59,272 nt of DNA. Origin: Eremomyces bilateralis CBS 781.70 (Eukaryota; Ascomycota; Dothideomycetes; Eremomycetales; Eremomycetaceae). Under the pieces are notes generated by a model. The model saw only the letters and a list, made by a program, of their open reading frames with translations, made no database searches and was not told where the DNA came from. Location of the stretch: contig NW_022985072.1 in assembly GCF_010015585.1 (NCBI RefSeq), positions 293,869 through 353,140 on the forward strand, in the 5' to 3' direction. Every line of letters begins with the position of its first letter. The first letter of the stretch is position 1. Below are positions 1-59,272 of this stretch, piece by piece. The position numbers and the translations under genes were made by a program.

Positions 1-398
1 CATAGTCGCTTAGGGTCAAAACCCAATCCTTTGGTATATCGTCGCTGTACCACGCTGAGAGCCCAGTTGACACCGACGCTTCTGCTATCCCGAGCAGCAA
101 GGAGTTTATTGGCCATATCTTCAACACCACCCAACTGGGGCCCAAATCCTCGCGAATCTAGGTCCAAGATATGTCGAATAATAACACTCACCTCTAGATC
201 CGTAAGTTTTCTTGAATTGGGCGTACAGTCGCGTCGTGAAAGGATTCCAGCGCGTCGGTCTCTAAGAGTTGTTCTAGGGACGTTGAATATAGCTGCAGCT
301 TGTAGATTGCTCTGAATTTGGCCTTGACCGATAGCGTGTATAGCTAAAGATAAACGACCCTCTTTTTGGATAGATTGAGCATCAATTGATTGAGACAT
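1..398 (-). CDS. Pogo/Fot1-type transposase, N-terminal part (cut by window edge)
   Basis: Reading leftward from the ATG at 398, the frame stays open to the window edge (about 132 codons). The protein starts MSQSIDAQSIQKEGRLSLAI. It then shows a psq-type helix-turn-helix (core FNVPRTTLRDR, residues ~38-48) followed by a second CENP-B/Tc5-type DNA-binding block (PNSRKLTDLE ... GFGPQLGGVEDMANKLLAARD). This order is characteristic of fungal pogo-superfamily (Fot1/Tan1/Flipper) transposases, which bind their terminal repeats with this domain and cut with a downstream DDE domain. The DDE domain would lie left of the window, so activity cannot be judged. No stop or frameshift is seen in the visible part. 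The family call rests on motif recognition. Confidence 0.8.
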   Translation of the reverse strand, partial: MSQSIDAQSIQKEGRLSLAIHAIGQGQIQSNLQAAAIFNVPRTTLRDRRAGILSRRDCTPNSRKLTDLEVSVIIRHILDLDSRGFGPQLGGVEDMANKLLAARDSRSVGVNWALSVVQRRYTKGLGFDPKRL

Positions 399-436
399 TG
401 TTGTTTATAGACCGAGTGTCGCGTTTTCTGGTTGAG

Positions 437-469
437 GTGGCGGCTCGCTTGTAGTGGCGGCTCGCTTGT
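437..469. repeat. Two 16 bp direct repeats spaced 17 bp, subterminal to the transposon
   Basis: The 16-mer GTGGCGGCTCGCTTGT occurs at 437-452 and again at 454-469, separated by one base. Reverse-complemented, it lies just upstream of the transposase start. It is therefore a candidate transposase-binding or terminal repeat of the pogo-like element. Confidence 0.75.
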
Positions 470-479
470 GGAATACGTT

Positions 480-2242
480 AGAGTATTTTTGATTATCATA
501 TTTCCTTTCTATTTAGGGAACATCTTCATATCTTTAGTGCATATAAACTGGAGACGTCGCTGTCCCCGGGCGGACGACATTGCGACAGTCCGAGAACATT
601 GTCGAGAATCTCGTCCGTATAACAAATATAATTATTTCGTCGGACAGCACAACATAGACACTTATGCTGTCAGGACGTCACAACTGAAGCAGAAAGCTTT
701 GGCATCTGCACACCTCAGACCGCGTACGAAGTCAACCTCAGTGCAATTTCGGCAGGCAAAAGACCAGCCGATGACATCTTCATATCCGACGCATCAAGCC
801 TCTTGCGGAATCTAAGCAGCGCGAGGGACTTGGAGAAAAGAAAGATACCTCATACACTTGTCGTATACGTCAAGTACCGAAACTTGCCGCCTAGGAGGGC
901 TTCATTCCATCAGAGGGAGCAATTCTCGTTGGATTTCCCGTGGCCAGTGCCGCGGATCCGCGTTGAACAGTGGCAGTGGCAAGTAGGCACGCAAACTTGG
1001 CGATGCAGCTGGCTCTGTTGTTCCATTCCATAGCACCAGCGAGGCCTATGGACCTAAGGGCACTGGTACTGATGTCAAGGCCACCTAGAGATGGAAACTT
1101 AAGCCAGTCGCCGCCACCATCGCACAAACGCTGGTCCCAAGGGGTGTGTCGGCCATAACGGCCCAAGATACTGGAAGAGACAGTGAGGCCTCCTGGCATG
1201 ATTCTGCTGAATCCTAGTCTAAACCCTCGTCCTGGCATCAGTGAGATATATCCTTTACTTGACTTACGTTTCTGAACAGACTTGCGCAGCTTGCGCCAAT
1301 ATGTTCGGAGGTGCATAGGCAAGCCCCTTAGAGATTATTGTAAACGCCCCCGTTGGCACCACCGTTGCCGCTCTTCCTGCTTCCCTAGTTCTCCACTTGC
1401 TGCAGCTCCTGGTAGCTGGGCTGTGAGTGATATATTACTAGCACTGAATGGGGTCCTCTACCGGGGAGGGATGTCTAGGGATCATAGATAGGATACTGAT
1501 TTATGGCAAGCGGCAGGACAGCTTCGGCCATGACAGATGGATAATATCTACCATTGATTATTAACAGAGGGAATAGCCAAATGAAAGGGAAGCGCACCGA
1601 GGAAAAGAGAAAAGATACTGGGGACTCTTACAAGGACAGACATGATAGGACAAACATCATTTGTCGGACTAAATCGTCTTGGACCATGGCAGGTGTATAC
1701 CCTCCACGAAACTTTTCTTAAAGCCGAATGGCGAATTCACGAGCCAGTAACCGAACCATAGAATGGTGATTTCCAAGACATGGTTATTCCCGGAGAGCAA
1801 TGCGGAACCTACTGCTCGGACTGCTCCTATACCAAAACCGCCGTTCTGCCTCCAGGAGCTAGGGAACGGACATCTATGCTGATCATAGTAATCAACCTCC
1901 GGTATCTGGGATGATACAATGAGGACGGGAAGATGAATCTCTGAGCATCAGAAGAGAGGGAGGCCCCCCAATGGCTCGGAAGGACTTTCTATGCTTGGAT
2001 GAGTTGCGGGATGCTCAGTTGGTGACAGTACGAGGGCTCATACCATGATCGAACGACCTCAAGCCGCATCTGTTAAATAGTAGAGTGAAATATAATGAAG
2101 ATAGGAGGAGATCTAGCTACGAAACCAATTAAGATATCATTAGGATATTATGCTTCCAACAATCCTATACACATTTCGTACGACTCCCATGCTCAAATAA
2201 CCCGTGACAGAATTGAACCAGGATCCCACCCGAATCCCCGTC
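480..2242. other. Intergenic, no supportable gene
   Basis: Only overlapping short open frames with no recognisable family are present. The longest are 432-815 on the plus strand and 891-1322 on the minus strand (143 codons). Around 890-1320 both strands give plausible-looking but interrupted peptide text, which could be an eroded gene. No domain, splice pattern or start context supports annotating one. Confidence 0.5.
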
Positions 2243-4179
2243 TTAGTTCCCGTCCTTGATATCCTGCGCGATCTTCTCCGCAACCATGTAGCACGCGCTC
2301 TGCGGATGTCCAGGCGGCAACACCGGGAAAATCGACGCATCTACAACTCGCAAGTTCTTTACTCCATGCACGCGTCCGTTGCTGTCTACTACCGCCTCCG
2401 GGTCGCTGGACGCACCCATCTTGCACGTCCCTGACGGATGCCACACCGGAACCAAGGTCTCGCGGATATATTCGAGGATACTTGCATCCGTGTCCATGGC
2501 AGGGCCAGGGAGATATTCGTCGCCGAGCGTGATGTCGGTGCCGGCCCACGCTTGTCGGGTGCGCTTGAACGCGGCGACGGCGACTTCGGCGTCGGCGGGA
2601 TGGGTGAGGTAGCCCAGGTCAATGAGCGGCGGGTCCTCCATCTTTGAGCTGTTAATGGTAATGGAGCCACGGGAGAGCGGGGCGACGAGCGCCGCGGAGA
2701 TGCCTCCGTAGTTGTATCCGTCGTCCACCTTCTGATCGTCCGCGTTTTTCCAGCCGTTCATGATGCCGTCGATACCGATATACTCGACATCGGGCCAATC
2801 AGATGGAAACGCGGCATCGAGGGCCGCCCTGGATGAGTTCGACAGGTTTGCGCTGGCGGGAAGCTTTTCGTAGCCGATGACGCCGAATCCCGGGGCAGTG
2901 AGCGGGCCTTTTTGGGCGAGGTATTGGGTGAGCGCATCGGCGGCGGAAACGAGGTCGAGCAAAAGTCGGGTGGCGGTGACAACGTTCACGCGGTAGGTGA
3001 TGCCGAAGAGGAAATGGTCCATCAAGTTTTGGCCAACACCTGGAAGGTCCTTGAGGACGGAGATACCTTTGCTTTGGAGGGTGGCTTGCGGTCCGATGCC
3101 GGAGACCATCAGCAGCTGTGGAGACTGAAAGGCTCCCGCACTGACGATGACCTCCTTCTTCGCCTTGATGGTGTAACCGACTCCAAAGGTGTCAACTTTC
3201 ACCCCGGTAGCAGTCGTTCCACTGAAGAGGATCTGCTTGGCGAATGCGTGTTGATAGACTTTGAGCTTCGAGTTGCCGAGAGCCTGGTCCAGGAAACTTG
3301 TCTCTGATGACTCGCGAGACTGATCCTTAGGGTTAACTGTGACGGAAGCCCATGATGAGCCGTTCAGGGTACCAGTGTTGAGGTCCGTGTCCGGAAGAAG
3401 TCCGATGGACGCAAGTCCAACCTCGACGTATGTTGAAAGGGGAGAACCATGGTTCGGCCAGGTTACCTGAAGGGGACCGTTGAGGGAGTTGTCGAATCCC
3501 ACGGGATCATAGAAGATGCTGGCGTTGGATTGACGCTTGGACATGTCAGGGGGGGTGAGAGTTGTGCTCTTCTTGAAGAATGGCAAGACGCTCGCCCATG
3601 ACCAAGCAGTGTCGCCAATCAGCTCCGCCCATTTGTCGAATGTTCCTTTGGTGCCTCTGGAAACTCGCTGTTAGTCTAGCATGCAATGGATAGTTGCATG
3701 TCCTACCTATGGTAAACCATGAAGTTCCTTCCCGACGAACCACCTAGACATTTCCCTCTGGCATACCTCAGAACACGATTATTAGCACCCGTTTGTGGGA
3801 CAGTATCGAAGTTCCAATCAATGAGCAGAGAATCATCATCTGGGCTCGTGCCCGTATTAACCTAAAACGAGGTGTCGTGAGCACTTTATACGCAATGAAT
3901 GACATGATTGAGACTTACAGCTGCTGCGAGTCCGGGGATGACTGAGAGCAGAGGGGCTTCAACTTCGTAGAGTCCACCTGCTTCAAGCACAGCTACGGTA
4001 GCACCAGACGTCTCTGCAAGTCTCGCGGCTATTGTGAGCCCCGAAGTTCCCCCACCGACAACGACGTAGTCATAAGTCGCGTCAATTCCTGGAGCCCCAA
4101 AATTCTCGATTGGGATGACCGAATTTGCTTGTGACGACAAAACATGAAGACCTAACAATAGGTATTTTAAAGAATGCAT
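2243..4179 (-). CDS. Secreted GMC-family oxidoreductase (AA3-like, FAD-dependent)
   Basis: Three exons (4179-3919, 3861-3707, 3656-2243) give 609 aa, normal for fungal GMC enzymes. The introns are 57 and 50 nt; the second ends in GACTAACAG...CAG, and the phases agree. Residues 1-19 form a signal peptide (MHSLKYLLLGLHVLSSQANS). The FAD-binding Rossmann motif YDYVVVGGGTSG follows at ~36. The GMC signature GKCLGGSSGRNFMVYHRG spans the exon 2/3 join. Near the C-terminus are WHPSGTCKMG, with the expected catalytic His, and LPPGHPQ with the second active-site His. The enzyme should oxidise an alcohol or sugar outside the cell, passing electrons to O2 or another acceptor. Substrate (aryl-alcohol, glucose or other) cannot be told. 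It has no attached cytochrome domain, although an AA8 cytochrome gene lies 6.5 kb away. Confidence 0.93.
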
Positions 4180-5540
4180 GACTGGGGTTCGGGAGCCTCA
4201 GAATGAATGAATGTGGATCTGTATAAGGGAATCGACCCAGAAACGCGAGAACTCTTGAACAAAACGAACAAAATGAACGACTGAGGTGAGCAACAAACAA
4301 CTCTTGAAGAGAGTGGCAAGAGAATGATGAGTACCTACTCTCAAGAGAATGAGAATGAGAAGAAGTCAAGATGAAGACCTTCGGTAGGAAAAGACCCGCA
4401 CGTGTGATTTCTCCTATGGTAGCTATGCCGGATATAATGATCTGTGTGTAGATCATGGTTCCTAAATGCTATGATCATATCCAAGTCTGGAAATTGCCAG
4501 GTTCGCTAACTCGGATGGGGGAGGACTGGGGCGAAGAGAAATACCTAGTTCAGGCTAGTTGATACGAAGCGCCGCGCTCCGTTAATGTGGGCTGCGCAAT
4601 GATCATGTCCACCGAAAGTCATTCCAGAACACATCCAAAGATGTTGGAATTTGGAGGAGCTCGATACCATCCGGATCGTAAGGTTGTTGGAGCCTCAAGC
4701 CTGAGCCCCTGAAGGCTGAAGGGAAGGGTCAAGGGGCTGAAAAGGAACCAGCCGGGGTGAGGAATTCATCCGGGGCTCTCTGGCCAACCTCCAGTTACTA
4801 GCAAGCGTCCACACGACTGGTATGGCAACCCGGGGCTTGCAACACTCAGTAGATTGGAAAGTCCCGATGTATATTCTCATGTCAAAGATGGTGAACAAGA
4901 TTCCCAGATACTTGGTTCGGCTTATGGAAAGCAAAGGTTCCGATGAATTCGATTCAGCCACCATCAGTAAAGTTGCGCTTTGACCTGCTCGCCAAGTTCA
5001 CTAATTACGCAGCATCTGACAGGGAATATCTAATATGTATTGATAACGGGCGACAGTCCCCTCGGGTCTCGATTCAATAATAGTCCTGACTTCTGGCTTC
5101 TAACCTCCATGTACTTACTGCTTGGGCGCTATAGAGAACGGAGCCACGGTGGAAGAAGAATGGTTAAGTTGCTCTGGAGTCTGGACCCTGTTAATATTGA
5201 TGGATTCCAAGCAGTTCCAACAGTTGCTGTATGGAGAGCCAAGGTATTGACTTTTGACTTTGAGAAACGGTCAATCCTCGTCACAAGGCGGCAGCGAATT
5301 GCAGTAATAGTGTCCTCCATCTCCGGCATCCTTCCAGTTTCGCCTTCTTCTGTTTCAACTTCATCAGACTTCCATCGTCGCCTTGGCTGGTAGGGCGCTG
5401 GAATGAGCCTGGATATATGGAGGATGCGTCCCTCCCCGAAGAGCTACCCAGTCCTGATTGCCATCTCGTATGCAATCCTGCAAGCGAGTATAATATTGTG
5501 GGAATGCCACTGCTGTGCCGCAAGATCGGGATCCGCGATC

Positions 5541-5579
5541 ATATAATATATATAGATATATATATACATACATATACAT
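5541..5579. repeat. AT-rich TA/TACA microsatellite
   Basis: About 39 bp consist of alternating TA, TAGA and TACA units in otherwise complex intergenic DNA. It is a simple-sequence repeat with no assigned role. Confidence 0.85.
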
Positions 5580-6739
5580 CCTATAGCTAGCTTGACATTC
5601 CTGAGTATAGATTCCTTGAAGACTTGTGGGATTTCTCGATCTCGGAGAACTTGATCCCTCGTCAGATCAATCCTGGAGGAGTTTCACGGTCCTTTCCCGG
5701 CGAAGAATATTGAGATTGTTACCAAGACGCTAGCGGATGCAGGTGTTGTGCAAGGAATAGGCCGAGGGGCCATCGCCTGCTGGTAGCATAGGGGAGGAGG
5801 GACTCTGTGAGACTCTGAGAATGTGACGGACTGATAGACTGTGCCATATTCTGTACATTTTCTCGTTGTATTTTACCCAATATGATGATGCTTTTCAACC
5901 ATTTTAAGGCATAACCTGTATAGAATTCAAGATGACGATGTGGCTGGGGAGATTGATCCAAATATATCCATGCTGTTTCTATAAGTGCCAAGAGGAGCCA
6001 AAGCTTGGAGTTCTTGGAACTTTATCTTCTGATCTGAGATCTCAACTTCGAACTCCACTTCTCCTAACAACATCCTCCCTCCCACGTGAATACAAAATCC
6101 CTTTTCCACTTCAACGCCCACCAAATCCGGATGAATCAAGCAAAGACAATTGCGCCATGCAACTACTGATTCCCCGCACCTGGAGAAAGTCAGTCATATC
6201 CTGTTCTAGTTAGAGTCCGTTGCAACATAAACTCCAAGGATACAGAGCACCAGCCCTTCACTAGGCCACCTATGACCTGGCGCGTCACATGCTTTTGGCA
6301 ATTGACGGGCGCATCATTCTGAAACGTCTTAGCCTTGCCATATCGGCTTACGGCTTGGACGATCAAGCTAGGCGTCCTACTACTAAGAAACGCGTCGTCG
6401 AACGCCACGATTCGGTCCTGTCAACTTCCTGACCTCCGAAAACTGCAGGATTTTCCTTGCTCCGGCTACCGTGCCATGTGGAAGTGCAAATCGCGAATCA
6501 GCATTATTGGTAATTCGAACTTTCGAAGCAAGAGCCAGGATGTCAGGACGGCTAAATGCTTGAACAATAATGCGCTAAAATTACGATTATTGCCGGATTA
6601 ATTCTTTGCATTTATTCCCGCAGGGTCACCGTTGCGAAACAGCGGATCACCATCAAGACTCAAGAAAGAGTCAGCCCCTGTTTTACTACCTATCCTAGCA
6701 ATTCATGATCTGCTGGGCGCTGATACCGTAGTATGTATA

Positions 6740-7024
6740 GTACGGAGGTCCATTTCAAAAGTTATTGCTCGCCGAGGAAGTGGCGTGATTATTAATCAGT
6801 TTCGAGAGCCTATGCCACGGGCACTGGACTGCCTATCAACTGGGCATTTAATTCAGGTCTTATAGAGCCTAATTCGAGGCAAGGGCGCCGGGCATTCGAT
6901 TTACCGCGCGTAGTACCCGCCCGTTGGCTAGACACCCTACTGCCCGTGCTATCGGCTTTCGAACGACTTATATAATCAAGCCCCTTTCTTGGCGAGCAAT
7001 AACTTTTAAAATGGACCTCCGTAC
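6740..7024. mobile_element. Fold-back MITE-like element (~285 bp) with ~90 bp imperfect terminal inverted repeats
   Basis: The left arm beginning GTACGGAGGTCCATTT at 6740 reappears inverted at the right end, finishing at 7024. After the first ~38 nearly identical bases, which include AAAAGTTATTGCTCGCC, the arms stay clearly alignable for about 90 bp. Inner matches such as CACGGGCA near 6821 pair with the inverse near 6940. There is no open frame of note inside. The right arm is flanked by GGAGTAC, so the outermost bases form the TACGGAGTAC-type palindrome common at the ends of small fungal elements. The structure fits a non-autonomous fold-back/MITE element. The parent family and target duplication are not resolved. 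Confidence 0.75.
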
Positions 7025-8467
7025 GGAGTACATGACTGCAAAGTGCATGTGGGGTAGCGGGCTCGCCCTTTAGTTCTTCTCCCTTCTCCACTGCCAGGCA
7101 CATTTCATCGTGGTTGAAGCAGTGATGCCTTGTTGAGTGTTTGAGTATTATTATTTTGTTTTTTGGCTTCTCTTTAGTTCGTCCGGTCTGAATTCCAAGT
7201 CCAAGTCGAAACCTGTTCAAGTTCATTCTTTCTAGGGTGCCTGGTTGACAGAACACTCGCATCCGCGCTCATGGATGTACCTTGATCCCAGAGACTCTCA
7301 TCCGTCGAGTGGGGTCTGACGATTCCTTGCTCATCGACCGCCATCCGCCTGTGAGACAAGTTGACAATTGTGAAGTGTGAACTAACCCTTCACCCTACCT
7401 AGCAAGTGGCAGCTGCAGAAGTTAGGTTTCCGCTGTTAGTGGATATCGTCATTCGTCACTCACTATATATCGTCAGTGCCAAGTTAGGCGTAGTACCTAA
7501 ATGAGGTGATGAGATCTCCCGTCTCTTTCCCCGCCCCCGCCACTCGAAGGACTGGCCCGTCTACCCACTACTGGGAGCCTCGTGTAGATACCCTTTCACC
7601 AAGCCACCAGGTACGTAAGGATAGGAGTCTGGTGTCCGTCTGGAACATCCGAAGAGGAACCAAGATGCCTTTAGCAGCTGCCGATGGCTTTCCTTGCGCA
7701 ATCTTGTGAGGATGTTCCTCTTTCTCCCTGTCTCGTGGCTGATCCGGCCGCCCGGGGAATCTTCCACATTGCCATGCCTTTCGGGATCCGTCCAGTCTTG
7801 ACAAGCTGACGGCCAAACCAAAGTCGAAGGTTAATTAATTGCGAGACGATTCGCACACGCATATTATACTTTTCAAATAATGCGATGGCGATCGCTGGAA
7901 CCTGACGATGACCCACCCTTCGAAAGGGTTCTCTAGAGTGGTATATGTACCTTGAATGACTGGTGAGAGGACGCTGCTGGCTGCGCGCCTGTGACCTGCA
8001 GGTTCATGTACACTCAAACCGCGGGTCAACATGATCTGACTGACAAAGTACCTAAATCCTCCTGGCTCGACAGATGTCTCAGGCTTTCACATGGTAGTGC
8101 CATGCATATCTGACCTCCATTATCACTCAGATCGCCGCTATATTCTCCGACTATTGGAGTCCTAACTTCATTGTGAGTTACCAGGTGTTAGAAAGAAAAA
8201 TCAGTGTTTGCTGCATCCGACCCCCGATTTACGGCTCTTTCGGGATTTACGCATGAATATCAAATCCCTTGTGTTCCCACTTCCCCAGGTTTAGACATAT
8301 TTTATTGTTCATGGTCTCCTTCGGCTCTCCTCCTCTTGAAACGGGATACCTCCATCTTGACCGACCTCTATTGACGATTATATTCCTCGATCGTCCTGGC
8401 TTGCGAAGGCTGGTGAACCGCGAGTAGTGCTAGCTACCGGTACAGGTACTCAGGAGCCACCGCAATC

Positions 8468-9821
8468 ATGTCGATGCCAACGGTCGAGGACATCCTCACA
8501 TGGCCTCCGCCAAACTACGACAATCCTCAGGATCCGCTGAATCCGTTCATCTATGGCGTTGAGGGCGCGCTCCTCGCTGTTATGACCATGTTTATCGCGG
8601 GCCGGTTCATCTCGCGCACGATGCTCGTGAAGAATGCACTCGGGGTTGATGACTGGGTGATGTTGCTAGCATACGTGAGTCGTGCGCTGCCGTGTATACA
8701 GGATCTCTCGCAATCTGACCATATCGTAGATAATTTGCGCTGCAATGACATCATGTCACTTATATGCGCCGCAAATTGGGATTGGACGTCATCTCTACGA
8801 TGTTCCACTGACAAACCTACCTGCGATTGGCAAGGTAATATCTTCTGTCCTGCGGCCAAAGAATGCGCTGCTGACCGGATAACAGTTGACCTTGGTAACC
8901 ATGGCTTTATTCGGTCCCGCCTGCGCACTCACCAAGATATCTATTTGTCTGACGTATCTGAGGTATTTTAAGCCCATCTATAACTTTATATCTGGCTAAC
9001 TGGAGTGTCAGACTTTTCCCGTCCCAGACGAACAAATACATCAACTGGGGGTGCATCGGTATCATGATTGGCTGGGGAATATCAACATGTCTTGTAATGG
9101 TCTTCCAGTGCATGTAGGTGCTTCAAACCTGATTCCTCTGCCAGTGGCTAATCCCTGGTAGCCCGATGAATTCTACGTGGGACGTCTTTACCCCTATGAG
9201 CGAGAAGAACTGCGTGGATACAAAAATATTCTTCATGATCACTGCCGGCATTAACTCCGTCACGGACTGCTTGATTTACTTGTACCCCGCAAACTACCTT
9301 TGGAGGGTCCAGATGAGCCGGCGGCAGCGGATCAGTCTGATTTCCTGCTTTTCTCTTGGCGTAGTGTAAGCCTCGACCACCCCATCTAAAAACTTCTAAG
9401 CGCTGACCAGAACAGTGTCACCATCGCCGGAGGATGCCGCATCTGGGTGATGGGCCGCTTCTTCTCCTCCTGGGACCAAACCTACTGGGGCGCCCTCATC
9501 TGCATCGTCCTCGCCATCGAGGTGAACCTCGGCGTCGTCTTCAGCTGCCTTCCGGCGCTGCGGCCGCTGATGGTGCGGATGTTCCCGCGCGCCTGGGGCA
9601 CGTCGCTGGTGAAGAGCAACACGAACAATTACGGCCAGAAGTCCTCAACGCTGGTCAGCTCGCGCGGGTTCCGGAGCATCGGGAACGATCCGGAGTCGAT
9701 CCATATTCAGAAAGACGTGGAGCTGACGGTGTCAACGAAGCCGTATGAGGGCTATTCGAGCAAGGAGGATAATCGAGAGGGGAGCGAGGAGTGGGTGTTC
9801 CGATCGGATGTGGTGCGATGA
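8468..9821 (+). CDS. Seven-TM fungal rhodopsin-domain (Pth11-like) integral membrane protein
   Basis: Six exons (8468-8674, 8730-8834, 8886-8962, 9012-9113, 9162-9365, 9416-9821) with in-phase GT...AG introns of 48-55 nt give 366 aa. The protein starts MSMPTVEDILTWPPPNYDNP. It has an extracellular N-terminus and about seven hydrophobic spans. Hallmarks of the fungal rhodopsin-like domain are visible: GVDDWVMLLAY after TM2, GIGRHLYDVP, LTKISICLTYLRLFP, the QCIPMNSTWD loop and CLPALRPL near the end of TM7. A ~90-residue charged cytoplasmic tail follows. No CFEM domain and no bacteriorhodopsin-type retinal lysine motif were seen. Family members are orphan receptors or sensors, some acting in surface recognition. 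The ligand is unknown. Confidence 0.9.
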
Positions 9822-10647
9822 ATTGTAAGACTTTATGACTAGCCTAGGATGGGATGATTGGGGTTTGGTCACACTAATGCATATATTATACATGGTGTGC
9901 ATACATTTTTGAACCCACTGGGCTGTTTCCAGGCCTACTTGAGCTCTAGATGGCGGCGTCGTTCATGATGAGATGTATATAGATCACGCCGCAATGCCGT
10001 AGCCATGTAATATGGGATAGCCAGAAGGCAATCCCGAAGTTGTACATATGGAGATATGCCTTACGATACCATCCATTGCCTCCCTCCGATGAACGAGGTC
10101 AAGTCGAGCAACAGATTGAATCGGTGCTAACCACTTTAGGAACTCCCAATCGGCCCCACAGTCGCCCTGATTGGAGCAATCTACAACCACCATCGCCATC
10201 AATATATCTCCTGCAGTCACAATATGTACACCACTCTGCACCCGCGAACCTAGGGATATAAACCTTATCTGCCTGGACAACTCCTTGTCCTGACAAATAC
10301 CCGCCGCTCAATTCGCTGCATCGGACATCTTTCTCCGAACGATCGTTTCACGTCATCGAGCCAAGCCCGTTGATTCGCCTGCCCTCACGATAAAACACGC
10401 AAGTATACAACCTTCAAATGAATATGACGACGGCCATATCGCCTTGCTGCAGCACTACTATGTCGTTCGCCATTATGCAAGCAGCGTCCGTGCCACCCGT
10501 TCCTGAAAACGATAATTAATCCAAATCTCGGTGAAATTGCAATGTCGTCCATCACAAAAGAGCGACGTCCACCGTCCTTTCGCTTCGTGCTGTGTGTGCT
10601 GTTCGCTCGTCTTGACACAAGTTGTATGTCGCTGTTGATCTCCGAGA
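9822..10647. other. Intergenic, 826 bp
   Basis: This lies between the rhodopsin-domain gene and the cytochrome gene, both on the plus strand. It should hold the 3' UTR of the former and the promoter of the latter. Short frames on both strands have no recognisable content. Confidence 0.6.
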
Positions 10648-11801
10648 ATGGGCCTCTTCAACTCACTCAGCCAGGCAGTCTGCCTCCTGTCCTTTGGTAC
10701 GGCCGTCTTCTCGTGATCCACTCGTCCGACGCTAATCGCATCGCAGCCACATCGCTCGCGGGCGCGCAAAAGGCGGAGGGAAGCGCGTTCACCGACGCGA
10801 CGTCGCAAATTTCGTTCTGGTACACCATCCGGTCTCGTTAGGGGAGGAAAATTGCTGACGAGCGGGTAGGAACACGAAGGTGGCGAGCACGGGGGGTTAT
10901 GAGTTTGGCATCGCGCTGCCACCGGACGGGAGCGCGAAGAATGATGAGTATATCGGCCGACTGGTACGTCTTGAAGTTCGCTGTGTCTTGCGGAGATGCA
11001 TCCGAATTTCCGATCGCATGGGAGTAGCGCTGACAGAGTTTTCGGTAGGTCGGTGTGATAGGGGCGAAGGGCGGCTGGTCTGGGATCAGTCATAAGGGGC
11101 CGATGACAAACAGCCTGCTCCTTCTGGCGTGGGCGGACGGAGATAAAGTGACGACGAGTTTCCGATGGGCGACGTGAGTTTCCTGTTTCGTTGATCGGGC
11201 GGCTGGGCAGAGTATGGTTTGTTCTGGACGATGAACGGAGTGCTGACATGAGGGGTTGGATAGGGAGTATTCTCTGCCGGATCCGTATGGTGGAAACGCA
11301 ACGTTGACAGAAATTTCACATAAAGTGAACGCCACTCACTTTGAGTTGGTCTACCAATGTCAAGGGTAAGTTCCGGTGCTCGTTTCCTAGCCTTTCCCCG
11401 CCTCTTTCCATTTTCTGCGCAAAGGTCACTGGATCATCACAGCTCACTGACACTCCTAATATAGATGTTGGAACTGGGAACAAGATGCAGAGACGACAGC
11501 ATCCCAGGATCCTGCCACGGTCGATAGCCTCGCTCTTGGATACGCGCAAGGCAAGCAAAGCCCCGCACCGGTCACGGACGTGAACGGCCGGATTAGCTTC
11601 CATGACAATGGCTTTGGGATATACACGGTGGACGTGGCGAATGCTAGGCAGGAGGGATATGAGGGATTCCTAGGCGGCTCAAGCAGCTCACCCAACTCAC
11701 CCAGTTCAGGCAGTTCAAACAGTTCAAGCAGCTCGGGCAGCTCGGGCAGCTCGGGCAGCTCGGGCAGCTCGGGTAGCTCACAACCTCAACTAGTGTGCTA
11801 G
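10648..11801 (+). CDS. Secreted AA8 cytochrome b (CDH-type iron-reductase domain) without dehydrogenase
   Basis: Six exons (10648-10696, 10747-10831, 10870-10963, 11049-11173, 11264-11365, 11465-11801) give 263 aa. The second intron is only 38 nt and is the least certain junction. A signal peptide (MGLFNSLSQAVCLLSFA..SLAGA) precedes a cellobiose-dehydrogenase cytochrome fold: GYEFGIALPPDG, GGWSGISHKGPMTNSLLLLAW and ISFHDNGFGIYTVD. The Met in KGPMTN and the His in SFHDNG sit where the family's two axial haem-b ligands lie. A Cys pair (YQCQGCWNW) matches the family disulfide region. The chain ends in a Ser/Gly-rich tail (GSS repeats) and a short PQLVC end, with no cellulose-binding domain seen. 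AA8 domains move electrons from flavoenzymes to lytic polysaccharide monooxygenases or Fe(III), so an extracellular redox role is inferred. Confidence 0.85.
11703..11774 (+). repeat. Coding 9 bp minisatellite (Ser-Ser-Gly tail)
   Basis: Eight tandem 9-mers fall in the last exon of the AA8 cytochrome gene. They run from AGTTCAGGC variants into five AGCTCGGG(C/T) units, four of them identical. They encode the SSG repeats of the C-terminal tail. The identical units suggest recent slippage expansion. Confidence 0.9.
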
Positions 11802-12091
11802 ACTGAGATGAACGAGGATGACTCAGAGATTTTTGGACTTAGGTATAGAGAAGAATGTAGAGCAAACAATACATAAGTCGGAAGGAGTCGAGCAGTGAAC
11901 ACTACCATTTGTCGCAGTGTGATCAAGGAGAAGTGAGCCATGGTTAGGATTTGAACGTTAGGACGCCCACATGACGCCGATGATGCATATTTCGTAGCCT
12001 CTGCCACCGTGTTGAGTATTTACAACCCCAACTAGTGACGACGAGAGCGCTCTGAATGCGGAGCTCCCAGCCCATAGCCTCACCCCCTACC

Positions 12092-12668
12092 CTACCGAAA
12101 CCCTGTTAACCGATTCCCCTTCTTGGCGTGAAATACCTCGCTCGCCTCAAACTTGCTCTTCTCATTCACCCGCTCGTCATCAGTGGTCGGCGCATGCCTC
12201 GTCGGCGCCGGGTCCCGCATCGCTTCGTAGCTCGGATCCATAGGCTCGGTAAACGTGTCTTTCTTCGCGGCGTTGGCGGTGCTATTCGCGGACAACCTCA
12301 TCTGCCGTTCTTCCTCCCGGAGGGCCGCTTGTCGCTCGTGGAATTTGCGCTCGCGATCGGAAGTCTGGCGCGCTTCGCGCTCTTCGTTGATGCTGCGTTT
12401 CGCGAAGTAGTAGGACCCGGCGCCGGCTGGGGGGGGGGGAGGGTTAGCGGAGGGAAGTAATGGGGAGAGCGATGCGCTGGGAGATGAAGGGAGATGTGGG
12501 AGGCATACCGGCGACGAGGAAGGCCCAGCCGTAGCTATCCAGCGATGGGAGTTAGTGCGCTATTCTCACAGCATCGAAAGGCAGGGGGTATGTACCCAAC
12601 GGATCTGATCTACGATTTGTTTAGCTATGCATTGTATAACCTGCAGGAAGGCTACCTACAGTATTCAT
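12092..12668 (-). CDS. Small DUF4748-like protein with one N-terminal membrane segment
   Basis: Four exons give 127 aa: 12668-12660 (only 9 nt: ATG plus two codons), 12609-12596 (14 nt), 12534-12509 (26 nt) and 12426-12092. All splice sites are GT...AG and keep phase. Intron 1 has a CTAAAC branch site, and intron 3 ends in a C-run before AG. The product begins MNTIRSVGYGWAFLVAAGAG, a single short TM/anchor helix. A basic, highly charged helix follows (FAKRSINEEREARQ...). The C-terminal half contains the conserved-looking DPAPTRHAPTTDDERV and KSKFEASEVFHAKKG blocks. These match my memory of the fungal DUF4748 family, whose function is unknown. A mitochondrial membrane location is possible but inferred. 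Confidence 0.8.
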
Positions 12669-13227
12669 TGTAAATGCGGGTCAGTTAGACAATGGATGGG
12701 TCGGTATGATACGGGCGAGGAAGAGTGGAGTGAGTCTAGTACTTATTCTGGCAGCATTCGGAGGCAAACTAAAGGTGAAAGGTGAAAGGTGAAAGAGATG
12801 GATCTGTGAGAGAGAAATGAAGAGGAAGAGAGTGATGAAGGTGACGTTAAAACTCATGTGAAAGCAAGGAAAGAGCGATCGTGATGCACCAGTGAACGGA
12901 GGAAGGTGCACATCCAGATGGTACGACATCGCAAACTTTTTGTGGGGCCAGGCGATCACCTCCGACGTTCCCCGCAAACGCAACTCACCATCATCATCAC
13001 CATTAACATCTGATACTACACAGTACACGCTACCCTCAGCTGTAATATGTATTTGATGAAGAAATGAAAGGTTGGAGATACGGACAGGATTCTCCGGTTC
13101 TCCAAGTTTACGTCTCCGGAGTTGGTCTCTTTAAAGGACGATAGAGTATACGTCAAGTCGACTGGACGATAGCTTCACGAGAGTCTACATTGGAGTTTCA
13201 AGCCATTGAATGCTCAAGAGCCACAAT

Positions 13228-13809
13228 ATGGCACAAAATCGTACGTTCCATCCTCAATCTCTCCATCTATTCGAACGTGTTTAACACGAACTCCCAGGCC
13301 ACCATACCCTTCTCCAACAACTCCCACTCACCGTCTCCCCCTTCCTAAACCTCCCCACCGCCACCACTCTCTCATACACCTACAAAACCCTCCCGTCCAC
13401 CCTCCCCCCCTCCATTCTTGACTCCCCCTCCGCCTCCCCAACCGACCAACCCCAACCCCAGCCCAAATACGTCATCTCCCACGCCACCGGCCACGCCGCC
13501 CACCCCAGCTCGATCCTTGCGTCCTGCGAAGCGCTCGTCTCGCACCTGGATGCGCAGAGACGGGAGGCGGAGGAGGCGGTGAGGGGGTGGGAGCAAGGGA
13601 TTCGGGAGCGGGAGCTAGCGGAGAAGAGGAGGGTTGCGCCGGGGTGGTTGGATGCGGAGGAGAGGCTGCTGGTGCCGGAGAGGTCGGGGGCGGGGGAGCA
13701 GGAGGGTGGAGGGGCTGTGCATGGGGTGGAAGTGGTGGATCGGAGGGAGGGAGAGGGGAGGGAGGGGGAGGAGTTAGATCGGGCGTTTGGGGGGATGAAG
13801 GTTGGGTGA
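13228..13809 (+). CDS. Conserved hypothetical protein, coiled-coil C-terminal half
   Basis: Two exons (13228-13240, 13298-13809) give 174 aa. The first coding exon is 13 nt (MAQN plus one base) and the intron is 57 nt. Splicing makes a continuous frame, whereas the unspliced frame is interrupted. The N-terminal ~60 residues are Pro/Thr/Leu-rich. A HATGHAAHPSSILASCEALV block is followed by a charged helix with coiled-coil character (LDAQRREAEEAVRGWEQGIR...). The chain ends DRAFGGMKVG. No family is recognised. Codon usage becomes very G-rich in the second half. It is divergent from the DUF4748-like gene, with 559 bp between the starts. Confidence 0.65.
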
Positions 13810-14772
13810 AGGTGGTGAGGGGAGTGCATGCTGTTTGATGTGAAGATTTGCGGTATGAGCTAAGAAGGGAGGATGTGAGGCTGTCTTGATGCGATGACGG
13901 AGCCAAGGTCTGAGCAGCACTTCACGGGAAACCTTCGTATTCCACATAGAGCTAGATGCTACGTTGGATTAGCGGTTAGCGGTGGTGGAACATATGGTAT
14001 GGACGCTACCTCTACAAGGCGCGATGCAGCTGTTGCCTAATCGCTGGGAGTAGAACACCTCTTTATCAGGACAAAGCAGTTCCTCCTAATTGGCGTTCTC
14101 AAGTCTTGTTAAGTGCAAACAAGCACTGTGTTAACTACTACAGATACCGTTTTACATAACACCAGACCGACCAGCCCATCCAAGTACGGAGTAACCCCCC
14201 TTTCATAAACACATGAACACAAAGCAACCAGTGAATTCCAATCACATGCCCCTCCTGCCCCAATTAAATGCGCTACAGTCAACCACCGCTATAACGATTG
14301 GATTCGCCTGTACGGATTCAATCGTTATAGCGAAGGTTGACTGTACATAATTCAACCTGATCAATTTAACTCCCCGTGGAAATGGTCACGCTGGTTTCAC
14401 AACCGACACCGATCAAGTACGGCTGAAAAACCAAGACTAGCCTGACAAGTTGGACCATCGCGCCTTTAAACCGGTGTTTAGATGGAAAAACCACGGAGCC
14501 TCCGAGATAGTGGCGGTTCTATCTCCTCCCTGGGGTGGGGGGGGTTTATGGTTTTGCTCTCTGGAGGGGCGTTCGGGGAAGGCTTTCAGGGGGAAAGGGG
14601 TTGGGGATTGGGTCACAGGTTCGAGTCGCACTGGGGGCATTTCTCTTTGGAGTGGGAAATGAATATCTTCGTTAGGGGTTTGAGATCAATGGCATGGTGT
14701 TAAGTATGCACCGTGTGTATATATTTGAAGGAACGCCCAAGATTCTAAGGTGAGGCAATCTCCGTATCAGCC
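13810..14772. other. Intergenic between convergent genes; holds a palindromic mini-element
   Basis: This is the tail-to-tail gap between the small hypothetical and the ING-family gene. It contains the 68 bp palindromic element at 14276-14343. A G-rich stretch near 14610-14640 resembles a tRNA B-box (GGTTCGAGTC) but has no foldable tRNA around it. Confidence 0.6.
14276..14343. mobile_element. 68 bp palindromic mini-element flanked by TA (TIR-only pogo/mariner-like remnant)
   Basis: The left arm CAGTCAACCACCGCTATAAC at 14276 reads inverted, with two mismatches, from 14343 back (CAGTCAACCTTCGCTATAAC). Including the next bases, the arms match over ~31 bp with a few differences. They meet almost directly, leaving a ~6 bp centre. 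TA dinucleotides flank both ends (14274-14275 and 14344-14345). CAG...CTG termini with TA duplication fit Tc1/mariner/pogo-type transposition. There is no coding capacity. Confidence 0.75.
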
Positions 14773-16907
14773 TCACTGCCTGCTCGCCGGTCTGCTTCTC
14801 CTGTTATTTTCCTTCATCGTCGCCTTACACTCATCGCAATACCACTCTGAAAGTCAAGTCAGCACCAGAATAGTCGAACATACCCATAGGTAACGAGAAA
14901 TAGAGAAAAACACTTACTAGTCGACTCCGTCGGCGCCTCCTTCAACCCCGCACACTTCAAATGGAACCACTCCCGCTTACAACTCTCGTTATCACACGCC
15001 ACCATTTCCCCATAGCTGACCTGGTTACAATAGCAATATCTCGGCTCGTCGCCATCCTCATCCTCTTCCTCTTCCACCTCTTCATGCGAATCCACCACCG
15101 CGGCTTCTGCCACCGGCGTTTCTTTCTCCGGCTCGCGTTCGTCCACCTCCATCCCGTCAGTGTCCCGTCGCTTCCGCGCATTTCGTCGCCGCGCGGTGGC
15201 AGCGAGCGGCATGTTAGACTCGGAGGACGCGTGGCTGCTGTTCGTGCTGCTGTTGTTCTTGTTGTTCGCGCGACCGGATGCACCTGCTCCGGTGGCGGGT
15301 GCGGCGCCACTGACGTCGGCAGGGAACGTCGAGGTCACGGGTGTAGAGGTTTTGGATGCACGAGTGCGCGTCGCGGTGGCGACGGCGGGGACGGAGGTGG
15401 GAGGTTCGGTTTCGGTCATTGGGACGTCGGCGGGGACGTCGGGTTCTTGCTCTTCGCGCTTGAAGGATTCGGGGGCGGTGGACGGAGCGTTGGCGTTGGG
15501 TATGGGGATGTGGGCGGCGGTGACGATGGGTGGAGACACGGTGTGAGAGGCGCCGTCGGGTTTGACGGGTTGGCTTGTGGGAGCGGTCAACGGGAGATTG
15601 GAGGCGGACGACGCAGGCCGATTGCGAGCCGCGTTATCGAGGGCGACCTGCGCCGATGTTTGCGAGTTCTGCCGTCCCCTTCCCACCGGACGACTCGATG
15701 TTGGCGCATCCTTGACTGCGAACGTTCCTTGGAGAGGGGACGACGCAGTTCGGGGGGATGCGGCCGTGCCAGCCGCCGCTCGTTTGCGAAGCGGTCCGGG
15801 TGCTTGCTTCGGCTTCTTCTTCGGCGGTTCCACCGCTGCAGGCTCACGAGGTGACATTGCACCTCCTCGAGGCCCCCCTTGCCCGCTGGTCGATCGCTCC
15901 ATTGCGGAGGCCATGGCGGCACCTTTCTCGGTTTTGCGTCGCTTGGCGGGCTGACTGGCCGCCGCACCTGTGATGCCCAACCCCACGACTTTATCGCCTG
16001 CATCTGCCGTTTTGCGGACGCGGCTATTCGTGGTCGCTTTTTTATGGAGGTATCGGTCATCGAAGTCGGAGTCTTGCTGCTGCTGCCCTCGGCCTTTCTT
16101 CGCGAGCAGGGTTCCTCGCCGCGCTTCGCTTCTCGACGCAGCCGCATCATCGTGGTATACGGCATAATTTGTGTTGCTAGCCCCCTCACGCCTTGGGCGT
16201 TCGTTCGCAACCGGCTTCTTGGCCTCTTTATTCTGCAATGCCCAGTGTGTGAGGCTTCCTAATCGCGCCTCTTCGCTGATCTCGTTCTCGATGTAGGGAA
16301 ATGAGCTGTCGATCCGCTCGAGTTGCCTGGAGAGCGTAACATTTGCCGCGCCGAGTACCGCGATCTTTTCATCCAAGATCGGAGCCATGTGATTGATCGC
16401 AAAGCACATCCGATGCATCAACTGTGTCCGGTTCATGTCTGTTCCAGGGTCCAAGGCCGGTTGTGGTTTGGCCGAGTTGAACAGCGTTTTCGCGATCGCT
16501 TGAGTATGCATCGGCGTCCCCGCAACGTCGACAGATCCATTGACGCTTGCATTTGCGCTCGGATTCACGCTTCCGTTGCTCGCACTGCCAGCCGCCGGCT
16601 GCGAGTATCGCGACATCGGAGCTGGGAGCTTCGTGATAGCCTCAGCAATCAGCTTCAGTTCATGATCCGGGCCGTATGATTTCGACTCGACTTCTTTCAG
16701 CATGGAGAAATGTTTCATGACTTCTTCGGGTAGCATGGCCACCGAGTTGGTGAAGTGGGTGATGGCTGGGAAGAAGCCAGGAGGATTATCCGGTCGCGGA
16801 GGCGGCTCGGCGGCCGCAGCTTGTCGTCCATAGTAATTCGCAGGCTTTGCAGCTGATGATCGAGCTACTCGAGTAGACAGGCGTCGATTGGGAGGAGCGG
16901 TAGCCAT
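14773..16907 (-). CDS. ING-family PHD-finger chromatin protein (Pho23/Yng2-like)
   Basis: Two exons (16907-14918, 14846-14773) give 687 aa. The 71 nt intron splits the PHD finger (AG...TAAGT donor after ESTS). The N-terminal ING helical region is visible: [20 protein letters not shown], then [16 protein letters not shown], and [21 protein letters not shown] long disordered Ala/Ser/Pro-rich middle (residues ~240-600) follows, and then the C4HC3 [32 protein letters not shown], and KWYCDECK after splicing. ING proteins read H3K4me3 with this finger inside histone acetyltransferase (NuA4/NuA3) or deacetylase (Rpd3L) complexes. Which complex cannot be decided here. At ~690 aa it is long, as is common for filamentous-fungal ING proteins. 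It is divergent from the coilin-like gene. Confidence 0.9.
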
Positions 16908-17465
16908 ATCGTCGTTCGGATGGCTCGTAACAGGTCGGAGGGTGGTGGGAAAGGAGGGCAGGCTCGTACGAGGGGAGGAGGTATCAAGGAAAAGAGTATT
17001 TCAGCCTTATCTACTTCACCCGCATACCTCTCAGTGGGGATTTGAAGCGGAATAGTCCAAAGACGATGGTAGGAGGGGACGGTGAAATTGAGGCTGTTGC
17101 GCATTGTTTCGCACAGCGGAGCCGATTCAAGTTCGAATGACGGAGATCGGTGGACGGGTGATCCTCGGATCATTGGACATGCAACAGGGAAGGCGCGAAC
17201 CGGACGGAGGTAGGGACGCGCGCTGCGCCACACACGCGCCACACACTACATTAGCCACGAGCCACACTTTCCCTCTCTGGACCCACAAAAACTTTCACGG
17301 TCCTCCTCCGCATCTCTCACTTGACCGCAACACCACTTCCGCGTCTATCAAACGACGCGCTTCAAGCTCCACCACGTTTCATACTTTATTGGCTATTGCT
17401 GGTTACAATCCGCAGAATTAGTAGCTCTATGGCCTAACACATTATTGCTATCTGCTTCGAGGAAG

Positions 17466-20400
17466 ATGCGGTTACGACTCAGGATCAGCAGGCACAAACT
17501 GCCGCCTGCGAATGTGATCTGGACCGTCGCAGAGGCAGCTAATGGAGTGCCATGTAGTGTTGTGGGCTTCTTAGAACGGGTCAACGAAATCATTCCTCTG
17601 GTGTCTAGCAGTTGGGGACTGGAGGATTATGTTGTGGAGCTGGACGGCTTTGAGTGTTTACATTTCAGGGCCGTGACGGAGGTCTTCAAAGACGAAGACA
17701 CGGTAATGTAAGTTCTGCTCAACATGCGTGTGAATCGCTTATTATGGGAAGATCTAACTTGTTATATAGTATCCGACCTTTAGAGACCTCAGAGTACCGA
17801 GCCAGACAATTTTCTGGTCGTCATCAGATCTCTGTCGCTGGCGCCCATCTGGTTGATGGTATTCCTTTCGGGCGACGGTACATTCGACAACCAAGGCGTC
17901 CTGCCCTCCACATTCCTTCGAGAAAGCACCGGCATCTTACGCCTACTGAAAGCGAAGAACTGACGATATCCGATGACGAACACGATGTGGCCGTTAGAGG
18001 AATGATTGAAGAGGGTACTGTTGATGAGACCGTGGAAAGCCATGAGGCTGCATCAACACTAGGAAAACGAAAGCGGCCGGATAGCCTCAAGTCTGTCCGA
18101 TTCGATACAGCTACTGCTCTATTCGGAAGCGAGGATGATGAGGACGAAGAAGACGATTTAGACTTCGAACTTGACTCCCCAGCCCTCACTGGGCTTTCCC
18201 AGAACTCCCAGAACTCCGAGAACGAACCATCATCACTTCTTTCGGAGACTGAAAGTGATCTCAGTAGCTCAGAATCAAGCGCTACAACGAGTTCTTCTTC
18301 AAGCTCGGACGATTCAGACGATTCAGACGATTCAGACGGATCACTTTCGAGCCTGGTTGCGAGTTTATCCAGGCGGTCACAGGCTGTGAGAGAGAAAATT
18401 CCCACGAACAATGCCGCAACCCCTACCGCCACGACATCGGCCAAATCGAAGACGCCTCAACAAATGGAGAAAGGTACAGTACTAAAGCAAGAGACCACGA
18501 AGATTCCGCAGCCTGTAGCGAGCACCCATACTCTGCCTGGAGCAGGCAAACCGGAGACTCAATCGCGGAATGCGCGAAAGCGAGATAGTCGAAGATTGCG
18601 CCAGCTCAAAGATGAAGGTCTCATTCACCCGGATGCTACCATCTCGGACATGAAGACAGGTGGGATTTGCAGACCACGCAATGAGATTGCCAATACCGCG
18701 CATACCACAAGTTCCATTACACCCTCTACTACTGGCCTCGAGTCTGACCCCGAAGAGAGATCAAAAACTGAACCCCACAAGGATATCGACGAAGAGAAGG
18801 AAACGGAGGGAATGAATGATGTGTCTGATGATGTCGCTTCTGAAGCTCCCTCTGAAGAGCCGATCGTTAAGCCACAAGATGCGGCCATGACTGTCGCTTT
18901 ATCGTCTAGAAATTCCGAGTCCAGCATAACGAAGAAGGATAAGAAGAAAGACAAGGCTACCGATATGGATGCAATCGAAGGGGGGGCGGAAGGAGTGAAG
19001 CCACAAGAGAGCAAATCTGCTCAAATACCCGAAGAAGCCGCTGGAGCGGATGGCAAAGGGAAGAAAAAGAAAAAGGACAAAAAGGAGAGGGCGAAGAAAG
19101 AGAAGTTCAAGCCCGATTCTCAGGAGAAACCAGCCGATCACAGTCCAACGGCTAATGGCAGCCTTGTAGCCGATGGCGTCTCAGTCGACGACAGTCACCT
19201 TCACGACGTTGCCGACAGCTCTGCTATGGCCATTTTGGAGCCGCAAATCGTTACACGGTCCAGGAAGAGTCGAGATGGGTCAACGCATGACTTCGAGCTA
19301 TCTGGCTCAAATGCCTCGATAGTCAATGGTGAGACACCCATCGAGCGCACTCCTCTTGTGACCCCTCTCTCCAAAGCAGTTGAAGCTGGCAAATCTTTTG
19401 CCGTACCAACCTCATCAAGCCCAGAAGAGTCCGCACCCAAGCGATCACGACTTGACATCGCCGGATCCCGCCGCCTCCTCTTCGGCTCCCTCGGCATCAG
19501 AACCCCTAAAACCCCCGAAGAAGAGAAAGAAGCGCGAGCGAAGCTTGCGGCCCAGGCGCAGCGACCTGGCCTCGCCAAACTCAAGCAAAAGCTCGACGTT
19601 GAGACAGCTGCTACAACCCCAGGTGCAGAATCCGAGCCGCCAGTGGACCCCCACTCGGACGAATGGAAGAAGAAAATCGACCTAGATGCTGTAGAGTGCG
19701 TGGATGAGGGAATCGAGCTGTCCACCCCGCCCTACCCGTTCAGGAACCTCTGGGATCCGCAATATGAGGGATGGCACTCGCAGAGCAAGAAATCGAAGAA
19801 ACGCAAGCGAAATACGCGGAACAGTTACGGGGACGATCACGACGCGTATGGCCCAGGGACTGGCCCAGGGACCGACTATGCAGATGAGCCCCCGGACAAC
19901 TCGCTTCACTACAACGACGATTACAATGACGACCACAACGAATACTACGACGACGCCGAGCCCGCACCACATCTGCAAGGACCCGCAGCGGACCACGAAG
20001 AAACAGTCAAGGTCACCCGCGTCCGCGGCGACTTCTCCATCCCCACGGTGCCACGACACGTCGCCAAGTATCCCGTCCTGAAGAAAGCCCACCTCTCCCC
20101 CGGCACCATCGTCCTCTTCAAGCAACTCGATTGCTCTGAAGCCACGAAATGGGCGCCCACAATCTCCGACTATCGCTCCGCGCGGATCGAGGCTGTCGAA
20201 GCCGATGGAACGGTGGTTCTCCGGCTCGCGGCGAACTACGTGCCGCGCACGACGAAGCGGTTCGTGGGTGGGAAGCGGGTGTTTAGTGGGTTTGAGGACG
20301 TGGAAGCGGATGAGGAAGAGGAGGAGGAAGATGAGGGGGTGAGAGAGGTGGTGTTTGAGGAGTTGTTGGAAGCGCGGTTGTTGAAGGGGGGGAGGGCGGT

Positions 20401-20551
20401 AGATGATGGGCTTGCACACCAGGGTAATGTACAGGTGCCTGGAGCTATGAGCGACAAGGCAGCGGTGACTGCTGAGGGCGACGAGGTTCCTATGGATGGC
20501 GCAGGAACAGATGGCATCGCGGTTACTCCGATGCTCGAGACAGCTGCGTGA
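17466..20551 (+). CDS. Coilin-like nuclear body protein (N-terminal coilin domain + C-terminal Tudor-like domain)
   Basis: Two exons (17466-17707, 17770-20551) join in phase to give 1007 aa. The ATG at 17466 is chosen because the protein then starts MRLRLRISRHKLPP, the usual coilin beginning; an in-frame ATG at 17445 is an alternative. Residues 1-~90 look like the coilin ubiquitin-like self-association domain, ending FKDEDTVIIRPLETSEYRAR. The middle is disordered, acidic/Ser-rich, then Lys-rich (KGKKKKKDKKERAKKEK). Residues ~845-920 resemble the coilin Tudor-like domain: LSPGTIVLFKQLD, then WAPTISDYRSARIEAVEADG, followed by an acidic stretch. Coilin scaffolds Cajal bodies, where snRNPs mature. 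That function is transferred from animals and plants and not shown here. Positional and motif similarity is my reading; no alignment was run. Confidence 0.78.
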
Positions 20552-22217
20552 GAAACTAGACGTAGGGTTGCGGGACGCATTATGCTCAGGTCGTCTCGAA
20601 CCCCAGAATTCGGAATATTTCTACTGGTCAGGGGTGCATTCTGACGTAGCGTACATAGGACAAGTGTCAGAATGCCAATGATACGATAGCTGAGAGCTCT
20701 CTACGAAGAGACAGATTAATGTGCCTACCTATGTAAACCTGCCCGATACTTCCCCCCAGACACTAGGTCCTGCCCAGCGCCTGGGACATGATGGCTTGCA
20801 AACTGGGACGGTTTCATTTCAACATTGTGATGCGGCGTTATGAGATGGTCTCAAGGGCGCAGATTCGTTCCAGATACCCAGTCAGGAATCTCTGCTCCCT
20901 CCCGCCTATACGTAGCTACTCGCCGTCCGGTTGGATCGAAGGTTTCCCATCGGTCAGCACGGACTATATCGTCTGCCTAGACGGCTCCCAGAGTCGGCCA
21001 GAGAGGAGAGATCAGAGAACCAAACGATAATAAATAGATAGGCGAGCTCCTATCCTTGCGGGCCATGAGAGGGAAATATGCACGAGGACAAACATGATTA
21101 AGCTGGGGTAATTAGGGTCAGTGCGCAGCGGTAGAGGGCGGCTCCAATGATCAAAGTGCCTGGGGACTGAGGAACGGATATGGAGGATAGAGAGGATTTG
21201 GTAGATGGATGGAACAGGAAGGTCGAAAGTTGATGGATGCGGATCAAAAGCACGAGGCCCTAGCCTTGCTCCAAGCCACCAGCTCATCACCAAGACACCA
21301 AGCCGACGCTAGGCAAGACAAGATTAGCGGGGGACGCCACATACCTTTGAAGCACTTTAACGTTGGTAGCTATCTTTGCTGCAAATGCAAAGGTTCAGGC
21401 ATTTGGCATATCATTCAATATCAGTTCCGTACTCCTGTGAGTGAGAAAGGAATCGAGAGGCTTGCGATGCACTGCGATGATTCTGCGACACACTCCGACA
21501 CCTCATTGGCCGATTCAACCTCCGCGCTAGGATACGAATAAGCAGCAATGTCGATCGATCATCCTTCGACCTTTGAGGGATTGATCCTTATCAATCGGCT
21601 CTGATCTCACTCCCATTGGGTCTGCCTAGGCCCTAGAAAAATCTGGCCTCCACATATCACGGCTAACGGTTAACGCTCTTATCCACTTAGGCCAATGGAC
21701 AGTCCCAACCCTGAGATATCATTTCCCCAGGGTCGACACGCCGGCTAGTTCGGTCGAGATGCCCTGGTTTTTGGTAGTATTTCATCGTCGTAGCACCAAC
21801 GGCTGGGTCGCTTGTAGTACGTACGAGACCCTGGTGGACTTAGCGGAGACTACTGCTAGGATGGGAAGCTGCTAAGATTGGGTTTCCCGCTCGCACATTG
21901 CTGATATCGTGTGGTTGGCCAGTCATTTGCTTTTGCGTCTGCAGCCCTTCGAGGTGGACGGGAAGGGTGATGGAACGTTGGTGCGCATCTATCGGCGCGG
22001 TCCGATGAGACATACATATTGTGCTCGTGTCTCGCTGTCGCTCTTAAGCACCAAGATTTTCCGACTCCTTCACACATCCCAACGAGAGGGTCCGCTAGCG
22101 ATTGACGTTCCGGCCGGCAAGAATCGAGTGGATATAGGAAACGGTTCGAGCCTCGAGGACCTTGACAGGTTGTCTTTGTGCTTCTTCGATCGACATCTTC
22201 TTGTGTTCCGTTCCACA
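20552..22217. other. Intergenic, ~1.7 kb, includes transporter leader
   Basis: No gene is supported. The frame of the nucleoside transporter stays open upstream to about 21909, but the peptide there has no family character. I treat it as 5' leader rather than an N-terminal extension. Other frames are short and unrecognised. Confidence 0.6.
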
Positions 22218-24304
22218 ATGGCATCGGACGATCGTCACAATATGTCCCCTCAGCGGGGCGTATCCCCCAACCCCGACCCAGCTCTGGACTACGCCAACGA
22301 GCATATCCACCAACACCTGCATCACGACCCTCGTGCGGTGTCGAAAGATGAAAATGTGATGTATACCACAGGAACGACGGTGGACAAGTCGGCTATCCCC
22401 GACCCGAGCCCTCTGGAGCATGATTTGCACAAGCGACATCCTATCGAGCGGACTCTCGGCGAGAAAGCGGCGGCCGAAAAGAATGGCGGCGTGGCATATG
22501 ATGCCGAGAAGGGCGAATATGAAGGACAGGAGCCCGCTTCTGAGACCGAAGAAGAGCGGAAGAAGAGTTTATTTGCTCTGTATTATGCCAAGTACCGATT
22601 CGTCGCTCATATCGCTGTCTTCGTCGTGTTCACCGGGTAAGTCCATCCCACGACTTGCGATTCGAAGCTATTCAAACCCCAGTTAGAGAAGAAGTGCTTA
22701 CGAATGGCGATGTAGCTGGTGGATAGCAGGTCTCGTCCTTCACCGGAAGGATAAGAATTGGCTCATCCCCTTCCTTCTGTGGCTCGCCATCTCGCTCCGT
22801 CTGCTCTTCTTCTATATCCCCAGCACGATCATTTCGAAGCCGATGCACCTCATCTGGAACAACACGGGTGTCCGATTTGCGGATCTGATTCCAAAGAAAT
22901 TCCAGATCCCTCTCGGTGCGCTTTTGGTCATTGCCGTGATCCTTGTCGGTTCTTTCGCCTCTGAGGAAACCGAAGACAATACGCGAGAAAACAGGGCCGT
23001 CAGCTTGTTCGGTCTGGTTGTGATCATCTTCGGTCTCTGGCTCACCAGCCGAAATCGAAAGGCCATCAAATGGCACACCGTGATCGTGGGTATGCTGATG
23101 CAGTTCATCATCGCCCTATTCGTCCTCCGAACTCAGGCCGGTTACGATATCTTCGATTTCATCTCCACCTTGGCTCGCGAGCTCCTTGGATTTGCCGAAA
23201 AAGGTGTCGAATTCTTGACAGACGATACTGTCCCTCCGTTGCACTGGTTCATCAGCGGTGTGCTTCCTGCTATCATCTTCTTCGTCTCGATTGTACAGGT
23301 CCTCTACTACCTCGGTATTCTGCAGTGGTTCATCGGTAAATTTGCCGTGTTCTTCTTTTGGAGTATGCGCGTCTCTGGAGCCGAAGCCGTCGTTGCGGCC
23401 GCCTCCCCCTTCATCGGACAGGGTGAATCCGCCATGTTGGTAAAGCCGTTCGTTGCGCACATGACGGTGGCAGAAATCCATCAAATCATGACGTCTGGTT
23501 TCGCCACGATTGCTGGTTCCGTGCTCGTCGCATATATTTCGATGGGTGTCTCCCCTCAGGCCTTGATCTCCAGCTGCGTCATGTCGATTCCGGCATCGCT
23601 AGCCACCTCGAAGCTACGATATCCGGAAGAGGAGGAGTCCTTGACCGCTGGGCGGGTAGTTATTCCCGACGACGACGAGCACAAAGCTGCGAACGTCCTT
23701 CACTCGTTTGCCAACGGTGCTTGGCTAGGTTTGAAGATCGCAGGCATGATTCTGTGCACGATTCTTTGCATCATTGCCCTCATTGGCTTGATCGATGGTC
23801 TCTTAACCTGGTGGGGCCGTTATTTGAGCATCCACGACCCAGACCTGACTCTGGAACTCATCCTCGGATACCTTTGCTATCCGGTTGCTTTCCTGATGGG
23901 CGTCCCGCGAGGTGATTTACTCCGAGTCGGGGAACTGGTCGGTGTCAAGATCGTCGCTGTAAGTATTCCCGTCCTATGCCAGCATTGCGTCAGTCCAGAT
24001 ATTTACATCGTGACAGAACGAGTTCGTCGCCTACGCCCGCCTCGTCGACCCCGAGAAATACCCGCAATATGCTGCGATGGCCGTCCGCTCTAAACTCATT
24101 GCGACATACGCTCTGTGCGGATTCGGTAACATCGGGTCTTTGGGTATTCAGATCGGTGTGCTCTCTCAAATCTCCCCTAGCCGAAGCGGTGATGTCAGCC
24201 GAGTTGCGGTCAGCTCGCTCATCACTGGTGTTCTCAGCACTCTGAGCTCCGCAACCATCGCTGGGCTTCTCATTACAGACCAAGGGAAGTTCATCAGTGT
24301 CTAG
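22218..24304 (+). CDS. Concentrative nucleoside transporter (CNT family)
   Basis: Three exons (22218-22636, 22716-23958, 24017-24304) give 649 aa. Introns are 79 and 58 nt, with phases agreeing. The first ~125 residues are a hydrophilic cytoplasmic tail. Ten or more hydrophobic spans follow. CNT hallmarks are clear: GQGESAMLVKPF for the substrate/Na+ site, SGFATIAGSVLVAYISMGV, FLMGVP, and after the last intron NEFVAYARL and CGFGNIGSLGIQIG. CNT proteins import purine and pyrimidine nucleosides with H+ or Na+ at the plasma membrane. The urea-transporter gene lies downstream in the same orientation, about 2.1 kb away. Confidence 0.95.
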
Positions 24305-26444
24305 GTCTTGTGACCACCGGTGGCTCGTTCAGTAATGTATTGGTAGCTTGAGTAGCAAATGAACGATCCTTCTTTTCATCTCATTCGAGCATAAAACGCG
24401 TTGAATGAATGAAATAATAGCACCGCAGGGCAACCTGTGAATTGGAATCTTGAGAGACAAACGAAGAAGACGAAAACATTGAACAGGAGATAAAAGGTTG
24501 AGGTCGTCTCGGTGTCCCAAAACGGCATCGCGGTCACCCCAATCCAAGCAAAACACGAATCACGCCTTTCTACTTTCGACTGGTGCGATGCTCGAATAAT
24601 GCTAGCTCCATTACTAAGCCAATCATGTTCCTCCTTTTATTTGGTGACCTCGTATTCCGTATTTGTAATCACAATATATTAATAGATATTGTCTATGGAT
24701 CATACTGGTCTCAGACCTGGTTGAATATTCTTTTCGCGAGAGTTGATTGTAAATGATAGAAAATGTATCATCCAAATCACTGGCTCGACTAAGTACCAGT
24801 TGTTTGTAATTTCTCAGTTGTTTCATTCCATGGTCCATCGCGTCGCAGCTGAAGGTGTGTATCAGGGGCTACATATATGTATGGACGCGCCTCCTAAACA
24901 GCAATATAACAAAAGAAATGCCAGCCTGGACCCAGCTTGACATCTAGACGGCTTATGGGAGAGCCCAATGCTCCCCCAAAGAACATCCCAAAATTTCGAA
25001 AAGGCAGAGAAAGTGACAACGACCATAATTTAGTACTGCTCGAAAGGCCATGAAACCAAAAAAGTCCTACCAGGACGATTGAGTGAGCGTGAAAGGCAGA
25101 AACAAACCAAAGGACAACACTCTCCGAACTCGCCCGACACTGCGCTTTTGATGTGGCGCACGAGCGAGCTGCACTGTTATCAGGATGGGAATCATATACC
25201 TAATATGTTCATTTCATCAGCCATGCTTCAGAGTTCAGAGACAAGAGTTGAGAAATAGCGAATGTCAGGGGGTGTTTTCTAGCACGAATCCTTTGCTCAG
25301 TTCCGTAATGAACTCACATGCATTGTGAGTGTGAGAACCCTGCTTGCTTCGAGATACCTTCAACATGAATCTCTTAGGAATAAGGACTCAGGAGGTGCGA
25401 AGTCGCAGCCCGCAGGGGTTGTCCAGCTCCGAACCCCATCGGATAGCGGCGTAGGTGGTGAACGACAAGTCATGGCCCTCATGGGAGTCATGGGTTGCCT
25501 GCTCTTGGCGCCAGCCACAAAGTGTTAATTTTGTCTTTTGACTAAACTCTGTTGACAATCTCTCATGAGCTTATCTCAAAGTCAATCTCTTTCCCACTCT
25601 CTGAATTACAGCCAAGGATACAGGTAAGCGTGTTTCTCCGGCATCTGCCATGCCCTGAACTTGCGTCGATCGATCAGCGATCCAATGAGTGGCTCTCCAG
25701 CTTGAGTCTTGGATCCTTATCAGCTCGTATGCACGATACCCTTGCTTCAGTCATGCACAATCCCGTGGAGCGCGCCTCAATATCTCGATGCGAAGATGGT
25801 ATCCGGCATGTCGCGTGCAAATAGCCTCCTCGCCTGGATCGCACCTGGGTCTTCCTTTCGGCGGGCAGCCAACATCCCACGAGGGCTCTGTTGATATCTC
25901 AAGCCAAGAACACGCCCTAGTGTCAGATTTGATATAGCGACGCCACTGATTAACCCTCCGAATGGGAATCAACGATTCAGAAGAAGTAAAACTGGATCTG
26001 TGCTAAAATCGTTACGGATTATCCAAATCGTAGTGTCCGAATCACTTCATTGGCTCTGTGGAACCCGGATCTCGAGGCCTTGGACCCTCGAATATGCGAG
26101 TTTCGCGAGTTTGGGTCTTGGATTCGCAGCCTATCTTTTTACGGAATCGAAACAGTGACGCCATGGGGACTGTAACCCGGGGAGCAGTCTGATATTCATG
26201 GGGGACAAAGAGAAAGAGCATGGAGTTGGCCGATCACCATGCCATCACGCTGCAAGCGCGTGGAGTTTATAAGTAACGCGGCGCCCGGTGGGTCACGGTT
26301 TGTTTGTTGTCGGAATCTTGAAATATTGCTATCCCGTCTATACTGAACGGTGTGTAACTCGTGAGACTTTTGGACTTCGAAGTCCCTTTCTGCTTCCTTA
26401 TCCACACGGTCACTCGGGTCATCATCGAATTACCTGGTACCAGC
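24305..26444. other. Intergenic, ~2.1 kb
   Basis: It holds the 3' region of the nucleoside transporter and the promoter of the urea transporter. No gene, repeat or RNA was recognised. A CTTATC (inverse GATAAG) at about 26396 is the form bound by AreA-type GATA factors, but a single copy is weak evidence. Confidence 0.55.
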
Positions 26445-29248
26445 ATGGCGGAACCGCCTCTCAGTCAGGGCGTCGGATATGGCGTTGTCATTGGGCTGGG
26501 ATTCCTGTTTGCGTAAGTGGCGCCATCCGTTGCAATTGGAAGTCAGCATATCCCATTACTGTACTACCCGGTTTTCTTTTCGCGAGACCCCGAGGGCCTC
26601 TATCAAGTCTCTGTCTCTACGTCCGTTTTTAGACCTGTTAAGCGTGTGGACGAAGGAAGACTTGGGAGGGCCGAAGGCCATCGCGAAAGGATCACAGCTC
26701 GATGATCTAGACTCATGTTAAATCAAAGCTCTTGGAAAGTGTTGGGGTATAAAATGCATATTCCGGCTCTGAAATACCCACTTGGATCCATATTGTTACA
26801 GTGTTTTGCGCCAAAGAGCATTTGACTAATTGGATATTAGTTTTGGTATGATTTTGACCACCTTCGTCCTCAAGCGTTACAACTATGAGCTCCAAACCTC
26901 CGAAATGTTCAGCACGGCCGGTCGAACGGTGAAGTCTGGACTTGTTGCCTCAGCTGTCGTTTCCTCCTGGACCTGGGCAGCGACCCTGCTTCAGTCATCC
27001 GGTGTCGCATACAAATAGTAGGCACGCAAGCAACAAAGAGACCAAGGAAATGTGCTGACAAGCTCTAGTGGCGTCTCCGGGCCCTTCTGGTATGCCAGTG
27101 GCGCAACTGTCCAAATCATCCTGTTCGCGACCCTGGCTATCGAACTGAAGCGCCGCGCTCCCAACGCACATACCTTCCTTGAAGTCATCAGGGCACGTTA
27201 TGGAAAGGTCACCCACTTTGTCTATATCACGTTTGGTCTCATGACAAATATCCTGGTGACTTCCATGCTGCTGACAGGAGGTTCCGCAGTCGTGACATCG
27301 CTCACCGGTGTCCCAACTGCGGCGGCTTGCTTCCTACTCCCGATCGGCGTTGTGCTCTATACCATGTTCGGTGGAATTAAAGCGACGTTCTTGACTGATT
27401 ATGCGCACACGGTCGTGATTCTCGTAATGTGAGTGGAGAAGGAGTTGCTTTAACACAGCCCTAACCCCTGACCTGAAACCTTCTCACCTATCTCTCGCCC
27501 AACGCTGTTTCTATCGAACGAATTACCAGCTAACGGAACATCCTAGCATCATGACCTTTGCCTTCACTACGTATGCTACTAGTGATGTACTCGGAAGCCC
27601 TGGTAAAGTATGGGAGATTCTAGTCGAGAAGGGCAAGGAGTTTCCCGTTGAAGGCAATGAGGGAGGCTCTTATCTGACCATGCGATCGCGCGAAGGAGCC
27701 ATCTTCTTCGTCATCAATATCGTAGGTAACTTTGGTGAGTGCAATGTTCCCTGTTCTTGAAATTTGTCGTACATCCCGGATTCCCTTTTCAGTCTCTTCA
27801 GTGCTCCCCTGGCCATATTGATGCGTCGATGAACTTTAGCAATTGCGCCTCTCTAGAACTATCGCTAACTAGGTTGTGCAGGCACTGTGTTCATGGATAA
27901 TGGATATTACAACAAGGCTATTGCTGCCCATCCAGTCCATGCCCTTCCAGGCTACGTCCTTGGGGGTCTCTCTTGGGTATATATTCCTCCCAAACTCGAG
28001 CAGACAATCAACTAACTCCAAAAGTTTGCCATCCCATGGTTGGCCGCTACGACGATGGGACTGGCAGCCTTGGCGCTCGAAGGCCACTCCTCCTTCCCTA
28101 CCTATCCCGACCGTCTCCCCGCCGCCGACGTGAACGCCGGTCTCGTGCTTCCGAGCGCCGCTGTTGCACTGCTTGGCAAGGGAGGTGCTGCCGCTACTCT
28201 GCTGCTGATCTTCATGGCGGTTACGTCGGCCATGTCGGCGGAGTTGATCGCCGTGTCGTCCATTGCGACCTACGACATCTATCAGACCTACATTAACCCG
28301 GCCGCCTCGGGCAAGCGCCTTATTTACTCGGCGCACATGTGTGTTGTCGCCTATGCGTTCCTCATGGCGGCGTTCTCTACTGGCCTGTACTATGCTGGTA
28401 TCTCCATGGGTATGTCACTAAGTGGAACTGGCAGATCTTTCCATACATTGAATTCATCCTAGAATCACTAGCTAATCTTCCGATCCACAGGCTACCTCTA
28501 CCTGCTCATGGGCGTCATAATTGGAGCCGCCGTCCTCCCCGCCGCCCTCACACTCCTCTGGTCTCAACAAAACTGGTGGGCCGCCACCCTCGCCCCCCCA
28601 CTCGGCCTCGTCTGCGCCCTCATCGGCTGGCTTGTTCAAGCGAAGCAAGAATTCGGCACCCTCACCGTCGACTCCACCGGCGCCAACAATCCCATGCTGG
28701 TCGGCAACGTCGTCGCGCTCATCTCGCCCATGATCTTCATCCCCGTGCTGACCTACGCGCTCGGCACCCAGAAGTACGACTGGCAGAGCATGAAGGAGAT
28801 CCGGCGCGCCGACGACCACGACCTGGCGGATGCCGCGCACATCGACCTTGAGCTGATCCCTGGCGGGCGGAGGGAATCCATCGCGAAGACCGAAGAAGAG
28901 CAGGTGAAGCTGGCGAAGGCGGCGAAGTTCGCGCGCATCCTCACCGTGACGTTGACGCTGTCCATGCTCGTGCTGTGGCCGATGCCGATGTACGGCTCGG
29001 GCTACATTTTCAGCAAGAAGTTCTTCACCGGCTGGGTGGTCGTCGGTATGATCTGGATCTTCTTTAGCACCGTGTGCGTCGGGCTCTACCCTCTCTATGA
29101 GGGCCGCGGCACCATGGCTCGGACGGCGAAAGCGGTGTATTTGGATCTGACGGGGAAGAAGAAGCCGACGCCAGTGCATGGACAGGTGGTGGAGGAGACG
29201 GGCACGAGTACGCCGACAGAGAAGGTTGCCCCTGAGAAGACGGGGTGA
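26445..29248 (+). CDS. Urea/polyamine active transporter, sodium:solute symporter family (DUR3-like)
   Basis: Seven exons (26445-26512, 26841-27017, 27069-27428, 27547-27734, 27882-27976, 28025-28409, 28491-29248) give 676 aa, the normal DUR3 length. The start [20 protein letters not shown] is typical. DUR3-type features follow: [76 protein letters not shown] and [20 protein letters not shown]. About 15 TM spans are expected. The protein imports urea with H+ at the plasma membrane under nitrogen limitation. Intron 1 is 328 nt, far longer than the others here (48-147 nt). Confidence 0.96.
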
Positions 29249-29605
29249 TGCGTTCTGAACGACCATATACCTGACTGCACTTGGGGGTTTGTTTGTGAAG
29301 TTTCGCAATATACCAGAGACTATCTTGACAGTGCCTTAGCTTATTCCAATCTAAGAGACATTTTTGCACATCGTTGGCAAATGATTTGTTATGGAAATCG
29401 CAAGCGTCGATGACTATCGGGATCGTTCGTATTCGTTCTAGACTCATGGCAGGCAATGATGAATGGAGTTCGTAATTGCCATGATTTATTGATTTTATCA
29501 TCCGGTTCGTTATAGATGACCATCATAATGAAGTTTTCGTTAATACCTGAGTGAAGGGACACACAGCAACCAGTAGGTTTTCTTCGTTCATCACACCTTC
29601 GCGAT

Positions 29606-30739
29606 CTACGACGTCTTGAGCGGGCTAATTTCCAAAACCGCCTTCCCAAAGTTCTTCCCCTGCAGCATCCCCACGAACCCCTCCGCCGCCCCGTCGATGC
29701 CCTCAGTCGTAGACATCTGCGCCTTGAAGCTCCCGTCTGCGATCCACTTGCTCACATTTTCGCGATGCTCCTTCGCATACACGGGACCCATGTTGTCGTC
29801 GCCGACGATGAATCCGCGGAACGTGATGCGCCTGGCGACGATCAGCATGAGGTTGCGGATGGGGTAGGCCGGGGTGGGGTTCTCGGCAGTGGGGAGCAGG
29901 TTGTATTGGCTGATCATGCCACAGGCAACTAGAGCCGTTGTTAGCGGAAGATATTAGAAATGGGGGCCAATGAAATGGTTCGTACCGATTCTCCCAAAGG
30001 CTTTCATCGCATCGATTGCTGCTTCGAGCTGCTCGCCGCCGACATTCTCGTAGTAAATGTCTATGCCGTCCGGCGCAAGTCGCGCAAGCGCTGCTGCAGG
30101 CTTCTCCTTCTTATAATTGAATCCCGAATCGAATCCTAGATCCTTGAGGATGAAGTCAAGCTTCTTGTCATCACCAACGCTCCCAATGACCTTAAGTCCC
30201 TCATGCTTGGCCAATTGCCCGACCAGCTGCCCCACCGCTCCCGACGCCGCCGAGATGAAGATCGTCTCCCCCTTCTTCGGCTTCCCGATGTCGTAGAAGG
30301 ATGAATAGGCGGTCAACCCAGGCATTCCCAGCGCGCCAATGAAAACCTTCGGGTCGAGCTTATACGGATTGTCTAGTACGTGCGCCCGCTCTGTGACCTC
30401 CTTATCCAGATACCCATATTCGGCCGTCGGGCAGCTGTCCGTGCTCACAATGACATCCCCCGCCTTGAAGTTCGGGTTGTCGCTCTTCAGCACGGTGCTG
30501 ATTCCGCGGTTGGTGATGGGCTCGTTCAGCTTGAATGGTGCGGAGTAGCTTTTGATATCGGGGGCTCGCATGCGCCCGCGCTGGTACGGGTCGAAGGAGA
30601 GGTAGTGGTTCTTGACCGAGAGGCCACCGGCCGGTGGGGTGTCGGGGTTGAACTCGCGGGATTCAACGACCAGATCCTGGCCTGGGACAGGGTAGCCCTG
30701 CGGGACCTGCTTGAAGATGAGACCTTTGTTGGCGACCAT
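29606..30739 (-). CDS. Zinc-free MDR-family NADP(H)-dependent oxidoreductase (PTGR/LTB4DH-like)
   Basis: Two exons (30739-29986, 29928-29606) give 358 aa. The 57 nt intron joins AGA ATC G to TTGCC. The N-terminal GroES-like part contains YLSFDPYQRGRM, a signature of the leukotriene B4 dehydrogenase/prostaglandin reductase branch. The cofactor fold shows GMPGLTAYSSFYDIGKPKKG, the glycine motif AASGAVGQLVGQLAK and YYENVGG. No catalytic-zinc Cys/His set is present. The enzyme should reduce alpha,beta-unsaturated carbonyls with NADPH in the cytosol; the natural substrate is unknown. It is convergent with the urea transporter (357 bp between stops). Confidence 0.93.
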
Positions 30740-31608
30740 GGTGGAGGTTTGAGGAGTTTGAGGAGTTGAAAATGTTCAATTGGAATCTAGAAGTATCAAT
30801 TCCCAGTTCTTAACTAAGATAACCACGATGTTCGATATTTAATGGGGGTGATAGCCTATGGTAAGCCGGGGAATGCAAGGAGGTCGGTCGTGCAGAGTAT
30901 ATATAGGTGTCTTAGATGGGCAGGAGGCGACTATAGAAGTTACGGTAGCACAGAGGAAGTCCCTCTATTACAAATCAAGCACCATACGACCGGTTACGAA
31001 AGAATTGCGAGATTTGAACCCTCCTTCTGGCTAAGAGGGTCTCGATAGATTGCCTCGGTAGGATAGACCAATGCTTTCCACGTCCACATCTCGGGCACAC
31101 TTCTCTTTTCGACCAGCTCCTCACAGCTTGAGCTGCTGGTGGTGGATTTCATCGGGTCCATTGCTCATTGTCCGGGCTATCCCCGAGTCCGATTTGTGAG
31201 TGGAACGCCTAGGACACGATTGGAAAGTTCTTAGCCCGAATAAGGCGATATAAAATGGACTGTTCAGCGTCAGATTGAGAAGCTGAAGACGAAATGGGGG
31301 GTATGACGTTCGTGGGGTGTGTGCTCAGGCTCAAATTGATGCCTTATATGCCTGTCCAGGTCAGCTGCAGTGTGCCAGCCAATCCGTTCCACTGCGGACA
31401 TTATTCGTTACGGACATTATCTTTGACCACATGCAGCACCATACATCAAAACTCCGTACAGATTACAGACACAGACGGTATTAAATATTAATCAGGTTAT
31501 TGTTAATATTAATGCCGATATATCCACCTTCTTAGGGAACCAATTATCAATCAACGATTTCTCCGCCGATCAAACCCCTCTCCATATGCTTACCAATCGA
31601 CCATCACA
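30740..31608. other. Divergent promoter region, 869 bp
   Basis: This lies between the MDR reductase (minus) and the Maf gene (plus). Around 31398-31425 a CGGACATTAT motif is repeated directly 16 bp apart. An AT-rich stretch with two TATTAAT-type motifs lies at 31480-31515. No gene is seen. Confidence 0.55.
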
Positions 31609-32475
31609 ATGTCCAACCCCATAGCGAAAGATCCACCACCACCCTATGTCTCGACAACCCCGACCATCCCCCCACCACGTCCTCATGGAGTTGCCCGTCC
31701 TCCCTTCCCCCTCGAGCTCCCCTCTATCGCCGCCCTCAAATCCCAGCGCGTCATCCTCGCCAGCGCCTCCCCCCGACGCAAGCAGATCCTCTCGCAACTC
31801 TTCCCCAAAGTCGAGATCATCCCGTCAACCTTCGCCGAGGACCTCCCCAAGTCGCTCGGCGGCTTCGACTACGTGCTGCAGACGGCCGTCGCCAAATGCC
31901 GCGAGGTGTACGGGCGGGAGATCGACAACGTGGAGGCGGAGCGGGAACGGGGGGAGGTCGGGGTGGTGATCGCGGCAGATACGATCGTGATGAGCGCGGC
32001 GGGGCAGATTTTGGAGAAACCGAGGAGCGAGGCGCAGCATGTGGCGGTGTTGAAGAGTTTACGGGATGAGTCGAGGATAGGCTCGGAGATGAATCCTGGC
32101 GCGGGGATTGCGGTGGGAGGGGCTGGTGCTGGATGGCATAAGGTCTATACGGCGCTGGCGATCATGAGGCCCATGACGACGGCGATGGATCCTGGATATG
32201 TGCTGACGACACATGTTGAGGAGACGTCCGTTAAGTTCGACCCGGATATCACGGATGACCTGATTGTGGCCTACGTCAAGACCCGGGAAGGCGCGGACAA
32301 GGCGGGTGGGTACGGGATGCAAGGGCTTGGAAGTCTTCTCGTGGAACGGATCGAAGGGTCTTGGGACAATGTTGTCGGCATGCCGCTCCGAGCGACATTG
32401 GTCTTGATCGAAAAGATCCTGGTCGATGAACAGGAAGAACTTGATGAAGCACGGGAACTCGAGGAAGAGTACTGA
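31609..32475 (+). CDS. Maf/Ham1-type nucleotide pyrophosphatase
   Basis: A single exon encodes 288 aa. After a Pro-rich leader of ~40 residues, the Maf fold starts with RVILASASPRRKQIL. It continues with IIPSTFAEDLPK, VVIAADTIVMSAAGQILEKP (the catalytic Asp lies in ADTIV), ETSVKFDPDITDDLIVAYVK and GGYGMQGLGSLLVERIEGSW. Maf proteins hydrolyse non-canonical or excess NTPs (dTTP, UTP or modified bases) to monophosphates, acting as house-cleaning enzymes in the cytosol. The final ~20 residues are acidic (EEQEELDEARELEEE), which is an extra tail. Confidence 0.94.
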   Translation: MSNPIAKDPPPPYVSTTPTIPPPRPHGVARPPFPLELPSIAALKSQRVILASASPRRKQILSQLFPKVEIIPSTFAEDLPKSLGGFDYVLQTAVAKCREVYGREIDNVEAERERGEVGVVIAADTIVMSAAGQILEKPRSEAQHVAVLKSLRDESRIGSEMNPGAGIAVGGAGAGWHKVYTALAIMRPMTTAMDPGYVLTTHVEETSVKFDPDITDDLIVAYVKTREGADKAGGYGMQGLGSLLVERIEGSWDNVVGMPLRATLVLIEKILVDEQEELDEARELEEEY

Positions 32476-33865
32476 GGAGATTAGCTACGATGCTCTTCAA
32501 CTCTCGTCCGCTCGCCGTGAGCGTGCCGGACATGACCCTTTCTTCCCAACTATCTCGGTGGAATGAATTGGGAATATTAGTAAAAGGTCGTTTGGGCCTA
32601 GCGCCACTCTGAACGGGTGTGCCTAGGCTGCTGGGGTTCGTCAAGCGCTTCATATTCGTTCAGTGGACGCCTGTGGGGATATGGACTTGGAGTGTTCGAG
32701 AACCTCGCCTACAAGTGAAGGACTGGATTTGATCCAAAACCGTTTGATTTTTTCCCTCTGATCTGGTTCATCAATAGTGAAACCAGAAGTTCGGTCGCGT
32801 TCTGAGCCCTGCCAGTTCCAACCTGTTGCCTGCAGCTTGTCGACCTCAAACTTGAGGAACTCGTACACTTACATGTCCGAGTATATCGGTACCTTAAACA
32901 CCAATTAAGCCCGATGCAAACAAGCTTCCCGAATCTATTGCAAGTACTACGTACTTCCATTTTCCTCCAATGCCAGGAGTCGAGGGGATTTCTCCTCACC
33001 TTAATGGACCATTGTTCCTAAGGTGGCAGGGTTACACCCAACGATTGGCTGAGCGCAGCGCATTCAGGGGTATACGACCCCCTTGCACCGAACATCAAGT
33101 GTATCACATCAAATGTACGGAGTATCATCTTCCCATCGCCAACTCCCTTGTCCCTCACCATTGCACGAACTATCCCCTCCTGCATCTCCTTTGTTTCATC
33201 TGCTCCTCCGCCCGAACTGAGGTCGCGCATCAGGCGCTATGGCTTCATCCTTATGTTGCCCATCTGCTACGCATCCCTGGCATGCGCTTCAGCGCTGCAG
33301 CCAAACTCGCAATATGTCCCATCGTACCACACTACCGCTCTCTTGATGCGACAGAACCGACTGTAGATCGAGTCTTGCTTTTTGCAGGCACAACTACCGA
33401 CAGACATATCCTGGGGACCTGGCTGTCGTGTAAGAGGGAGGAGAGTATCCTGCTCGTAGCCATTCGGTTCTTGTGTTCGTGAACCCGTTCGTATCTGCGA
33501 GCTCCCTTCATTGAAAGAGCAGCTGTCGTCCAACCAGCCGGTGGGGAGCGGGTGACTTTGAACAGGATTCAGTCATTCTTTCCGGGCGACTGCTGCAAGG
33601 CGAACACGTTGGTGGACCACGTTGCCAACCGGTTGTTGTCTTGCCCATGGCCAACATTGACAATATCTGGCAGAGTTTGCAACACAATAACCCGCGGGCG
33701 TGCAGGACACGAGGCTTTTTGTCAACACGCGCGTCTTGCAGGTCAACACCGAGTTTGACTTTATCACAACGCGTCTGAAAGGGCCTTGAAAGAGTTGGAT
33801 ACTTCGAAAGAAGATTCGACGGCAGGACAATCTTTCCTCTCCACATCAGCGACGACGCGATCATC
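32476..33865. other. Intergenic, ~1.4 kb
   Basis: Overlapping open frames on both strands (for example 170 codons at 32970-33482) have no recognisable sequence family and no start/splice support. Two TACGGAG-like motifs are present near 33116. Nothing further can be supported. Confidence 0.5.
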
Positions 33866-35248
33866 ATGACCCCCTCAGTAGTAGGCACTGCCTCCCCGAG
33901 AGCACGATGGTCCCGTGTTACTGCGCTGCACGAAAACGTTCGCTCAATGTTATTCGGAAGCTCGGTCTATTCCCAAAGTCCCACCCTCCGACAAGACGAA
34001 GAGCCCCCGAAACTTCCCCCGCTCGTCTTCCTTCGTCAACCGAATACTCGGACCGAACCTTCAGACCACGCTCGAGGCCTCGAGGAAGGTATCGGCTCCG
34101 CGCCAGCGAGGAACCATGCGAACAATTCTCACAACTACCCGACCAACTACTCCCCAGCTTCGATACCTAGCACATGGGAACGATCATCGCTCTCTCTTGC
34201 GAGGGGTACAACGCAGGGATCGTCAACGTTAGAAAGAACGGTGGTAGACTCCGGAGCGGATGGGGTGGCGAGAGGAGTCCGTCGCAAGCGCAGGAAGCAG
34301 AAGCAGAAGCCGAAGAGGGGTTGGGTTCGAAATCACCATCAATCTCCCATTTTCAACCGTTCCCTTTTGCGTGGACGCACGAGGACGAAGGCTATCACCT
34401 TAATGATATCGGGAGTCTTGCTCGCAACGATGCTAACAATCTGTAAGTCCTCTCACTCCCCCACATCACCCACGCAGCGCATGTTAAACCATCTAGACCT
34501 AGCCCTCGCGCTCACCAACAACGCCGTCGCGCAAGAAGTCCATATCTTATTCATCCTGCTCCTCATCTGCACCACGATCGTCTTCTGCCACGCCCTGATC
34601 CGCCTCTGCATGCTCGCCACGCGACCTCCTCCCACTCGCCGCCATCACCGAGTCCCTGACCTCGCCGGACCGCAAGGGTTCGAGCCCAAATCTCCTATCC
34701 GCGTCCATGTCGCCCGTGACGATGAAGAGGCGGTGGAAAGCGTGGAAGAAGTGCTGGTAGAGGAGAAAGACGCGCCTAAGCCGCCGCCACCGGCATACGG
34801 GCTATGGCGATGTAGTGTTGTAAGTGTTACGCTCCCATCACTCGACCTGCGCAATGCTAACCGTCGCGACCAGCGTCTGAATCCAAATCTCCTCCATTGG
34901 CAACGAGTCGACGCGCTAGGCACCCATGCGCCAGGTACCCCTACGCCAGCAACCCCCACGCTCATCGACCTCCGCTCTCCCTCGCACTCGAATCCGAATA
35001 GCACTCATCGTCCGCCATCCTACGTCTCCGACGATGGGGTGGACTACGTCGTGAGCGTACAGCCGCGTTCCACGGTACATTACTCGCACGTGCCGTCGCC
35101 GTTACCGCGATCATTTGGGGATGAAGGACAGACTCCGCCGATACAGGAATTCCGCGGACCCCTAAACTCGCATGTCCCGGAGTTTATCGTTGGGTTATCG
35201 GGCGCGGGACGGCCGCCGAGTCAGATCCATCCGGCTTGGAGGACGTAG
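33866..35248 (+). CDS. Hypothetical membrane protein with two adjacent TM helices and disordered tails
   Basis: The unspliced frame is open for 460 codons, but two canonical 54 nt introns sit inside it: 34443-34496 (GTAAGT...CATCTAG) and 34820-34873 (GTAAGT...GCTAAC...CCAG). Both are multiples of three, so splicing keeps the frame and gives 424 aa. Removing the first joins TMLTI to YLALALTNN, making one smooth hydrophobic helix. A second TM follows at once (HILFILLLICTTIVFCHALI). The ~180-residue N-terminal part is basic and Ser/Pro-rich. The C-terminal ~190 residues are Pro-rich (GTPTPATPTLIDLRSPSH) and end RPPSQIHPAWRT. No known family was recognised. Confidence 0.65.
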   Translation: MTPSVVGTASPRARWSRVTALHENVRSMLFGSSVYSQSPTLRQDEEPPKLPPLVFLRQPNTRTEPSDHARGLEEGIGSAPARNHANNSHNYPTNYSPASIPSTWERSSLSLARGTTQGSSTLERTVVDSGADGVARGVRRKRRKQKQKPKRGWVRNHHQSPIFNRSLLRGRTRTKAITLMISGVLLATMLTICKSSHSPTSPTQRMLNHLDLALALTNNAVAQEVHILFILLLICTTIVFCHALIRLCMLATRPPPTRRHHRVPDLAGPQGFEPKSPIRVHVARDDEEAVESVEEVLVEEKDAPKPPPPAYGLWRCSVVSVTLPSLDLRNANRRDQRLNPNLLHWQRVDALGTHAPGTPTPATPTLIDLRSPSHSNPNSTHRPPSYVSDDGVDYVVSVQPRSTVHYSHVPSPLPRSFGDEGQTPPIQEFRGPLNSHVPEFIVGLSGAGRPPSQIHPAWRT

Positions 35249-35732
35249 CGGAGGGAGGCAACTACTCTCTGGATGTATTCCTAGTGCATTGTGTTGGGGG
35301 GATGAAGTTCGTGGGGAAGAGGGGCATTGTGGGATATACTTGCTGATGCGAATGGCAGGACCGTGTCGCTGAGCGCTGGGATGTATCCTATGTACTGTAC
35401 AATATGGTAGTCGACTTTCGGTCCGCTAATGTACTGGTGGAAGCTTTGCAGATGGTGTGCATAATGTTGGCGCCCGACAAGACTCTATATCCTCCAAAGT
35501 TGCAGTAGGATTAATGGGTGCAGGCAGGCAGGAGTCGACACAGGTAGGTATCAAGGTCATGATTGCTGACCCAGAGAATCTCTCCAGAGTAAACAAACGC
35601 GTGATATGAGTCAATGGGTGTGGTGTGACAATCACGTGCCTCGACCCCGCTCCGATATTCGGCGCTGAATTCCACACGTGATGCCAAGCCCACTCTAGTC
35701 CCCCAGCACTTTCAAAATCTGATCTGATCTTG

Positions 35733-35741
35733 ATCTGATAA
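35733..35741 (+). promoter_or_regulatory. Candidate SreA (GATA iron repressor) binding site upstream of hapX-like gene
   Basis: ATCTGATAA at 35733-35741 matches the ATCWGATAA consensus of Aspergillus SreA exactly. It is followed directly by a second GATAA (35742-35746) and preceded by two TCTGATC motifs. It lies ~73 bp upstream of the bZIP start codon. SreA is known to repress hapX when iron is sufficient, so the site fits the gene call. Binding here is inferred. Confidence 0.6.
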
Positions 35742-35813
35742 GATAACCTCTCCATCTGCACCACCTTCATCTTCATCACCACACCACCTGGTTACTCATC
35801 GAACCCAACCCCA

Positions 35814-37465
35814 ATGGCGTATATCACCGACGGGCTCTCCCCCCCATTGAGCTCCGGTTCCTCCGCCCAGTCCCCGGAATACAACTCCTCCGACTCCTCG
35901 CTCCCCCCGGTCCCCCATTCGAGTCACCATCCGGTTATCCTCCTTCGCCCGGACGCCAGCCAGGCGTCCTCGACCGCCAAAACGGACCATGGCCTCCCCC
36001 TCGCCGCGTCCCGCGGCCCGCTAAACGGGACCTACCACATCCCTCCGCGGCCCAAGCCCGGCCGCAAGACCGTCAACGAGGTGCCGCCGACCAAGCGGAA
36101 GCAGCAGAACCGGGAAGCGCAACGGTCGTTCCGGGCGAGACGGCAGCAGCAGAAAGAACAATTGGAGCAGGATGCGGTGAATAATAAGAAAGAGCGGGAT
36201 GATTATGAGGGGCGGTTGGAGATGGCGAGTCGGCAGTTGACGCAGCAGGAGCAGGTGATTCATGGGCTGCAACAGCGGTGCGAGGCGGCGGAGGGGTCGG
36301 CGGGTCGGATGAATGGAGAGCTGGTGGAGATGCGAGCGAGGTTGGTGGAGGCGGAGAAGACGGTCCGGGGGAAAGATGAGGTGATAGAACGGTTGAGACG
36401 GCAGATTCAGATGGGTTCGAATGGCTCATCGAACGCTGCGGCTCACCGATCGTATTCAGTCGATCAGAGTTATGTCGGACAGACGCAATATTCATCGGAG
36501 CATCGACGGTCGGAGACTACAAGCTATCCCGGCTTCAGCTCTACACCATCACAGACACCGTCCTCAGATGCCACGGAGTTGCCGGCCGACGCCGCTCCTT
36601 TCAAACCCTCGCCGGCGAAACAATCCAAGCGGGCTCCAGATGGCTGCGATAACTGCACCGAAGACCAGTGTCCCTGCGTCGAGCAATTCACAAACGTCAC
36701 CTCCAAATCCGCCGACGAGATCACGACCGACACGGACATGACTAACAACTTCTCCATCCCCTCCATCCCCTCCATCCTCACTCCCCAAGCATCCACCGAC
36801 CCCTCCACCACAATTCCCACCCCTACCTCAACCTTCGAAGACCGCGAAATCGACTTCACCAACTTCCTTAAGCCCGCCCCCACCGCACCCCCCACCGATC
36901 CCTCCTCCCCCTGCGGCTTCTGCACCGACCCCCAAAACTGCCTCTGCACAACCCCTGCCACCACCCCTGCTACCACCACCCCCATCTCCCTCCCACCCNN
37001 NNNNNNNNCCCACCCCCGAAAAAACCCCGCCGCCAACCTGGTACCTGCCCACAATGCCAGGCCAACCCCGAACAAAAGCGCTTCTGCGAAGAACTCTCCC
37101 GCCGCCGCGCCCCGTTGTCCATTCGCGAGATGACCAACCCCTCCGACGTCCCCCCGCACGCGAAGCGCCCGCGCCTGTCCGCCGCCGCCGCGCCACCCCC
37201 AGACGCCACCCCTTGCGCCACCGAAACCAAGCGCGGAACGACGCTCGACGGCGACGGCCGCGAGGTGAAGATCACGTGTGCGGAGGCGTTCCAGGTGTTT
37301 CAGTCGTATCGGGAGACGGAGATGCGGGAGCGGGAGCGGGAAGAGGAGGAGGAGGAGAAAAGGAAAGGGTTTTCGGCGTTTGAGATTGGGGTGGGGGAGG
37401 CGTTGATGGCGATGGCGGCCATGAAGTCGGGGAGGAAGGGGGATGTGGAGATGGGAGATGGGTGA
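35814..37465 (+). CDS. hapX: HapX-like bZIP iron regulator with Hap4-type CCAAT-complex-binding motif (interrupted by assembly gap)
   Basis: The start is MAYITDGLSPPLSS. Near residue 75 the Hap4-like motif IPPRPKPGRK occurs. The bZIP basic region TKRKQQNREAQRSFRARR follows directly with its coiled coil. This adjacent arrangement is diagnostic of HapX proteins, which join the CCAAT-binding complex to repress iron-consuming genes in starvation and activate them in iron excess. Cys-rich iron-sensing regions follow: CDNCTEDQCPCVE, SPCGFCTDPQNCLC, and after the gap GTCPQCQANPEQKRFC, then ITCAEAFQVF. Ten N at 36999-37008 interrupt the frame. The 5' and 3' parts are in different frames, so the true gap length is not 10. 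The stop at 37463-37465 belongs to the 3' frame. A related Fcr3-type bZIP is the main alternative. Confidence 0.8.
36999..37008. other. Assembly gap (10 N) inside the hapX-like coding region
   Basis: Ten undetermined bases lie in a C-rich, Pro/Thr-coding low-complexity stretch (poly-CCAC/CCC context). The reading frame before and after the gap disagrees by two positions, so the real missing length is unknown. Confidence 0.98.
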
Positions 37466-38031
37466 GGGATGGAGGCATGGTATATATACAATAGGTATTA
37501 GATGAGGTGCTTTGGGATGGATGGATGGTGCTTCATGTATAATACATGTAGATAACGAATCATACGCATGATGTATTTCGAGTGGATAGAACTGAGGGTC
37601 CTTCACCTTTCATGTACTCCTCTTGCCGAAGTGCGAGTTGTATATATACTTTCCAACTCGCGTAATGAAAAAAGGGGGGGGTCAGATTATCCCAAGAGAG
37701 GTGACGCCGTATGCTTCAGACCATCAGCTCTGTCTAATTCGGGAAGGCGGTAATTGGGATTTTGATAACCAAAATATGCGCTAGACCATCAACTCTCCTC
37801 CTACAAATGGCGAGAATCCGGACCGGTTTACGAATTGCTCTGAATTGATGGAAACACGGTTCTACGTAACACAATCCAACGCCATAAACTCTAACCACCC
37901 AATCCTGCTCATCCAACGCGATTCTCCCTCCGCGTCCACGTCCGCGACGACATATCCCCCGACACCCCCACCCTGGCACCAATCACCGGATGCCCCAAGC
38001 TCTCCGCTGCCTAATCCACACCATTGAACGT
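37466..38031. other. Intergenic between convergent genes, 566 bp
   Basis: This is the 3' flank of the hapX-like gene and of a low-confidence minus-strand gene. A short G-run (37674-37681) and TATA-type repeats near 37481-37491 are seen. No supported gene was found. Confidence 0.5.
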
Positions 38032-38864
38032 TCATGCAGATTCCGCAGCTCCGCTGGTAGCTATGGGTTTGCTTTGGGAACGGTTTCGGGCCGTGGGATG
38101 GTGGGGGAGAAGCCGATTGGCTAGGACTGGGTTCTGGGGACTTTTTTTAGGAGCAGGTGCTGGGGTCGTCTTGGCGGCGAAGGAGACCATTCTGAAGTTT
38201 CTGGCGGGGATTTCGACGTTGTTGAAGGCGTCGTGTAAGCAGCGGAGTTCAACGGGGAGGCTACGGTCCGCGGTGGGGATGGATTTGCAAGTGGTGGTAG
38301 GGGTGGGGTTGTGGGGTCGTGGGACGGTGCCATGGTCGTGTGTCGAGAGGTAGATGGGGAAATGTGCTCTGAGTGCCGGGATATCGAACGCATTGATGAC
38401 GAGGAAGGAATATAACTGGATGACGAGGATGCTTCGGGTTTAAGGGGAAGGGGTGAGGGAGGCTTTGATTCGTGTGCGGGTAGAACATAATCCTCCGCGA
38501 GGAGCGCACTAGGCAGTATGAGAGGGTCGGGTGAAGAAGACAGAGATTCGTTCCCTCTTTGAAACAGCTGACGGAACGTGTTGCGGAACATCGACTGGAG
38601 TGGGATCGCGAGTCGCTGGGTGGGAAACTTGATTGGATTCTGTCGCGGGGGGGTCGGCCGTAAAACCACCATCCCACGACACATCCCACTGTTGCGCCGA
38701 CGATGCGAAGTGATCAGAGCTAGAAACATCGGTCTCATAACCGGAAACAACGGTCTCGCCCTGCGACACCCGGTCATTCGTACTCTCCTGTTATTTCTTG
38801 CCCCCGAAGTTAGTAAAGCGCGACAATTTTTGACGATCGGTTGGTAGGTAATATTATTTTTCAT
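38032..38864 (-). CDS. Possible spliced gene of unknown function (tentative model)
   Basis: Coherent peptide text runs leftward but changes frame. The segments are VSQGETVVSGYETDVSSSDH (~38770-38640), SMFRNTFRQLFQRGNESLSS (from ~38590), and VIQLYSFLVINAFDIPALRA then VELRCLHDAFNNVEI down to a stop at 38032-38034. Splice-like signals fit the changes: an intron ending TTACTAAC...TAACAG before GAGAGTACG at ~38803, one ending CCACTCCAG near 38591, and one from GTTCTACC to CATCCAG at ~38490-38420. The middle donor is uncertain. A G7 run at 38647-38653 offers an indel as an alternative reason for that frame change. The putative start is only 27 bp from the HAT2 stop, which is suspicious. No family was recognised. 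Confidence 0.35.
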
Positions 38865-38890
38865 TTGGTTGGTTGAATCTGCTAGGGGTA

Positions 38891-40417
38891 TCAGTGTTGA
38901 GTCTCAACTGCTTGGTTTGAGACCTCCGTGTTTTCAGCGTCATGCATGACAAATTTTGACGGCCGGAAGATCTGGAGTTGGTTGTCCTCCGCGCAGGCGG
39001 CTAGGAGCCACGGGTCGTTCTTATTCCAGCTGAAGTCCGCGACACGGTTGGTGAAGCCGCCGTGCATGAAGAAGCTGTTGATTCTCTAGTCAGCGATGTG
39101 GACTGAAGGGGTGAAGGGGATGACTTACAGCTCCGGGGCCCCGTCTTCCGCTTCTTCTGCAGTTTGCTCATTTCCGATTCGGTTGATATCCCACATGATC
39201 AGTCGTCGATCGTCACTACTGCTAGCGAACAGATTAGGCATCACCGGATTCCACTCCAGCTTCATAACTGCATCTTTATGGCCTTCGCAGCACTCGCTCA
39301 TCTTGTTCAGGTACCGCAGATCCCAGATACCGACCGTGCTGTCTGCCGAGCCGGTCAATACGATCGGATCCCAGGTCGGGTGGAAAGCCAAGCAGTTGAT
39401 CGGCTTCGCGTGCGCTTCTTTCTTGAAAAGTGCAGGCTTGTCGGCTGACTGTCGGGTGTCAATCACCTGGAATGTCAAGTCGTCCGAGACCGACCCTATC
39501 CACGACTTGTGGATCGGGTGGTATTGAACATCGTTGACAGTTGCCGAATGGTTTCGATACGTCGTCTTCGGCTTGATTGTAGAGGCGCCCTTGGTGTAGC
39601 CACCTTGCAGGTCCCAAACGCGGACGGTGCTGTCCTCGGTACCCGTCACAAGATGGCCTTCATCATGAGGACTCCAAGCAAGTCCGAACCCTTCCCTTTG
39701 GTGCCCGACGAGCTGCAAATCCATTTGGTTTTCTTCGGGAGATTTCGGTTCCAGAGGATGCTTAGTCCGGTCATAGATGAGCGCGCGACCAGTGCTGTCC
39801 ATCGTAGCGATGATGTTCGCGTTCTGCGGCTGATATCGTGCCTTGTTCACTTCCCCGGGATGGTTCATCTTCTGGATGATGTTGAAGGTGAACGGCTTCC
39901 TGGCGTTGCCGTGACCGCCGACTTCCCCGGATTGTTCATTGAAGTCGGTGATGCTTGGCTTGCCGGGTTCCGGGATTTCAGTCTGTGCGATCTGGAGATA
40001 GTTATTCGTACCATCCGAGGTGTTTGTGCCGATGAGCATTCGATGCTGGTAGAGTCCATCCCCTCCAGGTGCTCTGGACCGTATTAGATAGTCCTTTGCT
40101 TCGATGCCGCATCGAACTTACTCCTTCCTGTCTGGCAGCCATTGTGTGGTAAGAGATGGCCACTCAAGAGCACGGCTGGTGAATTTGTTAGCCTATACTA
40201 TTCTCGAACTGATATGACTGCTGGGGAAGCTCACGCATAGATGAGGTCATAAAGGAGGACGGAGTTCTTCTTCCATATCTTGTACTCCTCATTGATGATC
40301 TTCTGTTCCCGGTATGGATCGTCTCTGATAGAGTTAGGGTCGATCTCCTCTAGAATATGGTCAGGACTAGTCATGTAGATATCGATCGGGATGCGCACCA
40401 TCATATCCTCCTTCCAT
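38891..40417 (-). CDS. hat2: Histone acetyltransferase type B subunit 2 / RbAp46-48-like WD40 histone chaperone
   Basis: Five exons (40417-40399, 40349-40235, 40175-40125, 40073-39129, 39074-38891) give 437 aa. The first 19 nt exon gives MEGGYD joined to EEIDPNS. Without that splice the frame would start MMVRIPIDIYM at 40404, which suits the family less well. The N-terminal histone-binding helix EEYKIWKKNSVLLYDLIYAR and LEWPSLTTQWLPD are RbAp48/Hat2/Msi1 hallmarks. WD repeats follow: GHQREGFGLAWSPHDEGHLV, TYRNHSATVNDVQYHP, AHAKPINCLAFHP, GHKDAVMKLEWNP, and FFMHGGFTNRVADFSWN after the last intron. The protein binds H4 and serves Hat1 and probably other chromatin complexes. It shares its promoter with XRN1. 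Confidence 0.93.
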
Positions 40418-40627
40418 GATTGCTATCTGATGTAGAGTATGGGACTGCTCAGGTTTGTGATGCGTTGTGTCGATACAGTGGTGCAGATGTGTAAGTAGGT
40501 GGGAGGATGCGATACCGTAGGTAAGCTATTTTAGCAGAGGTTAAAGCGGAGCGAAGGTGGAAATAAGTGCAGTAGGTCTTGGTTGAAGCTGAGGGATGGT
40601 GGTGTGGAAGCTCTTTCCAATATTAGA

Positions 40628-40652
40628 ACGCGTTTCTCAACTTTGGACGCGT
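40628..40652. promoter_or_regulatory. Two MluI cell-cycle boxes (ACGCGT) in the HAT2/XRN1 promoter
   Basis: ACGCGT occurs at 40628-40633 and 40647-40652, 19 bp apart, in similar surroundings (ACGCGTTTCTCA and ACGCGTTCCTCA). This is the MBF (Swi6/Mbp1-type) site of G1/S genes. A histone-chaperone gene 211 bp away makes S-phase control plausible. Function is inferred. Confidence 0.5.
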
Positions 40653-40670
40653 TCCTCAGATGATTATGGG

Positions 40671-40801
40671 CACGTGACCCGCCATAGATCTCACAGACCC
40701 ATTTCCTCATACCATGTTTTATATTATGTTTTATATTATGTAATTATCACGTGCTTTGTGCTGAATGTTTCCCCACCGACCACCCACAAGTCACTCACGT
40801 G
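40671..40801. promoter_or_regulatory. Three CACGTG E-boxes in the HAT2/XRN1 promoter
   Basis: CACGTG occurs at 40671-40676, 40748-40753 and 40796-40801. Two are followed by AC (CACGTGAC), the context preferred by Cbf1/Cpf1-type bHLH factors. All lie within 131 bp between divergent starts. Which gene they serve is not known. Confidence 0.5.
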
Positions 40802-41062
40802 ACCGCCTCTCACCAACTTCACTCAGCTTCATTGCGACAACTTGACTCTTTCCTGGATCAAGGACCTCTGAGTCGAGAATCTACGTCACTATCATAACCG
40901 CGCCGCGAGCGCTTAATCGCATCCTACCTCTAGAGGAGTTCACGGCTTGCCACCTTTCCGCGGACTCAATACCCAAGCCTCTCATCATTTGAGGCATCCC
41001 ATCCACCATCGTTTTTGGCCAAACCACAGCTCCACGTTGATTATTGTTGAGACACAGCCATC

Positions 41063-44000
41063 ATGGGTGTCCCAAAATTCTTTCGCTGGCTCTCGGAGCG
41101 GTATCCCACCATCTCACAGCTGATCGCGGAGAACCGAATCCCCGAGTTCGACTGCCTTTATGTATGTCGCCTCACCGTATGGGATGGCCATGACTGACTT
41201 GAGGGGACACAGCTCGACATGAATGGAATCATCCATAACTGCACGCACAATGATTCCGACTCGCCAACTTTCCGCATGACGGAAGACAAGATGTTCATCG
41301 CGATTTTCAACTACATCGAGCATCTGTTCGGAAAGATCAAGCCTAACAAGCTGTTCTTCATGGCCATCGATGGCGTGGCCCCTCGCGCGAAGATGAACCA
41401 GCAGCGTGCTCGCCGATTTCGTACCGCTTTGGACACCGAACTTGCTCGCGAGAAAGCAATCAGAGAGGGTCTAGAGATGCCGACGGAAGAGGCATTCGAC
41501 AGCAATTGCATTACGCCTGGGACAGAGTTCATGGCAAAGCTTACGCAACAACTCAAATATTTCATCAACAAGAAGGTTTCGGAGGACAAAGACTGGCAAG
41601 GCGTCGAGGTCGTCCTTTCTGGTCATGAAGTTCCCGGTGAAGGGGAGCACAAAATCATGGAGTACATCCGACTGGCAAAGTCGCAACCGGACTATGATGC
41701 CAATAGACGGCATTGTTTGTATGGTCTTGACGCCGATCTGATCATGCTTGGCTTGTTGAGCCACGATCCGCATTTCTGTCTGCTTCGAGAAGAAGTTACA
41801 TTTGGCCGGTCGAACCAGAAGAAATCCAAGGAATTGGAGCACCAAAACTTCTTCCTTCTTCACCTCTGCCTTGTTCGCGAATATCTGGAGCTCGAATTTC
41901 AGGCTCTGAAAGAGCCCGGAGCATTGTCCTTTAACTTCGACATGGAGCACATTATCGATGATTTCATTCTCATGGCGTTCTTCGTCGGCAACGACTTTTT
42001 GCCGAATCTTCCCCATCTTCACATCAACGAAGGTGCACTGTCACTCATGTTCAATGTCTACAAACAAATCCTACCCAAGGCGAAAGGGTACATCAATGAA
42101 GGCGGGACTATCAACATGGAGAGACTCCTGCTTCTTCTTGATGAATTGTCCAATGTGGAATATCGGTTCTTCGAGTCGGAAAACTCGGATGCATCGTGGC
42201 TGAAAGGAAAGCAGAAGATGACCGAAGAAGAATTTGCGCAGCGCTCCAAGAAGGGTCGGAAACTTGTCATCTCCCCGGAGCAGAAGGTCTTGTTGAAGAA
42301 GATCAAGAAGTACGTCATCAGCAGTCAGGAGAATCCAGCGGAAGCTGGCTCCTACGACCTGCCTGCAACTCTTCCTGCACGCGATCGCGAGTTCGTAAAA
42401 CAACTCGCAGACAGCTTGCACCTGCAATGGACGACTGTGGAGGAGGAATCCGGCGATCGGCATCTGCAGCTCAACCTCCCTCCGAGGCTCGAAGGAGACG
42501 AGGATGATGAGGCTGAAGCGGATAATGAGGAAGCATCTCTGGCCCTTTTCAGCGTCTTCCGAAAATACGAAGGCGCGAAAGTCGTGGACATGAGCATGGA
42601 AGACAATCAAGCCGAATTGGAGAAGAAATACCAAGAGGAGTTCGTTAAGTGGAAGAATTCTCATTACCAATCCAAATTTGGTTGGGGTCTCGACAATGAG
42701 GAAGAGTTGAGGAAGCTTACGGAGAACTATGTTCAAGGACTTCAATGGGTCCTCTTCTACTATTATCGAGGAGTTGCTTCATGGCCGTGGTTTTACGCCT
42801 ATCATTATGCGCCTATGATTTCGGATGTCAAGAAGGGTCTTGGAGCCGACATGAACTTCAAGCTTGGTCAGCCATTCCGACCTTACCAGCAGCTGATGGG
42901 CGTCCTTCCGGATCGCAGCAAGAAGATTGTTCCGGAAGCATATCATGACTTGATGACGAACAAGGATTCTCCTATTATCGATTTCTATCCTCGCGACTTT
43001 GAACTGGATATGAACGGAAAGAAGCAGGAGTGGGAAGCGGTGGTTAAAATCCCTTTCATTGATGAGAAACGACTTCTTCCCGCCATGGCAACGAAGGAGA
43101 ATTTGCTCACTGAGGACGAGCGAGCGAGGAATGGTTTCGGCGTTTCTTTGAAGTTCACTTATAGTCCGGATTTGGACTATGTCTATCCCTCTTCCCTGGC
43201 CGGAATCTTCCCGGATTTGGCGCATTGCAAGTGCATTGAAAACATCTTCGAGCTGCCAACGATGGATGGCTTGGAGGTTTATGTCGGCCTGGTTGAAGGC
43301 GTTCAGCTAGGAGCCGAGGCGCTTGCTGGGTTCCCGAGCTTGTATACCCTTCCTTGCACCGGTACACTGGGATTCCATGGCATTACCGTGTTTCAACAGG
43401 AGTCCCGGAATGAGAGCATGGTGGTTACTGTGTCTGATTCCGACGAACGCGGAAAGGCTTCAACGGCAAAGGAACGCCTTGGGAAGAGCGTATTTATTGG
43501 ATATCCCTTCCTCCAAGAAGCGAAGGTAGTCAAAGTTACCGATGAACTTTTGAGCTACACCCTGAATGCGAATGGGCAGTTGATGCAGTCTCCACTGAGC
43601 CCGAGGGAAATGGAGAATTTCCAGAAGAAGTCGGACAGGGTCGAGGCAATGTACAGCAAGAAGCTGGGCGTCGTCATCGGCCCGGTGGAGTCTATTGTCC
43701 ATGTGGAACCCCTCCGTGGTCTGAAGAAAACTCCCGATGGGGCTACAGTCAAAGACTACGCCGAGGTTCCAGGCATTGAAACGGAGTATGCGGCCCAAAC
43801 CGTCGTGGAATCGGTGTTCAGCGAAGATCAGCGATTCCTCGAGAAAGCAGCCGTTCCATTCGAGGAAGAGTTCCCCATCGGTGCCCGCGCTTTCTTCCTT
43901 GGCGAGATGGCATACGGCCGACCGCTCGAAGTTGCGAGCCACCTCTCTGCGACCCATGCGGAAGTGCTGGTCCTGACGCAAAAGGGCAAGGAGCAAGAGT

Positions 44001-45457
44001 TTGGGCGTGACATCGTCCGTATAGCGGAGCAACAAACGAGATACACGCCGTCGTTCGCGGTTGCGCGGATGCTTCATCTTAGTCCCCTGGTGTTGAGCAG
44101 GCTGACGTCGGCATTTTCGGTCAACTCCAGTGGACTCCGCCTGAACTTGGGGCTCAACTTGAAGTTCGAGTCCAAGAAGCAAAAGGTCCTTGGATACTCT
44201 CGCAAATCAACCTCCGGGTGGGAGTACAGTCCAAAGGCAGTCGAGCTGATCCAGCAATACATGATCCGATTCCCGGAGTTCATAGCTGGAGTGAGTGCGA
44301 ACCCGAAGGGCGATCTCTACGAGGACACCGACTTCTACCCTCAAGATGTCGCTGCGGCGAAAATGAAAGAGATCGGCCAATGGCTGAAGTCCATTGAAGC
44401 CAAGAGCTTTGAACGTGTTTCCCTGGAAGCCGAGCAGCTCGACTCCGATGTTGTGGCACAGATTGAGCAAAAGGCGGACCAGATCAGCCAGAACTCGCCT
44501 CCGTTCGAACGGAAGCGCATCAAGAGCGTTCCTCGCAATGCCATCCTCAAGCCATCCGACGCGGAGCAACGCATCGGTCCTCAGCGTTTCCAACTCGGCG
44601 ATCGTATCGTCTACGTCCTTGACTCCGGTCGTGTCCCCATTGGTCTGAAAGGAACTGTGGTCGGCATGACCCGCACGTCGCGGACGATGTTCCTGGACGT
44701 CGTGTTCGATCATACATTCATGTCCGGATCGTCCCTCGGTGAGCGGTGCTCGCCATTCCGCGGATCCACCGTTCCAGCCGAGAGTGTCCTAAATCTCACC
44801 GACAAGCAAGCCATCGTTTACACGTCCGCTTCCTCTGCTCGAAATCCAAACCAAGCCGCCGAACCGCTTACGGTGCCTGGCTACTACGGTGCTCCTGCCG
44901 CCGCCGGTGGTGCAGGCCAATACCGCGCCGCCCCATCACCCGCGCCGCTTCGCGGATCGTTCCGCGGTGCCTTATCTCGAGGCAACAACGGCACGCCTCG
45001 AGGCGGTGCCCGAGGGCAGTTCCAACAATCCCTCCCCTTCCGCACCGCCGAGCAAAACACCCCGCCCGCCAACGAAAACGGCACCGTGTCCAACAGCCGC
45101 GGCCGCGCCGGCTACGCCCCCAGAAACTTCCCCAACTCCTCGCCCGCCCACCCCGGCCAAAACGGCCACATCCAGCGTGGCCGCGGCCGCGGCGGGCTCG
45201 GCTCGGGGTCCGCGCCGCATGTCAACAACACGCAGGGATTCGTGGTCACGGATTTGGATAACCCGGCGGAGGGCATCGTGCCGAACAATCCGAACTTTCA
45301 GCCGCAACAGTATAACTCGGTGCCGCCTCCGTCGACGCTGCATCCGAATCAGGGGCGCGGTCGCGGGGGGTTTGGCGGGGGGAGGGGGAGGGGGTTTAAT
45401 GGGGGAAGGGGGAGGGGTGGGCCGAGGGGTGGGAGAGGGCGTGGACAGGCGCAGTAG
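41063..45457 (+). CDS. xrn1: 5'-3' exoribonuclease 1 (Xrn1/Kem1)
   Basis: Two exons (41063-41161, 41213-45457) give 1447 aa. The start MGVPKFFRWLSERYPTISQL is the canonical XRN beginning. The 51 nt intron splits the first catalytic motif, which continues LDMNGIIHNCTH. The acidic XRN_N active-site set is visible: FMAIDGVAPRAKMNQQR, HEVPGEGEHKIMEYIR, LYGLDADLIMLGLLSH and FVGNDFLPNLPHLHI. The central domains and the D1/KOW/SH3-like part (ARAFFLGEMAYGR, GLKGTVVGMTRTSRTMFLDV) identify Xrn1 rather than nuclear Rat1/Xrn2. The last ~170 residues are RGG/Gly-rich (GRGRGGFGGGRGRGFNGG). Xrn1 degrades decapped mRNA in the cytoplasm and P-bodies. Confidence 0.97.
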
Positions 45458-46419
45458 GGTTCCAACTCGGACGCGTTTGAGAACTAGTGGTGGAAATTCT
45501 TGCGAAGAGGTGGTTGGCAATGTCTACAGTAGTGAGGCTGGCTCTCATGAACGGTCTACTAGTTAAGGCATATTGAAAGGACTGGCCGACTGCGGATCGA
45601 AGACAGTATCGATCGCATGAGTATGTCGTGGGATCGGCGATGCCGACTAAGTCGGTCAGATTCAGAAACTATCGATGTTTCTGCTAATGCCACCGCCACG
45701 GAAAATTTGCGAAAATTTGCGAAAAGCGGTAGATCTCGTGATGATACTTCATGCTCTGCTTCGTCTACATGCGCCGAGACTCCGAAGACGGAAGGATTGC
45801 CTACTCTCTATCGCAACAGATCTCGAGTCGTTCAACAACTTCACGACCAACCGAGTATAGTCACCCCAAGTGGTCCCGAGTAAGAATGTTCAAAGACGCC
45901 GCAATGTCGCCGGTACTCTGTTTCCACTGCATGTCCTGAGCATACCATCCACCTTGAATGTTCGCCAAGACGTCTTCATCCCCATCTCCGCACTCTTCAT
46001 CGCGCCCATGGTTGTCAGGGCCGATGGCAGCCTTCAACGACAGCTCGCATGTGGTCTGGCGTGAAGATTTGCCTTCGATGACTATGTAGATGATACCTGA
46101 ATCCATCGACCAAGTAGAATAGGTAGCACGACCGGGAAGACCGGTTCGTTTTAGACAAAACTCGCGGGACAGGTGACCACAGTTGCGTCGATCGAGCTCC
46201 AACCTGGCACTCCTTCATTGTACCTCAACCGAACCGCCTTCACCCTCTATGACCACGTTTGTATCCATCTTTTTCCAACTGTATAACGACAAGCGGACCG
46301 CAGCGTTGTAGCCAAACGCAGTATTCGCCGCCCCCGACACGAGGGACCATCCGACGATTGACGTCAGAACCGCTAGCCATATTAAGGGACCAAACTCTCC
46401 GCACGACCACCCTTCATTA
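45458..46419. other. Intergenic, ~960 bp, with one doubtful small minus-strand frame
   Basis: It contains the 3' flank of XRN1 and the upstream region of the histidine kinase. A minus-strand frame at 46202-45861 is open for 113 codons. Its first in-frame ATG gives about 82 residues with fairly natural composition (QTTCELSLKAAIGPDNHGRD, then NIQGGWYAQDMQW). No family or splice evidence supports it, so it is not called as a gene. Confidence 0.45.
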
Positions 46420-49400
46420 TTGCCTGCAGTGAGTGCAGCATGTCGCCCACCTCTTCAATCCAGTACGCCATTATTCAATCTAGCGCAACCCGTGCTTGAT
46501 AAGGCTTTGGACTATTCGCGAAAGCGGTCGGCCCACCTTCGCTTTCCTGCGTACGACCCGAGCTCCGGTGCGACATCACAACCCGGCCCCGAACCCCCAG
46601 TAAAGCGCTGCAAACGCCCTCTCTCGTGGCCTTATATCACCAACGACCTTGAAAATCCATCTCCGCCTGCCTCACTTCCCCCGAGCGCGCACCAGCCGCC
46701 CTCGTCCCTATTATTCCCATCCCGCCGCGGACCAAACCCCCTGCGTCCACCCCTCCCGCCGCGCTTCTCCAGCTCGGAGGCGGCTGTGAGGATGCTTAGC
46801 AAGACACACGAAGATGAGAGTGTCATAAAGACGGTCACATTAGCCCGCGGCACCTTCAGCGGACAAAGCCCCCCGGGGATCGGCCCGTCGAGTGCTGCGA
46901 GGAGCACAACGGATCGGTCGAGCTTCGGAAGCATATCGAAGTCCTCCTCGTCGCCGGAGACTGGAGATGGCGCGCGGACACTTACTCAGATCGGGATACT
47001 AGAGTTGATGGAACAGGATACGAGACCGACCTTCGTGGTGGATTTGGCCGAAGCGAGGAACTACAATTCGGGTCCGCTGCACGTCATTTGGGCAAACTCG
47101 GCCTTATCAAGAGGTTGCCCGGGACTGCTGGAAGCCGTTTCGGGCGAGCTACGAGAATCGTCAAATGGCAGCGATTTACCTCACCCAAAAGACTTCGGGC
47201 AGTTCAAATCATGGACGCTGTCGGCTGTGATGATCGGGGATGGTCTGGATCCTCTGCAGCCAACCATCTATTTCAAAGACATGACATGGTCGTGCTCGAC
47301 GATTCGGAAACGGTTGCGTGTTGTGAGCGCGCTCAAGGTCTTACCGAGGATACAGTCCAGAGCAGCATCAGCAAGAGTATCGCCAGCGATCGGGCATCAT
47401 TCTCGTCCTTTTATGGAGCCTCTTCGGAGCATTTCTTCCGCCACCAACTTAACCACCGTCCTCCAATCCGCCGAAGAGCCCCAAGACTACTTCGGTGGTG
47501 CAGGCTCTCTAGCAGCTACCGTATGCCTTTCACCACCTCCCTCCGAACCAAAAACATCCTCCCCCCACGAAATACCTAGCTCTATAATCGCCTCGGAGCC
47601 TACTTCACAACCTCACTCAACCGCGACCGAAATCTCGAAAAGCCCTCGATCTCCCAGAACGCCTGGTTCCGACAACATACACCCTATCAGGACACTAAAA
47701 AACCAGATATCCTCTATCTTCGAGACCCACCCCTCCTTAACGAATGAGTGCGTACTAAGTGCCGCTGCCTCTGCCGATATTGACTCCTTTACTAGCCCCT
47801 CGTATGGGACCTTCGGTGCGAACCTCCCCTCCGGTAATCGAGACGATACGAGTGCTCTACAAGACGAAGACAACATTGGCGATATCGGCTTCTTCGACTG
47901 GACTCGACTGTCCCCGACAGTGTCACTGCCCACACATATCCAGTTCGCACGCGATCGGGACTGGGCATCCACCAGCCTCGGTCCGATGGACTTTTGGCCA
48001 CCGGACTTAAGGCAGATGTGCAATCTTATCATGGCAAGCCCTCATCCCGCCGCAATGTATTGGGGAGAAGACCTTGTCGCGATTTATAACGAAGCATACG
48101 TCCTACTTGCCGGCCAGAAACACCCGGAATTGATGGGCCAGAGCTATAAAGCCGCCTGGGTCGAGATTTGGGACGAGGTCAAGGATGTTTTCCACAGCGC
48201 TCGAGACACCGGGCAAGCGACAATGAAGGACGATGATTGTCTATTTATCATGCGGAATAGCTTTCTAGAGGAGACTTACTTCTCTTGGTCGATCATCCCC
48301 ATGGTTGGTAGCGATGGGACTGTGACCGGTCTTTACAACCCGGCGTTTGAAAAAACCAGACGAAAAATCGCTGAACGACGCATGTTCACGCTTCGGGAAG
48401 TTGGTGAGCGAACGGCGACAGCGAGGGATGTCAAGTCCTTCTGGGGACTGGTTACGGAAGCGCTTGCCACAAACGAACGAGACACGCCATTCGCACTCCT
48501 CTACTCCGTTAGCGACGAATCCGATCGAGAGAGTAGTAGCATCCACTCCAACAGCGCCATGGAAGACAAACATTGCTTTCTTGAAGGCGCACTTGGCGTA
48601 CCAGACGGACATCCGTGCGCTCCGAAACAAATCGAGTTGAAGAGCGGAATGGAGGGGTTTGGGCCATTCTTCCGTGAATGCATGAACACCGACAAGCCTG
48701 CTCTACTACACATTGCCTGGGATACGTCGGTGAAGAATGGCGATGGCGCTGAAATTGGCGAAGAGCGGTTTGGAGAAATTCCGGCGGCAACGATGGAAGG
48801 GATTCAATGGAGAGGATTTGGCGATCCCTGCCGGTCGGTGGTGGTGTGTCCTGTGCATCCGACGACTGGCGAACTGATCTTGGGCTACCTTGTGCTCGGG
48901 GTCAATCCTCGTCGACCGTTCGACGATGATTATAGCCTATTCCTACAGCTTTTGAGTCGACAATTGGCCACTTCTCTGGCTTCGGTTGTCCTTTTCGAAG
49001 AAGAGATCAGAAGAGGGAAAAAGGCAGCAAAAATTGCCGCGTTGGATCACATCGAGCTATCCCAACAACTTGCTGCTCGGACACAAGAAGCAAGGGATAT
49101 CGAGACGAGGTTCACGCGCATGGCGGAGTTCAGTCCTGTGGGACTTTTCATCGCGAACTCCAATGGGAACGTCGTTTACTGCAACGACGCCTGGTTTGAG
49201 ATCACCAAGGTTCCGAAAGAGGAGGATTGCTTTGATAAGTGGATGGATTCCGTCAAAGAGGAGGACCAGGAACGAATCCGGGGATTATGGAAGCAGCTGG
49301 TCGAGAACAAGACGGCTGTCACTGCCGAGTTTCGATTCAAAGCGCCCTGGCAGGACCAGAAGGGCAACACGACGGACGGCACTTGGGTACTATTCAGCGC

Positions 49401-51072
49401 GTACCCCGAACGATATGCCGCGGATTGCGTGGGATATCCGGCTGGAAGCTTGAAGAGCATCTTCGGTGTGATAACCAACATCAGCCAGCAGAAATGGGCG
49501 GAAGATTTCCAGAAGCGCAAGATGGAGGAGGCCGTCGAGCTGAAACGGCAACAGGAGAACTTCATCGACGTGACCAGTCATGAGATGAGGAACCCGCTAA
49601 GTGCGATCCTGCAATGCGCCGACGAAATCCAATCAACCTTACATGGTTTCATCGAGCAGGAAGACCGCGTGATGGACAAGCATGTTGTGCAGGACAACAT
49701 CGATGCGGCGGAGACGATCGCACTTTGCGCCATGCACCAGAAGAGAATTGTGGACGATATCTTGACGTTCTCCCGATTGGACTCTGGATTGCTCATCGTG
49801 ACTCCTATCGACGTCCAACCGTTAACCATCGCTCAGAAAGCGGTCAAGATGTTCGAAGGCCAGCTACAGAACGCCGACATCCACATGAACTTCATCATCG
49901 ATCCATCGTACCACAAACTGGGCATCGACTGGGTTAAAATGGACCCCAGCCGCGTCCTCCAAATCTTCATCAACCTCATCACCAACGCCATCAAATTCAC
50001 ATCCGAAGGCCCCCAACGCACCATCACCCTCACCATCGCCGCCACCACCGAGCCGACGCGCGACCGCGGCCGGGAGGTGCCGTCCAAATCCTCCCCTGAC
50101 TTGCCCACCTGGGTCGATTACTTCCCGACCCGCTCCCAGCGGCCTGACATCACCGACAGCAGCCCGGACTGGGGCACTGGCGCGCCCGTGTACATCCACT
50201 TCGCCGTGCAGGACACCGGAAAAGGCCTCACGGAAAACGAGAAGAAGATGCTATTCCTCCGCTTCAGCCAGGCCAGTCCGCGCACGCACGTGCAGTACGG
50301 CGGGTCGGGCCTGGGACTCTTCATCTCCCGCGAGCTGACCGAGCTACAGGGCGGCGAGATCGGCGTCGCGAGCGAGGCGGGCAAGGGTAGCACGTTCGCG
50401 TTCTACATCAAGGCGCGGCGCTGTGAGAACGCGGTTGAGGAGATGGTCGTTCCGGTGCCGCTGGCGGTCGATCGGGAGGGTAGCCAGTCGAGGGCGGGGA
50501 GTCGCGGGCCAGATAGCGGGTCGACGTCGAGAGTGCGGCTGGATGGACTGTCACCCGCGCGGGAGCCGGCGTCGAGGAAGAGCTGGCACGTGCTGATCGT
50601 GGAAGATAACCTGGTCAATCAGCGGGTACTGGTTAAGCAGTTGCGAAACAAAGGGCTGGCGATCTCCACGGCGAACCATGGTGGCGAGGGGCTCGAGGTG
50701 CTGAAGAAGAGTAAACTTTGGCACAGAAATCGGACGAAGTCCGAGCGGGAAGCGCCGCATATTGATGTGGTGCTCATGGATCAGGAGATGCCGGTCATGG
50801 ACGGGTTAGAGGCCACGAAAGCGATTCGAGAGTTGGAAAGGAAAGGGGAGCTGCTCGGACATGTGCCGATCATTGCGGTAACGGCAAATGCGAGGAGCGA
50901 ACAGGTGAAGGCTTTGTTGGATGCGGGATCAGTGAGTCTCCCTTCTTGATACATGGTCGTGTTGCAGTTACTAACCCAAGCGTAGGACGATGTCGTCTCC
51001 AAGCCATTCCGGATTCCGGAACTCATACCGAAGATTGAGGAGCTGGCCGACAAGTTTACGAGGGGGGTTTGA
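46420..51072 (+). CDS. Large PAS-containing hybrid sensor histidine kinase
   Basis: The main exon is open from 46420 (no in-frame ATG; the first one is at 46789) to 50931. A 54 nt intron with a TACTAAC branch follows, then the last exon 50986-51072, for about 1530 aa. Coherent sequence upstream of 46789 implies a short upstream start exon that I could not locate. In order: a disordered N-terminus, PAS/GAF-like sensory regions (RPTFVVDLAEARNYNSGPLH; the WASTSLGPMDFWP block), and a PAS at ~900-1030 (MAEFSPVGLFIANSNGNVVY). The kinase has H-box DVTSHEMRNPLSAI, N-box NLITNAIKFT, and G-boxes DTGKGLTENEK and GGSGLGLFISRELT. The receiver has VEDNLVNQRVL, phospho-acceptor Asp in DVVLMDQEMPVMDG, and KPFR encoded after the intron. 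It should autophosphorylate and feed an Ypd1-type phosphorelay. The stimulus is unknown. Confidence 0.92.
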
Positions 51073-51500
51073 TTTGGCGCTGCAATCTCATTTATTGGCA
51101 TCTAAACCATTGGCAAACGAAACATCACGTTGGTTTTGGTCATGTCTTTCCTCGGGTATACATCTACAAGTATGCATATGGACGGCGTTATTGGGCTTCT
51201 GATACCAGAACAAGATCACGGCGGAATGGAATCTCGGCACGCATCCCGTGCATCTAGCGGATATTTTGTCGGCATTGCCGATTACGGACCCGGCGTACAG
51301 GTCTTGGTTATGAACACGATTAGACGAGAATAGATATCCTGAGTGGCATACCCTTTATCTAGGCAGCGTTCCTGCATTCAAAGAGAGAAACTTAGAACCA
51401 TGTAGCTCCTTTCAGGACAAAGGTCACTCCCCACCAATCAAACATCGTCATCGATTGAACATACGCTCATCCTGTAGAGGTAAATGTTTTGTCTGTGCCC
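51073..51500. other. Intergenic between convergent genes, 428 bp
   Basis: This is the 3' flanks of the histidine kinase and the 2OG oxygenase. No repeat, RNA or extra gene was recognised. Confidence 0.6.
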
Positions 51501-52731
51501 TCAATGATTCCTCTCCACAATCTCCCTCGCAAATTGCGCAAACGTTACCCCCTCATCCACCTCCTCCTCCAAATTCGGCTGCGTAAACACCGCCAACGTA
51601 TTCCTCGCCACCCTCGCCATCCCCTCCCCTCCCGCCCCCTTCCCCAGCGCCGCCCCCCTCACAAAATGCGGCACCGCTCGAAACTTCCCCTTCGTGATCC
51701 GCTCCAGCGCCTCGCCCGTCTGGAACGCCAGACAATCGCGCGGGATTCCGACTTTTGTCGTCTGCCCCGTGCGAGAGCGGATGTACAGCCCCGCGCGGGG
51801 GTCGGGGGAAGCGGGAAGTTCAGGGAGGACGGGAACGGCGCTGCTGGGGGAGAGGGTGGGTGGGCTGGCGGATTCGTCGATGAACATGGCGGAGGTGAGG
51901 CCGGTGAGGCAGCCATGGTCGAGGTGGGTGGCGCACCAGTCGTCTTCGTCGTTGCCTGTGACGTCTCCGGTGTTCGCACCGCTGGAAGATGAAGGAGGGA
52001 AGTAGTGCAGTAACCGTGCCTTGGTGCTAACGCTCGTTTTCACGACGTGCGCCAGGTATCCCTTTTTATACCCATCGATCTTCGCTTCGGCATATTGGTC
52101 ACAAGCGCGGGCGACCAGCACGGCGACGTCGATAATCAAGTCGCACAGTTCGTGAAAGGTCGCCTCGAAAGCTTCGAGGATTGCTTCCGATGGCCAGACA
52201 TTTGGCGCGGTGTACTCGGGGAACCCTGGGAATTTCTTCTCCAGATCAGCGCGCGCAGTATCGAAGCCGGAAGCACAGTTCACGTAGTAGGATCCCTTCA
52301 GCGTGTCATATTTGCCGTCTTTGAGCGTCTCCTTTCCGCAGGACCAGCCGACGAGATAGTGGGATTGTGGGGATTCAAGCTTCGCTAGGGTACCGTCAGT
52401 TCACAATTATGGTTCATCAATTTAGTATTTATTTGTCTAAACTCACACAATTCTTCGGCTGGTAAATTCGCCAAATATGAAGCGTACGACAGCAACTTCG
52501 CCCGCAACTCCGCAAATTTCGTCGGAAGATGTTTTACCACGATAATCCCTAACGATGAGGGCCCAAAGGCATCCTCAAGGCTATCGAAAGACACAACCCC
52601 TACATGACCACAACTAATTAACCATCATGATCAGTTTCCTCATCAGGAGATCGGAGTTAGCGATGAGGCGCCCTACCTTGCTCGAGCTCCGAGAGGCTCA
52701 CGGCCACTGCCTGCTGTGCTGAGTCCTGCAT
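51501..52731 (-). CDS. 2-oxoglutarate/Fe(II) oxygenase, isopenicillin-N-synthase/clavaminate-synthase-like fold
   Basis: Three exons (52731-52677, 52599-52447, 52384-51501) give 363 aa; introns are 77 and 62 nt and phases agree. The start is MQDSAQQAVAVSLSELEQGV. An N-terminal IPNS-like part (FGPSSLGIIVVKHLP) is followed by the core. The iron-binding HxD is in THLDHGCLTGLTSAMF. The distal His lies in LERITKGKFRAVPHFVRG. The 2OG-anchoring Arg is in VARNTLAVFTQP. An acidic/Ser-Pro insertion separates the first two motifs. Such enzymes hydroxylate or desaturate small molecules; the substrate is unknown. No secondary-metabolism partner genes adjoin it. Confidence 0.9.
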
Positions 52732-53141
52732 GGCTGAAGGCTACTGGTAACGTCGGCGATTGTGATTTGATGGCGAGAGAGAAATGCGACCCAGAGTCAT
52801 TAACATTATTACGAGGCCTGACGCGTTTCCGGTGCGATCAAGTGTGCGGGGCAATGGAATCGGCATGCTGATGACGCGGCGGTGGTGATGCCTCCGAAAG
52901 CCGACGACATGGATGATACGGCCGCAGCCACCACTAGTATAGCCTCCATCGGGATGTGGAAGAGCTGTCCTTTTCTTTTCAGGACATAATATAGCTGTGA
53001 GGATAAGCGGACCTATAGTCTTTTTCTCTTTTATTCCGGGGTTGCCTTTTATTTCACCATCGAGTCTACTCTGCAAATGCGTAATCATACCGCGTCAGCT
53101 CCTACTCCCTCATAGAGTTGAGCGACCATATATCCCCAGCC
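52732..53141. other. Divergent promoter region, 410 bp
   Basis: This lies between the 2OG oxygenase (minus) and the large low-complexity protein (plus). No regulatory motif could be assigned with confidence. Confidence 0.55.
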
Positions 53142-55793
53142 ATGGAGAAGTCTACGCCCACCGAATCCCGCAATCCGGATCATTTTATCCTAGACGATCA
53201 TGATTCTGACTACGAGTCACACTATTCACCGATGTTGACCCCACAGAGCAGTCAGTTAGGGGAAGTTCCCGACCTCCCTCCTTCATATGAACAGGCACAG
53301 GCAGAGTTGGAGCAACAGGCTTCGAATCTACAAGTGTATCGAGTGGTGCTTCAAGATGGATCTCAACACGCAGCCCGTGGAGAACATGATCCTTCGAATG
53401 AACATCTCCATGTCGCAAACGGTGTAAGAAGCGGCACGACAGCGCCGATTCCGGTGCTATCAGGTCCCCAAAGGGACAGCACAGCGGCTCCAATTCCCGC
53501 GGCTGGGAACCACAGCCCAGAGAACCCGCAGGGACAAGGAGATGTTAGACCTCCTGCTAGCCTTCTGGATACCGCATTGTCTTTCGCTCAGCACACCCCA
53601 AGCGAGGATACACGTTTCGCCCCGAGGCTTTCTCAACCGGTCGTTATACCGCAACTCATTCTCCCTCACACTTCCACCTCTGATAATGGAGGCTTACCTA
53701 CCTTTGCACGCGCATACTCCAAACCTCTCCACGCTCACGATATCTCCCCTCAAGACTTTGTTGCATTCCTGGATGGCCTAAATGCACTTGCAAAGGCGCC
53801 TATCAATGGCGAGGTGGTTCGAGACTTCCTCTATAGGGCCAATACGATGTTCTTCGTACCCCGTGGATTGCACGTCCGTATCTCTGCGCTTGGCGAGCTC
53901 ATCGCATTGTTGAATAGAGGTTCAGGGGCTCGAGGAAATGTTGATGAGTTGATGGCAAAGCTCATGCAGGAGGAGGAGGATATCCGAGCTTCCCTTACAC
54001 CTGGTGCGGACGGGACAGGATCTGCCGATGGCATTACCAACGCCGTAAAGCTGTCGAGAACCCTCGAGCCGCTTGCTGCGACGCTGCTCTTTGAAGTCCC
54101 AGAAGCGGGGGCTGCAGCTGTTGCGCTCAGGGCGATGATTGATAGGATGGGTACTCTGAGCTTAGGAAACGAAGCCGCAAGCCCGAACGGAGGGAATGCA
54201 TCCCGAGAGGAGCGACCGGTCACAGTCCATGAACTGTCCAATGACGCAGCGTCAGAGAATACCGGTTTACTATTGGACATCGACCGTCCTTCATCCCCGG
54301 TACCAAGCTACCACACAATTCCGACTGAGATGTCTGCTCAGGACTTCTCTACACAACGCCAGCCGCCCTCAGACGAGAAACGACCCATGCCCAACGCCCG
54401 CACACAGTCCTGGCAGGAATGGGGCGAAGATATCGGCAAGCGGTGGGGCGACTGGGGCCAAGATGTCGGCAAACGGTGGGGGACGTGGGGTGAGAATTTC
54501 GGCGCGAGGGCCGAGTACTTCGGTGACGATATCGGGCGACGAGCGGAGAAATGGGGCGAGGGTGTCGAGAATAAGTTCGCGGGTCCATCTAAGAGAGGGT
54601 GCTACGGGAAAGAGAAGGGGAGAGCCGGCTCAGTGCCGTTCGGATCACCGTTCGGCCCAGGTCATGGACCCTTTGCACGTGGTGGACCCTTTCCACACGG
54701 TGGTGGACCCTTTCCACACGGTGGTGGACCCTTTACACGCAGTGATGGCCCATTTGGACGACCACATGGGCAGGGTGGGTGTGGTTCTCGTCCATGGAGT
54801 GGTGCCGGATATGGAGGAAGAGCTTTTGGAGGTCGACGGGGCAGCTGGGGTGGTCAAGGGCGAAGGCGAGGATGGAACCAGCATGACCGCGATGGCGACG
54901 ATTCCGGAGATGAATCCGATTCATCCAGCGCATCCAGCTCCAGCTCCTCCTCGGATGGTTCCTCGCGTCGTGATGGTCGCCGAAGCGGTGAGCAACGGGG
55001 TCGTCGCAGCTATCATCCTGATCGCGGTGCTGTTCGTGGTGATCATAACCCTCTTGCGTCCCACCCTGCATCGTCTCCCATGCCTGGCGCATTCCCTCCT
55101 CATCCGCCTCCGCCACCCATGCCCGCAACGCCAGCTGTGCCTTCATTGCCGGCGCTGCCTTTTGGGCTCACTCGACCGCCCATGCCAGGCTCATTCCCAG
55201 CCCCGCCACAACCCCCCTCCCCCCACGGACACGGCCGCCGTGGCCGTCGACGTGACCGCAAGCACAAAGATGCCACTTCCAAATACACCGAGAGGATCAC
55301 CGCGATTGAAGAAGCCGCCGCCGCCGCACTTGCGGCTGGGATCCCCGACTCGGAAATATATGCGGAGCGCACTAAGGCACTGGAGAAAGCGGCATTGAGG
55401 CTCAATAAGCGGATGCGGAAAGAGGTGGGCCATTCGGAAAAGAAGGCGCTGAAAGAGGTGTGGAAGGCGAGGGTGCAAGGGTTGACGAGGGAGGATAAAA
55501 AGCGGATGAAGCAGCTATGGAGGGAGCATATGGGGCGGGGGTGGCGGCCGAGGGGGGTTGATGCACGTGATGAAATGGAGGAGATGTGGAAGATTTGGGA
55601 GAGAGTGAGGGATGGGGTGGATGGGACGGAGGGGCAGACGCAAGGTATTGAGATTGGGGCGAGGAGCGGTGGTGAACGGGGATCACAAGTGACGCAGGAG
55701 GTGGGGATTACTGGAGTCCAGACGGATAAGGGAGTTCATAGGGAAGATAAGGAGTTGATGTGGGTTGTGGTTGAAAACTTGGGGGGTATGTGA
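53142..55793 (+). CDS. Large low-complexity protein with WG-type amphipathic repeats and basic C-terminal coil
   Basis: A single open exon encodes 883 aa from the ATG at 53142 (MEKSTPTESRNPDHFILDDH). An N-terminal PPSYEQAQ motif could bind WW domains. Residues ~190-260 form the only compact-looking block (HDISPQDFVAFLDGLNALAK, then RANTMFFVPRGLHVRISALG). At ~420-490 imperfect 11-residue repeats such as GKRWGDWGQDV and GKRWGTWGENF should make amphipathic helices that could touch membranes. A Gly/His/Phe-rich repeat region, an Asp/Ser stretch and Pro-rich linkers follow. A charged coiled-coil tail (residues ~710-800, rich in KALEKAALRLNKRMRKE-type helices) comes near the end. It resembles a conserved family of unknown function in moulds. 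Confidence 0.75.
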   Translation: MEKSTPTESRNPDHFILDDHDSDYESHYSPMLTPQSSQLGEVPDLPPSYEQAQAELEQQASNLQVYRVVLQDGSQHAARGEHDPSNEHLHVANGVRSGTTAPIPVLSGPQRDSTAAPIPAAGNHSPENPQGQGDVRPPASLLDTALSFAQHTPSEDTRFAPRLSQPVVIPQLILPHTSTSDNGGLPTFARAYSKPLHAHDISPQDFVAFLDGLNALAKAPINGEVVRDFLYRANTMFFVPRGLHVRISALGELIALLNRGSGARGNVDELMAKLMQEEEDIRASLTPGADGTGSADGITNAVKLSRTLEPLAATLLFEVPEAGAAAVALRAMIDRMGTLSLGNEAASPNGGNASREERPVTVHELSNDAASENTGLLLDIDRPSSPVPSYHTIPTEMSAQDFSTQRQPPSDEKRPMPNARTQSWQEWGEDIGKRWGDWGQDVGKRWGTWGENFGARAEYFGDDIGRRAEKWGEGVENKFAGPSKRGCYGKEKGRAGSVPFGSPFGPGHGPFARGGPFPHGGGPFPHGGGPFTRSDGPFGRPHGQGGCGSRPWSGAGYGGRAFGGRRGSWGGQGRRRGWNQHDRDGDDSGDESDSSSASSSSSSSDGSSRRDGRRSGEQRGRRSYHPDRGAVRGDHNPLASHPASSPMPGAFPPHPPPPPMPATPAVPSLPALPFGLTRPPMPGSFPAPPQPPSPHGHGRRGRRRDRKHKDATSKYTERITAIEEAAAAALAAGIPDSEIYAERTKALEKAALRLNKRMRKEVGHSEKKALKEVWKARVQGLTREDKKRMKQLWREHMGRGWRPRGVDARDEMEEMWKIWERVRDGVDGTEGQTQGIEIGARSGGERGSQVTQEVGITGVQTDKGVHREDKELMWVVVENLGGM
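54665..54745 (+). repeat. Coding minisatellite, 18-21 bp units
   Basis: Four tandem units beginning TGGACCCTTT lie at 54665 (18 bp), 54683, 54704 and 54725 (21 bp each). The second and third are identical. They encode the GPF(P/A/T)(H/R)GG repeats of the large low-complexity protein. Confidence 0.85.
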
Positions 55794-57489
55794 GTTAAGG
55801 TTGGGGTGGTGATTAATGTCGGAGGGTCCTAACTGATCTTGTACCAACTCAACTTAACTATAAAGAATTTATGAATATCAGCTTAATTAACCGCGACCGT
55901 CTTTACTGTGCTGATACGATGGATCTTACCTTCGTCCAATATAAAATATTGCAAATATTGCGGATTACGGATTACCAAGGCTGGTTTTCTTAGGGGCAAT
56001 TTTCCGTTTTCCTAACCCTAATGCTTTCTAGATATGTAGCTGCAATCCGCGAGAGCGGAAGTAGTGGTTCCCAGCTGTGAACAACAATTGAGGACAAAAA
56101 TAGGGCTAAAGCCGGCAATCCGCCGTAGCGCTAGCGTGGTTTTCTAAAAGAGAGCTGAGGTTTTCCCTACGGGGGATTTTGTCTATAGAAGCGATACAGC
56201 CTGCATGGACTAGAGAAGATTGTATCACTAGATAGGACTGTATCAGGCGCTAAATAGACGAAATAATATATGTAGATGCATTTATCATCCAAAGTCTCAT
56301 TTAAATAGTGCTCCATACTTCATAGTGATCTGAATTTAGTTTGAATGCTCAGGGGTGCTCAGGCGGAGATTGGTATGACTGAAGAAGCACACGGCGCCTC
56401 GCAAAAGGACGTCACCAATCCGATTCAGAGCCCGTCGAAAACCTATCATTTCTCAAGTCTGAATACATCCTCGTATCCAGTGACAACATTTAATCAGCGG
56501 AAGAAACCATTGAGGAGTGAGATAGGAGGGGTTCCGCACTGCCCCCACTGAGTTTAGTGGTACCCCTATAGATGGGAAGCCGATGGTATGTAGTTTCTCT
56601 AGACATTCAGGGCATGTGAAGAAGTTAAGAATGTTATATCAAAGTTCCGGAATGCAGCACCTGATCCACACAAACGTACAGGTGAATGGTCATGTTGTGG
56701 TCAAATTCACTCCATTGACATATGAATTGTGATATTCTCTTCTTCTTTCACCTACCTCTCCCACTAACTTCTTTTGTCCACAGCAAATAAATCCACTCAT
56801 CATCTCTCTGGGCGGACATCCATAACTCCCAATCATGATGCTTGGATTCATTTTCCCAATACTCATGTGCATCAACTCCACCCTCGAAACTCAAGACACT
56901 GGCACGGCGAGAACTGAAAGGAAAAAGGAAGGAAGAAGGCTACAAAACAGAATGGGAGCCAGAGACTTGGACCAGGTACAATGGTGGAGTAAGTAGCAGC
57001 AATTTCTCGACACTGGATTTCAGTAACGGTGTTTAAAGGGCAGCTTTATGAAATATGTCAGAGCATCCCATGATGAAATGTTGGGGTAAACAAAGTTGAA
57101 TGGAACAACCTCATTCACCTTTCCTATTATATGCCTACTGATGTATAAATGTACTCTTCCTTGAAGGCGAGTCCGACTTCAGTTTCTGTTTGTTCCCAAA
57201 GATGGGATATCACTGGATGTATGTGGTACATTCTCAGCATTGGTTTATGTGTTGGTCTGGCAGGTGTTACCAGACCTTCCTAACACTACTGTATGAGTAA
57301 TTATATGAAGCTTGCAACTGGATCCATGTTCTTGATTTCTATTTCTCCTTCTTAGATGCTGATATTTGAGTTCCCTTGTGCAACATCCCCCTTCAAACCT
57401 CTGGCTGACCCCTGACACACTCTAACTTGAAACGTACAAGGACAGCCTGCATTTGCCCTTAAAATTCATCATGAGTTCTCTCCCTAGCC
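55794..57489. other. AT-richer gene-poor region, ~1.7 kb
   Basis: Base composition shifts to AT-rich after 55800. Several short motifs recur (GCGGATTACGGATTACC near 55960; TGCAATCCGC / GGCAATCCGC at 56041 and 56115 as its partial inverse), which hints at an eroded repeat. Open frames are under 70 codons and unrecognised. No gene is called. Confidence 0.45.
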
Positions 57490-58520
57490 TAGCGTCAACA
57501 CTCTTTAACGTAAGACTGAACGGGGTGGAGGCGGAACTGAATCGACTGAAGAATGCTGCCAAACAAAGTGAGAACTGATGAACTCATATCGTAACTCCAT
57601 TGCGAAACTAACGAATAAGATGAGAAAAACCGGGCCAAGAATCAGGAAGTACACAAAGTCTATTGCCTGGAACGGCTTGCTCAATATGTCTACGACTGCA
57701 CCCGCTTTGTGATAGGTCCATGGGAAAATAGTGGACACGCTGGAAAGTACTGGTTCTTAATTCTTTGTCTACCATCTTGATACCGATTGGTATCTGGCTT
57801 TCCAAAAACTCAATGGAATTTCCTCCCTTCCGTCCGGATTCAAAACCAAATTTGATAACCTCAAAAATTAGCCCAACTTCTTCTTGGGAAACCATATTGA
57901 AGATCATGTGGAAGGACTACATATGCTCTTCCCCACTTGGTATCCGATTGACATCCTCGGCGAAGGCGAGCTCAAGCATCCTCTTTCCCGAGTGCCGCCT
58001 GCAAAGCCGCTTCTGTTGATACATAGACTGAAGCACTGCGGAAAACCGTATGCCACTGTGAATGCCTCTGCTAGCTCAGGGGTCCACATGTCTTATGGCG
58101 CCCACAATATAGCAATGGATAACTAGGAGGGCGAAAAGGCATGATCCGAAGAGATAGAAATCTTCCTCAAAGTTGAATCTTGAGATATTGGTTTGGTGTG
58201 ATTGACTGGCTTGGGATACCATACTGAGATGGGGATTCTCGCATGAGTTATTCGTTGAAAGGATGCCAAGAACTCCTTTGATGGGCCAAAGTATATGGAT
58301 ATTGAAAGCAAACGACTCTTGACAAAGGTCCATATTAGGAATTGAAATAAATCAAGTGCGATTGACAACTCCCAACTCACTATTTGCAGTGGGATACGTA
58401 ATTGGCTTCCGTTTTTTGCAACTCCAGAAACTCTCAGAGCACAGCCTCTTTCCGGGACTTGGCGTAAGCTACTATATACATACGTATCGATTCTTAGTGA
58501 TCGGTATGCCACGGTATCGT
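57490..58520 (-). pseudogene. Possible eroded minus-strand coding sequence, family unknown
   Basis: Three minus-strand frames (roughly 58512-58123, 58333-58076 and 57907-57608) carry natural-looking protein text. One has a hydrophobic segment (LFGSCLFALLVIHCYIVGAI) and another a smooth charged stretch (SQEEVGLIFEVIKFGFESGR). A last frame near 57738-57505 has another hydrophobic span (YFLILGPVFLILFVSFAMEL). They cannot be linked with confidence by splice sites, and stops interrupt each. This may be a decayed membrane-protein gene or coincidence. No family could be named. Confidence 0.25.
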
Positions 58521-58653
58521 TTCAGCACCTACATCTTTGCAAAATGGGTGCCCTATCGATCATGAACATCACATGGCAATACCAACGAGAAAAAAAAGTA
58601 TATGCATTAACCGCTAAATGGGGTATCTCTTATCGAATCACTGTCAACTGCCT

Positions 58654-59272
58654 TCATCTTACGAGTTTGCGTATAAATTTTCTCACGACTGACCGACGTT
58701 CTCTCATTGCATCCTTCTTATCTACCATCTCGGCCGCCTCCGCTTCCTCTGTCCGTCTCATGTCGTCTGCGAACTCTCCTGTCAAAAAGTTAGTCGATAT
58801 CATTCCATCCTGATCATTAGAGAGTACCTTTCGGATGATCAAGAGATAATAGTTGACCCTCAAGCCGCTGGCATTGGTCAGAGGATGGCCCAAGACGAAC
58901 CTGATAGCCAGCAAGAGCACGCGTATACATCGTTTTAGCCTTATGTACCTCCCCTTTGGCTGCAAAGAGATCGCCGAGATTCCATATAGTGTCAAGGGCT
59001 GGTCGGTATCTCGGAAGGGTCTCAGCGTCCAGTGTCTCCTCGAATCCTTGCAGCGCTCGCATGTACATCTCTTCTGATTCCTTTAGGTTCCCTTGGTCAG
59101 AGTAGAGGAGACCCAGGTTGTTGACCGTGTCGAGCGTCGAAGTGTGCTTCGGTCCAAGTACCTCCTCGTATCCTTGCAGCGCCCGCATGTACATTTCTTC
59201 TGCCTCCTTTAGCTTCCCTTGGTCAGAGTAGAGGAGACCCAGGTTGTTGACCGTGTCGAGCGTCGAAGTGTG
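58654..59272 (-). CDS. C-terminal TPR region of a probable NLR/STAND or kinesin-light-chain-like protein (cut by window edge)
   Basis: The frame is open from the right edge to 58828. A 49 nt intron (58827-58779; AAAG|GTACTC donor, GACTAAC branch, TTGACAG acceptor) then leads to a final exon 58778-58654, ending in an Arg/Lys-rich tail (RRSVVRKFIRKLVR). The visible ~190 residues contain tandem 42-residue TPRs of the kinesin-light-chain type (LGLLYSDQGNLKESEEMYMR, then LGPKHTSTLDTVNN). In moulds this repeat usually forms the sensor end of NB-ARC/NACHT proteins with N-terminal effector domains such as nucleoside phosphorylase-like or patatin-like. The upstream domains are outside the window, so the class is inferred. 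Confidence 0.8.
59041..59272 (-). repeat. 126 bp tandem TPR-coding repeat, nearly identical units
   Basis: Sequence repeats with a 126 bp (42 codon) period. The 59 bp at 59088-59146 and 59214-59272 are identical, and adjacent parts differ at only a few positions. The array continues off the right edge. Synonymous sites are conserved too, so the units have been duplicated or homogenised recently. Confidence 0.9.

Follow-up and report, generated by a model that had tools for sequence, protein, structure and literature searches.

A two-exon gene in a 59,272-nucleotide stretch of DNA from Eremomyces bilateralis CBS 781.70 (contig NW_022985072.1; hereafter 'the window') is likely to encode the coilin of a filamentous fungus, that is, an ortholog comparable to the fission-yeast protein Mug174 that would scaffold Cajal-like bodies. 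Coilin is the scaffold protein of Cajal bodies, the nuclear sites at which splicing RNAs undergo maturation. Such bodies are little known in fungi of this kind, but they, or structures like them, may exist in moulds. The C-terminal end backs the assignment well, the N-terminal end in outline. The assignment draws upon a C-terminal domain for which the coilin-type Tudor family (Tudor_Coilin) is the sole Pfam family reported, and upon an order of parts (a first domain that begins at residue 1, then a long disordered region, then a Tudor-type domain at the C-terminus) that is the order found in coilin and Mug174. A fuller reading is favoured by a narrow lean: that the Pfam family DUF7357, which occupies the N-terminus, is the version of the coilin N-terminal domain (Coilin_N) found in fungi, so far unrecognised as such; that proteins combining DUF7357 with Tudor_Coilin are the coilins of moulds; and that a coilin devoid of an RG box builds Cajal-like bodies there, with snRNP maturation being scaffolded without the docking of SMN on methylated RG repeats.

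Gene structure and the disordered middle

The gene is real and its two-exon model is sound. An in-frame stop lies upstream at 17322, and the next in-frame ATG is the start at 17466; removal of the intron joins DEDTV to IIRPL and yields a single frame of 1007 codons, followed by a stop codon ending at 20551. Because the match to DUF7357 begins at residue 1 and crosses the junction (residues 1-132 corresponding to profile positions 1-131 of 131), both the start and the splice are supported. The limits that a sequence-only reading had given to the gene are thus those of a complete two-exon gene, and the MRLRL start, DEDTVIIRPL, and the C-terminal LSPGTIVLFKQLD...WAPTISDYRSARI that it pointed out are all present in the translation. 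The two terminal blocks that it described also exist, but are larger than it had claimed, with Pfam matches extending over residues 1-132 and 855-954. Across the window, no Rfam family was found at gathering scores and no tRNA gene was found by ARAGORN.

Table 1. Features of the candidate coilin gene and its divergent neighbour (positions within the window).
Feature	Position	Strand	Details or basis
Candidate coilin gene	17466..20551	+	2 exons, 1007 residues
Exon 1	17466..17707	+	residues 1-80 plus two bases of codon 81
Intron, 62 nt	17708..17769	+	GTAAGT...TATAG, CTAAC branch-like motif
Exon 2	17770..20551	+	stop codon included
N-terminal domain DUF7357 (PF24054), residues 1-132	17466..17923, intron-interrupted	+	Pfam profile
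Middle region, long, charged and mostly disordered, residues 133-834	17924..20029	+	composition, FoldIndex
Putative coilin-type Tudor domain, residues 855-954	20090..20389	+	Pfam Tudor_Coilin, below curated cut-off; pairwise tests
Divergent neighbour, ING-like with PHD-like finger	14862..16907	-	Pfam, under curated cut-offs

The long, charged and disordered middle proposed from the letters is borne out by composition and by FoldIndex, save for two stretches of positive FoldIndex within it (559-576 and 585-639); elsewhere, positive values are found near the ends of the protein, centred on residues 26-98, 831-907 and 957-981. Residues 133-320 consist of 22% aspartate plus glutamate and 30% serine plus threonine, and basic runs are found at 180-183, 512-516 and 757-761, so that a long disordered middle with basic runs, one of the coilin traits tested, is present. 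The RG box of vertebrate coilins is absent, the whole protein containing two isolated RG dipeptides (at 157 and 833). That box is not a family-wide feature, a different octamer having been suggested as its analogue in plants; the middle of Arabidopsis coilin is itself described as having basic stretches that are partly RNA-binding (PMC3539977). Two motif-like islands, SRRLLFGSLGIRTPK and AVECVDEGIELSTPPYPFRNLWDPQ, are found in the middle at about 19466-19762 on the forward strand; the piece that holds them matches no Pfam family at E <=1, and they may correspond to partner-binding motifs.

The two terminal domains

At the C-terminus, Tudor_Coilin (PF23086) was matched with E values of 5e-4 (whole protein), 3.8e-5 (a 132 aa piece) and 1.5e-5 (a 128 aa piece), with the alignments covering profile positions 14 to 103 or 104 of 105. 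The scores of these three whole-domain constructs (20.7-25.6 bits) all fall below the curated cut-off of 27. While the matching stretch contains a run of glutamates, two shorter pieces from which the acidic loop and the last strand had been left off still matched Tudor_Coilin alone (E 0.012 and 0.013), and Tudor_Coilin was matched by none of seven shuffled copies and not by the one reversed copy. Two of the shuffled copies did match families other than this one, with scores of 14.3 and 13.1 bits, the former being the best score of any control to any family.

Pairwise comparisons were made with a Tudor fragment of human coilin whose letters were checked against Pfam, where it scored 61.2 bits to Tudor_Coilin. 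BLASTP aligned the candidate's C-terminus to this fragment with 26% identity over 99 residues (E 0.001), and the local score was reached by 6 of 5000 shuffles. In global alignment, 1 of 3000 shuffles equalled the observed score under each of three settings; a second set of four settings gave 0, 5, 0 and 1 of 5000. Two further nulls, consisting of windows from 30 coding genes (chosen from a single stretch of E. coli DNA with 46 features) and from ten chosen other frames of the same window of DNA, gave no equal score in 3042 windows (each of four settings) and 5483 windows (each of three settings), respectively, although in both cases the windows overlap heavily and their effective numbers are far below these counts. 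When the fragment was scanned along the gene, residue 835 was the best of 885 places. The most telling likeness is that of the human SPDVSDYKEGRI with APTISDYRSARI, together with the closing VFWKELIDPRLI with VVFEELLEARLL. The sequence-only reading's claim of a coilin Tudor domain is therefore supported, though under the cut-off, by a sole matching family and by concordant pairwise tests. It had held that the coilin idea would fall if neither end matched, or if another Tudor or SH3 family matched better; a profile search of both ends gave Tudor_Coilin at the C-terminus (E 1.5e-5, below cut-off) and left Coilin_N unmatched, and the coilin idea survives.

The N-terminus presents a different picture. 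Residues 1-132 belong to DUF7357: the match spans the full profile (positions 1-131 of 131) and scores 173.7 bits (E 2.2e-51), far above the curated cut-off of 27. Pfam assigns DUF7357 no function, and no paper naming it was returned from the open-licence literature. No match to Coilin_N (PF15862) was found at E <=1 for three constructs, one of which was the entire protein, nor at E <=10 for a fourth, N-terminal construct. The claim that this end, too, is that of a coilin is therefore no more than suggestive: Pfam gives DUF7357 and leaves Coilin_N unmatched in all four constructs, and a pairwise signal depends on the trimming of the ends.

That signal was obtained with an N-terminal fragment of human coilin that itself gives 123.9 bits to Coilin_N. 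The candidate's MRLRL resembles the RLRL near the start of human coilin. In trimmed global alignment, the observed score was reached by 1, 5 and 0 of 3000 shuffles (three settings) and by none of 5853 windows of the ten other frames in any of three settings (windows that again overlap heavily, and thus represent a far smaller effective number), and a trimmed scan of the human N-terminus along the gene placed residue 1 best of 922 places. With the ends untrimmed, it was reached by 73, 1892, 72 and 383 of 5000 shuffles and by 27, 1000, 25 and 121 of 3302 E. coli windows (four settings each, the windows being similarly overlapped and their effective number far lower), and the local score was reached by 924 of 5000 shuffles (BLASTP E 0.18). 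Because the signal shrinks or vanishes once the ends are left untrimmed, the link to Coilin_N is not counted as established, and a likeness to human coilin that appears only with both ends trimmed is regarded as suggestive. Ubiquitin, used as a control, gave zero signal with either N-terminus (the gene's or the human one), which says only that a generic ubiquitin fold is not what the alignment detects. In the trimmed alignment, R2 and D78 lie opposite human R8 and D79, which are reported as self-association residues, and the position of human R36, reported to mediate contact with Nopp140, is occupied by S31 (PMC9556525).

Two mismatched comparisons served as cross-controls for the local scores: that of the candidate's C-terminus with the human N-terminus was itself equalled by no more than 173 of 5000 shuffles, an illustration of how local scores of this size can come about; for the other the figure was 4907 of 5000. 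Structure prediction by AlphaFold2 from single sequences gave mean pLDDT values of 38.2 (residues 835-953) and 45.4 (the exon-1 part of the N-terminus, for which the input comprised 80 exon-1 residues and one residue read across the junction that is absent from the spliced protein). A Foldseek search with the low-confidence C-terminal model gave a best E of 1.1, with none <=0.001, and these low-confidence models neither support nor oppose the coilin reading. Structural work on the human coilin domain is referred to in PMC3539977; in PDB sequence searches with the candidate's two domains and the two human fragments, coilin was not listed. Pattern searches for relatives gave 87 matches by the C-terminus in viral contigs and 68 by the N-terminus in bacterial and archaeal genome contigs, none of which was confirmed.

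Fungal coilins and competing explanations

The idea of a fungal coilin is itself recent. Mug174 of Schizosaccharomyces pombe was proposed as a coilin homologue on the basis of structure at a time when a fungal orthologue was described as unidentified (PMC9666668), and in 2024 was shown to be the coilin of that yeast (PMC11347179). The latter study reported that Mug174 forms condensates in vitro, that its contact with Tgs1 requires its N-terminal part, and that it is found in association with U2 and U5 snRNA, while TMG capping and normal splicing depend on it. Human coilin co-localised with Mug174, yet gave no rescue of a mug174 deletion. Like the candidate, Mug174 comes from a fungus and combines a disordered part with two distal domains, and a weak likeness to coilin has been reported at both of its ends (PMC11347179, PMC9666668). 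Human and plant coilins share with the candidate the order of parts, a C-terminal Tudor-like domain and basic runs in the middle (PMC3539977), and differ from it in that its N-terminus matches DUF7357 rather than Coilin_N, its RG box is absent and R36 is not kept. Accounts of other fungi vary: a 2026 review describes budding yeast as being without coilin and SMN orthologues (PMC12937744), and a 2025 paper states that Aspergillus nidulans lacks canonical Cajal bodies while allowing for analogous structures (PMC11964246), in contrast to a 2022 review in which Cajal bodies are said to be present in all eukaryotes (PMC9530788). No coilin of a filamentous fungus was described in the titles or opening lines of abstracts among the matches listed from the open-licence literature, and the portions of PMC6930019, PMC9470157 and PMC12458480 that were available added nothing on a mould coilin.

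Three other explanations have been weighed against that of a coilin ortholog. The protein might be a nuclear scaffold in which an unrelated N-terminal DUF7357 accompanies a coilin-like Tudor domain, and hence a non-orthologous factor acting, for example, in chromatin or rRNA processing; the strong DUF7357 match beside zero match to Coilin_N, and the lack of robustness of the N-terminal pairwise signal in local and untrimmed global tests, are what such a protein would display. This is judged unlikely, since the order of parts is that of coilin (PMC3539977) and Mug174 (PMC11347179, PMC9666668), and the global alignment, once trimmed, speaks for Coilin_N (1, 5 and 0 of 3000 shuffles, 0 of 5853 windows, and residue 1 as best place). 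Far less credible still is the notion that the C-terminal match arose by chance or composition in an unrelated disordered fungal protein: a library-wide E of 1.5e-5, the absence of Tudor_Coilin matches among all 8 shuffled or reversed copies, the persistence of a match to that family alone after removal of the acidic run, and the concurrence of several pairwise nulls all weigh more heavily than a score below cut-off and a glutamate run within the matched stretch.

A subtler alternative, which overlaps the preferred explanation on ancestry and differs from it on function, holds that the protein is a coilin by descent that no longer builds Cajal bodies here, having assumed some other nucleolar or RNA-surveillance role. 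Human coilin's failure to rescue the mug174 deletion (PMC11347179) implies that fungal coilins can differ in function, and the absent RG box (the protein having only two RG dipeptides), a residue other than arginine at the place of human R36, and the description of A. nidulans as being without canonical Cajal bodies, albeit with analogous structures allowed (PMC11964246), are all compatible with such a change. It is nonetheless considered improbable in view of what is reported for Mug174: its condensates are Cajal body-like, human coilin co-localises with it, and it promotes TMG capping (PMC11347179).

If the gene does encode a coilin ortholog, DUF7357 is probably the N-terminal domain of fungal coilins; while Mug174 was already known as the coilin of fission yeast, this link between DUF7357 and coilin is newly proposed here. 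The N-terminal domain would then be the equivalent of Coilin_N, ubiquitin-like and serving self-association, and together with the linker might self-associate, by analogy with Mug174, to form a nuclear condensate that would gather new U snRNPs and the cap enzyme Tgs1, concentrating the latter on newly made U snRNAs, as has been reported for Mug174. The Tudor-like domain may dock snRNPs or other RNA-processing partners; recruitment of SMN through methylated RG repeats would not be expected, because the RG box is absent. A mould coilin, if true, would provide a tractable system in which to ask what role Cajal bodies play, would assign a function to a Pfam family that lacks one, and would fit the view that budding yeast has lost coilin, as opposed to fungi lacking it altogether.

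Neighbouring genes in the window

The divergent partner gene that the sequence-only reading had called an ING chromatin reader is present and looks ING-like, but its profile match is weak and under the cut-off: residues 158-203 give a partial match to Pfam ING (23.4 bits against a cut-off of 23.9, E 9.2e-5), and a piece of the same protein matches four PHD-type zinc-finger families, each below its cut-off (PHD, 21.9 bits against 24). A second chromatin-related gene in the window (39125-40117, reverse strand) encodes a WD40 protein in which an RBBP4/CAF1C histone H4-binding segment scores 26.1 bits against a cut-off of 22.7; the protein is possibly, as a guess, Hat2-like.

Several additional genes were recognised on the forward strand. 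A Maf-like protein is encoded at 31513-32475 (E 3e-44), and a frame at 35742-37133 appears bZIP-like by eye and displays XXXX residues, which indicate a short stretch of undetermined bases. The gene at 41198-45457 encodes the domains of an Xrn1 5'-3' exoribonuclease (XRN_N, XRN_M, XRN1_D1, XRN1_D2_D3 and SH3_12, above cut-off), and that at 46312-50949 encodes a hybrid histidine kinase with PAS, HisKA, ATPase and response-regulator domains.
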